Positions 1 to 64,000 of a DNA stretch of 64,000 nt are shown piece by piece. Below the pieces are notes generated by a model, which was given only the letters and a program-made list of their open reading frames with translations, searched no databases and was not told where the DNA came from. Position numbers and translations under genes: made by a program. Source of the stretch: an uncultured Rhodospirillales bacterium (GTDB taxonomy: Bacteria; Pseudomonadota; Alphaproteobacteria; CAAGCB01; CAG-977); contig CACYSU010000010.1 of assembly GCA_902777205.1 (NCBI GenBank), positions 1 to 64,000 of the forward strand, read 5' to 3'. How positions within the stretch are numbered: the stretch's first letter is position 1; each line of letters begins with the position of its first letter.

Positions 1-239
1 TGAAACGCCTTGCAAGTGTTTGTATTTTCGACGTTTGCCGTTAATTGCGTTTAATTGCTTTTTATTGCTTTTGATTAACATTTTTCCCGATTCAAAAACC
101 GGAATAGTGAACCGGAAGGGATTTTTTATCCGACTTTACCGATTCGATACGAAAACTTTTTTGAGCCTGTAAATGCCCCCGTCGCGTGTTACCTATTTGT
201 TACCTTTTGAGGTGGAAAAGGAGTCTTCAGAAAAATTTT
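1..239. other. AT-rich stretch downstream of tRNA-Val
   Basis: This stretch is richer in A and T than the rest of the window. It has imperfect direct repeats of TTTAATTGC around 42-72 and, read on the minus strand, two copies of GGTAACA (about 189-207). A minus-strand frame opens at an ATG at 79-81 and stays open to the window edge; its 27 residues are very basic. I cannot assign it. The layout (tRNA, short repeats, then an ORF leading away) resembles the edge of an integrated element, but no integrase domain is visible in the part shown. Confidence 0.3.
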
Positions 240-273
240 AACCCCCGAAAACTTCAATGTTTTCAGGGGTTTA
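240..273 (-). terminator. Rho-independent terminator of tRNA-Val
   Basis: Inverted repeat AACCCCC-GAAAAC with a short loop and GTTTTC-AGGGGTT. On the minus strand it lies directly after the tRNA 3' end and is followed by a T-rich run. Confidence 0.75.
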
Positions 274-275
274 AA

Positions 276-350
276 TGGTGGGCACTGCAGGGATCGAACC
301 TGCGACCCCTACCGTGTGAAGGTAATGCTCTACCGCTGAGCTAAGTGCCC
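276..350 (-). tRNA. tRNA-Val (anticodon CAC)
   Basis: On the minus strand the sequence folds as a 75-nt cloverleaf. The acceptor stem GGGCACT pairs with AGTGCCC, followed by discriminator A and an encoded CCA. The D-arm carries AGCTCAGC-GGTAGAGC, the anticodon loop is TTCACAC giving anticodon CAC (reads GTG, valine), and the T-arm contains GGTTCGATCC. It has its own promoter upstream (369-397) and a terminator downstream (240-273), so it is probably a single-gene transcript. Confidence 0.93.
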
Positions 351-368
351 GATATCGAGGTCTTTGTT

Positions 369-397
369 CTTATAGGCGTTCGGCGTCGCCGCGTCAA
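369..397 (-). promoter_or_regulatory. Promoter of tRNA-Val
   Basis: Minus strand: -35 TTGACG (392-397), 17-bp spacer, -10 TATAAG (369-374), about 20 bases before the tRNA 5' end. This is close to the sigma-70 consensus. Confidence 0.7.
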
Positions 398-432
398 GAA
401 TTCTTTTTCCTGTTTTTTGAAAAAGGTGCGGA

Positions 433-1176
433 TCAGTCGATGAATTTGGCGTTTTTGTTGTCTTTTGTCACGGCTCTGGACGACAGCGAATACTTATCGA
501 CAAAGAAATCCAGCGGGTTTTTGATCCGTTCGTCCCGATTCGGGTAGCCGTGGCGTTTGAATCCGGTCTCTAAAACGGCGCGCCAGCGTTTCACGGTGGG
601 GTATTCCTCTTCGGGCATATGTTCGATCGTGTCGAATTCCGCCAGCCACAGCCCGCCGTCAACGCGGTGAACGAAGCGGACGTTGACTTCGACGGTCAAG
701 CCTTCCGCCATGCGCGCCATATTGATATCTTTTTCCATAATGAATTCGTGAAAGGCCGTTTCGCTGGAAAACCAGCGCAGCAGGCTGTTTTCCGAACTCC
801 ACCGCGCCTGCATTTCGTCGATGTCGGCGACGATCGTGTGGCGCAGCAGGATGTATTGTTTGATATGGTCTTCCATAACCAGCTGGCTGGAGGGGATGAC
901 GACGACCTGATTTTGGACGGGTTCCAGTTTGTAAAACCGTTTGTCGATCGCCAGCAGCAGCGGATCGGATCGCAGCTGCGGCGACAGGATGTAAATCGTG
1001 CAGGCCAGTATGATCGTTCCGCATAGCATGGCCGCGGCGATCATCGTCATGATGCGCGACGTTTTCAAATACCGCCGTTCGGGCATGGCGCCGACGTGGA
1101 CTTTTTCCGGATAGGCGCCCAATTTGTCGTTGGTGCTTTCATCCACTTTGGAAAAAAGGAATTTGAAAATGTTCAT
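433..1176 (-). CDS. VirB8-like type IV secretion protein (orphan)
   Basis: A 247-aa protein. After a short cytoplasmic head there is one membrane helix at about residues 40-66, followed by a periplasmic domain. The region with LRHTIVADIDE and then FSSETAFHEFI, and the later NPLDFFVDKYSLSSR segment, match the pattern of VirB8 family proteins (NTF2-like periplasmic domain, C-terminal NPLGF-type motif). VirB8 proteins act in the inner-membrane part of type IV secretion systems. No other T4SS gene is in the window, so this may be an orphan, a relic of a mobile element, or part of a scattered locus. It lies next to a tRNA. The family assignment rests on pattern recognition only. Confidence 0.6.
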   Translation of the reverse strand: MNIFKFLFSKVDESTNDKLGAYPEKVHVGAMPERRYLKTSRIMTMIAAAMLCGTIILACTIYILSPQLRSDPLLLAIDKRFYKLEPVQNQVVVIPSSQLVMEDHIKQYILLRHTIVADIDEMQARWSSENSLLRWFSSETAFHEFIMEKDINMARMAEGLTVEVNVRFVHRVDGGLWLAEFDTIEHMPEEEYPTVKRWRAVLETGFKRHGYPNRDERIKNPLDFFVDKYSLSSRAVTKDNKNAKFID

Positions 1177-1279
1177 CGGCGTCCCCCGCGGTTTCGGCTT
1201 TTTTTTAAATACGCCCTTTACTTTAAAGGGAGATTAAAATATTTTCAGCTTAACGTTTTTTATAACACAGAACAAAGCC

Positions 1280-1750
1280 ATGCCGAAATTAAAATACATC
1301 AGACAGAACGTTTTTCAAATTCTTTCGATCCTGACGGTCGGTTTCCCGTTCGTCGGGTACAAGGTGTTCGGCGGAATCATCATCAGCCATATGTACGACG
1401 GAACGGCCGCGGCCAATATCGTCGCCATGCTGTTCATCGTTTGGGGGCTGGTCGATTTCGTTTTGAACGCGATCGGGCTTTACACGGTTTGCTGCCGCGG
1501 GGAAATCCGCTATCCCGTCTGTCTGTTGTCGCTGATGTCGCAAAAACATCATTTTTTAAGCCGGTGGCGCGATGTCGGCGAAGCGGTCGATACGTTGTTG
1601 TCGTTTTCGATCGTCGCGCTGGTGGTCGGGAAAAACCTGTTCGTGTTTTTGGACGGCGCGCAGGTCAAAGTGTGGAACATCTGCACGGTCGTCAACGTTT
1701 TGGGCGCGGGCGTCGCGCGTTTGGGCACGTCGCTTTTGGTCGCGGGCTGA
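1280..1750 (+). CDS. Small polytopic membrane protein, unknown function
   Basis: A 156-aa hydrophobic protein with probable membrane helices at about residues 12-32, 45-68, 103-120 and 130-150. The central stretch contains a Cys pair and the polar segment SQKHHFLSRW between helices. I do not recognise a family. It is convergent with radC, its stop lying only a few bases from the radC stop, and divergent from the VirB8-like gene. No strong ribosome-binding site is visible in front of the ATG, so the exact start is uncertain. Confidence 0.55.
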   Translation: MPKLKYIRQNVFQILSILTVGFPFVGYKVFGGIIISHMYDGTAAANIVAMLFIVWGLVDFVLNAIGLYTVCCRGEIRYPVCLLSLMSQKHHFLSRWRDVGEAVDTLLSFSIVALVVGKNLFVFLDGAQVKVWNICTVVNVLGAGVARLGTSLLVAG

Positions 1751-1752
1751 GC

Positions 1753-2493
1753 TTATTTCAAATAGCCGCAGGCTTTGAACGAAACGTGGCCGTTTTTGGA
1801 AACGATCAGGTGGTCCAGCAGTAAAATGTCCAGCGGCGCCAAAGCGTTCTGCACGGCTTTGGTCATCACGATGTCGTTTTTCGACGGGCGCAGGTCGCCG
1901 GCGGGGTGGTTGTGCACCATGATGATCGACGACGCTTCCAATTCCAACGCGCGTTTGGCGATTTCGCGGGGAAACACGGGGGTCTGGTTGACCGAACCCT
2001 TTTGAACGATTTCGTCTTTGATCAGCCGGCCGCGCGAATCCAGAAACAGGATGCGCAGACATTCCGTTTTCTTTTGCCCCATGTCGATTTTGCAATACGC
2101 GATCACGGCGTTCCAATCCGCCAGAACGGGCGCGTCGGAAATGTTGTTTTTGGCCAGCCGGACGGCGCAGTTGCGCACCGCGGCGATCAAAGCGGCCGTC
2201 GTGTCCTTGACGCCTTTGACGCGCGCCAGCTCTTCGGGCGACGCGTTCATCACGCCGGCGAAAGAATCGAACGCCGCGATCATTTCCTTTGCCAGCGGTT
2301 TGACATCCCGCCGCGGAATGGCGAAAGTCAACAGAAATTCCAGCAATTCGTAATCCGGCAGCGTTTCGGCGCCGAACGTCAGCACTTTGCGGCGCAAACG
2401 GTCGCGGTGGCCGGAATAGTGCGGCTCTTCCTTGCCGGACTGCCGTTCGACGATCATATCCAACAGCAAAGTGTCGTCGGAATCCTTGGCCAT
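1753..2493 (-). CDS. radC: RadC family protein (JAB/MPN domain)
   Basis: A 246-aa protein. The N-terminal part (about 1-100) holds a helix-hairpin-helix-like region (LARVKGVKDTTAALI). The C-terminal half is the RadC JAB domain with the metal motif H194-N-H196-P-A-G-D and D207, so the JAMM ligands are intact. RadC was named for DNA repair but its biochemical role is unsettled. It starts one base after the map stop and is the last gene of sfsA-map-radC, an arrangement seen in many Alphaproteobacteria. Confidence 0.93.
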   Translation of the reverse strand: MAKDSDDTLLLDMIVERQSGKEEPHYSGHRDRLRRKVLTFGAETLPDYELLEFLLTFAIPRRDVKPLAKEMIAAFDSFAGVMNASPEELARVKGVKDTTAALIAAVRNCAVRLAKNNISDAPVLADWNAVIAYCKIDMGQKKTECLRILFLDSRGRLIKDEIVQKGSVNQTPVFPREIAKRALELEASSIIMVHNHPAGDLRPSKNDIVMTKAVQNALAPLDILLLDHLIVSKNGHVSFKACGYLK

Positions 2494-2494
2494 G

Positions 2495-3289
2495 TCATTT
2501 TTCCGCGTAAGGCGGCTGGTTCAGCCCTTTCGGGGACAGGGTGAAGATTTCGTATCCGGTGGCCGTGACCGCCAGAGAATGTTCGAATTGCGCCGACAGC
2601 GACATATCGCGCGTCACCGCCGTCCAACCGTCGGACAGGATCTTCAGATCGTCGCCGCCCAGATTGACCATCGGTTCGATCGTGAAAAACATCCCTTCCT
2701 GCAGCACCAAACCTTCTTTGGGGCGGCCGAAGTTCAAAACGTTCGGGGCGGTGTGAAAAACGCGTCCCAATCCGTGGCCGCAGAAATCCTTGACGACCGA
2801 GCATCTTTGCGATTCGGCGTACGCCTGCATCGCGTGGCCGACGTCGCCCAGCGTCGCGCCGGGGCGCACCTGTTCGATGCCGCGCCACATCGTTTCAAAC
2901 GTGATGTCGATCAGGCGTTTGGCTTTGACGGGGATTTTGCCGACCGTGTACATCCGGCTGGTGTCGCCGTACCACCCGTCCACGATGACCGTCACGTCGA
3001 TGTTCAAAATGTCGCCGTTGACCAGCTTGCGGTCGCCCGGTATGCCGTGGCAGATGACGTGGTTCAAGGAAATGCAGACCGATTTCGGATAGCCGCGGTA
3101 TCCCAGACAGGCCGAAACGCCGCCGTTTTGATTGATGAAATCGTCGCACAGCTTGTCCAATTCGCCCGTGGTGATTCCCGGTTGGACGTACGGCGTGATC
3201 ATATCCAGCGTTTCGGCGGCCAGCTTGCCCGCGCGGCGCATCCCTTCGTAATCGGCGGGGGAGTGAATGATGATTTCTTCTTTTGACAT
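2495..3289 (-). CDS. map: Methionine aminopeptidase, type I
   Basis: A 264-aa cytoplasmic enzyme that removes N-terminal methionine from nascent proteins. The pita-bread metallopeptidase ligands are visible in order: His in HVICHG, the two Asp of NIDVTVIVDGWYGD, His in GHGLGRVFH, Glu in FTIEPM and Glu in QFEHSL. Length fits a type Ia enzyme without N-terminal extension. It lies 13 bases downstream of sfsA and one base upstream of radC, so the three are probably co-transcribed. Confidence 0.96.
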   Translation of the reverse strand: MSKEEIIIHSPADYEGMRRAGKLAAETLDMITPYVQPGITTGELDKLCDDFINQNGGVSACLGYRGYPKSVCISLNHVICHGIPGDRKLVNGDILNIDVTVIVDGWYGDTSRMYTVGKIPVKAKRLIDITFETMWRGIEQVRPGATLGDVGHAMQAYAESQRCSVVKDFCGHGLGRVFHTAPNVLNFGRPKEGLVLQEGMFFTIEPMVNLGGDDLKILSDGWTAVTRDMSLSAQFEHSLAVTATGYEIFTLSPKGLNQPPYAEK

Positions 3290-3302
3290 GGCAGTAACTC
3301 TT

Positions 3303-3998
3303 TTAAAACATAAACGGCAGACGCGCCGTCAACCAGATTCCCTGATCGGATACACTACAACCGCAGCAGATAATTTCCAAGCCCTTATCGCACAAATCGC
3401 GCAGGGCGGTCATATATCGCGCGTCGCGCGTCCATCCCGCGCGCACGCCGATGCCGTCGATTCTTTGCGCCAGCAGCAATAAAACGGCGCGCTGCCCGTC
3501 GTTCAAAGCCTGTTCCATCCGGCGCAGGACGTGGTGGTTCGCCACCTCGACCCCGTCGGGGAACACCAGATCGGCGCCGTTTTTCACATACAAAGGGGCG
3601 ATGGCGACCTGACATTCGGGAAAACCGCTGTTTTCGACGGGGATTAAGGTCAGATCAAGGTACCGCGACGCCGCGGGGCGGATTTCCGCGTAGCCGCCCA
3701 GTTCGTGCAGGACGCCGTTTTCGACCGCTTCGGCGACCAACCCCCTCTGACGGTTCAAATTGATGCCGACCATGGCGCCGTTGACGACGGCGGTTTCCCA
3801 GACATAACACAGACGGCGGTCCGGTTTCGGGCGGTAGGACACGCGGATTTCCGTTCCCGACCGCGCCAGCCCCGTCATGCGCGTCGTGTTGGGACACAGG
3901 ACGACGGCACATTCCCCCGTTTCAAACTGCACGTCGGCCAGAACTTTGGCGCGTCGCCGGATCAGAAAAGCGGTATATAGGGGCGATTGAAAATCCAT
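3303..3998 (-). CDS. sfsA: SfsA family protein with altered nuclease site
   Basis: A 231-aa protein from the ATG at 3998, chosen because the MDFQSPLYTAFLIRRR start aligns with E. coli SfsA (MEFSPPL...); an in-frame start further upstream exists at 4061. The LCPNTTRMTG segment and the FPDGV segment are recognisable SfsA motifs. SfsA proteins are described as sugar-fermentation stimulators with a PD-(D/E)XK nuclease-like core. Here the first acidic residue is kept (YLD, D115), but the E-x-K of the E. coli pair EVKSV reads AIAP (A132, A134). The protein may therefore lack nuclease activity. It is the first gene of the sfsA-map-radC operon. Confidence 0.85.
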   Translation of the reverse strand: MDFQSPLYTAFLIRRRAKVLADVQFETGECAVVLCPNTTRMTGLARSGTEIRVSYRPKPDRRLCYVWETAVVNGAMVGINLNRQRGLVAEAVENGVLHELGGYAEIRPAASRYLDLTLIPVENSGFPECQVAIAPLYVKNGADLVFPDGVEVANHHVLRRMEQALNDGQRAVLLLLAQRIDGIGVRAGWTRDARYMTALRDLCDKGLEIICCGCSVSDQGIWLTARLPFMF

Positions 3999-4095
3999 TC
4001 TCGGACGGTTCCGTTTTTTAAAAAGTTTCTTTCGGTGAAAAACAATGCTATGATTCCGCAAAGTTTAAAAGATTACAGTGCAAAGGTCAAAGCGT

Positions 4096-4818
4096 ATGAA
4101 CAAGTTTTTCAAAACGGCATTGCTGGCGGCCGGATTGCTGCTGACCGCCGCGGCGGGCGCGCGGGCGCAGTCGCCGGACGATCCCGCGCCGGATTCGCCG
4201 GTGCAGATACGGCTGCCCCATTCGGCCAGAACAAAGGAAAACGTGCTGGATTCCGTGCTGGATTTCACGCTGACGCAGTTTTTCAAGCTGTTTAAAAAGG
4301 CGGATGTTTCCTATGATTTTATGGAAGTGGAGCAGGGCGGCCGGCTGGTGTTCACCAATTTCACCGTCGTGTTGAAAGCGAACAGCGTGCAGGGAACGGT
4401 CGCGGCGCAAAAAATGGATGTCGGATTCCGCGAATTTCTGACCTTTGTTCAGAAAAACAAGCTGATGCTGTCGCAAACCGTTTTGACGGGCGTGACGCTG
4501 GACGTTGCCGTGAAAAAAGGCGAAGCGGAAAGCCGGTCGATCAAAGGAACGGCCGCGCGCGTCGAATTGGAAAAAACGGAAACGGCGATCGCGGTCAAAG
4601 ACCCGAACGACAAGGAACCGTTTAAAATCACCTTCGCGTCCGCCGCCGTTCAAAACGCGCGGCTGACCGCGACAAACCCCGCGGAAACATACGCGGCGGA
4701 AAGCGCGCGGTTGGACCAGGCCGCCATCGTCGGGGGCAAGGTGTCGTTCGCCGCGGCGTCAACCGGCGGCAAAAGCTTTGCGGACATGGCGTCGTTTTTG
4801 CAGGCGGTTCGGCAATAG
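4096..4818 (+). CDS. Secreted periplasmic protein, unknown function
   Basis: A 240-aa protein. The ATG at 4096 is preferred over the GTG at 4078 because AAAGG lies about 9 bases before it and it gives a clean signal peptide (MNKFFKTALLAAGLLLTAAA, cleavage after AGARA near residue 24). The rest has no membrane segment and is rich in alternating hydrophobic and polar residues, suggesting a beta-rich fold. No family recognised. It is divergent from sfsA and is followed by the aldose epimerase gene. Confidence 0.6.
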   Translation: MNKFFKTALLAAGLLLTAAAGARAQSPDDPAPDSPVQIRLPHSARTKENVLDSVLDFTLTQFFKLFKKADVSYDFMEVEQGGRLVFTNFTVVLKANSVQGTVAAQKMDVGFREFLTFVQKNKLMLSQTVLTGVTLDVAVKKGEAESRSIKGTAARVELEKTETAIAVKDPNDKEPFKITFASAAVQNARLTATNPAETYAAESARLDQAAIVGGKVSFAAASTGGKSFADMASFLQAVRQ

Positions 4819-4888
4819 CCTGATTTTTGCTTGCAGGCGGCGGCATTACGGGGTAAAAACAAAAAAAACAAACCATGGGATGTGGAAT

Positions 4889-5785
4889 ATGAAAACTGCG
4901 GAACAGATCGTTCTTTCCAACGGCGGGTACACCGCCGCCGTCAGCCCCGCCGCGGGCGGGACTGTGCTGTATTGGCGCAAGGGGGGCGACGATCTGTTGC
5001 GTCCCGCCGCGCCCGACGCCGTTGCGCGCAGGGCGGCCGACGAAACGGCCGTGTTTCCTTTGGTGCCGTATTCCAACCGGATTCGGGGCGGATACTTCAT
5101 TTATTGGGGCATTCGCAGAACCGTGCCGAAAAATCATCCGGTCGTGGCCGATCCCCTGCACGGCGAAGGGTGGCAGAGGGAATGGGCGGTGGTTGACCAA
5201 ACCGCCGATTCGGCGACGCTGGCCTTTGAACACAACGGGCGGGACGGTTTTCCGTTCGCCTATCGCGCGGAACAGAAATTCACCGTCGGCGCGGACGGGA
5301 CGCTGACAATTTCCCTGACCCTGACGAACAAGGGCGGCATCCCCATGCCGTGCGGGTTGGGGTGGCATCCGTTTTTTCCGAAAGACGACGACACCGTCGT
5401 GACGTTCAAAACGAAAAACGTTTGGGCGCATGAAAGCGCGCCGCCCCGCGAACATCCGATCAAAACACCCCCCGAATGGCAGTTCGACAAAGGGTTGAAA
5501 ATTTCGGAACTGGAGCTGGACACCTGCTTCGGCGGTTTCGACGGCAAAGCGGAAATCGCGTGGCCGTCGCGCGGTCGCAAAATCAATATGACGGCGTACA
5601 GCGATTTCGGTCACGTCGTGGTTTGGTCGCCGGCGGGACAGGACTTTTTCTGCGTCGAACCCGTGACGAACGCGACGGACGCGTTCAATCTGGCGTCGCG
5701 CGGCGTCGCCGGAACGGGGATCAAGACGCTGGATCCGCAGGAAAATCTGAACGAAACGATGACCCTGACGGTGTCCGACCTGTAA
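4889..5785 (+). CDS. Aldose 1-epimerase (galactose mutarotase family)
   Basis: A 298-aa protein of the galactose mutarotase superfamily, which interconverts alpha and beta anomers of hexoses or modified sugars. Visible marks are FPLVPYSNRIRGG near residue 50, DPLHGEGW with the active-site His, and GLGWHPFF with the second catalytic His. The FCVEPVTNATDAFN segment near the end contains the expected catalytic Glu. The ATG at 4889 is chosen since it begins at the domain edge; 4880 is an alternative 3 codons upstream. The gene lies just before pyruvate kinase, so the two may share a transcript. The substrate cannot be told from the sequence. Confidence 0.85.
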   Translation: MKTAEQIVLSNGGYTAAVSPAAGGTVLYWRKGGDDLLRPAAPDAVARRAADETAVFPLVPYSNRIRGGYFIYWGIRRTVPKNHPVVADPLHGEGWQREWAVVDQTADSATLAFEHNGRDGFPFAYRAEQKFTVGADGTLTISLTLTNKGGIPMPCGLGWHPFFPKDDDTVVTFKTKNVWAHESAPPREHPIKTPPEWQFDKGLKISELELDTCFGGFDGKAEIAWPSRGRKINMTAYSDFGHVVVWSPAGQDFFCVEPVTNATDAFNLASRGVAGTGIKTLDPQENLNETMTLTVSDL

Positions 5786-5815
5786 TCTTTTTTACAAAAC
5801 AGAGGATTTTGAATT

Positions 5816-7246
5816 ATGAAACGTTCTCATTTCACGAAAATCGTTTCAACGCTGGGCCCCGCGTCCAATACCCCCGAAACGATCAAGGCTTTGGCCGCGG
5901 CGGGCGTCAACGTTTTCCGCCTGAACTTTTCCCACGGCAGCCACGAAGATCACCGCAAAAATGTCGGGTACATCCGCGCTGCGGAAAGCGAAATCGGCCG
6001 CCCGCTGGCGATCCTGTGCGATATGCAGGGGCCGAAGCTGCGTATCGGAACGTTCAAGGACGGCGCGATCGAATTGCATATCGGCGATAAATTCCGTTTG
6101 GATATGTCGCCCGAAGCCGGCGACAAAACACGCGTCTGTCTGCCGCATCCGGAAATTTTTCAGGCGATGACCAAAGGGATGGATCTGTTGTTGAACGACG
6201 GGCTGGTGCGTTTGCGCGTGGACGATTTCGGTAAGGATTACGCCGAAACGACCGTCGTGACCGGCGGACGGCTGTCCAATAAAAAGGGGGTCAACGTCCC
6301 CGGCGTTCCGTTGCCGATCGACGCGCTGACCGAAAAGGACAAAATGGATTTGCAGGCGGCTTTGGACATGGGGGCGGACATGATCGGCCTGTCGTTCGTC
6401 CAGCGGCCGGAGGATTTGCTTTTGGCGCGTTCGCTGATTGACGGGCGGGCGTGGATCGTTTCAAAAATTGAAAAGCCGGCGGCGTTGGAACATCTGGACG
6501 AAATCATCCGGCTGTCCGACGGCGTCATGGTGGCGCGCGGCGATTTGGGCGTCGAAGTCCCGCCCGAAAAAGTCCCCGTGTTGCAAAAGAAAATCATCCG
6601 CGCGTGCCGAAAGGGCGGAAAACCCGTCATCGTCGCGACGCAGATGCTGGAATCCATGGTGTCGAATCCGACGCCGACCCGCGCCGAAGCGTCCGATGTC
6701 GCCACGGCCGTGTTTGACGCGGCCGACGCGGTGATGTTGTCGGCGGAAACGGCGGCGGGATCGTATCCGGTCGAAGCGGTGACGTTGATGAACAAAATCA
6801 TCATGGAAACGGAATCGCACGATTTGTACCGCCGGTATCTGGACGCGGCGCGTTTGGAACCGGAACACACGCCGGAAAGCGCGATCACGGCGTCCGCGCG
6901 CGTGACGGCCGAAACGCTGCCGGACGCGGCGGCGATCGTTTCCTATACGATCAGCGGGGCGACGGCGGGGCGCGTGTCGCGCGAACGGCCGTACATCCCC
7001 GTGATGTGCATGACGCCGTCCAAATCCGTCGCCAGAAAGATGAGTCTGTTCTGGGGTGTGGAAAGCGTCGTTTGCGAACCGCAGGATTTGTTGGTCGATG
7101 TTGCGGCCAAGGCGGCGCAGTATTGCCGCGACCTGCTGGACGCCAAAGTCGGGGAAAAGGTGATCATTACGGCCGGTCTGCCGTTCAACGTGACGGGCAA
7201 CACGGACCTGTTGCACATATTCACGATCGCCGGACGGGCGGATTAA
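5816..7246 (+). CDS. pyk: Pyruvate kinase
   Basis: A 476-aa enzyme converting phosphoenolpyruvate and ADP to pyruvate and ATP, the last step of glycolysis. Signature parts are TKIVSTLGPAS at the start, NVFRLNFSHG, the CDMQGPKLRIG loop, the active-site region ISKIEKP-type (WIVSKIEKPAA) and the substrate loop MVARGDLGVEVP followed by VIVATQMLESM. Length is normal for a type II bacterial enzyme. A terminator follows directly (7253-7278). Confidence 0.97.
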   Translation: MKRSHFTKIVSTLGPASNTPETIKALAAAGVNVFRLNFSHGSHEDHRKNVGYIRAAESEIGRPLAILCDMQGPKLRIGTFKDGAIELHIGDKFRLDMSPEAGDKTRVCLPHPEIFQAMTKGMDLLLNDGLVRLRVDDFGKDYAETTVVTGGRLSNKKGVNVPGVPLPIDALTEKDKMDLQAALDMGADMIGLSFVQRPEDLLLARSLIDGRAWIVSKIEKPAALEHLDEIIRLSDGVMVARGDLGVEVPPEKVPVLQKKIIRACRKGGKPVIVATQMLESMVSNPTPTRAEASDVATAVFDAADAVMLSAETAAGSYPVEAVTLMNKIIMETESHDLYRRYLDAARLEPEHTPESAITASARVTAETLPDAAAIVSYTISGATAGRVSRERPYIPVMCMTPSKSVARKMSLFWGVESVVCEPQDLLVDVAAKAAQYCRDLLDAKVGEKVIITAGLPFNVTGNTDLLHIFTIAGRAD

Positions 7247-7252
7247 AACAAC

Positions 7253-7278
7253 AAAGGAGGGGCTTTCCCTCCTTTTTT
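7253..7278 (+). terminator. Rho-independent terminator after pyk
   Basis: AAAGGAGGG, short loop, CCCTCCTTT followed by a T run, a few bases after the pyruvate kinase stop. Confidence 0.85.
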
Positions 7279-7315
7279 AATGCGGGCGATATTTTTTGTT
7301 GCGAAAACGGGCAAT

Positions 7316-7344
7316 TTGTCGGACAATTTAAAAAAGGATATTTC
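7316..7344 (+). promoter_or_regulatory. Possible promoter of the Cys-rich protein gene
   Basis: TTGTCG (7316-7321), 17-bp spacer, TATTTC (7339-7344). It sits between the pyk terminator and the gene at 7367. Confidence 0.4.
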
Positions 7345-7366
7345 CTAATCAAAGGAGGGACAGAAC

Positions 7367-7753
7367 ATGAAAAAAAATTCTTTGGCTTTTATCGCTTTCG
7401 CCGTCGTTATGCTGGTCAGCGCGGTTGCCAATGCAGAATGCAGGACGTGTATTTACAGAGATGAAAGAGGTCTTTGCGTTTCCGAAAAATGCGAAACGGT
7501 GGATATGGATCCGGTGAACTCTTTGGACAGCAGCAGTTTGACCACGTCGGCCTGTCTGCTCAGTGCGGTACCGAATTGCTTTAAAATGGATTCGTCCTGT
7601 AATTGCACGGCGTGCGCGACGGGGTATGCTCTGAGCGGCGGAGCGTGCAAAGCCAAGGACAGCGGTTCGTCAACAACGACGGTGTCGCCGGTGACATCAT
7701 GTCCGGACGGTACGAAAAAATCGGCGGACAGCTGTTGCTGCGTCCCCGTGTAA
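7367..7753 (+). CDS. Cysteine-rich secreted protein
   Basis: A 128-aa protein with a strong ribosome-binding site (AAAGGAGGG, 10 or so bases before the ATG). A signal peptide ends near NANA|E at residue 23. The mature part carries 14 cysteines in about 105 residues, including CxxC near the start, CNCTAC in the middle and a CCC cluster at the end. The CNCTACATGYALSGGACK segment looks like an EGF-like or disulfide-knot repeat unit. No enzyme family recognised. Flanked by terminators on both sides, so it is probably a single-gene unit. Cysteine spacing suggests an exported, disulfide-stabilised surface or adhesion protein; this is inference. Confidence 0.65.
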   Translation: MKKNSLAFIAFAVVMLVSAVANAECRTCIYRDERGLCVSEKCETVDMDPVNSLDSSSLTTSACLLSAVPNCFKMDSSCNCTACATGYALSGGACKAKDSGSSTTTVSPVTSCPDGTKKSADSCCCVPV

Positions 7754-7769
7754 AACGGTTAGAAACAAA

Positions 7770-7808
7770 AAAAACAGCCGGTTGAAGATTTCAGCCGGCT
7801 GTTTCGTT
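7770..7808. terminator. Bidirectional terminator
   Basis: Stem AAACAGCCGG / CCGGCTGTTT with A run before and T-rich run after; lies between convergent genes ending at 7753 and 7820 and can serve both. Confidence 0.85.
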
Positions 7809-7819
7809 TTCATCAAACG

Positions 7820-9085
7820 TCAACCGAGGATGTCGATCGCTTCCTGCGTCATTTCGTTGGCGGCCGTGAACGTTTGCACGTTGCTGGAATAGGCGCGCTG
7901 GGTGACGATCATATTGGTGAACTCTTCTTCCAGTGAAACGTTGGACGATTCGATCTTTCCGCCCTGCACCGTCGTTTCGGTCAGCGTGTTCTGCAAATCG
8001 ACGATTTCCAGATTGCCCGCGTTTTCGGTGTAGGCGAACATATTGCCGGACACGGCTTCCATCATATTCGGCACCTGCACCTGCGCGATGGCGACTTTGC
8101 ACACGGGGATGCTGGTCGAATTGCTGTAGGTCGCGTTCAGCACGCCGTTTTCGTCCCACGATGTGCCGACCAGCGTGCCAAACCCTTTGCCGTCTTGCGC
8201 CAAAACTTCGCCGTTCAGGGTGTTGGCGTATTGCGTAAAATGCTGAAAATCAAGCGAAATCGTGCTGCTTCCGCCGTTTTTCCACGCGACCTGCAACGCC
8301 GTTGACGGAACGGGCGATGTCAGTTTCGCGTTTTCATCAAATGTGACTTTGATCGGTTCGGAACTGACGGCCGCCCCGTCGATGTCGATCGTGACCAGCC
8401 ATGTGTTCGCGTCATTCTGCGGTTCCCAGCGCATCATCATGCTGTGCTGGTTGTACTGGCTGTCATAGACGGGGAATTTCAGTAGCTGCGTTTCGGTTGC
8501 CGCCGCGTTGATGTTGCCCTTGAACGACATTTCCGTCGTTTGGTGTCCGGGGTAGTATTCCATGGGGGAAATAATTACCGGCTCGAACGCGGAAGAAAAT
8601 GCCTCGGCGTCGTTGTTGTAATTCCAGCCCATTACATAATATCCCGACGCGTTTGTGAAATACGTCGCGGGCGACGATTGCGTGATCACTCCGCCGTCCG
8701 TCGGTTTGTAATAAGTGACGGTCTGCGCTTTGTATCCCGACGGCGGAACGGCCGTGGCCTGAAAATCGCCGGCGCGGGAATACAGCGTTTCGTTTTGGCC
8801 TTCGACGACAAAGAATCCTTTGCCGCTGATCCCCAGATCGTACATACTGCCCGTGGGGCTGAGGATGCCCGCGATGTCCACCATGCGCCGGTCAACCGTT
8901 CCGGCCGAAAACGAATGACTGTCCGTGCCGATTTCGTTGAACTTTGTCATTTGCGTTTCAAAACGCGTTTCCACCTTTTTATACCCGACGGTGTTGACGT
9001 TGGCGATGTTCGCGCTGATCTGTTCCAAAGCGTGGGTCTGGGAATGGATGCCCATCGTGCTGGTGACGAAAGTGCCTAGTGCCAT
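7820..9085 (-). CDS. flgE: Flagellar hook protein FlgE
   Basis: A 421-aa protein. The start at 9085 is fixed by AAGGAGCT about 6 bases upstream and by the flagellar rod/hook N-terminus (ISANIANVNTVGYKK). The GISGKGFFVVEG segment near residue 80 and the C-terminal VSLEEEFTNMIVTQRAY plus FTAANEMTQEAIDIL are the conserved FlgE/FlgG-type ends. FlgE polymers form the hook linking rod and filament outside the cell. It stands alone here, with no other hook or basal-body genes next to it; flagellin and FlbT lie 30 kb away. Confidence 0.92.
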   Translation of the reverse strand: MALGTFVTSTMGIHSQTHALEQISANIANVNTVGYKKVETRFETQMTKFNEIGTDSHSFSAGTVDRRMVDIAGILSPTGSMYDLGISGKGFFVVEGQNETLYSRAGDFQATAVPPSGYKAQTVTYYKPTDGGVITQSSPATYFTNASGYYVMGWNYNNDAEAFSSAFEPVIISPMEYYPGHQTTEMSFKGNINAAATETQLLKFPVYDSQYNQHSMMMRWEPQNDANTWLVTIDIDGAAVSSEPIKVTFDENAKLTSPVPSTALQVAWKNGGSSTISLDFQHFTQYANTLNGEVLAQDGKGFGTLVGTSWDENGVLNATYSNSTSIPVCKVAIAQVQVPNMMEAVSGNMFAYTENAGNLEIVDLQNTLTETTVQGGKIESSNVSLEEEFTNMIVTQRAYSSNVQTFTAANEMTQEAIDILG

Positions 9086-9164
9086 CGCGTAGCTCCTTTT
9101 AAAAACAGTAAACCGGTATGCTAAAAGCAAAAAACGTGCCAAAAACATATAGTTCAATCGACTG

Positions 9165-9193
9165 ATTTTGTTTTCGGGGCGACAATTTATAAT
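9165..9193 (+). promoter_or_regulatory. Possible promoter of aroQ-accBC
   Basis: A perfect -10 TATAAT (9188-9193) preceded by an ill-matched T-rich -35 region; about 60 bases upstream of aroQ. The remaining gap 9086-9251 shows nothing else. Confidence 0.45.
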
Positions 9194-9251
9194 GCATTCA
9201 CAAACGTTTGATGATATAAAGCTGAAAGGTATTTTTGTACGGAAGGGTGAA

Positions 9252-9692
9252 ATGCGCCGGATTTTGATCATAAACGGCCCTAATTTGAATATGTTGGGTA
9301 CCAGACAGCCGGAAATATACGGCCGTGAAACGTTGGCCGACATTGAAAACGCCTGCCGGAACAAAGCCGCCGGTTTGGGGGTGGAAATCGAATGTTTCCA
9401 ATCCAACGGCGAAGGTGAAATTGTCACCGCCGTTCAGCGGGCGCGCGGCAAATTCGACGCGATCGTCATCAATCCCGCCGCGTATTCTCACACGTCCGTC
9501 GCGATTATGGACGCGTTGCTGGCGTACGACGGCGCGGTGATTGAAGTCCACCTGTCCAACATTCACCGGCGGGACGAATTCCGCCGCCTTTCCTATGTTT
9601 CCAAAGCGGCCGACGGCGTGATCTGCGGGTTGGGGAAACAAGGGTACCTTTTGGCTGTGGAGGCTGCGGCCTCTTTAATTGATAGGGAATGA
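9252..9692 (+). CDS. aroQ: Type II 3-dehydroquinate dehydratase
   Basis: A 146-aa enzyme of the shikimate pathway converting 3-dehydroquinate to 3-dehydroshikimate. The ATG at 9252 with GGAAGGG before it gives the standard MRRILIINGPNLNMLGTR start. Further signs are the active-site Tyr region, NPAAYSHTSVAIMDAL, and EVHLSNIHRRDEFR with the catalytic His. It is followed 6 bases later by accB, the aroQ-accB-accC order common in Alphaproteobacteria. Confidence 0.96.
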   Translation: MRRILIINGPNLNMLGTRQPEIYGRETLADIENACRNKAAGLGVEIECFQSNGEGEIVTAVQRARGKFDAIVINPAAYSHTSVAIMDALLAYDGAVIEVHLSNIHRRDEFRRLSYVSKAADGVICGLGKQGYLLAVEAAASLIDRE

Positions 9693-9698
9693 ACATCT

Positions 9699-10169
9699 AT
9701 GTCGAAATCCACTTATGACACTTCTTTGGTCGAAGACTTGGCAAAGCTGATCAATGAACACGAGCTGGCCGAAATCGAATACGATACGGAAGGTTTGCGT
9801 TTGCGCGTCACCCGCGTTCCGTCCGGCGGTTTCGCCGTGACCGCGCCCGTCGCCGCCGCCCAGCCCGCGCCCGCCGCCGTTCAGCCGGCCGCTCCTGCCG
9901 CGGCGCCCGCCGCCAAGGCCGACGCCGAAATCAAGGGCGAAGCGATCAAATCCCCGATGGTCGGCGTCGTTTACACCGCGCCCGAACCCGGCGCCGCTTC
10001 GTATGTTTCCGTCGGCGACACCGTTTCCGCCGATCAGACCCTGTTTTTGGTCGAAGCGATGAAAACGTTCAATCCGGTCAAAGCCCCCAGAGCCGGCAAG
10101 GTTTTGCAGATTCTGGTCGGTGATCACGATCCGGTCGAATACGATCAGCCTTTGTTGATTTTGGAATAA
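9699..10169 (+). CDS. accB: Biotin carboxyl carrier protein of acetyl-CoA carboxylase
   Basis: A 156-aa protein. The N-terminal helix-rich part (about 1-45) is followed by an Ala/Pro linker (about 48-75) and the C-terminal biotinyl domain. The biotin attachment site reads VEAMKTFNPV, with the lysine in the EAMK context. It carries carboxybiotin between biotin carboxylase and the carboxyltransferase in the first step of fatty acid synthesis. It sits 2 bases before accC. Confidence 0.97.
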   Translation: MSKSTYDTSLVEDLAKLINEHELAEIEYDTEGLRLRVTRVPSGGFAVTAPVAAAQPAPAAVQPAAPAAAPAAKADAEIKGEAIKSPMVGVVYTAPEPGAASYVSVGDTVSADQTLFLVEAMKTFNPVKAPRAGKVLQILVGDHDPVEYDQPLLILE

Positions 10170-10171
10170 CC

Positions 10172-11530
10172 ATGTTTGAAAAAGTCTTAATCGCAAACCG
10201 CGGAGAAATCGCTCTGCGTATTCACAGAGCCTGTCGGGAAATGGGCATCAAAACGGTGGCCGTCCATTCGACCGCCGACGCTGACGCCATGCACGTCCGT
10301 ATGGCGGACGAAGCCATTTGCATCGGTCCCGCCGCAGGCAAGGATTCCTATTTGAACAAAGCCGCAATCATTACGGCGGCTTTGATTTCGGGGGCGGACG
10401 CCATCCACCCCGGATACGGCTTTTTGTCCGAAAACGCCGATTTTGCCGAAATGGTCGAGGAACACGGGCTGACGTGGATCGGTCCCACACCCGAAATGAT
10501 TCGTAAAATGGGCGACAAAATCACGGCCAAGCGCGCCGCGATCGATTCCGGTCTGCCCGTCGTCCCCGGTTCGGACGGCGCCGTCGGAACGGTTGAGGAA
10601 GCTTTGGAGGTTTCCGCCGAAATGGGCTATCCCGTTTTGATCAAGGCGACGGCCGGCGGCGGCGGAAAAGGGATGCGTATCGCCCGCGGGCCCGAAGACC
10701 TGCCCGACGCATATACGCAGGCGCGCGCCGAAGCCAAGGCGTCGTTCACCAGCGACGAAGTCTATATCGAAAAGTATCTGGAAAATCCGCGTCATGTGGA
10801 AATGCAGATTCTGGCCGACAAATACGGCAACGTCGTTCATTTGGGCGAACGCGATTGTTCCATGCAGCGCAAAAACCAGAAAGTGCTGGAAGAAACGCCT
10901 TGCCCCGCTTTGAACGACGAACAGCGCAAAAAAATCGGCAAAATCGTCACCGACGCGATGAAAAAGCTGGGATACAGCAACGTCGGCACGATCGAATTCC
11001 TGTATGAAAACGGTCAGTTTTATTTCATTGAAATGAACACGCGTCTGCAGGTCGAACACCCGATCACGGAAATGGTGACGGGCATTGATCTGGTGCGCGA
11101 ACAGATTCGCGTCGCCGCGGGCGAGCATTTGAATTATACGCAAGAGGACGTTCATTTCGACGGCCACGCGATCGAATGCCGCATCAACGCCGAAGACCCG
11201 TTCACGTTCGTTCCGTTCCCCGGAAAAATCACGCAGTGGCACGCCCCCGGCGGGTTGTGGACGCGCGTCGATTCCGGAATGTACACGGGATACACCGTTC
11301 CGCCGTATTACGACAGCATGATCGCCAAGCTGATCGTGTTCGGCAAAACCAGAAACGGCTGTTTGATGCGTTTGCACCGCGCGATCGACGAATTCGTCAT
11401 CGACGGGGTGAAAACGACGCTGCCTTTGCACGACGAAATCATTTCGACGCCGGATTTCATCGACGGGAATTACAACATCCACTGGCTGGAAAAATTCCTG
11501 AAGAAACGCGCCGAAAGCGAAAAGAAATAA
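10172..11530 (+). CDS. accC: Biotin carboxylase subunit of acetyl-CoA carboxylase
   Basis: A 452-aa ATP-grasp enzyme that carboxylates the biotin on AccB using ATP and bicarbonate. It begins FEKVLIANRGEIALRI, has HPGYGFLSENADFAE, the ATP-binding glycine loop KATAGGGGKGMRI, and FIEMNTRLQVEHPITE with the catalytic residues. Length is normal. A strong terminator follows (11541-11571), closing the aroQ-accBC operon. Confidence 0.98.
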   Translation: MFEKVLIANRGEIALRIHRACREMGIKTVAVHSTADADAMHVRMADEAICIGPAAGKDSYLNKAAIITAALISGADAIHPGYGFLSENADFAEMVEEHGLTWIGPTPEMIRKMGDKITAKRAAIDSGLPVVPGSDGAVGTVEEALEVSAEMGYPVLIKATAGGGGKGMRIARGPEDLPDAYTQARAEAKASFTSDEVYIEKYLENPRHVEMQILADKYGNVVHLGERDCSMQRKNQKVLEETPCPALNDEQRKKIGKIVTDAMKKLGYSNVGTIEFLYENGQFYFIEMNTRLQVEHPITEMVTGIDLVREQIRVAAGEHLNYTQEDVHFDGHAIECRINAEDPFTFVPFPGKITQWHAPGGLWTRVDSGMYTGYTVPPYYDSMIAKLIVFGKTRNGCLMRLHRAIDEFVIDGVKTTLPLHDEIISTPDFIDGNYNIHWLEKFLKKRAESEKK

Positions 11531-11540
11531 AAGCGAACGG

Positions 11541-11571
11541 AAAACGCCCCGCAAAAAACGGGGCGTTTTTC
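11541..11571 (+). terminator. Rho-independent terminator after accC
   Basis: AACGCCCCG, A-rich loop, CGGGGCGTT plus T run. Confidence 0.9.
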
Positions 11572-11597
11572 ATATCCGTCGGGAATACGGGCGCGGG

Positions 11598-11897
11598 TCA
11601 GGCCGCCTGTTTCATTTGGCGTTCTTTCATTTTTTGCGCGGCCTTGCCGTCCTTGTAACGCAGGTACAAAACGAAATCGCAGAACACCAGCGCGAAGTTC
11701 AGCACATACAGCCAGAAAACATAGTTGTATCCGAAATTCGTGATTTTGTTGATCATGCCGCAAATGTAGCCGACCAAAATCAACACCAGAAACAGCAGGC
11801 TTTTGCCGCCGACGTTTTTCGTGCGGTACGTTTTCATCACCGCGGCCGGCCAGCTGGCGCCAAAGCAAAGCAACATTCCGGCTTCAAACAAATCCAT
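11598..11897 (-). CDS. Small PQ-loop-like membrane protein
   Basis: A 99-aa protein with three predicted membrane helices (about 5-22, 33-52 and 60-80). The segment SWPAAVMKTYRTKNVGGKS resembles the first half of a PQ-loop / SemiSWEET repeat, where a Pro-containing helix is followed by a K-T-x-R-T-K loop, although the second residue of the PQ pair is not Gln. Such proteins form dimers that move small solutes across membranes. The ribosome-binding site AGGAG lies upstream. It is 12 bases downstream of gltB and probably co-transcribed. The substrate is unknown. Confidence 0.55.
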   Translation of the reverse strand: MDLFEAGMLLCFGASWPAAVMKTYRTKNVGGKSLLFLVLILVGYICGMINKITNFGYNYVFWLYVLNFALVFCDFVLYLRYKDGKAAQKMKERQMKQAA

Positions 11898-11909
11898 TTC
11901 ATTTTCTCC

Positions 11910-14900
11910 TTAAACATAAACCTCTTCGGTGGCGGAAATCGCTTCGGCGTTGCGCCCCTCCGACCGTTTCATGCGATCCAAAACCTTGCGGTATTCGACC
12001 GGCACGACCTTGACGAACAGCGGAAAACGGTTTTCGCGGTTGTCCAAGATTTCCTTGGCGCGTTCCGATCCCGTGTATTGATAGTGCTTTTCCAGCAAAA
12101 CGCGCAGGGCTTCCTTGTCGTCTTTCGTCCACACGTTTTCCAGATCGACGCTGTCCAGATTGCACCGCGTCTGGAAAATTTCCGTTTCGTCATAGACATA
12201 GGCGATTCCGCCGCTCATCCCCGCGGCGAAGTTGTACCCCGTCGATCCCAGAATGACGACCGTTCCGCCCGTCATGTATTCGCAGCAATGGTCGCCGACG
12301 CCTTCGACAACGGCTGTCGCGCCGCTGTTGCGCACGGCGAACCGTTCGCCCGCCATGCCGCCGAAGTACGCTTCGCCGCCCGTCGCGCCGTACAGGGCGA
12401 CGTTGCCGATGATGACGTTTTCACGCGCGCTGAACCCCGCGTTTTGCGGGCATCGCACGATGATGCGGCCGCCGGACAATCCTTTGCCGACGTAATCGTT
12501 GGCGTCGCCGTTGACGCGCACCGTCACGCCGTGCGCCAGAAACGCGCCCAGACTTTGTCCCGCCGACCCCGTCAGATCCAGCGTGATGGATCCGTCGGGC
12601 AATCCTTTCGCGCCGAAACGCTTGACGATTTCGCCCGACAGACGTGTGCCGACCGCGCGGTTAATGTTGTGCACGGGCAGGGCGAATGTCGTTTTCAGCC
12701 CCGTTTTCAACGTCGTTTCGATCATCGGAATCAGGGATTCGTCAAAGTGCTCTTTTTCCTTTTCCTGCGGTTTCACGCAATGGCGGACGACGCCCGCGGC
12801 CGGCACGGCCAGCAGTTTGGAAAAGTCGATTCCCGCGATCTTGCCCGTGTCGTAAGCCGGATTCATTTCCAGCAGTTCGGCGTGGCCGATCATGTCGTCA
12901 ACGGTCTTGAAACCCAGTTTCGCCATATATTCCCGCATTTCCTGCGCGATGAAACGCAAAAACGCGATGATGTGTTCGGGCTTGCCCTCGAAACGGGCGC
13001 GCAGTTCGGGATTTTGCGTCGCCAATCCCATCGGGCAGGTGTCCAAATGACACCGCCTGTCCATACAGCATCCCAGCGCGATCAGCAAAGCCGTGCCGAA
13101 CCCGTATTCCTCCGCGCCCAGCAAAGCGGCGACCGCCAGATCGCGCCCCGTTTTCAGCTGGCCGTCCGTCTGGATGCGGATGCGGTCGCGCAGCCCGTTG
13201 GCGATCAAGGCCTGCTGCGTTTCCGCCAGCCCCAATTCCCACGGCAGCCCCGCGTGACGGATCGCCGTCATCGGCGACGCACCCGTTCCGCCGTCGTATC
13301 CTGCGATGATCGCGATGTCGGCTTTGGCCTTTGCGACGCCGGCGGCGATCGTGCCGACGCCGGCCTTGGCGACCAGCTTGCACGATACTTTGGCGGCCGG
13401 ATTGACGGTTTTCAAATCGAAAATCAGCTGCGCCAAATCCTCGATCGAATAAATGTCGTGGTGCGGCGGCGGCGAAATCAGGGAAACGCCGCTGACCGTG
13501 TGGCGGATGCGGGCGATTTCCTCGGTCACCTTATGCGCGGGCAGTTGGCCGCCTTCGCCGGGTTTCGCACCCTGCGCCAGCTTGATCTGCAATTCCTCGG
13601 CGTTGACAAGGTATTCCGTCGTCACGCCGAACCGCCCCGACGCGATCTGTTTGATTTTGGAACACAGGTCGTCCCCGTTCGGGCGTTCGTGGAAACGGTA
13701 GGGATCCTCGCCCCCTTCGCCGGAGTTGCTGCGCCCGCCGATGCGGTTCATGGCGATCGCGATCGTTTCGTGCGTTTCGCGGTTGATCGACCCCATCGAC
13801 ATTGCGGCGGAAACAAAGCGTTTCATAATGTTTTCAACGGGTTCGACTTCGCTGATATCCACGGGCGCGGCATCCTTGAACCGCAGCAGGTGGCGCAGGG
13901 TCAACGGTTCGCGGCCGTCGATCATCGAACTGTATTCTTTGTACAGCGCGTAGCTGTTTTCGCGTACCGCCTTGCGCAGTTTCATCGCGGCCTGCGGCGT
14001 CCACAGGTGTTCCTCGCCCCCGCGCTGCAGCCGGTAGAAACCGCCGACATCCAGCGGTTCTTCGGGGATTTCAAAGGCGCGGGCGTGACGCGCGGCGGAT
14101 TCGGCGGCGATGTCGTCCAACCCGATGCCGCCGATCGCCGACGACGTGCCGGTGAAGTATTCGCCGATCAGCTCTTTGCCCAGACCGACGGCCTCGAACA
14201 CTTGGGAACCCCAGAAACTGCGCACGGTCGAAATGCCGACGCGGCTGAAACATTTCAGCAGCCCTTTTTTCAGCGCGGTCATATAGGCGCTGACGGCTTC
14301 TTCGGGCGATTTGTTCTTTTCCAGCGCGGCCGTTTCCGCCATGACGCGCACGGTTTGCAGCGCCGTGACGGGGCAGACCGCGTTCGCGCCGAAAGCGATC
14401 AGCTGGGCGAAGTGGATGACCTCGCGCGCTTCGCCCGTTTCGATGACGATGCCGGCTTTGTGGCGCAATCCTTTGCGGATCAGCGCGTGATGCAGCCCCG
14501 ACACCGCCAGCAGGGACGGGATCGGCGCGTGTTCCGCGTCAAATCCCAAATCGCTGAGGATCAGGATGTCCGCCCCGCTTTCAATCGCTTTTTCCGCGTC
14601 GGCGACCAGCCGGTTCAAAGCGTCTTTCAACCCTTTGCCGCCGTGCTTGACCTCAAAAACCGCGGACAGGCGGACGGATTTCACGTCGTCGTTGGCGATA
14701 TGTTCCAAATGCGCCAGAGAATCCGCGTCCAACAAAGGCGAACTGAGCTTCAGCCGTCTGAAATGCCCCGCCGTTTCCGTCAGCAGGTTGTGTTCGCGCC
14801 CCAGAAAGCTCATCAGCGACATGACCAGTTCTTCGCGCAGCGGGTCGATCGGCGGGTTCGTGACCTGCGCGAACTGCTGTTTGAAATAGTTGAACAGCAG

Positions 14901-16463
14901 CTGCGGCCGGTGCGACAACACGGCCAGCGGCGCGTCAAATCCCATGGATCCGACGGGTTCCTGCGCGTTGGACGCCATCGGGTTGACGATCAGTTTCAAT
15001 TCTTCGTCCGTATAGCCGAACTCGTTTTGCGTTTTCAGCAGCTTTGCGGCGTCGATCGCGTTGTCGCTTTGCGGCGCGTACAGGTTGTGCAGTTGCATCC
15101 GGTTGTCGCGCACCCAGTGGCGGTACGGGCTTTGGCGCGAGATTTTGCCTTTGATTTCGCTGTCGGACACGACGCGGTGCTGGCGCAAATCGACCAGAAA
15201 CATCTTTCCGGGGGTCAGCTTGCCCTGCTGGCGGACGTTTTCGGGGGAAACGTCGATCACGCCCGTTTCGGACGCCATGATCACGCATCCGTCCTTTGTG
15301 ATCGTGTAGCGGCAGGGGCGCAGGCCGTTTCTGTCCAGCAATCCGCCGATGTACGTTTTACCGTCCGTGAACACCATTGCGGCGGGGCCGTCCCACGGTT
15401 CCATCAACGCGGCGTGGTATTCGTAAAAGGCGCGCTTGTCCTCGCTCATCACGAATTTGTCGCCGAACGCTTCGGGCACCATCATCATCATCGCGTGGGG
15501 GACGGAACGCCCCGCGGAAACCAGCAGTTCCAAAACGTTGTCGAAAATCATCGTGTCCGACCCCGTTTCATCGACAACGGGTTTCAGCTTTTCAATGTCC
15601 GCGCCGAACGCGTCGCTGGCAAAGGCGGGTTCCATCGCGCGGATATGGTTGACGTTGCCGCGCAGGGTGTTGATTTCGCCATTGTGCGCAACATAGCGGA
15701 ACGGCTGCGCCATGCGCCACGTCGGCAGGGTGTTCGTGCTGTACCGCGAATGGGCGATGCAAAAGGCGACCGCGAAATCCGCGTCCTGTAAATCGCGGTA
15801 AAAGGCCGACAGCTGCGACCCCGCGACCAATCCTTTATACACGATCGTGCGGGGCGACAGACTGCAAACGTAAAATTGCGACATATCGCGGTTTTCGACC
15901 TCATTGACGGCCTTTTCGACTTCGCGCCGGATGACGTACAGGCGGCGGACGAAATCGGATTCGCCCGCAAAAGACGAGGCGACGAACACCTGTTTGAACG
16001 CGGGGGCGGATTGCGCCGCCAGCCGTCCCATGCAGTTTTCGTCAACGGGAACGTCGCGGTCGCCCAAAAATCTGCACCCCTCGCGTTCCGCCGTTTCGCG
16101 AAACAGGCGCAGGCAGGTTTCGGCGTCCCGCGGATCCGTCGGCAAAAACAGCTGGCCGACGGCGTATTCGCCAAAAGGCGGCAGGGTGAACGGAACCGTT
16201 TTACGGAAAAATCCGTCGGGCAGCTGCAGCATCAATCCCGCGCCGTCGCTGGTCTTTCCGTCCGCGCCGATCGCGCAGCGGTGTTCCAGACTGGCCAGAA
16301 TACGGACGCCCTTTTCCACCAGCGAATGCGCCGGCCGCGCGTCCAGATCGGCGATAAACCCGATGCCGCAGCTGTCGCGGTCGTTTTGCGGATCGTACAG
16401 CCCGAACGGCCGCGGATCGCCCGCTTTGTCCGATTGAAAAGCGTTGTTTGCCCGATTGTTCAT
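11910..16463 (-). CDS. gltB: Glutamate synthase (NADPH) large subunit
   Basis: A 1517-aa protein. The N-terminal glutamine amidotransferase domain carries the nucleophile Cys in DSCGIGFIAD at residue 32, preceded by a short propeptide. Then come the central domain, the FMN-binding synthase domain (with KPGEGGQLPAHKV and ISPPPHHDIYSIEDL), the 3Fe-4S Cys cluster in CCMDRRCHLDTCPMG and the C-terminal beta-helix domain. The enzyme makes two glutamates from glutamine and 2-oxoglutarate. The small subunit gltD is not adjacent in this window, so it must lie elsewhere or a different electron donor is used. Confidence 0.97.
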   Translation of the reverse strand: MNNRANNAFQSDKAGDPRPFGLYDPQNDRDSCGIGFIADLDARPAHSLVEKGVRILASLEHRCAIGADGKTSDGAGLMLQLPDGFFRKTVPFTLPPFGEYAVGQLFLPTDPRDAETCLRLFRETAEREGCRFLGDRDVPVDENCMGRLAAQSAPAFKQVFVASSFAGESDFVRRLYVIRREVEKAVNEVENRDMSQFYVCSLSPRTIVYKGLVAGSQLSAFYRDLQDADFAVAFCIAHSRYSTNTLPTWRMAQPFRYVAHNGEINTLRGNVNHIRAMEPAFASDAFGADIEKLKPVVDETGSDTMIFDNVLELLVSAGRSVPHAMMMMVPEAFGDKFVMSEDKRAFYEYHAALMEPWDGPAAMVFTDGKTYIGGLLDRNGLRPCRYTITKDGCVIMASETGVIDVSPENVRQQGKLTPGKMFLVDLRQHRVVSDSEIKGKISRQSPYRHWVRDNRMQLHNLYAPQSDNAIDAAKLLKTQNEFGYTDEELKLIVNPMASNAQEPVGSMGFDAPLAVLSHRPQLLFNYFKQQFAQVTNPPIDPLREELVMSLMSFLGREHNLLTETAGHFRRLKLSSPLLDADSLAHLEHIANDDVKSVRLSAVFEVKHGGKGLKDALNRLVADAEKAIESGADILILSDLGFDAEHAPIPSLLAVSGLHHALIRKGLRHKAGIVIETGEAREVIHFAQLIAFGANAVCPVTALQTVRVMAETAALEKNKSPEEAVSAYMTALKKGLLKCFSRVGISTVRSFWGSQVFEAVGLGKELIGEYFTGTSSAIGGIGLDDIAAESAARHARAFEIPEEPLDVGGFYRLQRGGEEHLWTPQAAMKLRKAVRENSYALYKEYSSMIDGREPLTLRHLLRFKDAAPVDISEVEPVENIMKRFVSAAMSMGSINRETHETIAIAMNRIGGRSNSGEGGEDPYRFHERPNGDDLCSKIKQIASGRFGVTTEYLVNAEELQIKLAQGAKPGEGGQLPAHKVTEEIARIRHTVSGVSLISPPPHHDIYSIEDLAQLIFDLKTVNPAAKVSCKLVAKAGVGTIAAGVAKAKADIAIIAGYDGGTGASPMTAIRHAGLPWELGLAETQQALIANGLRDRIRIQTDGQLKTGRDLAVAALLGAEEYGFGTALLIALGCCMDRRCHLDTCPMGLATQNPELRARFEGKPEHIIAFLRFIAQEMREYMAKLGFKTVDDMIGHAELLEMNPAYDTGKIAGIDFSKLLAVPAAGVVRHCVKPQEKEKEHFDESLIPMIETTLKTGLKTTFALPVHNINRAVGTRLSGEIVKRFGAKGLPDGSITLDLTGSAGQSLGAFLAHGVTVRVNGDANDYVGKGLSGGRIIVRCPQNAGFSARENVIIGNVALYGATGGEAYFGGMAGERFAVRNSGATAVVEGVGDHCCEYMTGGTVVILGSTGYNFAAGMSGGIAYVYDETEIFQTRCNLDSVDLENVWTKDDKEALRVLLEKHYQYTGSERAKEILDNRENRFPLFVKVVPVEYRKVLDRMKRSEGRNAEAISATEEVYV

Positions 16464-16562
16464 AATCGCCCCCCGTATGTCAGATGAAATACGGGCGGAT
16501 AATACATTTTTTTACAAAAAACGCCTATAAAAAATTCAATCCGGAACACAAAAAAAAGCGGA

Positions 16563-17060
16563 TCAGCGCGTTCTTTGCCCCATTTGCGAATCCAACAGCA
16601 TCAATCCGGCGGGCATTCCGGCGGTGAAACGGATTTTTTCCAGCCAGCCCAAAGCTTTTGATTCCTCTTCCACCTGTTCGTCAACGAACCATTGCAGGAA
16701 CGACAGTCCGGCAAAATCCCCGTCCTCCATTCCTTGCGCGACCAGATCGTAAATCATATGGCTGATGCGGCATTCGTGACGGTAGGCGTCGTCGAAAACG
16801 CCGGCGAGATCTTTCCAATCCGTTCTGGGCTGGCGGATGTCGCCCAGATCGGGCGTCAAGTCGCGTTCCAGCATGAAATCGTTGATTTTCAGCGCGTGCC
16901 GTTTTTCCTCGTCCGCCTGAACGCGGAACCACCGCGCCATGCCGGAAAATCCCTGCGCCTGCAGATATCCGGCCATGGCCAGATACAAATACGCCGATTC
17001 AAACTCCGCCGTGATCTGTTTGTTCAGCCCGTCCGTCAATTTATCCGAAATTTTTTTCAT
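16563..17060 (-). CDS. ftnA: Ferritin (non-heme)
   Basis: A 165-aa protein. The ATG at 17060 is chosen over the one at 17087 because it begins with the standard MKKISDKL. Ferroxidase ligands are visible as Glu in EFESAYLYLAMA, the E-E-x-x-H of QADEEKRHALKI, and the QWFVDEQVEEE segment. The family oxidises Fe(II) and stores iron in a 24-mer shell. It lies downstream of the aminomutase on the same strand and upstream of gltB, with sizeable gaps to both. Confidence 0.94.
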   Translation of the reverse strand: MKKISDKLTDGLNKQITAEFESAYLYLAMAGYLQAQGFSGMARWFRVQADEEKRHALKINDFMLERDLTPDLGDIRQPRTDWKDLAGVFDDAYRHECRISHMIYDLVAQGMEDGDFAGLSFLQWFVDEQVEEESKALGWLEKIRFTAGMPAGLMLLDSQMGQRTR

Positions 17061-17142
17061 CGCGTTTCCTTCCTTTGTTGAAAACAAGTGTGAAAGGAAA
17101 GCGGAAAAAGATAAAGACGGCTTTCAGGTTATGACCGTCCGG

Positions 17143-18255
17143 TCATTCGACGGGGTCGGGATAGCGGTAGATGTCGTTTTCAAAGTTTTTCAGCAGCAGG
17201 AAAGCGCCGTCGCGGCCGACGCACCGCTGGTCGGCGACGATGATCTTGCCGCCGCCGCCGGGGATGTCGATCGCGTAGGTCGGCACGGCGTATCCGGACG
17301 TGTGGCCGCGCAGGGCGTTGATCAGCTCGATTCCCTTGGCCACCGGAACGCGGAAATGCATCGACCCCTCGATCGGGTCGCATTGGAACAGGTAGTACGG
17401 GCGGACGCGGTGTTTCAACAGCTCGTGCATCAGCTTTTTCAACGTTTCGGCGTCGTCGTTGACGCCTTTGAGCAAAACCGTCTGCGATCCGGACAAAACG
17501 CCGGCGTCCGCGATGCGTTCGCACGCTTTGGCCGTTTCCGGCGTCATTTCGTCGGGGTGTGTGAAATGCAGGCTGAAATACACGGGGTGGTGTTTGCGGA
17601 TGGTTTTCATCAACGCCGGCGTGATCCGCATCGGCAGAACGGCGGGGACTTTCGATCCGATCCGGATCATTTCGACGTGCTTGATCGCCCGCAGCCGACC
17701 CAGCAGGTAATCCAGCGTTTCGTCCGCCATGGTCAGCGGGTCGCCGCCCGACACCAGAACGTCGCGGACTTCCGGATGCGCGGCGATATAGGCAAACGCT
17801 TTTTCCCAGCGGTCTTTCATAGGTTCGGCGCGCGCCGCGTGACGCCCGACCAGACGCGAACGCGTGCAGTACCGGCAGTACGCCGAACAGTAATGCGTCG
17901 TTAAAAACAATACGCGGTCGGGATAGCGGTGAACCAGCCCGTCCGCGACCATGCACGGTTCTTCGCCCAGCGGGTCGGGGGTTTCGCCCGCGCCGACCGT
18001 TTTTTCGGCGGGCGAGGGCAGCATCGTTTTGCGCAGCGGCGAATCCGCCAGCAGCGACGCGTAATAGGGCGTGATCGCCGTCGGAAAGGAATCCGGCATC
18101 GACAACGCCGTCCGTTCCGGTTCGGTCAGTTCAAACAGCCGCCCGATTTGTTCCGCGGTCGTCAGCCGGTTTTTCAGCTGCCAACGCCAATCGTTCCATT
18201 CGCGGGCGGAAACGTCGGGGTAAAATCGTTTGCGAAAATCGGCGGCTTTTGTCAT
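17143..18255 (-). CDS. Lysine 2,3-aminomutase family radical SAM enzyme
   Basis: A 370-aa protein. The radical SAM cluster motif is C123-SAY-C127-RY-C130-T-R. It keeps KamA-type features: HRYPDRVLFLTT before the cluster, SLHFTHPDEMTPE, the CDPIEGSMHFRVP segment and the PLP/lysine-binding region DIPGGGGKI. Such enzymes move the alpha-amino group of lysine to the beta position using SAM, PLP and a 4Fe-4S cluster. The protein is shorter than classical KamA (over 400 aa) and closer in size to EpmB, which modifies elongation factor P; the CTR after the cluster and the GGGGK motif favour KamA. No efp or epmA gene is nearby. Confidence 0.8.
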   Translation of the reverse strand: MTKAADFRKRFYPDVSAREWNDWRWQLKNRLTTAEQIGRLFELTEPERTALSMPDSFPTAITPYYASLLADSPLRKTMLPSPAEKTVGAGETPDPLGEEPCMVADGLVHRYPDRVLFLTTHYCSAYCRYCTRSRLVGRHAARAEPMKDRWEKAFAYIAAHPEVRDVLVSGGDPLTMADETLDYLLGRLRAIKHVEMIRIGSKVPAVLPMRITPALMKTIRKHHPVYFSLHFTHPDEMTPETAKACERIADAGVLSGSQTVLLKGVNDDAETLKKLMHELLKHRVRPYYLFQCDPIEGSMHFRVPVAKGIELINALRGHTSGYAVPTYAIDIPGGGGKIIVADQRCVGRDGAFLLLKNFENDIYRYPDPVE

Positions 18256-18321
18256 TAAAAAATCCTTTTAAAACAGTTGATTCTGATGCATTATCTGATC
18301 AATAACCCAATGGAGGGAAAA

Positions 18322-18600
18322 ATGAAAAAGTTTTTTGCGTGCGCTTTGTGTTTTTTAAGCCTGTCGATCCTGTTTCCTCCGGCCGTTCGCGCGGCGACGG
18401 TGAAAAACGCCGACAGCAAACCGCATTCGCTGGTCGTGAAACGGGGGGCCGATTCGTTTCAGGTCGTGATCGATTCCAACGGAACGATCAAGGATTTGTG
18501 TGCGTTCTGCACGATCGAAGTCGTCGGATTCAGTCTGTTGGACATTGAAAACGAACTGATGCTGGTGATTCGCGACGGTGTTTTAAGCGTTCAAAAGTAA
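18322..18600 (+). CDS. Small secreted protein, unknown function
   Basis: A 92-aa protein. The start at 18322 is set by GGAGGG 5 bases upstream. A signal peptide MKKFFACALCFLSLSILFPP ends near VRA|A at residue 26. The mature part of about 67 residues contains two cysteines spaced CAFC, and reads like a small beta-sandwich (SLVVKRGADSFQVVID). No family recognised. A terminator follows at 18648-18673. Confidence 0.6.
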   Translation: MKKFFACALCFLSLSILFPPAVRAATVKNADSKPHSLVVKRGADSFQVVIDSNGTIKDLCAFCTIEVVGFSLLDIENELMLVIRDGVLSVQK

Positions 18601-18647
18601 CCGCAAACCTTGTTTCCCCTCTGCCGGATCGCCGCGTCCGGCGCGAT

Positions 18648-18673
18648 AAAGTCCCTTTTGCGGACTTTTTTTA
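18648..18673 (+). terminator. Rho-independent terminator
   Basis: AAAGTCC, short loop, GGACTTT with a long T run. Confidence 0.8.
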
Positions 18674-18691
18674 TGCAAAAAAAGATACGGA

Positions 18692-18707
18692 TGTATGACT
18701 TTCGTCA
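18692..18707. promoter_or_regulatory. Inverted repeat upstream of the prepilin promoter
   Basis: TATGAC-TTTC-GTCATA, a perfect 6-4-6 inverted repeat about 25 bases upstream of the -35 box of the prepilin gene. Its place suits an activator site; no regulator is known. Confidence 0.35.
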
Positions 18708-18731
18708 TAGCGGTTATGCGTTTTCTCCGAA

Positions 18732-18760
18732 TTGTTTCGCGTCTTTCGCGGGCGTAAGAT
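18732..18760 (+). promoter_or_regulatory. Promoter of the prepilin gene
   Basis: -35 TTGTTT (18732-18737), 17-bp spacer, -10 TAAGAT (18755-18760), followed by AAGGAG 7 bases before the ATG at 18794. Confidence 0.6.
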
Positions 18761-18793
18761 GAAATCATAAGGTGAAAACTAAGGAGAAATGTC

Positions 18794-19381
18794 ATGAAAC
18801 GCATTCATACACAAGAATCCGGCCGTTCAATGGTCGAAATGCTGGGCGTTCTGGCGATCGTCGGCGTTCTGTCCGTCGGCGGTATCGCGGGTTACTCTCA
18901 GGCTATGTCCAAATTTAAAGTGACGAAGGCGATGGACCAAGTCCAGACCATCATCACCAACATCCGTACGCTGTACGCTTCCCAGCGTACCTACACGTCC
19001 CTGACGCCGGTTCAGGCGCAGGCGCTGGGTATTCTGACCGAAGAATCCATCAGCGGCACGAAAGGTTTGAACCCGTTCGGCGGCACGATCGAATTCGGCG
19101 TCGGCTCGGCGGCCGGCTCCGCGCGTTCGTTCACGGTTAAATACGGCGCTCTGACCGGTGAAGCCTGCGTTAAAATGGCGACGGCCGACTGGGGTTCCGA
19201 CCAGTCTTCCGGTTTGCTGTCCATCACGATGGAAGGCGGCACGAAGCAAGTTTGCGACTGGCCGCACGCCACGGGCTTGACCGTTTCCGGCGCGAACTGC
19301 GACCTGCCTGTCACGATCGCCGTCGCGACGAACGGCTGCGGTGTCAACCAGAACGGTTCCGTTACGTGGGAATACCGTTAA
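18794..19381 (+). CDS. Type IV prepilin-like protein
   Basis: A 195-aa protein. A short basic leader ends in Gly, and the mature protein would start RSMVEMLGVLAIVGVLSVGG: residue 5 is the conserved Glu and a hydrophobic helix follows, as in type IV pilins and pseudopilins, although position 1 is Arg rather than Phe or Met. The globular part (about 60-195) has four cysteines able to form the disulfide-bonded loop seen in PilS-type pilins. It has its own promoter, a strong ribosome-binding site and a strong terminator, consistent with high expression. No pilus assembly genes are in the window. Confidence 0.8.
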   Translation: MKRIHTQESGRSMVEMLGVLAIVGVLSVGGIAGYSQAMSKFKVTKAMDQVQTIITNIRTLYASQRTYTSLTPVQAQALGILTEESISGTKGLNPFGGTIEFGVGSAAGSARSFTVKYGALTGEACVKMATADWGSDQSSGLLSITMEGGTKQVCDWPHATGLTVSGANCDLPVTIAVATNGCGVNQNGSVTWEYR

Positions 19382-19401
19382 TCAAACGGTTTGATCCGAA
19401 A

Positions 19402-19432
19402 GAAACCCCCGTTTTCACGGGGGTTTCCTTTT
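19402..19432. terminator. Bidirectional terminator after the prepilin gene
   Basis: AAACCCCCGT, TTTC loop, ACGGGGGTTT and a T-rich tail; lies between convergent genes. Confidence 0.85.
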
Positions 19433-19463
19433 GCCTGAAATCCGAAAGCCGCCGTTTTTTCAG

Positions 19464-19961
19464 TCAGTGTTTTTTGGTGTAAAACGAAACCGTCGTCCGG
19501 TCGGACAGGCGGCTGACGCGTTTTAAATCGAAATCCGAACGCAGGCGGGAAAAATCGGGTTTCGTCCCGTTGGAAAAGGATACGTTTTCCGTCGTCAAAA
19601 CGATCCGGTCAACGCGCCCGTTTTCCAGAAAAAAGGCGTACGTTTCCGCCCCGCCCAGCAAAGTGGGGGAGTTCAGCCCCTTTTCGCGCAAAATGCCGTC
19701 CAGTTCGGGCAGGGTTGAAAAATAGATCCGGTTGCCCGCGTTTTCCCGTTTGTGCCGCGTCAGGATCAGCAGCGGTTTCGATGTCAGGCGATTCTGGAAC
19801 TCTTCGGCCGTTTTGCGCCCGCAAATGAAACAATCGCACGCCGCGCTGCGCAAAAACGACCGCAGCTGTTCCTTGTCCTCCGCGCTGGAAAAATCGCCGT
19901 TGCCGCGTTCGTCCGCGATGAACCCGTTTTGGCTGACGGCGGCGAACAGGGTTATCTGCAT
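19464..19961 (-). CDS. DHFR/RibD-like reductase
   Basis: A 165-aa protein with the dihydrofolate-reductase fold. It begins MQITLFAAVSQNGFIADERG, has CDCFICGRKTAEEF for the cofactor-binding helix and LLGGAETYAFFLENG for the glycine motif, which match the RibD C-terminal / DHFR-like family. Members reduce pteridine-like or pyrimidine substrates with NADPH. It overlaps the end of the CofE-like ligase gene by 10 bases and is the last gene of that operon, which suggests both act on the same small molecule. It is divergent enough that true DHFR activity cannot be assumed. Confidence 0.75.
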   Translation of the reverse strand: MQITLFAAVSQNGFIADERGNGDFSSAEDKEQLRSFLRSAACDCFICGRKTAEEFQNRLTSKPLLILTRHKRENAGNRIYFSTLPELDGILREKGLNSPTLLGGAETYAFFLENGRVDRIVLTTENVSFSNGTKPDFSRLRSDFDLKRVSRLSDRTTVSFYTKKH

Positions 19962-20680
19962 GGCTTCATCACCGATAAAAGGGGGGTGTAAAGGTCGTCT
20001 TCGGGATCTATTTTAAAATCTTTCATGGACGCGTTTGCGTTGAACACGATCTTGTCCCACCCGCGCAGGATCACCACCGGCGTGCATTCGTCGGATTCGC
20101 CCATCAGCAAAACCGCCATCGCGGCCAAAGCGTCGATTTGATCCACCTGCGTCAACGCCAGCGGACGGCCGAACAGGTCGGCTTGGCCGCGCAGGTCTTT
20201 CAACGGTTTGACGCCGGACAATCCCGTCGATATGCCCGTGACGCCGTAACGCAGCGGGGTCGTGTGGCTGTCCGTCGATACGACGCCCAAATCGGCCAAG
20301 TCGTTCTTTTCGCATAAAAATTTCCGTATTTCGGCGCACAGCGCGTCAACGTTTTTCGGCCACATGACGTAATATCCGCCCGCGTTGCTGGCGTCAATGC
20401 CGGCGGCGGGGATCAGCACGTTGTCCGTGACGGTCAGATTGACGTTGAAACCGCTTTTGTGCGTATAGGCCAGATAGCGGTCGGCTTCTTGGCGGATCAG
20501 TTCCGTTTTGTCCGTTCCGTCGCAGGGGACGCACCGCCCTTGGTGGATGCCGAGGATTTTCGACGTGATGAACACGATGTCCTTTTCATGCAGCGCGGGC
20601 AGGGCGTCCAGAATGTCGTAAATGTCGTCGCGCGGCGGGCGAACCAGACGCGTGTGAACGGGAATGAATTCAAAAGCCAT
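19952..20680 (-). CDS. CofE-like gamma-glutamyl ligase
   Basis: A 242-aa protein of the coenzyme F420-0:L-glutamate ligase (CofE) family. Marks are DIVFITSKILGIHQGR near residue 33 (CofE has AQK-I-VSKAEGR here), DASNAGG near residue 97, STDSHTTPLRYGVTG around residue 135, and the segment ALTQVDQIDALAAMAVLLMGE. CofE adds glutamate through its gamma-carboxyl to F420-0 using GTP. No other F420 gene is visible, and bacteria of this group are not known to make F420. A relative is annotated in other bacteria as a putative folate gamma-glutamate ligase. It follows glnQ-like gene by 12 bases and overlaps the DHFR-like gene. Confidence 0.75.
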   Translation of the reverse strand: MAFEFIPVHTRLVRPPRDDIYDILDALPALHEKDIVFITSKILGIHQGRCVPCDGTDKTELIRQEADRYLAYTHKSGFNVNLTVTDNVLIPAAGIDASNAGGYYVMWPKNVDALCAEIRKFLCEKNDLADLGVVSTDSHTTPLRYGVTGISTGLSGVKPLKDLRGQADLFGRPLALTQVDQIDALAAMAVLLMGESDECTPVVILRGWDKIVFNANASMKDFKIDPEDDLYTPLLSVMKPCR

Positions 20681-20692
20681 GTCAAAACTCCG

Positions 20693-21439
20693 TTATTTCA
20701 ATACCTTGGACAGGAAATCGCGCAGCCGCGGGCTTTGCGGGTTGTTAAAGATTTCCCGCGGCGTGTTTTCTTCGGCGATGCCTTTGTTGTCAAAGAACAT
20801 GACGCGGTTGGCGACTTCGCGCGCGAAACCCATTTCGTGCGTCACCAAAACCATGGTCATCCCCTTTTGCGCCAAACGGCGAACCAGTTCCAGCACTTCG
20901 CCGACCATTTCCGGATCAAGGGCGGATGTCGGTTCGTCGAACAGCATGATGTCCGGATTCATCGCCAAAGCCCGCGCGATCGCGATGCGCTGACGCTGGC
21001 CGCCCGACAGCATGGCGGGATACAGGTTCGCTTTGTCCGGCAAACCGACCGCGGCCAGCAGCTCGTCCGCCTTTTCCGCGGCCTGCGCGGGCGTCATGAT
21101 TTTCAATTTGACGGGGGCGAGCGTGATGTTTTCGCGCACGGTCATATGGCCGAACAGGTTGAATTGCTGGAACACCATGCCGATTTTGCGGCGCACGCGG
21201 TTGATGTCCGTTCCTTTGGCGGTGATGTCCGTACCCTCGAACAATATCCGTCCGGCGGTCGGCCGTTCCAATCCGTTCAGCATCCGCAGAAACGTCGATT
21301 TGCCGCATCCCGACGGGCCGATGATCGAAATCACGTCGCCGGTTTCGACCGTTGTTGAAACGTTGTCCAAAATGATGTCGGAACCGTAGGCTTTGCGGAC
21401 GTTTCGCACGTCCAGCAGCGTTTTTTTCTCAGCGTTCAT
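20693..21439 (-). CDS. Polar amino acid ABC transporter ATP-binding protein
   Basis: A 248-aa ATPase of the GlnQ/HisP type. Walker A is GPSGCGKST, the signature is [15 protein letters not shown], Walker B is [14 protein letters not shown] and the switch His is in LVTHEMGFA. It overlaps the end of the fused permease gene by 11 bases, forming a two-gene importer that lacks a separate permease and binding protein because these are fused. The probable substrate class is polar amino acids such as glutamate or glutamine. Confidence 0.94.
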
Positions 21440-22889
21440 TTCTTTTCAACCTCTTTTCCAAACGGGAAACACCCGCCGTCAGCGCCAGAACCATCGTCAG
21501 ATAGATCGCCGCCACCGCCGCCAGCGGCATAAACGCGTCATAGGTGATGCTGCGGATGATGTCGCCGCCGCGCGTCAGGTCGGTCAGCCCGATATAGCCG
21601 CAAATCGACGTTTCCTTGATCAGCACGATGAATTCGTTGGCCAAGGCCGGCAGAACGTTTTTAAACGCCTGCGGCAGGATGACGAAACGCATCGTTTGGG
21701 AAAAGTCAAGGCCGAGCGAACGGCCGGCTTCGTTTTGTCCGTTATCTACGGACAGAATGCCCGAACGCACGATTTCCGCCACATAGGCGGCCGAGTTCAA
21801 TCCGAACGCGACGGTGGCGACCAGCAGTTTATGCACATCCAGCGCGGCGAACACGACATAATACATGATCAACAGCTGGATGACGGCGGGCGTGCCGCGC
21901 ACGACGGTCAGGTAAATGCGGCACAGGAAATTCAAAACGGGAAACGATCCGTTTTTGTCGTGCGCCACGCGGACAATGCCGATGATCCCGCCGAACACGA
22001 CGCCGGTCAGCGCGGCGAACAGGCTGATGATCAGCGTGTTGCCCAATCCCGACAGCAGGTATTTCCAGCGCGCGTCCGTCAGGAAATCGTTTTCAAATCG
22101 GGCGGTCAGGCCGGATCGCGTTTCGGATTTTTCCGCCGCGGCGCGCACGATCAGCACCTGTTTCGACGTTGTGTATGAATCGGAAAAGTCGATGTTTTTC
22201 AGCCGGTCGGGAGTGACGGTCATGCCCGCGACGCCGATGTCGGCCTTGCCCGATTGCACCGCGCCGATGATCGCGTCGAATTCCATGTCTTCGATGACGG
22301 GGCGCAGACCCAAACGGTCGGCGACGGCTTTGGCCAAATCAATGTCGATGCCGCGAATCTCGCCCTTTTCATAAAACTCGTAGGGCGGGAAAGTCGCGTT
22401 GGTCGCGATTTTCAAAACGCCGGCCGACGCTTGCGCGCTGCGCGGGGTGAACGGGTGCGCGCCCTTTTCGTCCCCGATGTGGTTTTTGACGATCCGGCCG
22501 ATCGTGCCGTCGTCGGTCAAGGCTTTCAGCGCGGCGTTGATCCGCCGTTTCAGCTCCGGATTCTTTTTGGAAACGGCGATCGCGTAGTGTTCCGTGTCGA
22601 AATCCATTTCCGGAACGGTCAGCCCGTCGTTCAGCGCGACAAAAGCTTTCGCAGGCTGTTCGTCAATCATGACGGCGTCGATTTTTCCGCGCAGCAGGGA
22701 CTGCACCGCGTCGCCGGCCTTGTTGTACCGCTCCACCCTGACGTTTTCCGCGTCGGTCAGCATCACGTCCGCCGTCGTTCCCAGCTGGACGCCGACGGTT
22801 TTTCCGCCCAGTTCCGCCGCCGCGTCGAACGCCGCCGCGCCCCGCGCCGCCAACAGGCAGAACACGAAAAGCCAAAACCCCTTTTTCAT
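21429..22889 (-). CDS. Fused substrate-binding protein/permease, halves permuted
   Basis: A 486-aa protein: signal peptide (1-20), periplasmic binding part (about 28-255) and a C-terminal GlnP/HisM-type permease (about 280-480) with the [21 protein letters not shown] coupling loop (motif partly within residues 395-415). In the usual amino-acid binding protein, the [14 protein letters not shown] half comes first and the [11 protein letters not shown] half second. Here the order is reversed: residues 29-140 hold the second half, with [19 protein letters not shown] and the C-terminal helices, and residues 159-250 hold the first half, ending QVLIVR. The domain looks circularly permuted. Start set by AAGGGA 6 to 10 bases upstream. 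Confidence 0.85.
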
Positions 22890-22975
22890 CGTTCATCCCT
22901 TGATAAAAAACAAAACGGATTTCCTTTTAAAACAAAACGTCCGGCGGCGCAACCGCGCTTTGCGTCAAAAAACGC

Positions 22976-23004
22976 TTGACTTAAAGTCTGGTTTAACTTT
23001 TAGA
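22976..23004 (+). promoter_or_regulatory. Promoter with inverted repeat in the spacer
   Basis: -35 TTGACT (22976-22981), 17-bp spacer, -10 TTTAGA (22999-23004). The spacer carries inverted repeats (TAAAGT at 22982-22987 with ACTTTTA at 22996-23002), a place where MerR-type regulators bind in other promoters. The regulator is unknown. Confidence 0.5.
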
Positions 23005-23037
23005 CTGAAAAGAACAATCGGGAAAGGAGTTAAGGTT

Positions 23038-23553
23038 ATGAGTCGGGATTTGGTTTTCAATTACCGTAAAAGCTATGGTTTTCTGTGTTTCGGCCTGCTG
23101 TCCGTTTTCGCGGCGCTGTTTTTGGCCGTTCCGATGCTGACGTGTCCGTGCGCGTGGAATTTGCGCTGGGTGCTGCATTGGTGGTATTGGTACCTGATTC
23201 CGATGGGATCGGCGGCGGCGTTTCTGGCGTTCGGCGTTTCCAGCCTGCTGTTCTGGTTCAACCATGTGCGCAAAAAGCCCTATCTGGTCATCACGGACGA
23301 TATGATCCGCATTGACGCCGAAACGGACATCAAAACCGCCGATGTCGCAAGCTTTACGATCAAGCGTTTTCTGGGATGCGAAATGCTGTGCCTCGAAATC
23401 AAAAATCCGCGGGATTACAAATTTTCGTGGCGGTTCAGAGCCGACCGCCTGTTCCACAAAAAGCACCACGCTTTCATTTGTCCGGAACTGGTCGATAAAA
23501 AACAAGAGGTTGAAGATTGGTTCGCCGCCCGTTATCCGCGCGACGACGGGTGA
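23038..23553 (+). CDS. Membrane protein with PH-like cytoplasmic domain
   Basis: A 171-aa protein. The ATG at 23038 has GGAAAGGAG upstream. Two membrane helices (about 14-34 and 55-76) are followed by a soluble part of about 95 residues with MIRIDAETDIKTADVASFTIKRF, which has the alternating strand pattern of bacterial PH-like domains. No family is certain. It lies upstream of the FtsB-like gene with a gap of about 65 bases. Confidence 0.5.
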   Translation: MSRDLVFNYRKSYGFLCFGLLSVFAALFLAVPMLTCPCAWNLRWVLHWWYWYLIPMGSAAAFLAFGVSSLLFWFNHVRKKPYLVITDDMIRIDAETDIKTADVASFTIKRFLGCEMLCLEIKNPRDYKFSWRFRADRLFHKKHHAFICPELVDKKQEVEDWFAARYPRDDG

Positions 23554-23618
23554 GGGGGCTTTTTTTCTTCATATTTTGAAAAATGTTGCTAGTATGGGGG
23601 CGAAAGGATTCCGCCCCC

Positions 23619-23936
23619 ATGCTGTTGTTTCAAGAGATTCGCCGCCGTTTGCGCCATTTGCTGGCGCCGCTGTTCTGGTTGGTGCTGACCGTTTATTTCG
23701 GCTATCACGCCGTGAACGGGGAACGCGGGCTGCGGCGGCTGTACGAATTGCGGCAGGAAATCCAGATCGCGACGCAGGTGGCCGACGAAATCGCCCTGCG
23801 CCGCGCCGAAATGGAACAAAAGGTGCGCCAGCTGTCCCCGCAAAGCATCGACCCCGATATGCTCGAGGAATCCGCCCGCACGTTGTTGAATATGGGGCAG
23901 GACGGCGATTACGTCATCCTTGACACGTCGGAATGA
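23619..23936 (+). CDS. FtsB/DivIC-family septum protein
   Basis: A 105-aa single-pass membrane protein. A membrane helix at about residues 12-30 is followed by a coiled coil (ELRQEIQIATQVADEIALRR), then a short conserved end with DPDMLEESARTLLNMG, the pattern of FtsB/DivIC septum-formation initiators. FtsB bridges FtsQ and FtsL at the division site. The start at 23619 fits the family; an upstream ATG at 23583 adds 12 unlikely residues. Its stop almost touches the convergent pgpA stop. Confidence 0.8.
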   Translation: MLLFQEIRRRLRHLLAPLFWLVLTVYFGYHAVNGERGLRRLYELRQEIQIATQVADEIALRRAEMEQKVRQLSPQSIDPDMLEESARTLLNMGQDGDYVILDTSE

Positions 23937-23937
23937 C

Positions 23938-24432
23938 TTATCCGGCGATGGACGCCCAGAACGCCTGCGAATCAAAGAAACGGCCGATCACGACCGTGCA
24001 GAGCAGGGCGTAAAGGCCAGCGAACACGTCGTCCAGCATGACGCCCGTCGCGCTGTGCAGCTTTGAATCCGCCCAGCAGGCCGGCCACGGTTTCAAAATG
24101 TCGAAAAAGCGGAACAGGACGAACGCGATCGCGTATCCGGCCGGATTCAGCGGCGTGACCAGCAAGGCCAGCCATTGGCCGACGACTTCGTCGATGACGA
24201 TCATGCCGGGGTCTTCGGTGTTCGTTTCGCGCATGACGATGTCCGCGCTCCACACGCCGATGAAATAGACGACGACCGACGCCGCCAGCAAAACCGCCCA
24301 GTTCCCGTAGTGCATCAGCGCGAATCCGAATGGCAGAGCCGCCAGCGATCCGAACGTCCCCGACGCGGCGGGCGCTTTGCCCGACCCGAACCAAGTCCCT
24401 AAAACAAAAGCCGTTTTGGTCTTTACCGACAT
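23938..24432 (-). CDS. pgpA: Phosphatidylglycerophosphatase A
   Basis: A 164-aa inner-membrane enzyme removing phosphate from phosphatidylglycerophosphate to make phosphatidylglycerol. PgpA marks are GSGKAPAASGTFGSLAALP near the start, DPGMIVIDEVVGQWLAL in the middle with the catalytic acidic residues, and FRFFDILKPWPA followed by GVMLDDVFAGLYA near the end. Three to four membrane helices are visible. Length is normal. Confidence 0.95.
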   Translation of the reverse strand: MSVKTKTAFVLGTWFGSGKAPAASGTFGSLAALPFGFALMHYGNWAVLLAASVVVYFIGVWSADIVMRETNTEDPGMIVIDEVVGQWLALLVTPLNPAGYAIAFVLFRFFDILKPWPACWADSKLHSATGVMLDDVFAGLYALLCTVVIGRFFDSQAFWASIAG

Positions 24433-24533
24433 GATTTATTTTTCCCGTTGTTAAAAAAAATGTTTCAGAACGGACGTATCATATAGTATGTTATGAAAAA
24501 TGCCATAGATATTTCGGAAAGTCGCTTTATCAA

Positions 24534-25775
24534 ATGACAAACGGACATCGCAAAGACAGCTTTTTAAAACGTATGTTTCAGCCGCGCGACCTGATGATCC
24601 GCCAGCGCGACGAAATCGCTTTCCGTTCTTTGTCCCCGAAACGTCAGGCGGCGCTGTTCCTGATTTTATGCGCCGTCGTCGGGTGGAGCGCGTTCACTTC
24701 CTATCATTACCTGCGGTTCAATCCCGATTACGCCGCGAAACAGGCGGAGCTGAGCCGGCTGCGGGGCGAATACGCCGATTTGCAGGGCGAGGTTTCGGCC
24801 TTGTCCGACCGGCTGAACCTGTTTGTCGCGGAAATGGACGAAGCCGGTGCGGAACGGCGGGAAAAGACCGCGGCGCAGCCGGCGGGCGACGATTCCGGCC
24901 GTCTGCGCGAAGAGGCCGGCGTGCTGCGCGAACGGCTGGCGGTGCTGGCGGAAAGCGGCGCGGCGGAAAACGGCCGTCTGTCCTATCATCAGGCGCTGCT
25001 GCAGCGCGACATCGCGACGGCGGAGGCGCGCGCTTTGCAGAAAAAGGTCGGTAATCTGGAAAAGCAGATCGCCGGTATGCAGGACACGCAGCTGCTGGTG
25101 TTCCGCAAAATGGCGTCGCTGGCCGGCGGCAACATCGACGCGATCGAAAACGATTTGTCCGGCATACGGCAGGCTTTGGCGGCGACGGGGCTGGGGATGG
25201 ATTCGCTGGTGAACCGTATCCGTCGGGACAAGGAAAACGTCGGCATTGGCGGGCCGTTCATTCCCGCGCCGATGTCGAAACCGCAGCATCACCTGAATAT
25301 CTCTTTGGTCAGCTTGAACCAGCGGTTGGATCGCTGGTACGATTTGACGACGCTGCAGGACGCTTTGCCGATCGGAAAGCCGATCGAGCGAATCCGCGTG
25401 ACATCCCCGTTCGGATCGCGCGGCGACCCGTTTCAGGGCGCGCCCGCCCATCACGAAGCGGTCGATCTGGGCGGCATGATGGGCGAACCGGTGCGGGCGA
25501 CCGCCCCCGGAAAGGTGGTGCGCGCCGGACGGTGGGGATGGTATGGCAATATGGTTGAAATAGACCACGGTTTGGGGTTCAGAACGCGCTACGCCCATAT
25601 GGACAAGGTGTTTGTCACAAACGGCGACACGGTGCGTTCCGGCGACAAAATCGGAACGGTCGGCAATTCGGGACGCAGCACGGGTCCGCATCTGCATTAC
25701 GAGATCCGCGTCCGCGGACAGGCCGTCGATCCGATGAAATTCATCAAGGCGAAAAGAAATGTTTTCAAAAGTTAA
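24534..25775 (+). CDS. Membrane-anchored M23 murein endopeptidase
   Basis: A 413-aa protein: cytoplasmic head, one membrane helix (about 37-58), a long periplasmic coiled coil (about 65-190), and a C-terminal LytM/M23 domain from about residue 285. The zinc ligands are kept: H307 with D311 (HEAVD) and the HLH pair at 386-388. Such enzymes cut peptide cross-links in peptidoglycan. The next gene, a bactofilin, overlaps by 17 bases, a pairing known from other bacteria where bactofilins place M23 hydrolases. The ribosome-binding site is weak, so the start could be a few codons off. Confidence 0.88.
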   Translation: MTNGHRKDSFLKRMFQPRDLMIRQRDEIAFRSLSPKRQAALFLILCAVVGWSAFTSYHYLRFNPDYAAKQAELSRLRGEYADLQGEVSALSDRLNLFVAEMDEAGAERREKTAAQPAGDDSGRLREEAGVLRERLAVLAESGAAENGRLSYHQALLQRDIATAEARALQKKVGNLEKQIAGMQDTQLLVFRKMASLAGGNIDAIENDLSGIRQALAATGLGMDSLVNRIRRDKENVGIGGPFIPAPMSKPQHHLNISLVSLNQRLDRWYDLTTLQDALPIGKPIERIRVTSPFGSRGDPFQGAPAHHEAVDLGGMMGEPVRATAPGKVVRAGRWGWYGNMVEIDHGLGFRTRYAHMDKVFVTNGDTVRSGDKIGTVGNSGRSTGPHLHYEIRVRGQAVDPMKFIKAKRNVFKS

Positions 25776-26193
25776 AAGCAATATCGAAACCAAAGCGTTT
25801 GCGAACGACAGGCGGCCTTCGTCCCCGTCGATCGTCAGTTCCGATCTGTCCGTCACGGGCGATCTGGCCAGCGACGGCGAATTGCACATTGACGGCCGGA
25901 TCGAAGGCGACATCCGGTGCCGCGTTCTGATCGTCGGCGTCAACGCGCAGATCAACGGTTCCATTCAGGCCGATGTCGCCAAAGTGCACGGGTGCATCAA
26001 CGGGCATTTGTGCGCGCGCTCCGTTCTGTTGGCCTCTTCCGCCAAAGTGACGGGCGACATTACGCACGAACGGTTGGAAATCGAACCGGGCGCGTTTTTG
26101 GAAGGCCATTGCCGCCATATGAACGACCCGATCCCCGCCGAACAGGCGCCGGCCGATTTGATGCTGACCGATGCCAGAAAATCGGACAAGTGA
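25759..26193 (+). CDS. Bactofilin
   Basis: A 144-aa cytoskeletal protein. The central part (about 25-120) is the DUF583 beta-helix with regular hydrophobic turns (SVTGDLASDGELHIDGRIEGD, 20 residues at a time). Short disordered tails flank it. Bactofilins self-assemble into filaments on the inner membrane and steer local cell-wall growth. It overlaps the M23 peptidase gene at its start and the next small gene at its end. Confidence 0.93.
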   Translation: MFSKVKSNIETKAFANDRRPSSPSIVSSDLSVTGDLASDGELHIDGRIEGDIRCRVLIVGVNAQINGSIQADVAKVHGCINGHLCARSVLLASSAKVTGDITHERLEIEPGAFLEGHCRHMNDPIPAEQAPADLMLTDARKSDK

Positions 26194-26551
26194 GGCCGAA
26201 GCCGCCTTTCATTCCCGCCGCAAGGCTTTCGTCATTTTTGACGCGGGGATATTGACGGCCGCCGACGGATTCGCCGGATCGCATTTCGATTTGCTGGTGC
26301 AAACGGGAATGGACGGGGAACAGGCGCGCCGCGCGATCGAAACATGGCCGCGCGGATACGCGTTGAACGGCGACGTTTTCCTGTATCAGGGGGCGGATTT
26401 CGCCGCGCTGCCGGAACGGGGGCGGCGGCTGGCCGGACGGTTCGTTCCTTTTTTCAAAACGAACGGGTGGCTGTCCCCGACGGGAAAGGTTTACGACGGG
26501 ATGCGCCGCGGCGCGGCCGGATCGGTTTGGACGCCGTTGAAAGAATTTTAA
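26171..26551 (+). CDS. Hypothetical protein
   Basis: A 126-aa soluble protein without a signal peptide or membrane segment. It overlaps the end of the bactofilin gene by 23 bases, indicating translational coupling. The sequence has no motif that I recognise; it carries a conserved-looking RGYALNGDVFLYQGADF stretch near the middle. It could be an accessory factor for the bactofilin/M23 pair, judged only by location. Confidence 0.5.
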   Translation: MPENRTSEAEAAFHSRRKAFVIFDAGILTAADGFAGSHFDLLVQTGMDGEQARRAIETWPRGYALNGDVFLYQGADFAALPERGRRLAGRFVPFFKTNGWLSPTGKVYDGMRRGAAGSVWTPLKEF

Positions 26552-26559
26552 ATATCACT

Positions 26560-26589
26560 TTGACCTGACGGGGTGTTTTAAGGTATCCT
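26560..26589 (+). promoter_or_regulatory. Promoter of trcR-gapR
   Basis: -35 TTGACC (26560-26565), 18-bp spacer, -10 TATCCT (26584-26589), 40 bases before the trcR ATG. Confidence 0.6.
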
Positions 26590-26628
26590 GCCACACAAAA
26601 GTGATTCATTATATTACAGGGGAACACA

Positions 26629-27198
26629 ATGTCTTTACCACTTATGCCCAAAGCAACCGCCGTTTGGCTGGTTGAAAACACAGCTTTGACCTTTGAACAG
26701 ATCGCGCAGTTCTGCGGAATGCATTCGCTGGAGGTTCAGGCGATCGCGGACGGCGACGTCGGCGTCGGCATGATGGGGTTGAACCCGATCGCCAACGGGC
26801 AGTTGACGCAAGAGGAAATCGCCCGCTGCGAAGCCGACGAAAACGCCGAATTGCGCCGCAACGTCACCGATCTGCCGGCTTTGATGCCGCGTTCCAAAGG
26901 CGCGCGCTATACGCCGATGGCCAAACGTCAGGAAAAACCCGACGCGATCGCGTGGCTGCTGAAACACCAGCCGGACCTGACCGACGCGCAGATTCGCAAG
27001 CTGATCGGAACGACCAAAAATTCGATCGACGCGATTCGCAACCGGACGCATTGGAACATGGCGAACATCAAGGCGCGCAACCCCGTTTTGCTGGGACTTT
27101 GCACCGAAGCCGATCTGGACAAGGCCATCGCCGAAGCGCCGAAATCGCTGAAACGCGCGGACGCCGCTTTTGATGTCGAAGACGCCGACGAAGAATAA
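26629..27198 (+). CDS. trcR: Cell-cycle transcriptional regulator TrcR (DUF1013)
   Basis: A 189-aa protein of the DUF1013 family, which is restricted to Alphaproteobacteria. The N-terminal half has a helical DNA-binding-like part starting LPLMPKATAVWLVENTALTF, and the second half repeats the pattern with AIAWLLKHQPDLTDAQIRKL and the TTKNSIDAIRNRTHWN motif. Members are reported to bind DNA and influence cell-cycle transcription. It precedes gapR by 11 bases, so both nucleoid-linked genes are probably co-transcribed. Confidence 0.92.
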   Translation: MSLPLMPKATAVWLVENTALTFEQIAQFCGMHSLEVQAIADGDVGVGMMGLNPIANGQLTQEEIARCEADENAELRRNVTDLPALMPRSKGARYTPMAKRQEKPDAIAWLLKHQPDLTDAQIRKLIGTTKNSIDAIRNRTHWNMANIKARNPVLLGLCTEADLDKAIAEAPKSLKRADAAFDVEDADEE

Positions 27199-27209
27199 GG
27201 GGGAACACC

Positions 27210-27467
27210 ATGGCTGATGAAATTCAAGACGTGAACGGTGTCGATGCGGGACGGCTGCTGTCCTATATCGAACGGATCGAACATATCGAAGAGGAAAAGA
27301 AAGCGCTGCAAAACGACATCAAGGAAATTTTTGAAGAGGCCAAGTCCGCGAATTTTGATGTCAAGGCGATCAAACAGCTGCTGAAGATCCGCAAAATGGA
27401 CGATCAGGAACGTCAGGAAGAGGAATTCGTTCTGGACGTTTATAAAAAAGCGTTGGGATTGGATTGA
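27210..27467 (+). CDS. gapR: GapR nucleoid-associated protein (DUF2312)
   Basis: An 85-aa helical protein. The AGRLLSYIERIEHIEEEKK start and NFDVKAIKQLLKIRKMD middle are the DUF2312 signature. GapR of Caulobacter forms tetramers that clamp over-twisted DNA and support replication and gyrase action. A ribosome-binding site GGGG lies before the ATG and a terminator follows at 27484-27516. Confidence 0.95.
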   Translation: MADEIQDVNGVDAGRLLSYIERIEHIEEEKKALQNDIKEIFEEAKSANFDVKAIKQLLKIRKMDDQERQEEEFVLDVYKKALGLD

Positions 27468-27483
27468 TTTCCTGAAAACATTC

Positions 27484-27516
27484 AAAGGGCGTCCGGTATA
27501 ATCGGGCGCCCTTTTC
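27484..27516 (+). terminator. Rho-independent terminator after gapR
   Basis: AAAGGGCG ... CGCCCTTT followed by T residues, between gapR and the convergent autotransporter gene. Confidence 0.8.
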
Positions 27517-27559
27517 GTATGCTTTTTTCGCAAGCCTTTTCGTATGCGGCAAACGCGTT

Positions 27560-30500
27560 TCAGAAATTGACCTTGACGTTCAGCAATCCGCCGTGATCCA
27601 TAAAGTGCGCCTTGAACCGCCCTTCGTAGGACAGGGAAAATTCCACTTTGTTGCCCAAGCTCATCGACAATCCGGCGCCCGCTTCGATCCCGAACCGGTT
27701 CAGCGGCGATCCTTTGACGACATAGCTTGAATTGTCGGGCAAAAGAACCGTGCGTTCCTCGTCCCCGCGGGTGAAATCGTAAGTGCCCGACACTTTCAAT
27801 TCGGGCGTCAATCCCGTTGTCAGATTGTCGCGCAAGCGGTAATCGCGGCTGAATTTCAGTGTGCCGACGCCGGTCAGCGTGCCGGTCGTTTTCGCTTTCA
27901 TCCGCGCGCCCAACGCGTCCGTGAACGCGTTTTGCCGCACGTTGGTGTAGCGTAGCGCCGCTTCGGGCGACAGGATGCCGAAATCGTAACCGGCCGCCGC
28001 TTGGGCGCTGAGGGTGCGCGTCTTGTACTTGCTTTGCAATCCGGCGAATTTCGTTTTGTCGTCAAAGCCCGACCACCCCATGGCGGCGACGGCGTGGACG
28101 TAGGCTTTGCGCGGTTTGAATATGCCGTAAACAAATCCCGTGTCGGTCGAAACGTCCGTTTTGGAACGCGGCGAGTGAATGTCCGTTGACGTGTTCGCGT
28201 ACCCCGCGCCGATCTTGGCGGCGTCCGACAGGTTGCCCTCCGCCCCGACGGCGAAACCGGCCGAACGGGAACGGAAACCCTCCGCCGCGGACAGCTTGGC
28301 GTAATCGGCCATGCCCTGCGCCCAGACGCTGATTTGTCCCGACGTGTAATCGCCGCCCGAACGGCCGCGGTAACGGTTGCGCGATCCGCCGAAATAGTGG
28401 GAGTCCCTGAAATACCGGTTGTATCCGTTGAAACCGTCGAACCGCGATGTCGCGACGTTTAAAACGGCGTGCGCCGTGCTTTGCGCCGTCCGCAGCGCCG
28501 AACCGCTTTCGTCGGGGGCGGTTTCGCGCAAAATCTGGCGGGTGACCATATGGTTTTCCGGATGTTCGTCCAACAGGTCGTTGATGCTTTCAATCGTGTT
28601 CGCGTACGCCGGATTCATCGCGTCGAGGATGTCGGAATCCGTGTCCAGCACTTTCGCCGCCTCTTTTTGCGTGTCGGTGACGGACAGGCCGGCCTTTTCC
28701 AGATCAGTGATCGTGGCTTCGGACGCGGAGGCCAGAACCTGAATATACAGATCGCCGCCCGTCCATCCGGTCAGGTACGGGATGCTCTCAGCCAGAGCCG
28801 GCGTGAAAGGCGTGCCGGAAATGGCAAAGCGCGAGGTGGAGTACTTGTCCAGCGTAAAGCCGCCCGTTTGTGACGTGATGTGGTACAAACCGGCCGCATC
28901 GCGCGGCGCCTGCGACATATTCAGGCGCAGGGTGACGCCGTCGCCCGCGGCACTGATCAGCGTTTGCGTTTTTATCGCGTCGGTCAGTTTCGCCGAGATC
29001 GTGCCGCCGGTGATCTTTTCCGCCGTGACCGGGGTTTTGGCGATGTTCAATACCTTGCCGCCGTCAATCGTAACGTTTTTGACCGCCGCGCCGGTGGAAA
29101 AAGGGATGTCCGCCCATGAAAAATTGTCGGAAAAGCGCAGGTTGACCGTTCCGGACACCGCTCCGGCGATTCGCGCCGCGCTGTTTTCAAACGAAATCAG
29201 CGCGTTGTCCGACGCAATATTGCCGGCGACCGTGCCCGACAGGGACAGCGTGCCGCCCTTCATTTGCAATTCGCCTTTGCCCGTTCCGGACGTGACGTTT
29301 AAAACGCCCGCGACGTTCAATGTGGAATCCGTCATGACGATCCGGTCGCCGCGCGTGTAAAATTCGTTGACGCCGTTGACCGTCACGCCGGAATCGGTGA
29401 AGATCAGCGCGCCCGACGCATAACCCGCGTTGACCAAAGCGGCCGTGCCGTTCAGCGTGATCGTCGAACGGACGAATTCGACGTCGCCGGTTTGGGCGTT
29501 CAGCGCGGCGTTGTATTTTTGATATATTTCCGTCAGCTTTTGTTTCAGGTCGTCCCACCCGATCAGTTCCGCGATCGACTTGCCGCCGTTCCATTGCTGA
29601 ACGATCGCGGATTTCCAATCCGTTCCGGCGACGGCGCCGCCCGCCATGGTCAGCGCGTCGTTGACGCTGTTCGACAGGTCGCCGTAGTTTTTGGTCGAAC
29701 CGTCAATCGTTTTCAATTCCGTCAGGATGATATCGACGGACGCCGCGATGTCCGCGTTCGTTATTTTGTCGCGGCGTTCGGCAAACGCTTTGTCATGGTC
29801 GGCGTAATGGGAATCCATATCCTTGAACGCCGTGTCGCGCATATCGTTGTCTTTGACCGAACCATAGGTGTCCGACGACAGGCTTTCGGTGTAAAAACCC
29901 GATCCGGCGCGGGCGTTGTCGTTCAATGTTAAAACGGCGTCCGCGAATCCGGTCGATTTGTTCGCGTTTGCCGCCATGCCGTTTCGCCCGCCGATTTCGT
30001 ACAGGGTTTTGTTGCCGTAGGCATAGCTGTTGTAAATGTGTGAAAACGTTCCGACCAACGTGTCCGCCCCCGCGATCACCGCGCCGGTCAGCGCGTTCGT
30101 ATATAGGTTCGTTTTGGCCAGATCCAAGGGGCGCGACGTTTTCACCGATTGCGCGCGCAGATTGTGAAAATTGTTGCCGGCGGTCAGGGTCAGGGCGGTG
30201 GTGTCGGAACCCGCCGTCAGCGTCCATTCCTTGACATCCAGCTTTTCCCACCATTCGACGGATTCAAAGGACGCCTGATCGGAAAGGATGACATTGCCGT
30301 TTTGCGTCCATGTCAGCCTGCCGGAAAAAGTGCCGGATGAAACCGTCATGTCGCCGGCGTCCGAATTGACCAGCCGGACGTCGTCAAACGTCCCGCCCGA
30401 CAGTTTCGACGCGGAAATGATCGCGTTTTCAAACGCGCCGCCGGTTATTTCCTTTGCGGTGACGCTGATCAATCCGCCCGTCGCGTCGTATCCCGATGTT

Positions 30501-30889
30501 CCAAGCGTGTATTTTCTTTCGCTGCCGGAAAAGGAACCGCCCGATATGATGCCCGATCCGACGGAAACGGCGGCCGTTCCGGCGTCGTCTTCGTTATGGT
30601 AAAAGCTGCCGTCTTTAATCTCTCCGTCGGCGAAATCCAGCCGGCTGCGGTCGAATTCGCCGGCGCTGACAATTCCCGTTCCCGTCGCCGTGATCGACAC
30701 GTTGCCGTATGTTCCGCCGGAAACGGTGACGTTGTCGCCGGTCAGGGCGACATCCTTGTAATCGCCGTTCAATTTCAGATCGGCGGCAACGGCGGACGCC
30801 GGCAAAAAAACAGTGCCGAGCAGCGCGCTTTTCAACAAAACGGCGCGACATGGCCGCGCCTGTTTTTTCCATAACGTTCGGAAAGTCAT
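27560..30889 (-). CDS. Autotransporter with beta-barrel domain
   Basis: A 1109-aa type V secretion protein. A long signal peptide ends near SAVAA at residue 36. The passenger (about 37-830) is built of Gly-, Ser- and Thr-rich strands with recurring GG-x-F turns, typical of a beta-helix. The last 270 residues form the outer-membrane barrel, with SGQISVWAQGMADYAKL at the start, amphipathic strands, and a terminal Phe (LLNVKVNF) as needed for Bam recognition. The passenger has no catalytic motif that I can see, so an adhesin or surface role is likely. It lies 16 bases downstream of a lipoprotein-like gene. Confidence 0.9.
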   Translation of the reverse strand: MTFRTLWKKQARPCRAVLLKSALLGTVFLPASAVAADLKLNGDYKDVALTGDNVTVSGGTYGNVSITATGTGIVSAGEFDRSRLDFADGEIKDGSFYHNEDDAGTAAVSVGSGIISGGSFSGSERKYTLGTSGYDATGGLISVTAKEITGGAFENAIISASKLSGGTFDDVRLVNSDAGDMTVSSGTFSGRLTWTQNGNVILSDQASFESVEWWEKLDVKEWTLTAGSDTTALTLTAGNNFHNLRAQSVKTSRPLDLAKTNLYTNALTGAVIAGADTLVGTFSHIYNSYAYGNKTLYEIGGRNGMAANANKSTGFADAVLTLNDNARAGSGFYTESLSSDTYGSVKDNDMRDTAFKDMDSHYADHDKAFAERRDKITNADIAASVDIILTELKTIDGSTKNYGDLSNSVNDALTMAGGAVAGTDWKSAIVQQWNGGKSIAELIGWDDLKQKLTEIYQKYNAALNAQTGDVEFVRSTITLNGTAALVNAGYASGALIFTDSGVTVNGVNEFYTRGDRIVMTDSTLNVAGVLNVTSGTGKGELQMKGGTLSLSGTVAGNIASDNALISFENSAARIAGAVSGTVNLRFSDNFSWADIPFSTGAAVKNVTIDGGKVLNIAKTPVTAEKITGGTISAKLTDAIKTQTLISAAGDGVTLRLNMSQAPRDAAGLYHITSQTGGFTLDKYSTSRFAISGTPFTPALAESIPYLTGWTGGDLYIQVLASASEATITDLEKAGLSVTDTQKEAAKVLDTDSDILDAMNPAYANTIESINDLLDEHPENHMVTRQILRETAPDESGSALRTAQSTAHAVLNVATSRFDGFNGYNRYFRDSHYFGGSRNRYRGRSGGDYTSGQISVWAQGMADYAKLSAAEGFRSRSAGFAVGAEGNLSDAAKIGAGYANTSTDIHSPRSKTDVSTDTGFVYGIFKPRKAYVHAVAAMGWSGFDDKTKFAGLQSKYKTRTLSAQAAAGYDFGILSPEAALRYTNVRQNAFTDALGARMKAKTTGTLTGVGTLKFSRDYRLRDNLTTGLTPELKVSGTYDFTRGDEERTVLLPDNSSYVVKGSPLNRFGIEAGAGLSMSLGNKVEFSLSYEGRFKAHFMDHGGLLNVKVNF

Positions 30890-30905
30890 TTCTCTTTACA
30901 GTTGT

Positions 30906-31469
30906 TTATCGTCCGCCCGCCCGATCTTTGCACGCCATGGCCGCGGCGTATTCCTTGTCCATCTGTTTATGGACTTTGGCGATGTCGTCGCGCAAATCGT
31001 CGCGGAAATCCTTGTTGATCCGGTTCATTTTAATGGAACCGATTTCGATGCCGCGGGGCAGGGCTTCGTTCCGGCGCATCTGCGCGTGGTCGGACAGGAC
31101 GTAATCCTGCGGCGTCCATTGCGCCGTGTCGGCGGGCAGGTTTGTTTTCATTTCGCGCACGCCCGCGGAAATCGCCGATGTCATATCCATGCCGGCGTCC
31201 CAATGCAGGGAATCGATTTTGTTCAGCAGCGCTTCGTCATACGATTGTTTGATGTCGCGCTGTTCCGTTTGGGGGACCTTGTCCTTGATCGCGTCGATTT
31301 CCGAATACGATTTTCCGCCGCAGGACGCCATCAAAACCATGGCGGCGGCGGCCGTCGTCACCGCGGCCAGCTGTTTGCCGTATTTGGACACTTTCACGCC
31401 GTGTTCGTGCGGCGTTTTACCCGACGGGCAGACTTTGAACCTCTTTTTAAAAAACGATTCAACGGACAT
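30906..31469 (-). CDS. Lipoprotein-like protein upstream of the autotransporter
   Basis: A 187-aa protein. The start is set by AGGAGGGG upstream of the ATG at 31469. An unusually long N-terminal basic region (about 33 residues) is followed by a hydrophobic helix ending in LMASC, which looks like a lipobox with Cys near residue 50. The rest is soluble and helical. The long head makes normal lipoprotein export uncertain, so it could instead be a membrane-anchored protein. It has its own promoter and is followed 16 bases later by the autotransporter gene. Confidence 0.55.
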   Translation of the reverse strand: MSVESFFKKRFKVCPSGKTPHEHGVKVSKYGKQLAAVTTAAAAMVLMASCGGKSYSEIDAIKDKVPQTEQRDIKQSYDEALLNKIDSLHWDAGMDMTSAISAGVREMKTNLPADTAQWTPQDYVLSDHAQMRRNEALPRGIEIGSIKMNRINKDFRDDLRDDIAKVHKQMDKEYAAAMACKDRAGGR

Positions 31470-31501
31470 GGTACCCCTCCTGATCGTGAATTTTTATAGA
31501 A

Positions 31502-31530
31502 ATTATTGGACAAAAACACTAAAAAGTCAA
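31502..31530 (-). promoter_or_regulatory. Promoter of the lipoprotein-autotransporter operon
   Basis: Minus strand: -35 TTGACT (31525-31530), 17-bp spacer, -10 AATAAT (31502-31507), about 35 bases before the ATG at 31469. Confidence 0.7.
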
Positions 31531-31680
31531 GCTTTTTTATCGCGGATGCGCAAGCGCCGCAACGCAAAATTTTATCAGGAACAGGGACAAATGGCCATAT
31601 AGACAAAGGTTTAAATCCGGAATAAAATGATAAACAGATTGATCGAGTTAATCAATCACAGGTTGCAACAGGAGAGGCGA

Positions 31681-31920
31681 ATGACAGCAGGCGAAGCGCC
31701 GCAGGACGAACCGTACGGGCGGGATGATTTGAATTTGACACCCAGACAGGCGGAGGTGTTGAAATATTTGGCGCAGGGATGCCGGAACAAGGAAATCGCC
31801 GAACGGATGAATTTGTCGCCGTCCACGGTGAAAATGCATTTGTCCGGATTGATGACGCGTTTGAACGTCAAAACGCGGACGGCCGCCGTTGTCGAAGCTC
31901 ACCGCCGCCATTTGATTTGA
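31681..31920 (+). CDS. Small stand-alone LuxR-type HTH regulator
   Basis: A 79-aa protein if translation begins at the ATG at 31681. That start has AGGAG at 31670-31674 with 6-base spacing, whereas the in-frame ATG at 31627 has a poor site. Nearly all of the protein is a GerE/LuxR helix-turn-helix (LTPRQAEVLKYLAQGCRNKE, then STVKMHLSGLMTRLNVKTR). No receiver or ligand-binding domain is present. A 10-bp word, TCCGGAATAA, occurs just upstream (31616-31625) and again at 32045-32054 within a 12-bp palindrome. Confidence 0.85.
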   Translation: MTAGEAPQDEPYGRDDLNLTPRQAEVLKYLAQGCRNKEIAERMNLSPSTVKMHLSGLMTRLNVKTRTAAVVEAHRRHLI

Positions 31921-32115
31921 TCCGGACGACGCCTCGACTCCGTTCCGTTGTTTCCGGACGGACGGGGAATTTCCGAACTTCGCTGCGGCCGCGCGGTGTG
32001 CCGCGTCAATGCGGGCGTTAACGTCGTCGCCCGATTCGCAATATTCCGGAATAAGATTGGCTAAGCCGAATCGTCTTTACGGATGTTCTTCCGCAAACGA
32101 ATCGGCAGTATATTT
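31921..32115. other. Non-coding gap with palindrome
   Basis: About 195 bases between the LuxR-type gene and tsaC, both ending here. The only notable item is the perfect 12-bp palindrome TATTCCGGAATA at 32042-32053. Confidence 0.4.
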
Positions 32116-33060
32116 TTAATGCGGGTAGGCGGCGCGTTTCAGGCGGTCGTTGATCGCCAGCCCCAGACCGTATGTCGGCACCGGCATGACGGCGATGCCC
32201 GTGTATTTCGGGTCGTCCAGCCGGCGCATATAGGCGAACAGGTGCGCCGCGGCCTCTTTCACGTCGCCCGACGGGCTGAGGTTCAATGTCGCGTTTTCCG
32301 CCGGTCCGAATGCCAGAAAGGCCTCGCCCTCTGCCGGTTTGATCGCGTTCAGCCGGACGGGCAGGCGCGGCGCGTAATGCGACAGCAGCTGTCCGGGGGA
32401 GCGCGGGGCTTTCGGATCGGATTCGGGACGGCGCAAAGGTTTGCCGATCACCGATTCGATTTCCTCGACGCCGACGCCGCCCGCGCGCAGCAATGCCGGC
32501 GTATCGTCGCCCGACACGTCCAAAATGGTGGATTCCACGCCGACCGCGCACGCGCCGCCGTCCAAAATCAGCGGGATTTTATCGCCCAGCCCTTGCGCGA
32601 CGTGTTCCGCCGTTGTCGGGCTGACCGTTCCGGAAATGTTGGCGCTGGGCGCGGCGACAGGGCGTCCGAACGCCGCCAGCATTTTTTGCGCGTCGGGATG
32701 GACGGGAAACCGCACGCCCATCGTGTCCAGCCCCGCGCTGACCAAATGGGAAATCGGGCTGTCGGGCGTTTTTTTCATCACCATGGTCAGCGGCCCCGGC
32801 CAGAACTTTTCCGCCAGTTTTTTGGCGGCGGGCGACATCACGGCGAACCGTTCCACCCATGAAATGTCGGCAATATGAGCGATCAGGGGATTGAACTGCG
32901 GCCGTCCCTTTGTTTCAAAAATCGACGCGACGGCCAAATCGTTGGCAGCGTCCGCGCCCAACCCGTACACGGTTTCCGTCGGAAAAGCGACCAGCCGCCC
33001 TTCGTTCAACAACTTCGCCGCCAAAGCGATGCTTTGCGGCGTCACCTTTTCAACCGTCAT
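32116..33060 (-). CDS. tsaC: Threonylcarbamoyl-AMP synthase (Sua5 type)
   Basis: A 314-aa protein. The YrdC domain (1 to about 200) has LNEGRLVAFPTETVYGLGAD, KGRPQFNPL and the phosphate-binding SANISGTVSPT. The C-terminal part (about 225-314) is the Sua5 domain, linked by SPGQLLSHYAPRLPV. The enzyme makes threonylcarbamoyl-AMP from threonine, bicarbonate and ATP, used for the t6A base of tRNAs reading ANN codons. The corA gene lies 3 bases upstream on the same strand. Confidence 0.95.
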   Translation of the reverse strand: MTVEKVTPQSIALAAKLLNEGRLVAFPTETVYGLGADAANDLAVASIFETKGRPQFNPLIAHIADISWVERFAVMSPAAKKLAEKFWPGPLTMVMKKTPDSPISHLVSAGLDTMGVRFPVHPDAQKMLAAFGRPVAAPSANISGTVSPTTAEHVAQGLGDKIPLILDGGACAVGVESTILDVSGDDTPALLRAGGVGVEEIESVIGKPLRRPESDPKAPRSPGQLLSHYAPRLPVRLNAIKPAEGEAFLAFGPAENATLNLSPSGDVKEAAAHLFAYMRRLDDPKYTGIAVMPVPTYGLGLAINDRLKRAAYPH

Positions 33061-33063
33061 AGT

Positions 33064-34056
33064 TCAATACCACTTCATTCTTTTCAACAAAAAAGCCAGA
33101 AACAGCCCCAAAAACAGCAAAGCCCCCGTCGCGATCAGAAATCCGTTTTCCCCCGTCGCCAGCGGAATGCCGCCGACGTTCATGCCGAACAGCCCCGTGA
33201 TAAAGGTCAGTGGCACGAAAATCGCCGCCAAAACGGACAGCATATACATATTTTCCTGCGTCTGTTCGCGCACGCGGTTGGACAGTTCGTCCATATTGAT
33301 CATCGCGCGTTCGCGCAGGGAATCGATGTCTTCGATGATCCGCAGCATCCGGTTGGCGTTTTCGCGCAGCTGGTAACGGTTGTCCGCGCTCAGCCACGGC
33401 ATGATCTGGCGCGGCAGAACGTCCATCGCGTCGCGCTGGGGGTACAGATAGCGCCGCATTTCGGTCAGGTTGCGTCGGGCTTCGGACAGTTTCGGCATGA
33501 ATTCGCCCTCTTCGTCCTCCACCTCGTCGATGATTTTGTCTTCGACATCGTCGATGACGACTTCGACGCCGGAAACGACCTCGACGATCTTGTCCAAAGT
33601 GAACGTGCAGATTTCGTCCAGCAGCTCGCCGACGGTTTTCGACCCGACGCCCGTGTTGAATTCGCGTTCCATCGCGGTCAGAAAATTCATCGGCGTTTCG
33701 CGCAAAGTGATGATCCGGTCGGTTTCGCACCAAATGCGCAGGGGGATCATGTCGTCGGGTTCTTCGCCGGGGTTCAGGTTGATCGCGCGCAAAAACAGCA
33801 TCAGCTTGTCCCCGAACGCCAGACAGCGGGGGCGGTCTTCCTCCTCTTCGGTCAGGCTTTCCAACGCCATCGGATTGATGTTGCCGCGGTTTTCCAGAAA
33901 ATCGCGCGTTTCGGGACGCTCCATATCCAGATGCAGCCACAAAATCCCCTGTTCCGGCGTCCAGTTTTCGGTTTCCTCGACGCTCAGGTGGCGCGCGCCG
34001 CCCTTGCCGTCCAGCAGCAGTGAAAACAGCATCCAATCGTTGTTTTGTTCAGACAT
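33064..34056 (-). CDS. CorA/ZntB family divalent cation transporter
   Basis: A 330-aa protein from the ATG at 34056, which has AAGGGAG upstream; a longer start at 34137 is less likely. A large cytoplasmic funnel domain is followed by two C-terminal membrane helices. The GMN filter motif is in ITGLFGMNVGGIP. Family members carry Mg2+, Co2+ or Zn2+ across the inner membrane. The sequence resembles the ZntB branch in its N-terminal part (GILWLHLDMERPETRDFL), but the ion cannot be decided. Confidence 0.92.
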   Translation of the reverse strand: MSEQNNDWMLFSLLLDGKGGARHLSVEETENWTPEQGILWLHLDMERPETRDFLENRGNINPMALESLTEEEEDRPRCLAFGDKLMLFLRAINLNPGEEPDDMIPLRIWCETDRIITLRETPMNFLTAMEREFNTGVGSKTVGELLDEICTFTLDKIVEVVSGVEVVIDDVEDKIIDEVEDEEGEFMPKLSEARRNLTEMRRYLYPQRDAMDVLPRQIMPWLSADNRYQLRENANRMLRIIEDIDSLRERAMINMDELSNRVREQTQENMYMLSVLAAIFVPLTFITGLFGMNVGGIPLATGENGFLIATGALLFLGLFLAFLLKRMKWY

Positions 34057-34156
34057 ATCCGCATACTCCCTTTCCAACGGGTTCTTTGTACCAAAGTCCG
34101 GCCGGAAATGCACCTGATTTAATCCGTCCGGCGACAAAATATTATGCCGCTTCCTC

Positions 34157-34184
34157 TTGCTTTCCCCGTCCGCCGGTGTATGAT
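34157..34184 (+). promoter_or_regulatory. Promoter of pepA
   Basis: -35 TTGCTT (34157-34162), 16-bp spacer, -10 TATGAT (34179-34184), 37 bases before the pepA ATG. Confidence 0.55.
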
Positions 34185-34220
34185 GAACCCGATATGTTTT
34201 TTTGAAAAACGGGGATTTTT

Positions 34221-35690
34221 ATGGATATTTTATTCAGAAAAAACGAAATTTCCGGCGACACCGCACTGATCGTCGGCGTTTATGAGGATTTGGCTCTGTC
34301 CAAAACGGCCAAAAAAATTGATGAACAGGTAAACGGATCGCTGGCGAAGGCTTTGAAAATCGCCGGATTTTCAGGAAAAATCGGCGATTTGTACGATTTT
34401 ATCGCACTGGATTCCCTGCCGGTCAAACGGCTGGTCTGCGTCGGTTTGGGCAAAAAAAACGCCGTTGACGAACTGGCGGCGCAGCAAATCGGGGCGCGCG
34501 CCGCGAACGCGCTGCTGACCAGCGGGGAAACGACGGTGGCTTTCGCCGTTGACGACCTGCCCGCCGCCCCCATCGGTTTCGGGGCGAAAATCGCGTCCTA
34601 TCGCTTTACCAAGCACAAAACGGTTTTCAAAAAGCCCGTTACCGTCAAGGAATTCCATATTATGACGGACAAGGCGCAGATCGCCCAAAGCCGCTATGAA
34701 CCTTACTTCGCCGTCGCCAAGGGCATCCACACGGCGCGCGATCTGGTCAACGAACCGGCCAACGCCGTCACGCCGGCCGCGTTCGCCAAACGGGCGGAGG
34801 AATTGCAGAAATACGGGCTGATGACGGAAATCTACACCCCCGACCAGCTGCGCGCCAAAGGGCTGAACATGATGCTGGGCGTGGCGCAGGGATCGGTCAA
34901 CCCGCCGCGTCTGGTCGTCGTGCAGTGGCGCGGATGCCCGAACGACAAAAACACGCACGTCGTTCTGGTCGGCAAGGGCGTCACGTTCGATTCCGGCGGC
35001 ATCAGCTTGAAACCCGCCAAGGGAATGGAGGATATGAAAGAGGATCTGGCCGGCGCGGCGACCGCTTTGGGTACGCTGCAGACTTTGGCGATGCGCAAGG
35101 CGAAAGTCAACGCCGCCGCCGTCATGGCGATGGTCGAAAACCTGCCGTCCGGCACGGCGCAGCGCCCCGGCGACATCGTCAAATCCCTGTCGGGCATCAC
35201 GGTCGAAGTCGTCAACACGGACGCCGAAGGCCGCCTGATTCTGGGCGACGCGCTGTGGTACGCGCAGGAACGGTTCAAAGCCCCCGTCGTCATTGATCTG
35301 GCCACGCTGACGGGCGCGATCGTCGTCGCTTTGGGGACGCGGTACGCCGGTTTGTTCACCAACAGCGACGAACTGGGCGCGCGGCTGGAAAAAGCCGCGG
35401 CGGACAGCGGTGAAAAGGTTTGGCGGATGCCCATGGACGACGAATTCGACGAACAAATCGAATCCGACATCGCCGACATCCGCAACACGTCCAACGCGGG
35501 ACGCGCGGGCGGCAGCATCACCGCGGCGGCGTTTTTGAAACGCTTTGTCATGCCGGAAACGAAATGGGCGCATCTGGACATCGCGGGCGTCGCGCTGCAG
35601 GAAAAAAACGCGCCCCTGACGCCGAAAGGCGGTTCGGGATACGGCGTCCGTCTGCTGAACCGGTATATTCAGGACAATCTGGAAAAATAA
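34221..35690 (+). CDS. pepA: Leucyl aminopeptidase (M17)
   Basis: A 489-aa metallopeptidase cutting N-terminal residues from peptides. The N-terminal macro-like domain (1 to about 160) is followed by the catalytic domain with VGKGVTFDSGGISLKP, the metal-binding MKEDLAGAA segment and the signature NTDAEGRLILGDAL, which holds the active-site acidic residues. Length matches the family. It has its own promoter and terminator. Confidence 0.97.
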   Translation: MDILFRKNEISGDTALIVGVYEDLALSKTAKKIDEQVNGSLAKALKIAGFSGKIGDLYDFIALDSLPVKRLVCVGLGKKNAVDELAAQQIGARAANALLTSGETTVAFAVDDLPAAPIGFGAKIASYRFTKHKTVFKKPVTVKEFHIMTDKAQIAQSRYEPYFAVAKGIHTARDLVNEPANAVTPAAFAKRAEELQKYGLMTEIYTPDQLRAKGLNMMLGVAQGSVNPPRLVVVQWRGCPNDKNTHVVLVGKGVTFDSGGISLKPAKGMEDMKEDLAGAATALGTLQTLAMRKAKVNAAAVMAMVENLPSGTAQRPGDIVKSLSGITVEVVNTDAEGRLILGDALWYAQERFKAPVVIDLATLTGAIVVALGTRYAGLFTNSDELGARLEKAAADSGEKVWRMPMDDEFDEQIESDIADIRNTSNAGRAGGSITAAAFLKRFVMPETKWAHLDIAGVALQEKNAPLTPKGGSGYGVRLLNRYIQDNLEK

Positions 35691-35699
35691 CAAACACCG

Positions 35700-35727
35700 A
35701 AGGCGGTTTCGATGAAACCGCCTTTTC
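35700..35727 (+). terminator. Rho-independent terminator after pepA
   Basis: AAGGCGGTTTC, GAT loop, GAAACCGCCTT plus T residues. Confidence 0.9.
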
Positions 35728-35783
35728 CGTATTTTGAAAAGTCCGCGTTGTTAACGCGGCGGCGGATTTGTCCGTTTAAACCT

Positions 35784-35812
35784 TTGACCCGTGCGGGTTT
35801 TGGTGTTATTCT
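35784..35812 (+). promoter_or_regulatory. Promoter of the MsbA-like ABC transporter
   Basis: -35 TTGACC (35784-35789), 17-bp spacer, -10 TATTCT (35807-35812), 30 bases before the ATG at 35843. Confidence 0.65.
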
Positions 35813-35842
35813 GCCCCGTCTTTATTTATATGTGGGGCTGAA

Positions 35843-37627
35843 ATGGCTTTTGTCAAAAAGAACAAGGATCTGCCGGCGCTGACCAAAGACAGCGTGCGGA
35901 TGTACAAACGCGTCTGGGACACTTATATTGCGCGGAAATGGCGCTGGCTGGTTCTGGCTGTTTTGCTGATGTTGATCGCGGCCAGTTTCGACGCGCTGCT
36001 GGTGCGCCAGCTGAAGCCCATTTTCGACGAAGTGTTCATTGACAAAAACCGCGCGTCTTTGGGGACGATCGGGCTGACGATTCTGGCGTTGTATTTCCTC
36101 AAAGGCGTGTTCAGCTATTCCCAATCGCTGGTGATGACAAAGCTGTCCATCCGCGTCATCGCCGATATGCAGCGCGACGTGTTCAAGCGTTTGATGCGCA
36201 TGGACATCGCGTTTTACCAAGGCCATTCCACCGGCGAGATTTTGACGCGTTTCACGTCCGATGTCGCCATGGTCAAGGACGCCGTTTTGAACAGCCTGAC
36301 CACGTTTGTCAAAGATTCGGCGTCGGTCGCTTTTCTGGTCGTTTTGATGTTCTTTCAATCGTTTGAAATGGCTTGCGTCGTGTTTTTCGTGTTTCCGCTG
36401 GGCATTTACCCCGTCGCCGTCTGCGGCCGCAAAATGCGCAAGAAAACCAAGAAAAACCAAGAGGCCGGCGAAAGCTTTTTCAACTTGGTGACGCAGAGTT
36501 TCAAGGGCATTAAAATCGTCAAGTCCTATTGCACCGAGGACAAGGAATATGAAGAGCTGGATCATATGATCGTCAAAATGAACAAGCTGTCGTTTTCCAT
36601 GGCCTGTCTGCACGCTTTGCAAAGCCCGCTGATGGAGTTTTTCGGCGGCATCGCCATGGCGGCGACGCTGGGATACGGCGGGTATCAGATCATGCAGGGC
36701 AACATGAGTCCCGGAAATTTCATGGTGTTTCTGCTGGCGATCGTCGCGGCGTACAAACCGATGAAAAACGTCGCCGGTCTGCATATGCGGATGCAGATGG
36801 GCGTCGCCGGTATGCAGCGTTTGTTTTCCATGCTGGACATCGAACCGACGATCAAAGACGCTCCGGACGCCAAGGATCTGGTCGTGTCCAAAGGGCGGAT
36901 CGAAATTCAAAACGTCAGCTTTTCCTATGACGGCGAACGCGAGGTTCTGCACGACGTTTCCGTGACGGTCGAACCGGATCAAACGGTCGCTTTGGTCGGA
37001 CATTCGGGGTCGGGCAAATCGACGCTGATCAATTTCATGCCGCGGTTTTACGACCCCGACCGCGGCCGCATCCTGATCGACGGGCAGGATATCCGCGGCG
37101 TGACGCTGGAAAGCCTGCGCCGGCAAACCGCCTATGTGTCGCAGGATGTCATCCTGTTCAACGACACGATTAAAAACAACATCCGCTACGGCACGCCGGA
37201 CGCCACGGACGAAGAGGTCGTCGCCGCCGCCAAGGCCGCCGCGGCCGACACGTTCATCCGCCAGATGGAAAACGGGTACGACACCGTTTTGGGCGAACAG
37301 GGATCGGGATTGTCCGGCGGTCAGCGCCAGATGATTTCCATCGCGCGCGCGATGTTGAAAAACGCGCCGATCCTGTTGCTGGACGAAGCGACTTCCGCGC
37401 TGGATTCCCAATCCGAAAAAATCGTTCAGGATTCGCTGGAGGTTTTGATGAAAGGGCGCACGTCGCTGGTGATCGCGCACCGGTTGTCCACGATCATCAA
37501 CGCCGACCGGATCTATGTGTTCAACGAAGGGCGGATCGAAGATTTCGGCACGCACGAGGAGCTGTTGTCGCACAACGGCATTTACGCGCAGCTGTACCGG
37601 ATTCAGTTTATGAAAAAGGATCAATGA
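35843..37627 (+). CDS. msbA: MsbA-like ABC exporter (half transporter)
   Basis: A 594-aa protein with an N-terminal six-helix membrane domain (about 30-330) and a C-terminal ATPase. Walker A is GHSGSGKST, the signature LSGGQRQM, Walker B ILLLDEATSALD, and the switch His is in VIAHRLST. It is of the lipid A flippase type (MsbA), which moves lipid A-core across the inner membrane as a homodimer. Multidrug export is possible too, as no lipid A genes adjoin. Confidence 0.85.
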   Translation: MAFVKKNKDLPALTKDSVRMYKRVWDTYIARKWRWLVLAVLLMLIAASFDALLVRQLKPIFDEVFIDKNRASLGTIGLTILALYFLKGVFSYSQSLVMTKLSIRVIADMQRDVFKRLMRMDIAFYQGHSTGEILTRFTSDVAMVKDAVLNSLTTFVKDSASVAFLVVLMFFQSFEMACVVFFVFPLGIYPVAVCGRKMRKKTKKNQEAGESFFNLVTQSFKGIKIVKSYCTEDKEYEELDHMIVKMNKLSFSMACLHALQSPLMEFFGGIAMAATLGYGGYQIMQGNMSPGNFMVFLLAIVAAYKPMKNVAGLHMRMQMGVAGMQRLFSMLDIEPTIKDAPDAKDLVVSKGRIEIQNVSFSYDGEREVLHDVSVTVEPDQTVALVGHSGSGKSTLINFMPRFYDPDRGRILIDGQDIRGVTLESLRRQTAYVSQDVILFNDTIKNNIRYGTPDATDEEVVAAAKAAAADTFIRQMENGYDTVLGEQGSGLSGGQRQMISIARAMLKNAPILLLDEATSALDSQSEKIVQDSLEVLMKGRTSLVIAHRLSTIINADRIYVFNEGRIEDFGTHEELLSHNGIYAQLYRIQFMKKDQ

Positions 37628-37671
37628 CTCTTTCCGTCACAAACGGCGGGCAAGGAAAAAGAAGCAATGAA

Positions 37672-37706
37672 AAAGGCCGGTCGGGATCGCCCCGCCGGCC
37701 TTTCGA
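37672..37706. terminator. Bidirectional terminator
   Basis: AAAGGCCGG, 14-base loop, CCGGCCTTT, between the convergent ABC exporter and threonine-synthase-like genes. Confidence 0.8.
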
Positions 37707-37720
37707 TTGTGTCAAGCCAA

Positions 37721-39259
37721 TCACTTGGCCAGTTTGGAAACGTCGTCGTCGGCGTTCAGCGTGAATATCCGGCTTTGGACGGCGGGCAGGCCGCATTTGC
37801 GCAATCCGGCGCCCGTGAAAATGATGCCGCAGCGTTCGCCCTGCTGCACCAGTTTGCTTTTGACCAAGCGGCGCAGGCCGGCCAGTCCGGAGCTGCCGTA
37901 CGCGGACACGTCAACGCCCGTGTTTTCGCGCGCCAGTTCGTTGGCTTTTTTCAATTCGTCGTCGTCCACGATCAGGGGCAGGCCGCCGGAAACGATCATG
38001 CTGCGCACGACCTCCAATCCGTCGTAGGTCGTCGTGCCCGCGGCGTTTTTTCCGTCCAAAACCCACGGTCTGAAATATTCGTTGCGGTTTTTGCCGACTT
38101 TGGCAAAGACGGATTCCAGATCGTCGCTGATTTTCGGATACATTTCGGCGATCAGTCCGGCCGTCATCTTGATTTGACCCAAGTTGTTCTCCAACAGGGA
38201 TTTGGCGTCGAAACTGCTTTCCAGCAGCATGGCCAGTTCGGGCGGCAAAGTGACGACGCCGTCGCGTCCCAGTTCGCGCAGCACCAGAAAATAGCTTTGC
38301 GCCAGCGGGTAGCAGGCCGAAGTCTGGCAGGTGTAAAAACGCGGCAGTTTGCGGATGATGTCCAAACGTTTGAACAGCGCGTTCGCCGACGACACCGCGT
38401 TGGCCAATCCGCCGCCGCCGACCTGAACGACCTGCGCGTCCAGCGGCGCGTCGATCGTGTATTGATTGAACAGGAATTCGTATTCCAGCGTTTCCGCCCC
38501 TTCGACCGCCGACCAAATGTCCGTGCCATAGGGCGTGAACGGCGTCCAGCCGAATTTTTCAACGGCTTCGCGATAGCGCGCGCGGCACGGTTCGTCCGCG
38601 TCGTCGCGGTCGGCGCCGGCGACTTTGACGACGTTCGTTCCCAGATTCGTCATCATGGCGACATCGTCGTCGTCGATGTTTTCGGGAACGAAAGCGTACA
38701 GCGCGTATCCCGCCGCGCCCGCGACCGCCGCCGCGCCCAACGCCGCGTCGCCGCAGGAATAAACGGCCAGCGTTTTCTTTTCCGCCGGATTGTCGGAAAT
38801 TTCGCGCAAGGTTTCCAGATGCATGATGACGCCGGCCAAATGGCGGGATTCGTGCGATCCGGTCAGCTGCAGGGTTTCGTTTTTCACAAACAGGGAACCT
38901 TTGGGCAGGTCAACCGCCTGCGCCAGATCGTCGGCCTGAATTTCGGGGGTGCGGACGAAACCGCGTCCGGTCGTGCGTTCGCACGCGTCGGACAGCGCCA
39001 AAACGCGTTCGACCCACCATGTCGCTTTGCCGTGCAGGGCGGCCAGCTGGTAACTGGCCATAAATTCGCGAAAAACGCTGAACGACAGTTTGTTGTCATT
39101 CCAGCGTTTCGTCAAAGTCGTCGGAAAAACGCGCGCCAATTCCGCCGTGTTTTCGCGTTTGATCAGCGGATGAACGCCGTTTTCGGTGCTTTCGGGGCAG
39201 AACAGTTCTGTCGTTTCCAGCGGATATTCCTTGCCGCAAACCGGACAATACAGTTGCAT
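37721..39259 (-). CDS. Threonine-synthase-like fold-type II protein lacking the PLP lysine
   Basis: A 512-aa protein. The N-terminus has a zinc-ribbon-like pair of cysteine clusters (CPVCGKEY, then LFCPES), followed by a PLP fold-type II core. The cofactor loop usually reads TGSHK or GSFK with the Schiff-base lysine; here it is T133-G-S-H-E137, so the lysine position holds Glu (codon GAA, one base from AAA). The phosphate-binding glycine loop VQVGGGGLANAV is kept. A relative of threonine synthase or a diaminopropionate-type lyase is likely by fold, but catalysis by the usual mechanism seems lost. The gene stands alone behind its own terminator. Confidence 0.75.
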   Translation of the reverse strand: MQLYCPVCGKEYPLETTELFCPESTENGVHPLIKRENTAELARVFPTTLTKRWNDNKLSFSVFREFMASYQLAALHGKATWWVERVLALSDACERTTGRGFVRTPEIQADDLAQAVDLPKGSLFVKNETLQLTGSHESRHLAGVIMHLETLREISDNPAEKKTLAVYSCGDAALGAAAVAGAAGYALYAFVPENIDDDDVAMMTNLGTNVVKVAGADRDDADEPCRARYREAVEKFGWTPFTPYGTDIWSAVEGAETLEYEFLFNQYTIDAPLDAQVVQVGGGGLANAVSSANALFKRLDIIRKLPRFYTCQTSACYPLAQSYFLVLRELGRDGVVTLPPELAMLLESSFDAKSLLENNLGQIKMTAGLIAEMYPKISDDLESVFAKVGKNRNEYFRPWVLDGKNAAGTTTYDGLEVVRSMIVSGGLPLIVDDDELKKANELARENTGVDVSAYGSSGLAGLRRLVKSKLVQQGERCGIIFTGAGLRKCGLPAVQSRIFTLNADDDVSKLAK

Positions 39260-39348
39260 CTTGTCAAAAATCCTTCTTCAAGTCCTTTTACCTGAAACAC
39301 ACTATACTGTTTTTTCGCGGAATATAAAGTGTTTTTTGAAACGCGAAA

Positions 39349-39372
39349 GGACGCGAACCGCCGTTCGCGTCC
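39349..39372 (-). terminator. Hairpin terminating the flagellin-flbT operon
   Basis: GGACGCGAAC-CGCC-GTTCGCGTCC, a 10-bp perfect stem, followed on the minus strand by TTTC; located directly after flbT. Confidence 0.7.
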
Positions 39373-39378
39373 CTCGCT

Positions 39379-39789
39379 TCATTCCTGTGCGGCGGGCAGT
39401 TCGCCCTTGGCGCCGGCCAGCAGGACGGCTTCGCGTTCGATGATCGCCATCATGTGTTTCAGCGCGGCGTAGTAATCCCCGCCCAGAATGTCGAGGTTCA
39501 GTTCGTCGATCATGGGGGCGAAGCTGGGCGCGGCCTGAACGATTTCGTTGATGCGGGCGAAATATTCGGGATGCAGGACTTTCGGGTCTTTTGCCAGATA
39601 CATTTCCTGCAAAACGTAATAGACTTTTTTGCACGGCGTATCCGCCTCTTGTTCCGTCAGGACGTATTTTTCGCGCAAAATGGGGACGTTCCCTTCGATG
39701 AACAGCTTGACGCGTTCCTTGTCGTTCGTGATCAGCGCGTTTCCGACGATCAGGCGTTCCCCCGGTTTCAATTCGATTTTCAAAGGCAT
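39379..39789 (-). CDS. flbT: Flagellin mRNA regulator FlbT
   Basis: A 136-aa protein that begins MPLKIELKPGERLIVGNALI, as FlbT proteins do. The LREKYVLTEQEADTPCKKVYYVLQ region and the later INEIVQAAPS segment are the family core. In Caulobacter, FlbT binds the 5' end of flagellin mRNA and promotes its decay until the hook is done. It lies 16 bases downstream of flagellin, so it is co-transcribed with its own target. Confidence 0.93.
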   Translation of the reverse strand: MPLKIELKPGERLIVGNALITNDKERVKLFIEGNVPILREKYVLTEQEADTPCKKVYYVLQEMYLAKDPKVLHPEYFARINEIVQAAPSFAPMIDELNLDILGGDYYAALKHMMAIIEREAVLLAGAKGELPAAQE

Positions 39790-39805
39790 GGGCGTTCCTT
39801 ACAGT

Positions 39806-41239
39806 TTAAAAAAGCGACAGTACGCTGGATTCAATATCCAATGTAATACTGATCACCTGATTTACCAATTCTTTTTGCGTTTCGATCGCCAAAAGTTCGG
39901 CGGACACTTCGTTCAAATCGGCGCCGGTCAGCGTTTCCGCCCCCAGCGCGCTCGCCCCCGACAGCGCGTCCAAAAACGTTTCGCGCGACTGCACCATGGC
40001 GGACGCGCGTTCAAATTTATCCGCCGCCCGCTGCGCCAGATTGAAAGCGCGCCCGATCGCGTCAAAGGCGGCCTGTATGTCGGATTCGTCCGTCCAATCG
40101 TTCAACGCTTCGGGCAGGCCGAGCGACTGCGCGTCCAGTTTCACGCCGATGACGGTGCGGTAACTGTCGGCCTTTTCGTCGAAAATGGCGCGGATGGTGT
40201 CGCCTTCCAGTAAATTCAGGCCGTTGTACGAACTGTCCGCGACGATGTTGTTGATTTGCCGCAAAAGTTCGTTGTACCGGTCGGCGTAGGTTTTCGACGT
40301 GTTCATCCCGCCGTCGTCGCATCCGGCAAACCCGAACGATTTGGCCGTTTGTCCCGTCAAATCGGCGATGGACAGGTCGTCGCCGTATATGGACGACACC
40401 TCGAAATACCCGTCGGAATTGACGCGGGCGGAAACGCCGTCGATTTTGGAAAAAGCCTGTTCCAGATCGTAAACCGTCCACCCGTCTTGTACGGTGATTT
40501 TATAGGTTTCGCCAAGGTCGAACCCCAACGCTTCGGCCAGCGCGCCGTCCATTAAAACAGGGCTGCGATCCGTGGAGGTCAAAGTCAGTTTCTGATCCTT
40601 GATTTCAAAGGAAAAGTTTTCGACGCCGCCCTGTTCCTTCACCTGACCGAAAAAGTCGGTGACTTTCATATCCTCGTCAATGACTTTCAGCGTGACCCAA
40701 TCGTTGTCGCCGACCTTGATTTTCATTTCCTCGCCCTTGACGATGTTCAGGTCTTTCAGCGTCGTGTCCTTGGTCATCACGAAATCGGATGTCACGGTGT
40801 CGGCGTCGCCCGTGCGCAAAACGATTTCGTCGCCCGCGTTGACGTTCGGCAGCTTGGACAGCGGTTCGTCGGAATCCGTCGTGAAGTTTTTGCCCGTCAG
40901 CGTCGCCAGATAGGCGCGGTTGTCCAGCGCGGAATTCGCCGCCGCCTTTGCCAGCGACAGCAGATCCGTGATCGCGTCGATGGATTTCGATGTCGTGTTC
41001 AGCGTCGAAACGATGTTCGACAGGCCGTCCATTACGCTTTGCAGCCCGTCGGCGCGTTCCGACAGGCGCATATCCTTGCAATACAGGATCGAATTGTCAT
41101 AGGACGAATTGACTTTTTTGCCCGTCGTCAGCGCGACGGTGTTTTTGTCGTGCATCGCCGTCAGCGATTTCGATTGCGACAACGCCGTCGTCACGGTTTT
41201 CGTCGTCGGAATCGACAGGTTGTAGGGCATTGTTTTCAT
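39806..41239 (-). CDS. Flagellin
   Basis: A 477-aa filament protein. The start at 41239 has GGAGAAACGCGA before it. The N-terminal helical part (about 10-110) has LTTGKKVNSSYDN and GLSNIVSTLNTTSKSIDAI; the C-terminal helical part has AFNLAQRAADKFERA and TGADLNEVSAELLAIETQKE. The middle (about 115-380) is the variable surface domain. Length and ends fit an alphaproteobacterial flagellin, though the N-terminus is unusual in opening KTMPYNLSIPTTKTVTTALS (sequence up to residue 21). Confidence 0.85.
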   Translation of the reverse strand: MKTMPYNLSIPTTKTVTTALSQSKSLTAMHDKNTVALTTGKKVNSSYDNSILYCKDMRLSERADGLQSVMDGLSNIVSTLNTTSKSIDAITDLLSLAKAAANSALDNRAYLATLTGKNFTTDSDEPLSKLPNVNAGDEIVLRTGDADTVTSDFVMTKDTTLKDLNIVKGEEMKIKVGDNDWVTLKVIDEDMKVTDFFGQVKEQGGVENFSFEIKDQKLTLTSTDRSPVLMDGALAEALGFDLGETYKITVQDGWTVYDLEQAFSKIDGVSARVNSDGYFEVSSIYGDDLSIADLTGQTAKSFGFAGCDDGGMNTSKTYADRYNELLRQINNIVADSSYNGLNLLEGDTIRAIFDEKADSYRTVIGVKLDAQSLGLPEALNDWTDESDIQAAFDAIGRAFNLAQRAADKFERASAMVQSRETFLDALSGASALGAETLTGADLNEVSAELLAIETQKELVNQVISITLDIESSVLSLF

Positions 41240-41361
41240 TCGCGTTTCTCCTTTTCCCGACGGGGCGTGCGGAATCCATTTTGTTTCAGATTAGCACAAA
41301 AAACGCGTTCTGAAAACAGAAAAAATATATACTTTTCAATGGATTAGTGGGCAAATTTTGC

Positions 41362-42276
41362 CTACCTCCGTTCTTTCGCGGGGCTGACCGTCCGCACGCC
41401 GACATCCACGGACACCGTGTGCCGGCCGCCGCCCGTCATGATGCCTTTGACCGGCGACATATCGTCGAAATCGCGTCCCCATCCGACGGTCAGGTGTTCC
41501 GATCCGATGTACATATTGTTCGTCGGATCCAGATCGACCCAGCCGAAAGACGGGACGAACACGGAAAACCACGCGTGCGACGCGTCGCCGCCGATCATTT
41601 CGATTTCGCCTTTGCGTTCGGCTTCGGCCGCGCGGCGGGTGCGGATGTATCCGCTGACGTATCGGGCGGGCAATCCCCACGCGCGCAGACAGGCGATGGC
41701 GACGTGGGCGAAATCCTGACAGACGCCGCGTTTCATGGCGATCGTTTCGTCAACCGGCGTGGCGATGCTGGTCGCCGACGGGTCGTAAGTGAAATCGCGG
41801 TAGATGCGGCGCATGATCTCTTCGGCCGCGGCCAGAACGGGGCGGTTCGGGGACAGGCTGGGGGCGGCGTAGGCTTTGGCCGCCGCGGAAAGCGGAATGA
41901 AGCGGGACGGGGCGGCCATTTCCGCCGCGGCCGTCAATTCCGGCGTGTCGGGGTGCGCCGTCATCGCCGCGACCCGTTCCCACGCGGGCGTTTGTTCGGG
42001 ATCGGGATAAACGGGCGGCGTGATTTCCGCGGTGAATTCGGAAACGATCGTCATTTCCCTGTGCGGCGTTTCGGCGATCAGGAAAGTCGCCGTGTTGCCG
42101 AACGCGTCCGTTTCGTCGGTTTGACAGGACGGTTCGGGCGTCATGGAAATATCGGCGGACAAAACGCGCTGATACGGCGTTTCGCGCGGCTTCAATCGCG
42201 CCAGATGATGCGACAGGGTGACGGGGATGCCGTATCCGTAAACGGTTTTGTGGCGGACGCGATAAGTGACGGTCAT
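41362..42276 (-). CDS. Transglutaminase-like protein
   Basis: A 304-aa protein. It starts with the N-terminal beta domain common to this family (about 1-90), followed by the transglutaminase core with the C-H-D triad: Cys in RGVCQDFAHVA, His in ASHAWFSVFVP and Asp in WVDLDPTNN. Its first four bases overlap the stop of the ATP-grasp/alpha-E gene. Proteins with this pairing are predicted to make or trim peptide tags using an ATP-grasp ligase; the role in this species is not known. Confidence 0.9.
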   Translation of the reverse strand: MTVTYRVRHKTVYGYGIPVTLSHHLARLKPRETPYQRVLSADISMTPEPSCQTDETDAFGNTATFLIAETPHREMTIVSEFTAEITPPVYPDPEQTPAWERVAAMTAHPDTPELTAAAEMAAPSRFIPLSAAAKAYAAPSLSPNRPVLAAAEEIMRRIYRDFTYDPSATSIATPVDETIAMKRGVCQDFAHVAIACLRAWGLPARYVSGYIRTRRAAEAERKGEIEMIGGDASHAWFSVFVPSFGWVDLDPTNNMYIGSEHLTVGWGRDFDDMSPVKGIMTGGGRHTVSVDVGVRTVSPAKERR

Positions 42277-44726
42277 TTGATTTTCCCTTTGTTATAGGCG
42301 GGGCCTTGGCGCGTCGAATCCGCGTGGACGAAACACGACAGCGTCAGGGAATCTGAAAATTCCTGCAGTTTGGAGCGCAGATTGTTCAGCAAAGTGTTGA
42401 ACGCCGGATTGACCGCGACGGTTTCGGTCAAATCCCGCGTCTGCTGCGCCAGATTCATAACGTCGATCGCTTTGATGTCGGCAATGACGGATTCCAAAAC
42501 GGCCAGTTCCTTTGAAAACAGGGCGGGCATACGGCTTTCGCGCTCCAAAACGGATATGTTCTGGCGCAGTTTCATCACCTGATAGATCAGGGCGCGCGGG
42601 TTGCCGTCGTCGCACACCAGCAAATCGAACACCAGCGGGACGGTGGGGACGGACATATACCGGACGCGGTAGGTCATGCGGCTGTCCGACGTTTCCAACA
42701 GCGTGTCCAGCGACGCGTTGAACCCGTTGTTCGCGCAAAAATCAATGCCGGACAGCAGGTTGATGATCTGCATCCCCCGTTCCAGCCGCCGGCCGATTTC
42801 CAGAAAACGCCAGCTGTGATCGCGCGTCATATCTTCGCGGATCAACCCGCTCAGCGCGTTTTGGCGCAGGATGATTTCATTCAGCCGGTTCAAAAAGATT
42901 TGGGCGTTGGCTTTCGGATCGGGCAGCAGGGGGGGCAACTGCGCGAACAGTTCCCAAGTGTCCATGGACAGCCGGTCGTGCAGCAGGTCGGCCATGTCTT
43001 TCAGCCGGTTGAACAGATAGTGCAGGCCGAAACCGTAATCGGGCGACGCGGCGATGTTTTTCAAATCCGTCATGGCGTCGCGCCGCGCCTGCGGATCGCG
43101 GTAATCCTTGAACGGCAGATGCCCCGTCAAGGCCAGCACGGACAGCAAGGTGGCGATGTCGTCGGGTTCGGGCGTTTCGGGCCCCTCGGTCGCGCGTTCG
43201 ATGACGACGCGCAGCAGGCGCGCCAGCTGTTCCCCGCGTTCCAGATTGCGCCCCAGCCAATACATATTGTCGGCGATTCGCGATGTCAGCTCGAACGTCG
43301 TGCGGACGGGTTTCGTTTGCGTCGCCGCGCGGATGCGGCCGGCGACGGCGCTGTCGGGGCGGACGGCCGATCCCGCGACCCATATGTCGCGCAGGGACGG
43401 GACGTTCGTTTGCGTGAACGCCAGCCCGCCGTTCATGACGCGGTAGGAACCGTTTTCATAAATCAGGTGAAAGCGCAGGCGGGTGCGCGCGGGGGAAAGG
43501 CGGCCGTTTTGCATCACGGGGGACAGCGAGGCGTTGACCCGTTCCTGCGCCACGTAGTTTTCGGGGGCGGTTTCGATGTCGTCCTTTGTCGGGCGGACTT
43601 TTTTGCCCGTGATGTCGTACACTTTCAATTCGGCCAAATGGTCGATGACGTACCGTTTTTCCTTTTCCTGACCGCACCACCACGCGGCGACGCTGGGCAG
43701 GATCAGGTCCGCGCCGTTGAAATGGCGGCAAATCCCGTGGATGAACGCGCGCAGGGCGGGAATTTCCGCCAATCCCGTTCCCAGCGGGTTGATCAGCGCG
43801 ACGTTGCCTTTGCGCACGACGTGCGTCAATCCGGCGACGCCGAACATGGACGATCCGTTCAATTCCAGCGGGTCGCACAAACCGTCGTCAACGCGGCGCA
43901 AAATCACGTCAACGGGTTTCAACCCGTCAATGTTTTTCAAATACACGCGGTCGCCGCGCACCGTCAGGTCGGCGGGGTCGATCGCGATGATGCCCAGACT
44001 GCGGGCGAAAAAGGCTTCCTCAAACGACAGTTTCTTTTTGATCGCCGCGCTGAGCAGCACGATCATCGGGACGCGCGTTCCGTCCGCCGACAGGGCGCAG
44101 GCGAACAGTTGGCGGCGCATGGATTCAAAGAAATCGTAGATGCGCGCGGGGGCGGCCGAAGCGTAAACGTCGGGCATGACGCGCGACAGAACCAGACGGT
44201 TTTTAATGGTCAGCCCGATGCCTTCGGGCGTTTGCGCCTTGTCCGCGACGATCCAGAACCGGCCGTCGGGCGCGCGTTCCGCATCGACGGCGTATTCCCG
44301 CAAAAAAACGCCGTCGGCCGGCCGCGCCGTTTTCAGCGCGGGCAGATAGGCGGGGTTGCCGAATACGATTTGCGGCGGGATCACGCCGTTCGTGATCAGA
44401 CTCTGTTTGCCGTACAAATCGCGCAGGATGGCGTTGAACAGTTCCGCGCGCTGGATCAATCCGGCCGACAGGTGTTCAAATTCGTCCGCCGGCAGGATGA
44501 AAGGAATGACGCCGTGCGCTTTTTTCTGCCGCGCCGCGGCCGTCATCGCGTCCGCGCTCATCAGCCGGTCAACCTGATCGGCGCAGGCGGCCAGCCGTTC
44601 CAAACCGTTTTGTCCGGCGGCGTCGAAAAAAACGCGCCAATGCGGACGGATTTCGCCGTCGGGCGCGACCAGTTCGTTGTATCCTCCCGTCGGGCAGACG
44701 GCCGGATAGGAAAAGGGAAAAGTCAT
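42273..44726 (-). CDS. Circularly permuted ATP-grasp plus alpha-E domain protein
   Basis: An 817-aa protein from the ATG at 44726, which has CAGGACG upstream; a longer frame upstream is not protein-like. The first two-thirds match the DUF404/DUF407 circularly permuted ATP-grasp domain (GGYNELVAPDGEIRPHW near the start, GVPP-type loops, NGGLAFTQTNVPSL). The last third, from about residue 495 (SRIADNMYWLGRNLERGEQL), is the alpha-E domain (DUF403). Such proteins occur with a transglutaminase and often an Anbu-type proteasome-like peptidase; no Anbu gene is here. The ATP-grasp part probably forms amide bonds. Confidence 0.9.
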   Translation of the reverse strand: MTFPFSYPAVCPTGGYNELVAPDGEIRPHWRVFFDAAGQNGLERLAACADQVDRLMSADAMTAAARQKKAHGVIPFILPADEFEHLSAGLIQRAELFNAILRDLYGKQSLITNGVIPPQIVFGNPAYLPALKTARPADGVFLREYAVDAERAPDGRFWIVADKAQTPEGIGLTIKNRLVLSRVMPDVYASAAPARIYDFFESMRRQLFACALSADGTRVPMIVLLSAAIKKKLSFEEAFFARSLGIIAIDPADLTVRGDRVYLKNIDGLKPVDVILRRVDDGLCDPLELNGSSMFGVAGLTHVVRKGNVALINPLGTGLAEIPALRAFIHGICRHFNGADLILPSVAAWWCGQEKEKRYVIDHLAELKVYDITGKKVRPTKDDIETAPENYVAQERVNASLSPVMQNGRLSPARTRLRFHLIYENGSYRVMNGGLAFTQTNVPSLRDIWVAGSAVRPDSAVAGRIRAATQTKPVRTTFELTSRIADNMYWLGRNLERGEQLARLLRVVIERATEGPETPEPDDIATLLSVLALTGHLPFKDYRDPQARRDAMTDLKNIAASPDYGFGLHYLFNRLKDMADLLHDRLSMDTWELFAQLPPLLPDPKANAQIFLNRLNEIILRQNALSGLIREDMTRDHSWRFLEIGRRLERGMQIINLLSGIDFCANNGFNASLDTLLETSDSRMTYRVRYMSVPTVPLVFDLLVCDDGNPRALIYQVMKLRQNISVLERESRMPALFSKELAVLESVIADIKAIDVMNLAQQTRDLTETVAVNPAFNTLLNNLRSKLQEFSDSLTLSCFVHADSTRQGPAYNKGKIK

Positions 44727-44813
44727 CAAAAACGTCCTGTTGTCATTCCTGCCCCTTTTTTTAAGACAAAAAAAATAAAAGGTCGTTAAAATAAAACGCG
44801 CTTTTGGTTTTTT

Positions 44814-45536
44814 ATGAAAGTATCGACTATGACCGGAACAGGGATGCGCGTTTTCTTCAACGCTTTGGCCGCCGTCGGCGCGACGGCGTCGTTTCCGCGC
44901 GATTTTCCGGACGCGGGGGCGGGTGCGGCCGTTTTGATTTTGTGCTGGGCGGGGGCCGTTTTCTGCGCGGCGTCGGCCAAAACGCGCAAAACGTTTTCGA
45001 CGTTGGCCGCGGCGGTTCAGCCGTGGGCGGCCGCGGTGTTCGCGGCGGCGTACATGACATCCTGTCCGTTCGCGTCCTTTCGTCTGTTTTGCACTGTCGC
45101 CGTCGGCGCGGTTTGCGTTGCGAACGTGTTTGAAAACCGGAAAAAGGCGGAAAGGGCTTTTTGGTTCGCGGCGGGGTTCGGCGCGGCCGCGGGCGTTGCG
45201 GCGGCGTTTTTCGTTCCGTATCCCGCTTTCATTCTGGCCGGATTGCTGTGCCGTCCGGCGCAAGAGGGACGGACGGCCATGGACGGGTGGATTGATGTCG
45301 CTTTGCCGCTGTCCGTTTTAACGGGCGCGTTTTTGTGTCTGGGCGTCGCGGGTCATTCCGGAAATTTTTCCGTGCGCGCCGCCGAATCGGCCGCTTTGGT
45401 CATGGCGGGGGCTTTTCCCGTCGCGGCCGGAAAATCGGGTGCGCGGCTGATGTTGACGACGGCCGTCGTCGTATTGTTCGGATGCTATGTCTTTTCGGCG
45501 GAAAATCCGCAGTCCGTCTTTAATTCGATTTTTTGA
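44814..45536 (+). CDS. Polytopic membrane protein, unknown function
   Basis: A 240-aa very hydrophobic protein with about seven membrane helices and many Ala and Phe residues. There is no signal peptide motif or recognised family signature. The gene is divergent from the ATP-grasp/alpha-E gene (about 90 bases apart) and overlaps the convergent nuclease gene by 17 bases at its end. Its ribosome-binding site is weak, so the start (MKVSTM) could instead be an internal Met. Confidence 0.5.
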   Translation: MKVSTMTGTGMRVFFNALAAVGATASFPRDFPDAGAGAAVLILCWAGAVFCAASAKTRKTFSTLAAAVQPWAAAVFAAAYMTSCPFASFRLFCTVAVGAVCVANVFENRKKAERAFWFAAGFGAAAGVAAAFFVPYPAFILAGLLCRPAQEGRTAMDGWIDVALPLSVLTGAFLCLGVAGHSGNFSVRAAESAALVMAGAFPVAAGKSGARLMLTTAVVVLFGCYVFSAENPQSVFNSIF

Positions 45537-46014
45537 AATCGGCCGGATTTTCAAACCCTTCGCACGCCCAGAAGCCGCGCTTTTCCTGAACGGCGTCGCG
45601 TTCCTGATCCCAATACAGGGCGTCGTAGCGCGACGCGACGGCCAAACCCTCTTCGACCATGCGGCGGTTCAGGTTGATCCGTTCGCCGTTTTCCGTGACA
45701 AAACATTCCCCCAGCAGGCGGCCGTAAAAATCGCGGCCGCGCGTTTCGCACACGACGGTGTTCGATCCGATCATGTGAAACAGTTTTTCCGTCGCGATCC
45801 GGCCGCACGGGATCGTTTCGCCCTTGCACACGCAGGGCTGCGCCGTTTCGGGGGCGTCGATGCCGACCAGCCGCACGCTGTTGCGCCCGACGCGCAGCGT
45901 GTCGCCGTCCAAAACGGCCTGATACTTGCCCGACACGGCCGCGGCGTATGCGGCGAAAGCGGCCAGAACGGCGTATTTGATCGAACGTTTTAAAACGGGT
46001 TTTACACTGGTCAT
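45520..46014 (-). CDS. Thermonuclease-family (SNase) protein
   Basis: A 164-aa protein. An N-terminal hydrophobic stretch (about 10-28) acts as signal or anchor. The nuclease core has VLDGDTLRVGRNSVRLVGIDAPET with the conserved Asp pair and Arg, then GRDFYGRLLGECF with the second catalytic Arg and NLNRRMVEEGLA. Staphylococcal nuclease-like proteins cut DNA and RNA with calcium; this one is probably exported. The ATG at 46014 is preferred; an upstream TTG at 46023 is possible. Confidence 0.88.
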   Translation of the reverse strand: MTSVKPVLKRSIKYAVLAAFAAYAAAVSGKYQAVLDGDTLRVGRNSVRLVGIDAPETAQPCVCKGETIPCGRIATEKLFHMIGSNTVVCETRGRDFYGRLLGECFVTENGERINLNRRMVEEGLAVASRYDALYWDQERDAVQEKRGFWACEGFENPADFKKSN

Positions 46015-46073
46015 TTTTTGCAAATTCGATTAGAATGTCCGCTTCGGACGATTGGAACACGGAGAGGGTTCGT

Positions 46074-49000
46074 ATGTCAAAAAAAATTTCGCTTTTCATC
46101 GGGATGATGCTGCTTTCCGCGCGCGTTTGCGCCGCCGCCGACGCGTTGACCGTGCGCCGCATGGTGCCGGAGGGGATGAACATCCGGCAGGCGGACAAGA
46201 TCGTGCTGGAATTCAGCCGCCCCGTCGCCGCTTTGGGCGATATGGCGCGCGCCGATGTTCCCGTGAAAATCAAGCCGCGCCTGAACTGCCGGTGGCGGTG
46301 GCTGAACCAATCGTCTTTGGCGTGCGTTTTGGATGAAAAGGACGGATTGCACCCCGCCGAATCCTACCGCGTGACGGTCAAGCCGGAGTTTCAGGCTTTG
46401 ACGGGCGAAAAAATGATCAAAGAGCAGGTCTTTACGCTGGAAACCGTCCGGCCGGAGGTCGATCCCGACCGCACGCGCTTTGTGCGATTCGTCGCGCCGG
46501 AACGGCCGCAGTGGCGCGTCGCTTTCAACACGGGCGCGCGGAAAAAATCCGTCAGGTCGGCCGTGTATTTCAAGGCGGACGGCAAAAAGATCAAGGCGGA
46601 CGTGACCGACGACGAATGTCATGAATGGGAAAAGGATTGTCAGGCGAAATATCTGGTCGCTCCGGCGGTTGATCTGGGGACGGATCAGGCCTACGAACTG
46701 GTGTACGAATCGGGGATCAAATCGGAAAACGGCGGTTCGCTGCGGTCGCTGAACGCCGGTGTCGCGGGAAAGGGCAGGACGCCGCCCGTGTTTCAGGCAA
46801 AGGCTTTGCAATGTTATGACGACCGGTACGACACCCGTTCCTTTACGGCCGAACAGACGCGGCTGAACCCGCCGGAATGCCGGTTCGACGCGCCGGTCAA
46901 CATCGTTTTGTCCGACAAAACCGTTTTGGGCGGCATATCCGGTTTCGTCAAGGGATCGCCCGCCGTCACCGTGAACAACCGCGAAACCGTTTCCGAATAC
47001 GTCAGCGTTTTCGCCCCCAAGGCGGGGCAGAGCTACGCCGTCACCGTGTCGGACGATTTGACCGACGTTTGGGGCAACCGGATCGAGCGGCCGGCGACAT
47101 TTTATTTCCGTTCCGGCGACCGGCGCCCCGAACTGAACCTGCCGTACACGTCGGCGGTTTTGGAGGCGGGCGAAAAAACCGCCGCGGTCGGCTATGCGAC
47201 GAATTTGGAAAAGGCGAGAGCCGTTTACACCGGTTTCAACGCGGCCGGCGCGCTTTCGGGGGCGCGCGATGTGCGCGACATATCGCCGGCGGTGAAAAAC
47301 CTGTCCTATCCGTTTGAATACGGCGCGCGGGCGATGCTGGAGGGGCGGTCGGGATTCGTCACCGGACGGTTCCAAACCGTTCCCGCTTTGGACGGGCGGT
47401 ATTTCTTCGCCGTTTCCGTGTCGCCGTGGCAGGCCGTCGCCAAAATCGGGTGGGGTTCTTCGCTGGTCTGGGCGGCGGATATGCAAACGGGCGAACCCGT
47501 CGCCGGCGCGAAAGTCGAGCTGTTCGCCGCGCCGATGGAAAATCCCCTGAAGCTGAAGATTTTGGCCGTGTCCGAAACGGACGGCACGGGACGCGCGGCG
47601 CTGGACGGGTATGAAAAATTCGATCCCGCCGCCGAACGGCTGAACCAATGGGACAACGCCAAGGATTCCCTGTTCGTCCGCGTGGTCAAAGGGGATGATG
47701 TCGCCGTTTTGCCGCTGCGCGGCGGTTTCGATTTGTCGGCGGGCGCGCTGAGTGATTGGCGGGTGTCGAGCGTTTATTACCCCGAACCGAACCGCTATTT
47801 GCGCGCGTTCGGCTTTACGCCGCAGGGCGTTTACCGTGCGGGGGACGAGGTCGCTTTCAAACTTTACGTCCGCCGGATCGACGGGGAACGGCTGGGCGCG
47901 GCGCCGTCGGACGGCTGGACGGTCGGCGTGACCGACGCGGCCGGAAATTCCGTTTATGAACGAAAAAATGTCGCTTTGTCGGATTTCGGCACGGCGGACG
48001 GCCGGTTCACCCTGTCGCCGCAATCCGTTTCCGGATGGTACGACATCGTTTTGAAACGCGGCGAAGACACGCTGTATCCGGCGCGTTTTCTGGTGTCCGA
48101 TTTTTCGGCCGCCGCGTACAAGGTCGCGACGGACATCAACGGCAAAGTGTTCCGTTCCGGCGGCAAAGTCCGCGTCGGCGGGCGGGCGACCCTGTTTTCC
48201 GGCGGGGCGTTCACGCGCGCGAAAACGCGTCAAAGCGCCGTTTTGAACTGGGCGCCGTTTTCCTTTGAAACAAAGGACGGCGAGGAACCGTTCAGCTTCG
48301 ATCCCGATTTGGATCAAAGCGGATACGCCCCCGAAACGCTGTTCGACGTGACGGGCGAAACGGATGAAAAGGGCGAGGTCGAAAAAACGGTCACGCTGAA
48401 ACAATCGGTCAAGCCGTATGGCAAAATCCGTTTTGAAACGCGCGTTTTCGACGATTCGGGACGGACGGTTTCGTCCTTTGCGACGGCGGAATATTTCGGG
48501 ACGGAACGGTTGGTCGGCGTGCGGCGCGCGGCCGGGAACGCAAAGGCCGGACAACCCGCGGGCGTCGAATACGTCGTGTCCGACACGCGCAAAAACTTGG
48601 TCGCCGGCGTGCCGGTCAGCGTGTCCTTTTATAAAACGGTGAACAGGCTGGTGCGTGAAAAGTCGGCCGGCAGCGCGTATTTGATGAAATACGTCACGCG
48701 GCAGGAAAAGGTCGGCGAATGTATGGGGATGAGCGCCGTCGAACCGCAAAAATGCCTGTTCACCCCCGAAAGCGCGGGATACTATAAAGCGGTCGCTTCG
48801 ATCAACGGATACACGGCGAAAACCGGATTCTATGTCGAAGGGGCGGATTACGTTCCGTGGGCGGGGGCGGAAAACCGTTTGAACGTCACGGCGGATAAAA
48901 AGGAATACAAAACGGGCGACACGATCGTTCTGACCGTTGAAAACCCCGCCGTTCACACGCGGGCGCTGGTGACGGTCGAACGGTACGGCGTGCTGCAATC

Positions 49001-51566
49001 CTTTGTCAAAACGTTTGAAAAATCAGTTGAAAAAATCGAAATCCCCGTGACGGACGATTTCTTCCCCGGTGTTTACGTCGCGATCAGCGCCTTTTCCCCG
49101 CGCGTGGAACAACCGGCGGATCAAACGCCCGATCTGGGCAAGCCCGCCCAATGGACGGGGTATTTGAACATTCCGGTCGCGGACGATTCGCGGCGCGTCA
49201 AGGTTGAAATCACGCCGGAAAAGACGGATTACCGTCCGGCGCAGACGTTAAAGGCGCGCGTTAAAACGACGCTGCCCGACAACCGGCGCGCCTCCGTTGA
49301 AATCGCCGTCGTCGTCGTGGACGAATCGGTTTTGGATCTGCTGCCCGACGGGGACGGGATGTTTGATCCTTACGCGGGATTGAACCGGCTGGGCGATTTG
49401 GACGTGCGGACGTACAGTTTGGTCGAACAGCTGATCGGCCGCCAGAAAATCGAAAAGAAAGGCGCGAATCAGGGCGGCGACGGCGGGGCGGATTTCGCCG
49501 TGCGCGACGTGTTCAAATTCGTCGCCTATTTCAATCCGTCGCTGAAAACGGATGAAAACGGCGAAGCGGTTTTTGAAACGAAGCTGCCCGACAACTTGAC
49601 GGGGTGGCGGATCGTCGCCGTCGCCGTGACGCCCGACGATCTGGCGGGGGCGGGAAAATCGCGCGTGACGGTGACGCAGCCGCTGGAAATCAGGCCTTTG
49701 CTGCCCAACCAAGTGCGCACGGGCGACACGTTTTCCGCGGGCGTTTCCGTGTTGAACCGGACGGCGCGGAACGTGACCGCCCGTTTGACGATGACGGCGT
49801 CGGGCGCGGCGGCGCGGGATGCCGCGGCGCAGGGAAGCGTCGATTTGAAACCGTTCGAGCGCAAAAGCTTTTTCTTTGATCCCGTTCAAGCCAAGCTGAA
49901 CCCGTCCGACGCGTCGGGCGCGATCGACTTGCGCTTTGCGGCGGACAACGGGACGGACAGGGACGGCGCGCGGCTGACGGTGCCCGTGCTGAACCTGACG
50001 ACGATGGAAACGGCGGCTTTGCACGGCGGGGCGGCGGCCGGAAACATCGACATCCCGCTGGACATTCCGGCGGGGGTGAAAGAATACGGCGGCGCGTTGG
50101 ACGTTTCGGTGTCGGCCGGCGTTCTGGACGGGGCGAAACGGGCGGTGGCGGCTTTGCGCGACTATCCGCATCCGTGCTGGGAACAAAAGCTGTCCCGCGC
50201 GGCGGCGGCGGCCGTTTACGCCCGACGGAAAAACGCTTTCGCCGGCGAGGATGTTTGGCCGGACGCGGACGGTTTCGTGCGCGAAACGATGAAACAGGCG
50301 GCGGCCTATCAAACGGACGGCGGCGCGATGGCCTATTTCGGCCGCAGCGGCGCCGGTTCGCCGTACCTGTCGGCCTATACCGCCGACGTGTTCGATTTCC
50401 TGCAAAACGCCGGTTATGCGGTAGATACGGCCGTTGCGGAAAAGCTGGCGGATTACCTGACCGGACTGTTCAAACGCACGGACGCCGCCGCCGATCCGGC
50501 GCAAACGTTGACGGCGCGGCTGCTGTCGGCGGGATTTTTGAAAAACAGGGGGCGGATCACGGACGCGGACATCGCCGTGTTCGATCAATCCGTCCCGTCG
50601 ATGACGGCGTTTGACAGGGCGTTGTACCTGCGTTTGAAACCGCGCGACGCCGCTTTGTTCGACGGTTTGATGAATATGTCGTACCAAACGTCCGGATCGT
50701 TGATTTTCAAGGAACCGGAGGAAACGGACGCCGCGCTGCTGCCGTCGGCGGCGAAAACGACCTGCGCCGCGCTGCGGGCGGTCGCCGGAACGGACGGGGA
50801 AACGGCGGATAAATTGATGCGCGGAGCCTACACCTTGCGGCGCAAGGACGGAACGTGGGCGAACACGCAGGCCGACGCGTTTTGTTTGGCGGCACTGCAA
50901 GCCTATGCGGCGGCGCAGCCTGAAAAAATCAATCTGGACGTTATGGCGACCGTCGGGGGCGAAAGCCTGTTGGCGGCCTCGTTCCAAAACCCCGCCGATC
51001 CCGCCGTTCCGGCACGCCGCGTTTTGGGCGCGGACATGGCGGGCGAACATACGGATCTGGCTTTGACGGCGTTGGGGGACGGACGTTATTATTATTCCGT
51101 CCGCCTGTCCCACCCGTCGGATATGACGGCGGGCGTCAACGCCGGATTTGAAATCGGCCGCCGCGTGTTTGTCGAACGCAAAGGCGCTTTCGTTCCGGTG
51201 ACAAAGGATGTCGTTTTGAAACGCGGGGAGCGCGTCAAAGTGGAATTGACGGTGAAAAGCCCCGTCGATCATTACATGGCGGCCTTGCGCGATCCCGTCG
51301 CGGGCGCGTTCGAGCCCGTGAACGCTTTGCTGGCGACATCGTCGGACGCGGGAGAAACGGACGGTGTGTTCGATTTCACGGACATTACCCGTGCCGCGGC
51401 CGGTTTTTACGCCGGTCGTCTGCCGGCTGGGACGCACACGGCGTCCTATATGGCGCAAGTGGTTTCGGACGGGACGTTCACGGCTTTTCCCGCCAAAGTC
51501 GAAGCCATGTACACCCCCGACGTATTCGGATTGACGGCGGCCGATGTTTTCGTTGTCGCGCCGTAA
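46074..51566 (+). CDS. Bacterial alpha-2-macroglobulin
   Basis: A 1830-aa periplasmic protein from the ATG at 46074 (GGAGAGGG upstream). A signal peptide ends near ARVCAAA at residue 22; it lacks a clear lipobox, unlike E. coli YfhM. The chain is a series of macroglobulin-like domains, then the thioester region YPHPCWEQKLSRA (Cys1368 with Glu-Gln, C-x-E-Q), and a C-terminal receptor-like part. Such proteins trap proteases by covalent linkage and protect the cell wall. The pbpC gene overlaps its end by 23 bases, the usual partner in these operons. Confidence 0.95.
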   Translation: MSKKISLFIGMMLLSARVCAAADALTVRRMVPEGMNIRQADKIVLEFSRPVAALGDMARADVPVKIKPRLNCRWRWLNQSSLACVLDEKDGLHPAESYRVTVKPEFQALTGEKMIKEQVFTLETVRPEVDPDRTRFVRFVAPERPQWRVAFNTGARKKSVRSAVYFKADGKKIKADVTDDECHEWEKDCQAKYLVAPAVDLGTDQAYELVYESGIKSENGGSLRSLNAGVAGKGRTPPVFQAKALQCYDDRYDTRSFTAEQTRLNPPECRFDAPVNIVLSDKTVLGGISGFVKGSPAVTVNNRETVSEYVSVFAPKAGQSYAVTVSDDLTDVWGNRIERPATFYFRSGDRRPELNLPYTSAVLEAGEKTAAVGYATNLEKARAVYTGFNAAGALSGARDVRDISPAVKNLSYPFEYGARAMLEGRSGFVTGRFQTVPALDGRYFFAVSVSPWQAVAKIGWGSSLVWAADMQTGEPVAGAKVELFAAPMENPLKLKILAVSETDGTGRAALDGYEKFDPAAERLNQWDNAKDSLFVRVVKGDDVAVLPLRGGFDLSAGALSDWRVSSVYYPEPNRYLRAFGFTPQGVYRAGDEVAFKLYVRRIDGERLGAAPSDGWTVGVTDAAGNSVYERKNVALSDFGTADGRFTLSPQSVSGWYDIVLKRGEDTLYPARFLVSDFSAAAYKVATDINGKVFRSGGKVRVGGRATLFSGGAFTRAKTRQSAVLNWAPFSFETKDGEEPFSFDPDLDQSGYAPETLFDVTGETDEKGEVEKTVTLKQSVKPYGKIRFETRVFDDSGRTVSSFATAEYFGTERLVGVRRAAGNAKAGQPAGVEYVVSDTRKNLVAGVPVSVSFYKTVNRLVREKSAGSAYLMKYVTRQEKVGECMGMSAVEPQKCLFTPESAGYYKAVASINGYTAKTGFYVEGADYVPWAGAENRLNVTADKKEYKTGDTIVLTVENPAVHTRALVTVERYGVLQSFVKTFEKSVEKIEIPVTDDFFPGVYVAISAFSPRVEQPADQTPDLGKPAQWTGYLNIPVADDSRRVKVEITPEKTDYRPAQTLKARVKTTLPDNRRASVEIAVVVVDESVLDLLPDGDGMFDPYAGLNRLGDLDVRTYSLVEQLIGRQKIEKKGANQGGDGGADFAVRDVFKFVAYFNPSLKTDENGEAVFETKLPDNLTGWRIVAVAVTPDDLAGAGKSRVTVTQPLEIRPLLPNQVRTGDTFSAGVSVLNRTARNVTARLTMTASGAAARDAAAQGSVDLKPFERKSFFFDPVQAKLNPSDASGAIDLRFAADNGTDRDGARLTVPVLNLTTMETAALHGGAAAGNIDIPLDIPAGVKEYGGALDVSVSAGVLDGAKRAVAALRDYPHPCWEQKLSRAAAAAVYARRKNAFAGEDVWPDADGFVRETMKQAAAYQTDGGAMAYFGRSGAGSPYLSAYTADVFDFLQNAGYAVDTAVAEKLADYLTGLFKRTDAAADPAQTLTARLLSAGFLKNRGRITDADIAVFDQSVPSMTAFDRALYLRLKPRDAALFDGLMNMSYQTSGSLIFKEPEETDAALLPSAAKTTCAALRAVAGTDGETADKLMRGAYTLRRKDGTWANTQADAFCLAALQAYAAAQPEKINLDVMATVGGESLLAASFQNPADPAVPARRVLGADMAGEHTDLALTALGDGRYYYSVRLSHPSDMTAGVNAGFEIGRRVFVERKGAFVPVTKDVVLKRGERVKVELTVKSPVDHYMAALRDPVAGAFEPVNALLATSSDAGETDGVFDFTDITRAAAGFYAGRLPAGTHTASYMAQVVSDGTFTAFPAKVEAMYTPDVFGLTAADVFVVAP

Positions 51567-53661
51567 AGCCGGATGGATCGCGGCCGTCGCCGTTGCCGTT
51601 TTTGGCTTCGCCGCCGCGGTGTGGGTGAACGCCGCCGACCCGCCCGACGGTTTCGACCGGCTGACGGCGCGGGCGGACAGGGCGCAGTTTCTGGATCGGA
51701 CGGGATTGCCGCTGAACGCGTCGTACCAAAGTTACTGGAACGTGCGCGACGCGATGCGGCTGTACGAATTTCCGCCGAAGCTGGTCGAAATGTTCATTCG
51801 GGCGGAGGACAGGAATTTTTACGCCCACGGCGGCGTGGATTGGCGCGCGCGGGTGGCCGCGGCGTGGCAGAACCTGCGCGCGGGCGGGGTCGTGCGCGGC
51901 GCCAGTTCGCTGACCGAGCAGGTCGCGCGGATGATCACCCCCAGGCCGCGCACCCTGTTTTCAAAAATCGTCGAAGGCGTTGACGCGGCGCGGCTGGAAC
52001 GCCGGTTTTCCAAAAACGACATTTTGGAATTTTATCTGAACCAAGTGCCTTATGCCGCGAACCGCCGCGGGGTCAAACAGGCCGCCCTGTATTACTTTTC
52101 CAAAACCCCCGACCGGCTGAGCGCGCGGGAAACGGCGGCTTTGATCGTTTTGGTGCGCGCGCCGTCGGCGTTCGACCTGTACCGTTCGCCCGACAAGATC
52201 AACCGTTTGATCGACCTGCGGCTGCGCGATTTTTTCGACGCGGGCATTTTGAACGAAAGCGAATATCGGGCGGCGATGGCGGAAAAAATCACTTTGTCCG
52301 CGCCGGAACTGACCGTCGAGGCGCCGCGTTTTCTGGCGTATCTGCGTTCGGCCGGATTGCCGTCGGGGGCGGCGGTGGAAACGACGCTGGACGCGCGGCT
52401 GCAAAAAAAGGTCGCGGAAATGACCCGTCAAAGGTTGCGGGATTTGAAACGCCGCAACGTCGGAAACGCCGCCGTTCTGGTCGTTGACCGCGCGACGGGG
52501 GACGTTTTGGTCTGGGCGGTCGAAAGTGCCGGAAACGCCGGCGCGATCAACGCCGTTCTGACCCCGCGCCAACCCGCGTCGGCGCAAAAGCCGCTGCTGT
52601 ACGCTTTGGCGTTGACAAAGGGGATGACGGCCGCGACGAAAATCAACGACGCGCCGTTTTCCCGCGCGGTCGGCCGCGGCGTGCATCATTTCAAAAATTA
52701 CAGCCGGACGCATTACGGCGCGGTGACTTTGCGCCGCGCTTTGGGCAATTCGCTGAACATTCCCGCGTTGAAAACGGTCGAATTCGTCGGCGTGGACGCG
52801 TATTTCGATTTCCTGCGTTCGCTGGGGTTTTCACATTTTGAAAAGGACGCCGCCCATTACCGCGAGGGGCTGGCGCTGGGCAACGCCGAAGTCACTTTGT
52901 TCGAGCTGACCCGCGCGTATCTGATGCTGGCGAACGCGGGGGTGTTGAAACCGCTGCGCGCGTACAAAGGGCAAGAGGTCGAACCCGACCGCCGCGTCCT
53001 GCCCGAAACGGCGGCGACGCTGATCGGCGACATTTTGTCCGACCCGTTGGCGCGCCAACCGGAATTCGGCGCGGACAGCGTGCTGAACTTTCCCGTTCAG
53101 ACGGCGGTGAAGACGGGGACTTCGACCGGTTACCGCGACGCGTGGGCGATGGGATACGACAACGGTTTCGTCGCGGGCGTGTGGATGGGCAATCTGGATT
53201 ACGAACCGATGACCGACGTGACGGGGGCGGTCGGGCCCGCTTTGCTGTTGCGGTCGATTTTCACGGAATTGAACAAGATCGAAGAGCCGCGGCCGCTGTA
53301 CCTTTCCCCGCGGCTGGTTCGCAGAGAGGCGGACGGGGGGACGGAATACTTCGATCCCGACGTTGTCGAAACCTATGCCGGCGATCCGGCTGCGCCCGCG
53401 ATCGCGACCCCCGAAAACGGCGTGGAGCTGGCCGTCGATCCGCGCGTTCCGGCGGAACATCAGGCTTATCCGTTCACGGTTTCCGGATTGTCGGACGGGG
53501 ATCGCGCGCGTTGGTTCGTCGATGAAAAACAGGTGGCGGAAACGGATCGGGCGACTTTTTTCTGGCGTCCGGAAAAGGGATGCCATACAGTACGCGCGCA
53601 AATCGTTTTCGCAAACGGGGGGACGGCCGATCTGCCCGCCCGCCGGTTGACGGTCAAGTGA
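51544..53661 (+). CDS. pbpC: Penicillin-binding protein 1C
   Basis: A 705-aa bifunctional peptidoglycan synthase. Membrane anchor at about 10-26. The glycosyltransferase (GT51) domain has RAEDRNFYAHGGVD (catalytic E88) and LTEQVARMI. The transpeptidase has S346-A-Q-K349 (SxxK), S-L-N in LGNSLNIPA (SxN) and K523-TG. The C-terminal PBP1C domain follows from about 620. All catalytic motifs are present. It overlaps the alpha-2-macroglobulin gene by 23 bases, fitting a shared role in repair or defence of the wall. Confidence 0.95.
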   Translation: MFSLSRRKAGWIAAVAVAVFGFAAAVWVNAADPPDGFDRLTARADRAQFLDRTGLPLNASYQSYWNVRDAMRLYEFPPKLVEMFIRAEDRNFYAHGGVDWRARVAAAWQNLRAGGVVRGASSLTEQVARMITPRPRTLFSKIVEGVDAARLERRFSKNDILEFYLNQVPYAANRRGVKQAALYYFSKTPDRLSARETAALIVLVRAPSAFDLYRSPDKINRLIDLRLRDFFDAGILNESEYRAAMAEKITLSAPELTVEAPRFLAYLRSAGLPSGAAVETTLDARLQKKVAEMTRQRLRDLKRRNVGNAAVLVVDRATGDVLVWAVESAGNAGAINAVLTPRQPASAQKPLLYALALTKGMTAATKINDAPFSRAVGRGVHHFKNYSRTHYGAVTLRRALGNSLNIPALKTVEFVGVDAYFDFLRSLGFSHFEKDAAHYREGLALGNAEVTLFELTRAYLMLANAGVLKPLRAYKGQEVEPDRRVLPETAATLIGDILSDPLARQPEFGADSVLNFPVQTAVKTGTSTGYRDAWAMGYDNGFVAGVWMGNLDYEPMTDVTGAVGPALLLRSIFTELNKIEEPRPLYLSPRLVRREADGGTEYFDPDVVETYAGDPAAPAIATPENGVELAVDPRVPAEHQAYPFTVSGLSDGDRARWFVDEKQVAETDRATFFWRPEKGCHTVRAQIVFANGGTADLPARRLTVK

Positions 53662-53667
53662 GGTGTG

Positions 53668-54924
53668 ATGACGCAAAAACCTGAATTGCTGCTGCCCGCG
53701 GGGTCGGTCGAATCTTTGGAAACCGCTTTTTTGTACGGGGCGGACGCCGTGTACGCGGGGGTGCCCGCGCTGTCTTTGCGCGCCGGATGCGGATTGACGG
53801 CGGACGCGTTGGAAAACGCCATTGAACGCGCGCACGCGGCGGGGAAAAAGATTTACCTGACGCTGAACCTGTTTTCCAAAAACGCCGATGTCGGCCGGTT
53901 GGACGAATTCGCGAAAACGGTGAACCGCTTGCGTCCCGACGGGCTGATCGTGTCCGACCCCGGCGTGTTCGTGTTCATGCGCGAACACGCGGCGCAAACG
54001 CCTTTGCACGTTTCGACGCAGGCCAACGTCGGATCGTGGCTGACGGCGAAGTTTTGGCGGGATCTGGGGGCGAAAGTCTGCGTTTTGTCGCGTGAAACGA
54101 CCTTTGCCGACATTTGCGAAATCAAACGCCGGCTGCCCGATTTGAAAATCGAAATGTTCGTCCACGGCGCGATGTGCATGAGCTATTCCGGCCGCTGTCT
54201 GCTGTCGGCGTTCATGGCGGGACGCAGCGCGAACCGCGGCGAATGCGCCCACGCCTGCCGGTGGAAATACAAACTGTATTTGCAAGAGGAGCAACGCCCC
54301 GACGAATTTATGCCGGTGCAAGAGGACGACAGGGGGACGTACATTCTGAATTCGCGGGATTTGTGCCTGATGCCGAAGCTGGATTCGATTTTAAAGGCGG
54401 CGATCGACCTGTTGAAAATCGAGGGACGCAACAAAACGCCCTATTACGTCGCGCAAACGGCGCGCGCGTACCGCAGGGCGATCGACGATTGGTTCGATGA
54501 TCCGGAAAGCTGGCGTTTTGAAAAATATCAGGCCGAACTGGACACCCTGCAGAACCGCGGCTACACGACGGGATTTTTTGAATCGACGCCGGACGGTTCG
54601 GCGCAGAACTATGTTTCGACGCGCAGCGACGGGGATTGGCGCAACGCCGCCGTGATCCGGCGTTGGACGCCCGACGGCGCGGAGGTTGAGGTGTTTCAGA
54701 AAATCGAACGGGGCGACGTGCTGTCGTTTCTGCCGCCCGACGGAAACGGCACGGTTGACGTTGCCGTGCGCCGCGTGATCGACGGATTGAAAAACCAAGA
54801 GGTCGCGGCCGTTTCCCCCGGACGCCCGCACCAAACCGTTTTCATTGAAAACGGCGCGTTCGGAAACGTTGACAGGGCGCGTTTGCCCGTTTTGACCGTC
54901 GCACGCGCGCCGGCGAAACGGTGA
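53668..54924 (+). CDS. U32 peptidase-family (TrhP-like) protein
   Basis: A 418-aa protein beginning TQKPELLLPAGSVESLETAF, with the U32 core EMFVHGAMCMSYSGRCLLSA and GECAHACRWKY, in which cysteines coordinate an iron-sulfur cluster. The closest known relatives, E. coli TrhP and RlhA, help make 5-hydroxyuridine in tRNA and hydroxycytidine in 23S rRNA rather than acting as proteases. Length suits the TrhP branch. It begins 4 bases after the pbpC stop, so it may be co-transcribed, though without functional link. Confidence 0.88.
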   Translation: MTQKPELLLPAGSVESLETAFLYGADAVYAGVPALSLRAGCGLTADALENAIERAHAAGKKIYLTLNLFSKNADVGRLDEFAKTVNRLRPDGLIVSDPGVFVFMREHAAQTPLHVSTQANVGSWLTAKFWRDLGAKVCVLSRETTFADICEIKRRLPDLKIEMFVHGAMCMSYSGRCLLSAFMAGRSANRGECAHACRWKYKLYLQEEQRPDEFMPVQEDDRGTYILNSRDLCLMPKLDSILKAAIDLLKIEGRNKTPYYVAQTARAYRRAIDDWFDDPESWRFEKYQAELDTLQNRGYTTGFFESTPDGSAQNYVSTRSDGDWRNAAVIRRWTPDGAEVEVFQKIERGDVLSFLPPDGNGTVDVAVRRVIDGLKNQEVAAVSPGRPHQTVFIENGAFGNVDRARLPVLTVARAPAKR

Positions 54925-54934
54925 AGGGTTTTTT

Positions 54935-54963
54935 TTGATTTTTTGCCGCCTTTTTGCTAAGAT
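54935..54963 (+). promoter_or_regulatory. Promoter of the two lipoprotein genes
   Basis: -35 TTGATT (54935-54940), 17-bp spacer, -10 TAAGAT (54958-54963), about 30 bases before the ATG at 54994. Confidence 0.65.
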
Positions 54964-54993
54964 GCCGGTTGTTTGAATTTAAGGGGACGTCCG

Positions 54994-55665
54994 ATGAACA
55001 AAGCTTTTAAATTATTCGGTTTGACGGTTGCGCTGGCGGGATGCGCGGCGGCGCCGGAAACGGCCAAAACGGCGGCGGTCAGGCTGTCGCTGACGGATCG
55101 GGTGCAGGCGGCCGTCGTTGAAACGCAGCAAAAGGCCGCGGCGGGGCTGCCCGACGAAATCGCGGGGATGAAATCCGTCGAACCCGTCGCCGATCGTGAA
55201 AAGAACCAGCGCGGCGCCGGTTTCACGCGCGTTTACACCGCCGACGACATCGTGGCGACGGTGTTTGTTTACAACAACCAGACTTTCGGCGTTCCGGCGG
55301 AAATCACGCCCGACATGGAAACGCTGATGGAAAAGCATTTGCAGGAATTTCAGGCGATGCAGGATTCGGGGCTGTACGCGAACGTCAAGGTGGGAACGCC
55401 CAAAACGCGCACGTTCCGTTGGCGCGGCGTGTCGTATCAGGTTTTGGAAAGCGATGTCAAATTCACCCAGCGCGACGAGGACAAGGCGTCCCTGCTGGTT
55501 TTGGGGGCGAACCCCGATTTGATGACGTTCGTGCGCATCCGCTACACCTATCCGAAATCGCAGCAGGCGGCCGCCGCGAAAAAGCAGCCGGTTTTCACCC
55601 GAACGGTTTTCGTCGCCCTGCATGATTTCGCCGAAGCGCAGAAAACGTCCGTCGCGGAACAGTGA
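54994..55665 (+). CDS. Lipoprotein, unknown function
   Basis: A 223-aa protein. The start at 54994 has AAGGGGA upstream. The signal peptide ends in the lipobox LAGC, so Cys17 would be lipidated; the following residue is Ala, which suits outer-membrane sorting. The mature part is mostly beta strands, with no motif that I recognise. It is followed 15 bases later by a second lipoprotein gene. Confidence 0.65.
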   Translation: MNKAFKLFGLTVALAGCAAAPETAKTAAVRLSLTDRVQAAVVETQQKAAAGLPDEIAGMKSVEPVADREKNQRGAGFTRVYTADDIVATVFVYNNQTFGVPAEITPDMETLMEKHLQEFQAMQDSGLYANVKVGTPKTRTFRWRGVSYQVLESDVKFTQRDEDKASLLVLGANPDLMTFVRIRYTYPKSQQAAAAKKQPVFTRTVFVALHDFAEAQKTSVAEQ

Positions 55666-55680
55666 TCCGGCGGGGGACGT

Positions 55681-56109
55681 ATGAAAAAAATATTCTTTCT
55701 GTTGTGTTTCGCGCTGGCCGGATGCGCCGCGGTCGTCAGTCCGGAAACCGAGGTCGCGCAGACGCTGGGCGCGATGAACCAAGCCTACAGGGACAAGGAC
55801 GCCGACGGCTTTATGGCTTTTATCAGTCCGGAATACCGCGGCGACCGCGACGAATTCCAAATCGCCGTTGAAAACGATTTCGCCGGTTTCGCGCAGGTGG
55901 ATTGCCGGATGTCCGTTTTTCAGGTGCTGATCGACCCCGAAACGGGGATTTACACGGCGTCCGTTTATTATTCCAGAACCGCGCGTTCGCCCCGTTTCGG
56001 CACGGACAACCGCGGCGGCGACGCCGTTTTGACGTTTACCAAGGATGAAAACGGGCTGCGGGTGATTGAAATGTCGTCGCCCGCCCCCTACGGGCTGATC
56101 AATCCCTAA
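55681..56109 (+). CDS. Lipoprotein with NTF2-like domain
   Basis: A 142-aa protein. Lipobox LAGC after a short signal peptide (Cys15). The mature part has LGAMNQAYRDKDADGFMAFI near residue 30, the layout of SnoaL/NTF2-like domains (helix, then strand pairs), as in many small periplasmic lipoproteins. It lies between the first lipoprotein and acnB (15 bases before acnB). No enzymatic motif is visible. Confidence 0.6.
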   Translation: MKKIFFLLCFALAGCAAVVSPETEVAQTLGAMNQAYRDKDADGFMAFISPEYRGDRDEFQIAVENDFAGFAQVDCRMSVFQVLIDPETGIYTASVYYSRTARSPRFGTDNRGGDAVLTFTKDENGLRVIEMSSPAPYGLINP

Positions 56110-56124
56110 AAGGAAACTTTCCCC

Positions 56125-58656
56125 ATGACCGATGAAGAAACATTGCTGGCTTATTACGCGGCATACGACGCGCCGCGCGCGTTCGATCCCCAACACCCCG
56201 AGGACGGCGTTTTGTCCCGAAAACAGGACGGATTGCCGCCGAAACCGTTGACCGCGGCGGAAACGGCCGCCTGCGTTTCCCTGTTGGAAAAAGGGGAAAG
56301 AACGGCGGAAACGCTGAATCTGCTGTTGAATCGCGTGGCGAACGGAACGGGCGAGGCCGCCGCCGTCAAGGCCGCCTTTTTGGGGCGCGTCGCCGCAAAA
56401 GAGATGACGGTTGACGGATTGACGCCGGAACAGGCGATCGAACGGCTGGCGGATATGAAAGGCGGGTGGAACGTTCCCGTTCTGGTTTCCCTGCTGAACC
56501 GCGAAGACGCCGCTCCCGCCGCCGTCGCCGCCCTGTCAAAGCTGGTGTTGGTGCATCAGGCGGTTCAAGAGGTCGCGAAGCTGAGCGAGGCCGGCAACGA
56601 ACACGCGGCCGCTTTGCTGGAAAGCTGGGCGCGCGCCGAATGGTTTTCCAACCGTCCGGCGGCGCCGGAGGACGCGACGACTCTGGTCGTGTTCAAAATT
56701 CCCGATGAAATCGAGGCGTCCACCGATTTTCTGTCCCATTCCAAAGGCGGGCACACGCGCACGGACGTTCCGTTCCACGGCAAGCACTATTTTATGAACG
56801 CGGAAATGTTGGACGCGTTGAACGCGTTGAAATCGGCGCATCCCGACATTCCCGTCGCGCTGGCGGCCGACCGGATCGGGACGAGTTCGTCGCGCAAATC
56901 GGGAATGAACAACGTTGAATGGAACATCGGCGTCGAAAACGCGGACACGCGGTTCCAGCCCGACAAAAAAACGCGCGCCGTGATTTTCGCGGGTCGGGTG
57001 CTGGGTCCCATTTTCGCCAAAACGGCGCAGGACATGGGGTCGATCATCGTGCGCGTGAACACGGATGTGCTGCATACGGGCGACATCGTGCGCGCGGTGT
57101 GGCGCACGGGCGATCTGCTGGATCAAAACGGCGCGGTCGTCGCGACGTTTCCGCCGTTGACGCAGGCCGAGCTGGACGCGTTGCGCGCGGGCGGGGCGAC
57201 GATGTTCCGCATGGGAAAGATTTTGACCGCCGCCGCGGCTGCCGCCTTGGGTAAAAACTACGATTTGCCCTATGCCGCGGAACGGGTCGAGGATGTCGAA
57301 CGGCCGATGACGGCGGCGCAAAAGGTGATCGCCGCGGCCGCCGGATTGAAAAGCGTCCGCGCGGGGCAAACCGTCTATGCGCGCGTGGACACGGTGGCGT
57401 CGCAGGACACGACGGGCGGCATGACCGTGCAGGAGCTGCAGGGGACTTTGGCGGCGATGAAGCTGGCTGTTCCGCTGTTCCTGCAATCCCAATGCCACAA
57501 CGCCGCACTGGGGTTTCGGACGCCTGCCGTCGTCGGCGCGAACGGGGCTTTGGTCGATTTCGTTAAAAAATTCGGCGGAATCGCGCTGAACATGGGGGAC
57601 GGCATCATCCATTCGTGGCTGAACGAGCTGGTCGCGCCGGACACGGTCGTCGTCGGCGGGGATTCGCACACGCGCACCCCGACGGCGCTGAGCTTTCCGC
57701 TGGGGTCGGGCGGCGTCGCCGAAGCCGCCGCGACGGGGGTGACGGAAATCACCGTCCCCGAAAGCGTGCTGGTCGTTTTAAAGGGCGAGTTAAAGAAAAA
57801 CATCACCGTGCGCGATCTGGTGAACTACATTCCCTACAAAGCGCAAAAGCTTTTCGGTAAAAACGTGTTCGAGGGGACGATCATCGAATTCCGGCGGATC
57901 GGCGCGCCGTTCGACATGATCGACGTTTTCAAAATGACGAACGCGTCGGCGGAACGGTCGGCGGCGGCGGCGTATTTCGAGCAAAGCCCCGAAACGGTCG
58001 CGGCCTATGTCGATTCACATTCGCTGCCGGTTGTGGAAAAGCTGATCAAAGCCGGATACGACAACAACGGCGCGTTGGAACGTCGGGCGGGTGTTTTGCG
58101 CGATTACGTCGAAAATCCGCACAAGGCGCGGGCGGACGCGGACGCGTCCTACGCCGCCGTTTTGGAAATTGATTTGGGCGAAATCGACCAGCCGTACGTC
58201 GCGTGTCCGCACACGCCCGACAACGTCAAGCCGTTGAGCGAAATCGCGGGGACGCCGGCGGGGTTCTGTTTCGTCGGATCGTGTATGTCGGGGGAAAAGG
58301 ACTTCGCCGCTTTTGAACGCATTACGCGCGGATTTGAAAAGCTGGCCGTCGAAACGTGGATCGCGCCGCCGACGCGTTTGATCGAACGCGATTTGGAACG
58401 CGCGCAGGTGCTGCAGGCGTTGTCCGACCGCGGCGCGCGGATCGAAATTTCCGGCTGTTCGCTGTGCATGGGCAATCAGGAACGCGTCAAGGGCGAACGC
58501 AACGTGTTGACGACTTCGACCCGCAATTTCAAAGGGCGCATGGGCGACGAAGCGTCCGTCTATCTGGTGTCCGCCCGGTTGGCCGCCGTGGCGGCGGTCG
58601 GGGGCGCGTTTCCGACGGTTGACGAATATTTCAGGATGGTTGCGGAAAATGGTTGA
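56125..58656 (+). CDS. acnB: Aconitate hydratase B
   Basis: An 843-aa enzyme converting citrate to isocitrate with a 4Fe-4S cluster. The AcnB arrangement is clear: N-terminal HEAT-like helical domain (about 1-160), swivel domain with HTRTDVPFHGKHYF, then the cluster-binding core. Cluster cysteines are in FLQSQCHN, FCFVGSCMSG and SGCSLCMGN; the GGDSHTRTPTALS and cluster-region signatures are intact. Most Alphaproteobacteria use AcnA, so AcnB here is notable. It is the first gene of the TCA operon and is slightly shorter than the usual 865 aa. Confidence 0.95.
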   Translation: MTDEETLLAYYAAYDAPRAFDPQHPEDGVLSRKQDGLPPKPLTAAETAACVSLLEKGERTAETLNLLLNRVANGTGEAAAVKAAFLGRVAAKEMTVDGLTPEQAIERLADMKGGWNVPVLVSLLNREDAAPAAVAALSKLVLVHQAVQEVAKLSEAGNEHAAALLESWARAEWFSNRPAAPEDATTLVVFKIPDEIEASTDFLSHSKGGHTRTDVPFHGKHYFMNAEMLDALNALKSAHPDIPVALAADRIGTSSSRKSGMNNVEWNIGVENADTRFQPDKKTRAVIFAGRVLGPIFAKTAQDMGSIIVRVNTDVLHTGDIVRAVWRTGDLLDQNGAVVATFPPLTQAELDALRAGGATMFRMGKILTAAAAAALGKNYDLPYAAERVEDVERPMTAAQKVIAAAAGLKSVRAGQTVYARVDTVASQDTTGGMTVQELQGTLAAMKLAVPLFLQSQCHNAALGFRTPAVVGANGALVDFVKKFGGIALNMGDGIIHSWLNELVAPDTVVVGGDSHTRTPTALSFPLGSGGVAEAAATGVTEITVPESVLVVLKGELKKNITVRDLVNYIPYKAQKLFGKNVFEGTIIEFRRIGAPFDMIDVFKMTNASAERSAAAAYFEQSPETVAAYVDSHSLPVVEKLIKAGYDNNGALERRAGVLRDYVENPHKARADADASYAAVLEIDLGEIDQPYVACPHTPDNVKPLSEIAGTPAGFCFVGSCMSGEKDFAAFERITRGFEKLAVETWIAPPTRLIERDLERAQVLQALSDRGARIEISGCSLCMGNQERVKGERNVLTTSTRNFKGRMGDEASVYLVSARLAAVAAVGGAFPTVDEYFRMVAENG

Positions 58657-60430
58657 GGCTTTTATTGATGTCGCTTTGCCCGAAGAGGCGGCGGGCGCGG
58701 CGTATGAAATCGTGAAAAACGAACTGATCGCCCCTTTTTCGGATTTCATCGGTGAAAAACGGGTGCGCGAACACGACTGGAGCTTGAAAGCCCGCATCCA
58801 AACCGACGGCGAAGTCGTCCGCGAAACGGTCGAAATGGCGGGCGGCGACAAAAAGGCCGTGCTGGTCAAAGGTCCGGGCGTCACGCCGACCAAGGAACAG
58901 ACGCGGGAAATGCTGGCGCTGCTGGGCGACGACCGGCGGCCGGAGGATCTGAGCAAGCTGGCGACGGGGACGCCGAACGGCTATATGCGCGGGCATTGGC
59001 TGGTCAAGGGGAATTTGGAACGCTATGAAACCCCCGGCGTGGCGGGGCTGATCGAACCGGCTTTGCCCGATTACGCCGGCGCGGGAAAAATCGACGTGAT
59101 GTATTTGGACGGCGGCCGCGCGAAGGACGGATTCTTTTTTATTTTGGACGCCGATTGCGACGTGCGCGTCGATTTCAACCGCAAAACGGTGCGCGAAGCC
59201 GAACGGCTGTCCGCCGGTTCCGCCGTTTACGCCAAAGTGACGCGCCGCGCCGATATCGTGTCGCTGTGCGACCGCGCGATCGAAAAGGGCGACGAAATCG
59301 TCTTTATGTCGAAATACACGGTGCGGCCGGAATTGGACGGCGAAAAAAAGAAAATCTACAACGACCGGCGCGAATTTCACGGATTGGACAGGCGCGAGGG
59401 CAATCAGGGCGACATCGTTGACGCGGCGTTCGCGCGGATGCTGACGCGGCCGGTCGAACGGGACACGACGGTTCTGGTGCCCGATCCGTCCTACGGCCCC
59501 AAGGTCGCGGCCGTGTTGAACGCGGCCTATGCTTGCGGGGTGAAAAAGCCCGTCGGCGAATTTTCCGTGTGCCGGTTTTCCGCGGGCAAAAGCGAATACG
59601 GCGGTTTGAACCAAGTCGCCGCGCAGGACGGCGAATACAGGCTGTACGTCGGCAAACGCGAAATCCGCATTCCCGTCAAGGCCGGCGATATGTTCGAGGA
59701 AATGCATTACGATTACGCCGACGCCGACCGGTACGTCAAACAGGTGTTCCGTCAGGCGGCTTTGAAACGTTACGACCGCGTCGTGTTCGCTTTCGACGAA
59801 TCGGATTCCTACGACGTTCCCGTCGTCAGGGCGGCGCGCGCCGAGGCGTTGAAGCAAAAAAAGGTCGAGGGCGACGATTTCCTGATCATGAAACCCGACG
59901 CGGCGGCCGTGATGATGTTTTGCGCCCCGATGCCGGGGGGGACGTGTTACGCCTATGACAACCTGTGGGGCGACATCGTTTCCGACGCGATGGATTTGGG
60001 GGCGAGCGTCGCTTCGGTCAATTCGGTGATTTTGCTGGCGGACGGGCGCGTCTGGCCGGAAATGGGCGGGGCGGGGACGGCGCCCGATTTGCTGAATCTG
60101 GCGCGCAAAGAGGGATTTTTGCGCTACGACCCGATCCCCGTGATCGAAGGAATGGCGATCGGTTTCGCGCAGGCCGCCGCCGCGGAACCGGAAAACGCCA
60201 AGCTGAAAGCCTACGCCGACGCTTTGCACGCCGCGTGCGTCAACGTGCTGAAAAAAGGGATTGCCACGCCAGATTTGGTGTCAAAGCTGAGATCCGCGCA
60301 AAGGACGGGTGTTGACACGGCGTCCTTTGTCAAAGCGGTGAGGGTGGAATTGTTAACACTTTTGGGGTTACAACAACAGGCAGAGGATCAAAGGCGCGTT
60401 TTGCGCGAAACGATGAGGGAAATCAGATGA
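58649..60430 (+). CDS. Divergent isocitrate-dehydrogenase-like protein
   Basis: A 593-aa protein, starting at the ATG at 58649 that overlaps the end of acnB by 8 bases. It resembles the isocitrate/isopropylmalate dehydrogenase superfamily in order of motifs: T108-PNGYMR (compare SPNGTIRN, which binds isocitrate), N438-LWGDIVSDAMDLGA (compare NYDGDVQSDIVAQ-type, metal and substrate region), and E471-MGGAGTAPD (compare E-A-x-HGTAP in the NADP-site loop). The sequence is otherwise far from the usual 400-aa enzymes and carries about 180 extra residues between these motifs. Its place between acnB and gltA makes oxidation of isocitrate to 2-oxoglutarate the best guess. Confidence 0.65.
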   Translation: MVEAFIDVALPEEAAGAAYEIVKNELIAPFSDFIGEKRVREHDWSLKARIQTDGEVVRETVEMAGGDKKAVLVKGPGVTPTKEQTREMLALLGDDRRPEDLSKLATGTPNGYMRGHWLVKGNLERYETPGVAGLIEPALPDYAGAGKIDVMYLDGGRAKDGFFFILDADCDVRVDFNRKTVREAERLSAGSAVYAKVTRRADIVSLCDRAIEKGDEIVFMSKYTVRPELDGEKKKIYNDRREFHGLDRREGNQGDIVDAAFARMLTRPVERDTTVLVPDPSYGPKVAAVLNAAYACGVKKPVGEFSVCRFSAGKSEYGGLNQVAAQDGEYRLYVGKREIRIPVKAGDMFEEMHYDYADADRYVKQVFRQAALKRYDRVVFAFDESDSYDVPVVRAARAEALKQKKVEGDDFLIMKPDAAAVMMFCAPMPGGTCYAYDNLWGDIVSDAMDLGASVASVNSVILLADGRVWPEMGGAGTAPDLLNLARKEGFLRYDPIPVIEGMAIGFAQAAAAEPENAKLKAYADALHAACVNVLKKGIATPDLVSKLRSAQRTGVDTASFVKAVRVELLTLLGLQQQAEDQRRVLRETMREIR

Positions 60431-61728
60431 CATCTGTCAGGTTGGAATACGGCGGCAAAACGGTCGATTTGCCCGTTCTGCGTTCGACGACGGGCGAAGA
60501 ATGCATCGACATTACGGAATTGCGGGCGAAAACGGGATTGACGACGTTCGACCCCGGATTCGGCAACACCGCCGCGTGCGCCAGCAAAATCACCTATGTC
60601 AACGGGGAAAAGGGCATCCTGCGCTATCGCGGGATTCCGATCGAAACCGTCGCGGAAAAAATGACGTTCGTCGAAACGGCGTGGCTGCTGATTTACGGGC
60701 GGCTGCCGACCATGGCGGAAATGAAAGCGTTCAGCACCCGTTTGACGAACAACGAATTGCTGCATGAAGGGCTGCTGCACCATTTCGACGCTTTTCCGCC
60801 GAACGGCCAGCCGATGTCGATTTTGTCGGCCGTCGTCAATTCGCTGATCTGCTATTCGCCGGAGATTATGGACACGACGGACGAGGAAGCCATGCGCAAC
60901 GCCGTCGCCGCCATTATTTCAAAGGTGCGCACGATCGCCGCCTTTTCATACCGCAAGGCGATGGGGCTGCCGTTCGTGTATCCCGATCCGGCGCGCAGCT
61001 ATTGCGAAAATTTCCTGCATATGATGTTTTCCATTCCGCATCGCCCGCACCAGCCGACGCCCGAGGCGGTCAAGGCGCTGAACCTGTTTTTGATGCTGCA
61101 CGCCGACCATGAGCAGAACTGTTCGACATCGACGGTGCGCATCGTCGGATCGGCGGAAACGAACCTGTTTTCATCCGTGGCGTCCGGCGTGTGCGCGCTG
61201 TGGGGCAAGCTGCACGGCGGGGCGAACGTCGCCGTGTTCGAGATGCTGTCCCGATTGGCCAAGGGCGACGAAAGCGTCGAATCGTTCGTCGAGCGCGTGA
61301 AAAACAAGCAGGCGCGCCTGATGGGGTTCGGACACCGCGTTTACAAAACGTTCGACCCGCGCGCCAGAATTTTGAAAAAGGCCGTTTTCGATTTGCTGGA
61401 AACGGAACGGGCGGACGATCCGCTGATCAACATTGCGCTGAAGCTGGAGGAAACGGCTTTGAACGACGATTATTTCAAGGAACGCCACCTGTACCCGAAC
61501 GTCGATTTTTATTCCGGCATGATTTTGCGCGCGCTGCGCATTCCGCTGAATATGTACACGGTGATGTTCGCGATCGGGCGCGTCCCCGGATGGATCGCCC
61601 ATTGGCGCGAAGGCAACGAGGGTGCGCGCCGTTTGGTGCGGCCGCGCCAGCTGTACCAAGGGGCGGTCGAAACGCCGTTTTTGCCGCTGGATCTGCGTCA
61701 GGACGAAGAATGGGACAATGAAAAATGA
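60427..61728 (+). CDS. gltA: Citrate synthase
   Basis: A 433-aa type II citrate synthase condensing oxaloacetate and acetyl-CoA. It has the N-terminal NADH-site-like region (SKITYVNGEKGILRYRG), then LHADHEQNCSTSTVR with one catalytic His, the GALWGKLHGGAN-type loop with the second His (CALWGKLHGGAN), and FGHRVYKTFDPRA with the catalytic Asp nearby. Its first four bases overlap the stop of the isocitrate-dehydrogenase-like gene. Confidence 0.97.
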   Translation: MTSVRLEYGGKTVDLPVLRSTTGEECIDITELRAKTGLTTFDPGFGNTAACASKITYVNGEKGILRYRGIPIETVAEKMTFVETAWLLIYGRLPTMAEMKAFSTRLTNNELLHEGLLHHFDAFPPNGQPMSILSAVVNSLICYSPEIMDTTDEEAMRNAVAAIISKVRTIAAFSYRKAMGLPFVYPDPARSYCENFLHMMFSIPHRPHQPTPEAVKALNLFLMLHADHEQNCSTSTVRIVGSAETNLFSSVASGVCALWGKLHGGANVAVFEMLSRLAKGDESVESFVERVKNKQARLMGFGHRVYKTFDPRARILKKAVFDLLETERADDPLINIALKLEETALNDDYFKERHLYPNVDFYSGMILRALRIPLNMYTVMFAIGRVPGWIAHWREGNEGARRLVRPRQLYQGAVETPFLPLDLRQDEEWDNEK

Positions 61729-62708
61729 CATATGAAAACCTGACCGCAAAAAAAAGCGAATTGGAAAAGGCGGCGGAGCTGCCCGCGCAGGTGCGCGACG
61801 ATCTGCGAAAGGAAATCGAACTGGAAATCGCCTATGTCGGCGGGTATCTGGACGGATCAACCCTGACGCGCAAGGAAACGGCCGGCATTTTGTACGAGGA
61901 CAAAGCCGTCGAACGCCATTCCCTGACCGAACACATCCGCGCTTTGAACTCGGCCAAAGTCTTTGAAATGATTTCCGAACTGGCGCCGAAGGTTAACCAC
62001 CAGATTGACGACGGCGACGTTAAAAACATCCACCGGATCGTCGTGCGGAATCTGGACGACAAAAACGGCGGGATATACCGCGGTTTCGCGCTGAACTTTC
62101 CCGTCGGCGCCCATGAAATGCCCGATTCCGTCCGCGTCCAGCGCATGATGAGCGATTTCGGAATGTGGCTGTTCACCGCGCGCACGCTGCATCCGGTCGC
62201 GTTGGGGGCGGAAGCGCACCTGCGGTTGATGACGATCATGCCGTTCGGCACGGGAAACGCGGAAACGGCGCGGTTTTTGATGAACCTGATCCTGATGCGT
62301 CACGGGTATCCGCCCGCTTTGTTTTCCCGCCGCGAAAAAAAGGAATACTGGGAAACGCTGGAAAAGGCGATTTTTAAAAACGACCGCGAAGATTACGACA
62401 AGCTGGTCGGCCGCGCCGTCGCCAGATCGCTGGATCAGCACATTCGGGCGACGCGGAACCACGCGGTGCAGGAAACGGAACACGACCCGTATTTCATGCG
62501 CATCGGCCAGCTGGCCAAGGAATCGGGCGAACGCGTGTCAACCCTGCGCTATTGGACGGGAATGGGATTGTTGGAAACCGCGGGCAAAACGTCGGCGGAC
62601 TACACGCTGTATTCGTCCGACATCCTGCCCAAGATCAAACGGTTGAAAGAATTGAAGGCGCAGCGTTTCACTTTGGACGAGATCCGCGCCAAAATGCGGG
62701 AAGAATAA
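61725..62708 (+). CDS. Degenerate Fic-domain protein fused to MerR-type HTH
   Basis: A 327-aa protein overlapping gltA by four bases. The N-terminal region (about 33-50) has YVGGYLDGSTLTRKE, which aligns with the inhibitory helix start of Fic proteins (S-S-x-I-E-G-N-x-L-T). The Fic flap is visible as GGIYRGFALNFPVG. The catalytic loop, normally H-P-F-x-D-G-N-G-R, reads M172-P-F-G-T-G-N-A-E, so the essential His, acidic residue and Arg are missing. The C-terminal 70 residues (from about 258) form a MerR-like winged helix (IGQLAKESGERVSTLRYWTGMGLL). Probably a DNA-binding regulator with a sensing Fic fold; it may control the TCA operon. Confidence 0.75.
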   Translation: MTYENLTAKKSELEKAAELPAQVRDDLRKEIELEIAYVGGYLDGSTLTRKETAGILYEDKAVERHSLTEHIRALNSAKVFEMISELAPKVNHQIDDGDVKNIHRIVVRNLDDKNGGIYRGFALNFPVGAHEMPDSVRVQRMMSDFGMWLFTARTLHPVALGAEAHLRLMTIMPFGTGNAETARFLMNLILMRHGYPPALFSRREKKEYWETLEKAIFKNDREDYDKLVGRAVARSLDQHIRATRNHAVQETEHDPYFMRIGQLAKESGERVSTLRYWTGMGLLETAGKTSADYTLYSSDILPKIKRLKELKAQRFTLDEIRAKMREE

Positions 62709-62710
62709 GA

Positions 62711-64000
62711 TGAAAAACGAAGACTATGCCGTTTTGGAACGCCGGTTCGAGGAAGTCGGCCGGACGGGGTATGTTTACGCCTTGATCGGGTGGGACGCGC
62801 GCGTCTGCGCCCCAGAAAAAGCGTCTGAGGAACAAGGCGAAATGATGGCCGGTCTGGTGCGGCGTCAGCACGAAATCATGACGCGCGACGATTGGGGCGG
62901 CCTGTTCGACCGTTTGAAAACGGCGGACGATTTGGACGATTGGCAGCGGGCGAACGTGCGCGAAGCCGAACGCGAATGGATTTATGAAACCGCTCTGCCC
63001 GACGATTTGTGCGCGCGCAGCGCCGTCGCGTCCAACCGCGGGCAGGCCGTGTGGGCGAAAGCCAAGGCCGAAAACGATTTCAAGGCGTTCGCCCCGTGTT
63101 TGAAAGAGCTGGTCGCCATCGCGCGGGAAACGGCCGCCTGTCTGGCGCAAAAAACGGGCGCGGCCGGTTACGACGCTTTGCTGGATACGTTCCAGCCGGG
63201 GATGAACGTCCGGAAATTGGACGAGATGTTCGCCGAGCTTAAATCCTTTCTGCCCGACTTTGTCGAAAACGCGCGTTTGCGCGGAAAACGGCCGCCCGAA
63301 CCGTTTGAAAAAACGTATTCCGCCACGGAACAGACGGCGTTTTGCGAACGGCTGATGCAGACGATGGGATTCGATTTTTCCCGCGGGCGGCTGGATATGC
63401 GCGATTCCGCTTTTCAAACCAGCTGCGGGCGCGACGATATGCGCGTCGTCGGGCGGTTGAACGAATCCGATCCCCTGCGCGCCGCGGCGGCCGTCATGCA
63501 CGAAACGGGGCACGCTTTGTACGAACAGGGATTGCCCCGCGAACATATGTTCCAGCCCGTCGGAAAGCCGCGCGGCATGGCGGCGCACGAAAGCCAATCC
63601 CTGCTGATGGCGTGCGCGGTGCTGCAAAACGACGCTTTCCTGCGTTGGCTGTCGGGCGAAATGACGCGCTTTTACAACACGGACGAATGTTCTTTCGACC
63701 GGCTGAAAGCGCGGCTGCGCCGTGTCGAACCGTCGCTGATCCGCATTGACGCCGACGACGCGACCTATCCTTTGCACATCATTTTGCGCTACGAACTGGA
63801 AAAGGAATTGATCCGCGGCGGGTTGGAGGTCGATGACCTGCCCGAAGCGTGGAACGTCAAAATGCGCGAATATCTGGGCGTCGTTCCGCAAACGGACGCC
63901 GAAGGGTGTTTGCAGGACATCCATTGGGCAAGCGGCAGTTTCGGCTATTTTCCCGACTATACGGTCGGCGCCGTCGCGGCCGCGCAGTTTTTCGACGCCG
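62711..64000 (+). CDS. M32 carboxypeptidase, cut by the window edge
   Basis: The first 430 codons of a gene that runs beyond 64000. It shows the Taq-type carboxypeptidase features: the VMHETGHALYEQG zinc motif (HExxH) near residue 260 and the downstream MAAHESQSLLM with the third ligand Glu, then DDATYPLHIILRYELE. These enzymes trim C-terminal residues from peptides. It begins two bases after the Fic/MerR stop, so it belongs to the same operon. The first part lacks a signal peptide, suggesting a cytoplasmic enzyme. Confidence 0.93.

Follow-up and report, generated by a model that had tools for sequence, protein, structure and literature searches.

A flbT-linked homologue of fold-type II PLP enzymes with glutamate at the Schiff-base lysine position: a private and perhaps very recent change

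We found that a gene in the window (the whole 64,000-nucleotide stretch of contig CACYSU010000010.1 that was analysed) encodes a divergent homologue of the fold-type II pyridoxal phosphate (PLP) enzymes, in which the lysine expected to hold the cofactor is replaced by glutamate. The best reading overall is a very recent, private loss of Lys137 in an accessory orphan PLP enzyme, to which we give slightly better than an even chance. An ordinary enzyme copy that was recently disabled, or an error in the sequence, is most likely what we see, rather than a new kind of chemistry. The features of the locus are collected in Table 1.

Table 1. Features of the PALP gene and its flanks in the window.
Feature	Position	Strand	Basis or remark
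Fold-type II PLP-enzyme homologue (PALP), divergent, 512 aa	37721..39259	-	Frame intact
N-terminal Cys-rich segment, zinc-ribbon-like	39164..39259	-	Invariant alignment columns
Codon 137 = GAA (Glu), Schiff-base lysine position	38849..38851	-	Sequence and alignment
Codon 171 = Asp where the SxGN motif has Asn	38747..38749	-	Family alignment
Gly-rich loop GGGGL for phosphate binding, residues 281-285, retained	38405..38419	-	Sequence; model confidence low here
flbT, directly upstream	39379..39789	-	Conserved neighbour in 10/10 homologous loci
MsbA-type ABC exporter, convergent, downstream	35843..37627	+	Present in 8/10 homologous loci

The gene begins with ATG at 39259, and its frame stays open over 512 codons to 37721. 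The active-site loop of the protein reads T-G-S-H-E-S-R-H, and phmmer alignment placed its glutamate, residue 137, opposite the lysine of PTGSFKDR in the Aquifex threonine synthase 2zsj, confirming the earlier note's observation of a GAA codon where the Schiff-base lysine of fold-type II enzymes should be. The same note had described the remaining motifs of the fold as intact. This holds for the glycine-rich phosphate loop, present as VGGGGL at residues 280-285, with the qualification that residue 171 is aspartate instead of asparagine. Among the ten other family members residue 171 was N in six, S in two, A in one and T in one, and aspartate occupied the matching position in 11/11 genuine ThrC proteins of the relatives, so Asp171 was rejected as a second active-site loss. 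With N, S, A, T and D found across the 11 family members, this position is unusually free for a residue of the PLP pocket. At the N-terminus, C5, C8 and C21 were invariant across the family, and the Pfam zinc ribbon scored only 10.4 bits on this segment, under its cut-off.

Assignment to the fold was supported by a Pfam PALP match of 112.3 bits, above the cut-off of 35 bits. In addition, an AlphaFold model of the window protein (mean pLDDT 73.7) matched threonine synthase 2zsj with a Foldseek E value of 2.4e-12, a Z score of 23.1 and an rmsd of 3.4 over 304 aligned residues. Judged from this model, the protein has a fold similar to that of solved fold-type II members. The regions with pLDDT below 50 include residues 245-275 and 282-292, at the phosphate loop, and active-site geometry was therefore not read from the model. 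The label 'threonine-synthase-like' given earlier thus stands for the fold and fails for the identity: the TIGR00260 (ThrC) profile reached 31.1 bits where 167.1 are required, PRK08197 gave 68.6 bits against 303, and all remaining NCBIfam matches were also far under their cut-offs. Furthermore, 11/11 relatives of the order carry a separate ThrC with the motifs LAFKD and SGDTG, and the one of these that was scanned against Pfam contains the Thr_synth_N domain. Identity as threonine synthase was rejected on these grounds. By sequence, the family consists of divergent, orphan paralogues of fold-type II PLP enzymes. A literature search at the level of titles and the openings of abstracts found no description of it.

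We compared the protein with its homologues in 12 genomes, the window's own included, of a gut and rumen alphaproteobacterial order. Full-length homologues were found in 11 of the 12: besides the window's own genome, ten of the eleven remaining species have one, with identities of 56-81%. Lysine occupied position 137 in all ten, encoded by AAA in nine and by AAG in one, and glutamate appeared only in the window. The earlier note had proposed asking whether the glutamate is conserved among homologues, and it is not. On the aligned sequences, then, Glu137 does not characterise the family: it is private to the window genome, and a single transition separates its codon from the usual one. The note had also held that close homologues with lysine that function as usual enzymes would speak against its reading; the lysine half of this objection holds in every case, and the relatives are presumably active. 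A scan of contigs returned 11 loci, ten of which encode the same ten homologues, from records labelled Alphaproteobacteria, several being rumen or faecal metagenome-assembled genomes by title. The eleventh, L075, was rejected as a family member, being an ordinary GSFK threonine-synthase-like protein of 28% identity. No match other than the window's own genome was found in a phylum draw of 398 genomes (E ≤ 1e-15), nor any in the plasmid collection at 1e-8. Within the searches run, the family appears to be known from this one order only.

The PALP gene lies just downstream of flbT in all ten relatives that have it. The MsbA-type exporter, which lies convergently downstream in eight of these loci, had no match in the available stretch of the other two, one of which is on a short contig. 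An eleventh relative, G010, has the transglutaminase, flagellin-like and flbT genes and lacks the PALP gene at this place, and no homologue was found elsewhere in its genome; this absence marks the gene as accessory and dispensable. At the G010 locus (L095, G010:C1:8000-20000), the place of the PALP gene is taken by two frames, one of them 221 residues long, TetR-like on visual inspection and unrelated to that gene. Beside flbT in the window, positions 39806-41239 encode a divergent flagellin-like protein with a Pfam Flagellin_N score of 24.7 bits, just under the cut-off of 26.6. Adjoining the flagellin-like and flbT genes, positions 41362-44600 encode a transglutaminase-like protein and a circularly permuted ATP-grasp/Alpha-E protein; the transglutaminase was matched in 9/10 homologous loci and the ATP-grasp/Alpha-E protein in 8/10, some of these loci being truncated by the end of the contig or of the locus. 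Scans for promoter-like sites (1 against 0.8 expected) and terminator-like sites (8 against 4.3 expected) were uninformative.

The rest of the protein has been strongly conserved. The other ten members agree throughout at 184 columns, of which the window protein changed four (K137E, L203M, L233V and K234E), while the same count for the other members ranged from 0 to 36. The retention of 180 of these 184 residues, together with the open frame, bears out the earlier view that the gene is not simply decaying, and neither mark of a pseudogene, a broken frame or lost constraint, was seen. Divergence from the nearest relative was dN 0.127 and dS 1.30 (Nei-Gojobori). In neutral simulations, half of this dS, the window's side of the divergence, changed about 130 of the 184 columns, and as little as 0.02 substitutions per site changed a mean of 8.4 (5-95% range 5-12), against the four observed; these limits and the timing drawn from them are rough, as dS values of about 1-2 are close to saturation. 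The comparison suggests that constraint held until very late in the window lineage. If the frame stayed under constraint for almost the whole time since the lineage split off, the lysine was either lost very recently, or is missing through an error, or the constraint served something other than catalysis.

Relaxed selection in the window lineage was considered and found no clear support. The terminal branch of the window protein was ordinary (0.20, family median 0.17; treekit), that of the neighbouring MsbA protein was 0.094 (median 0.082), and the PALP/MsbA distance ratio averaged 1.69 when the window was one of the pair and 1.63 otherwise. Pairwise relative-rate differences were positive for the window in 8 of the 10 listed, with a maximum of +0.154 (against L070, L071 serving as sister). 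A mild acceleration may therefore have occurred; some of the difference may stem from the mosaic signal seen between L070 and L071. Support is poor in parts of the family tree, where mosaic signals also appear. The protein of L070 (also numbered L011), which is from a different genus, was identical to that of L006 in 95% of columns 161-240 and in 70-85% elsewhere, and its MsbA protein was much more distant. These alignments suggest recombination or transfer of the PALP gene between genera.

The lysine of a PLP enzyme forms the internal aldimine and usually also serves as acid and base; an enzyme that loses it is normally left with little or no turnover, even where PLP or external aldimines can still bind. 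The family alignment contains no lysine private to the window protein elsewhere that could substitute for Lys137. Given the role of the lysine and the lack of a substitute, we infer that the window protein is a catalytically dead copy. The preferred reading would then run as follows: the gene is an accessory one, coding for a fold-type II PLP enzyme from an orphan paralogue family; a single A-to-G transition (AAA to GAA) would recently have turned the PLP-binding Lys137 into glutamate; no internal aldimine could form, and normal catalytic activity would very probably be gone; and the lineage would now carry a full-length, folded but disabled copy, the first step in losing a dispensable gene. 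Lysine in 10/10 relatives points to a private change of recent date, or to an error, rather than to a lasting pseudoenzyme or a different chemistry. Of the earlier suggestion of 'a pseudoenzyme or another chemistry', the loss of usual PLP chemistry is reasonable, while a lasting lysine-less state or a different reaction is disfavoured. It counts against the preferred reading that the glutamate comes from one genome, and that an intact gene is also what a wrong consensus base, or a non-catalytic function that was kept, would give. The rough timing from dS, the poor support in parts of the tree and the positive relative-rate differences weigh the same way.

Among the alternatives, the strongest is that this one base is wrong in the consensus or was misread, or represents a minority allele, and that the true gene encodes lysine; we hold it to be unlikely but worth serious attention. 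GAA is one transition from AAA, the codon of 9/10 relatives, the remainder of the protein is under constraint, and the genome is a draft in 34 contigs that seems to have one gap or more. However, consensus substitution errors are rare where the coverage of an assembly is adequate, and one would not expect beforehand that an error should fall on just the catalytic codon, though the finding was selected for its oddness.

The apparent gap concerns thrC. The window's genome, G000, is the only one of the 12 in the order with no thrC match (E ≤ 1e-20), in an assembly that is 98.81% complete; its homoserine dehydrogenase is present. From the thrC neighbourhoods of the relatives (L086-L089), a search run without a positive-control genome found no match in G000 for the DJ-1/PfpI-type neighbour or for the near-universal SHMT, and only 24% and 22% matches for the M16 peptidase neighbour. 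As genes flanking thrC are also missing, an assembly gap fits better than a real loss, and a link between the missing thrC and the loss of Lys137 was dropped. The absence looks like one missing contig, not threonine auxotrophy.

A maintained pseudoenzyme, in which the lysine-less protein keeps a non-catalytic role of the kind shown for plant TSB-like, whether it senses a ligand, acts as a scaffold or activates a partner, we consider improbable. The full frame, the family-invariant residues that were kept and the fixed place beside flbT in 10/10 relatives are consistent with it, but glutamate occurs in no relative, and there is hence no sign of lasting selection on the lysine-less state. A more particular version, a fold-type II pseudoenzyme newly born beside the flagellar genes and kept for a regulatory or binding role, is slightly less probable still. 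That Glu137 performs a different chemistry, possibly PLP-dependent or acid/base, is highly improbable: the PLP-phosphate loop and most family-conserved residues are kept, but no private lysine compensates and the glutamate is confined to one genome.

If the loss of Lys137 is real, the window would offer a snapshot of a PLP enzyme losing the lysine that holds its cofactor, to be compared with ten relatives that keep it. Should the base prove wrong, the case advises caution in inferring catalytic loss from single draft genomes. New chemistry at Glu137 is unlikely. The locus also brings to light an orphan PALP family tied to flbT in one gut order.

Among known systems, the family resembles short-form threonine synthase (Aquifex aeolicus 2zsj; PRK08197, TIGR00260) in its fold, in the region of the GS-x-K loop and in its best family hits. 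It differs in reading GSH[K/E]SRH where that enzyme has GSFKDR, in its length of about 500 residues and in scoring below the ThrC cut-offs; the separate ThrC of the relatives is of the long class, in contrast to the short form. Two lysine-free or non-catalytic relatives of PLP enzymes provide further comparison, one, TSB-like, of fold-type II, and one related to the cysteine desulfurases, which are of fold type I. TSB-like, a non-catalytic paralogue of tryptophan synthase beta in eudicots, is described as a pseudoenzyme whose genes are widespread in plants and whose product allosterically activates TSA, the abstract citing two key residues (PMC12727527); compared with that description, the window case is one genome in which the lysine was lost, with no known partner. 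Rv3778c of M. tuberculosis is described in its source as a PLP-enzyme homologue that lacks the PLP lysine and is likely noncatalytic and, unlike the window protein, it is related to cysteine desulfurases (PMC12910592).
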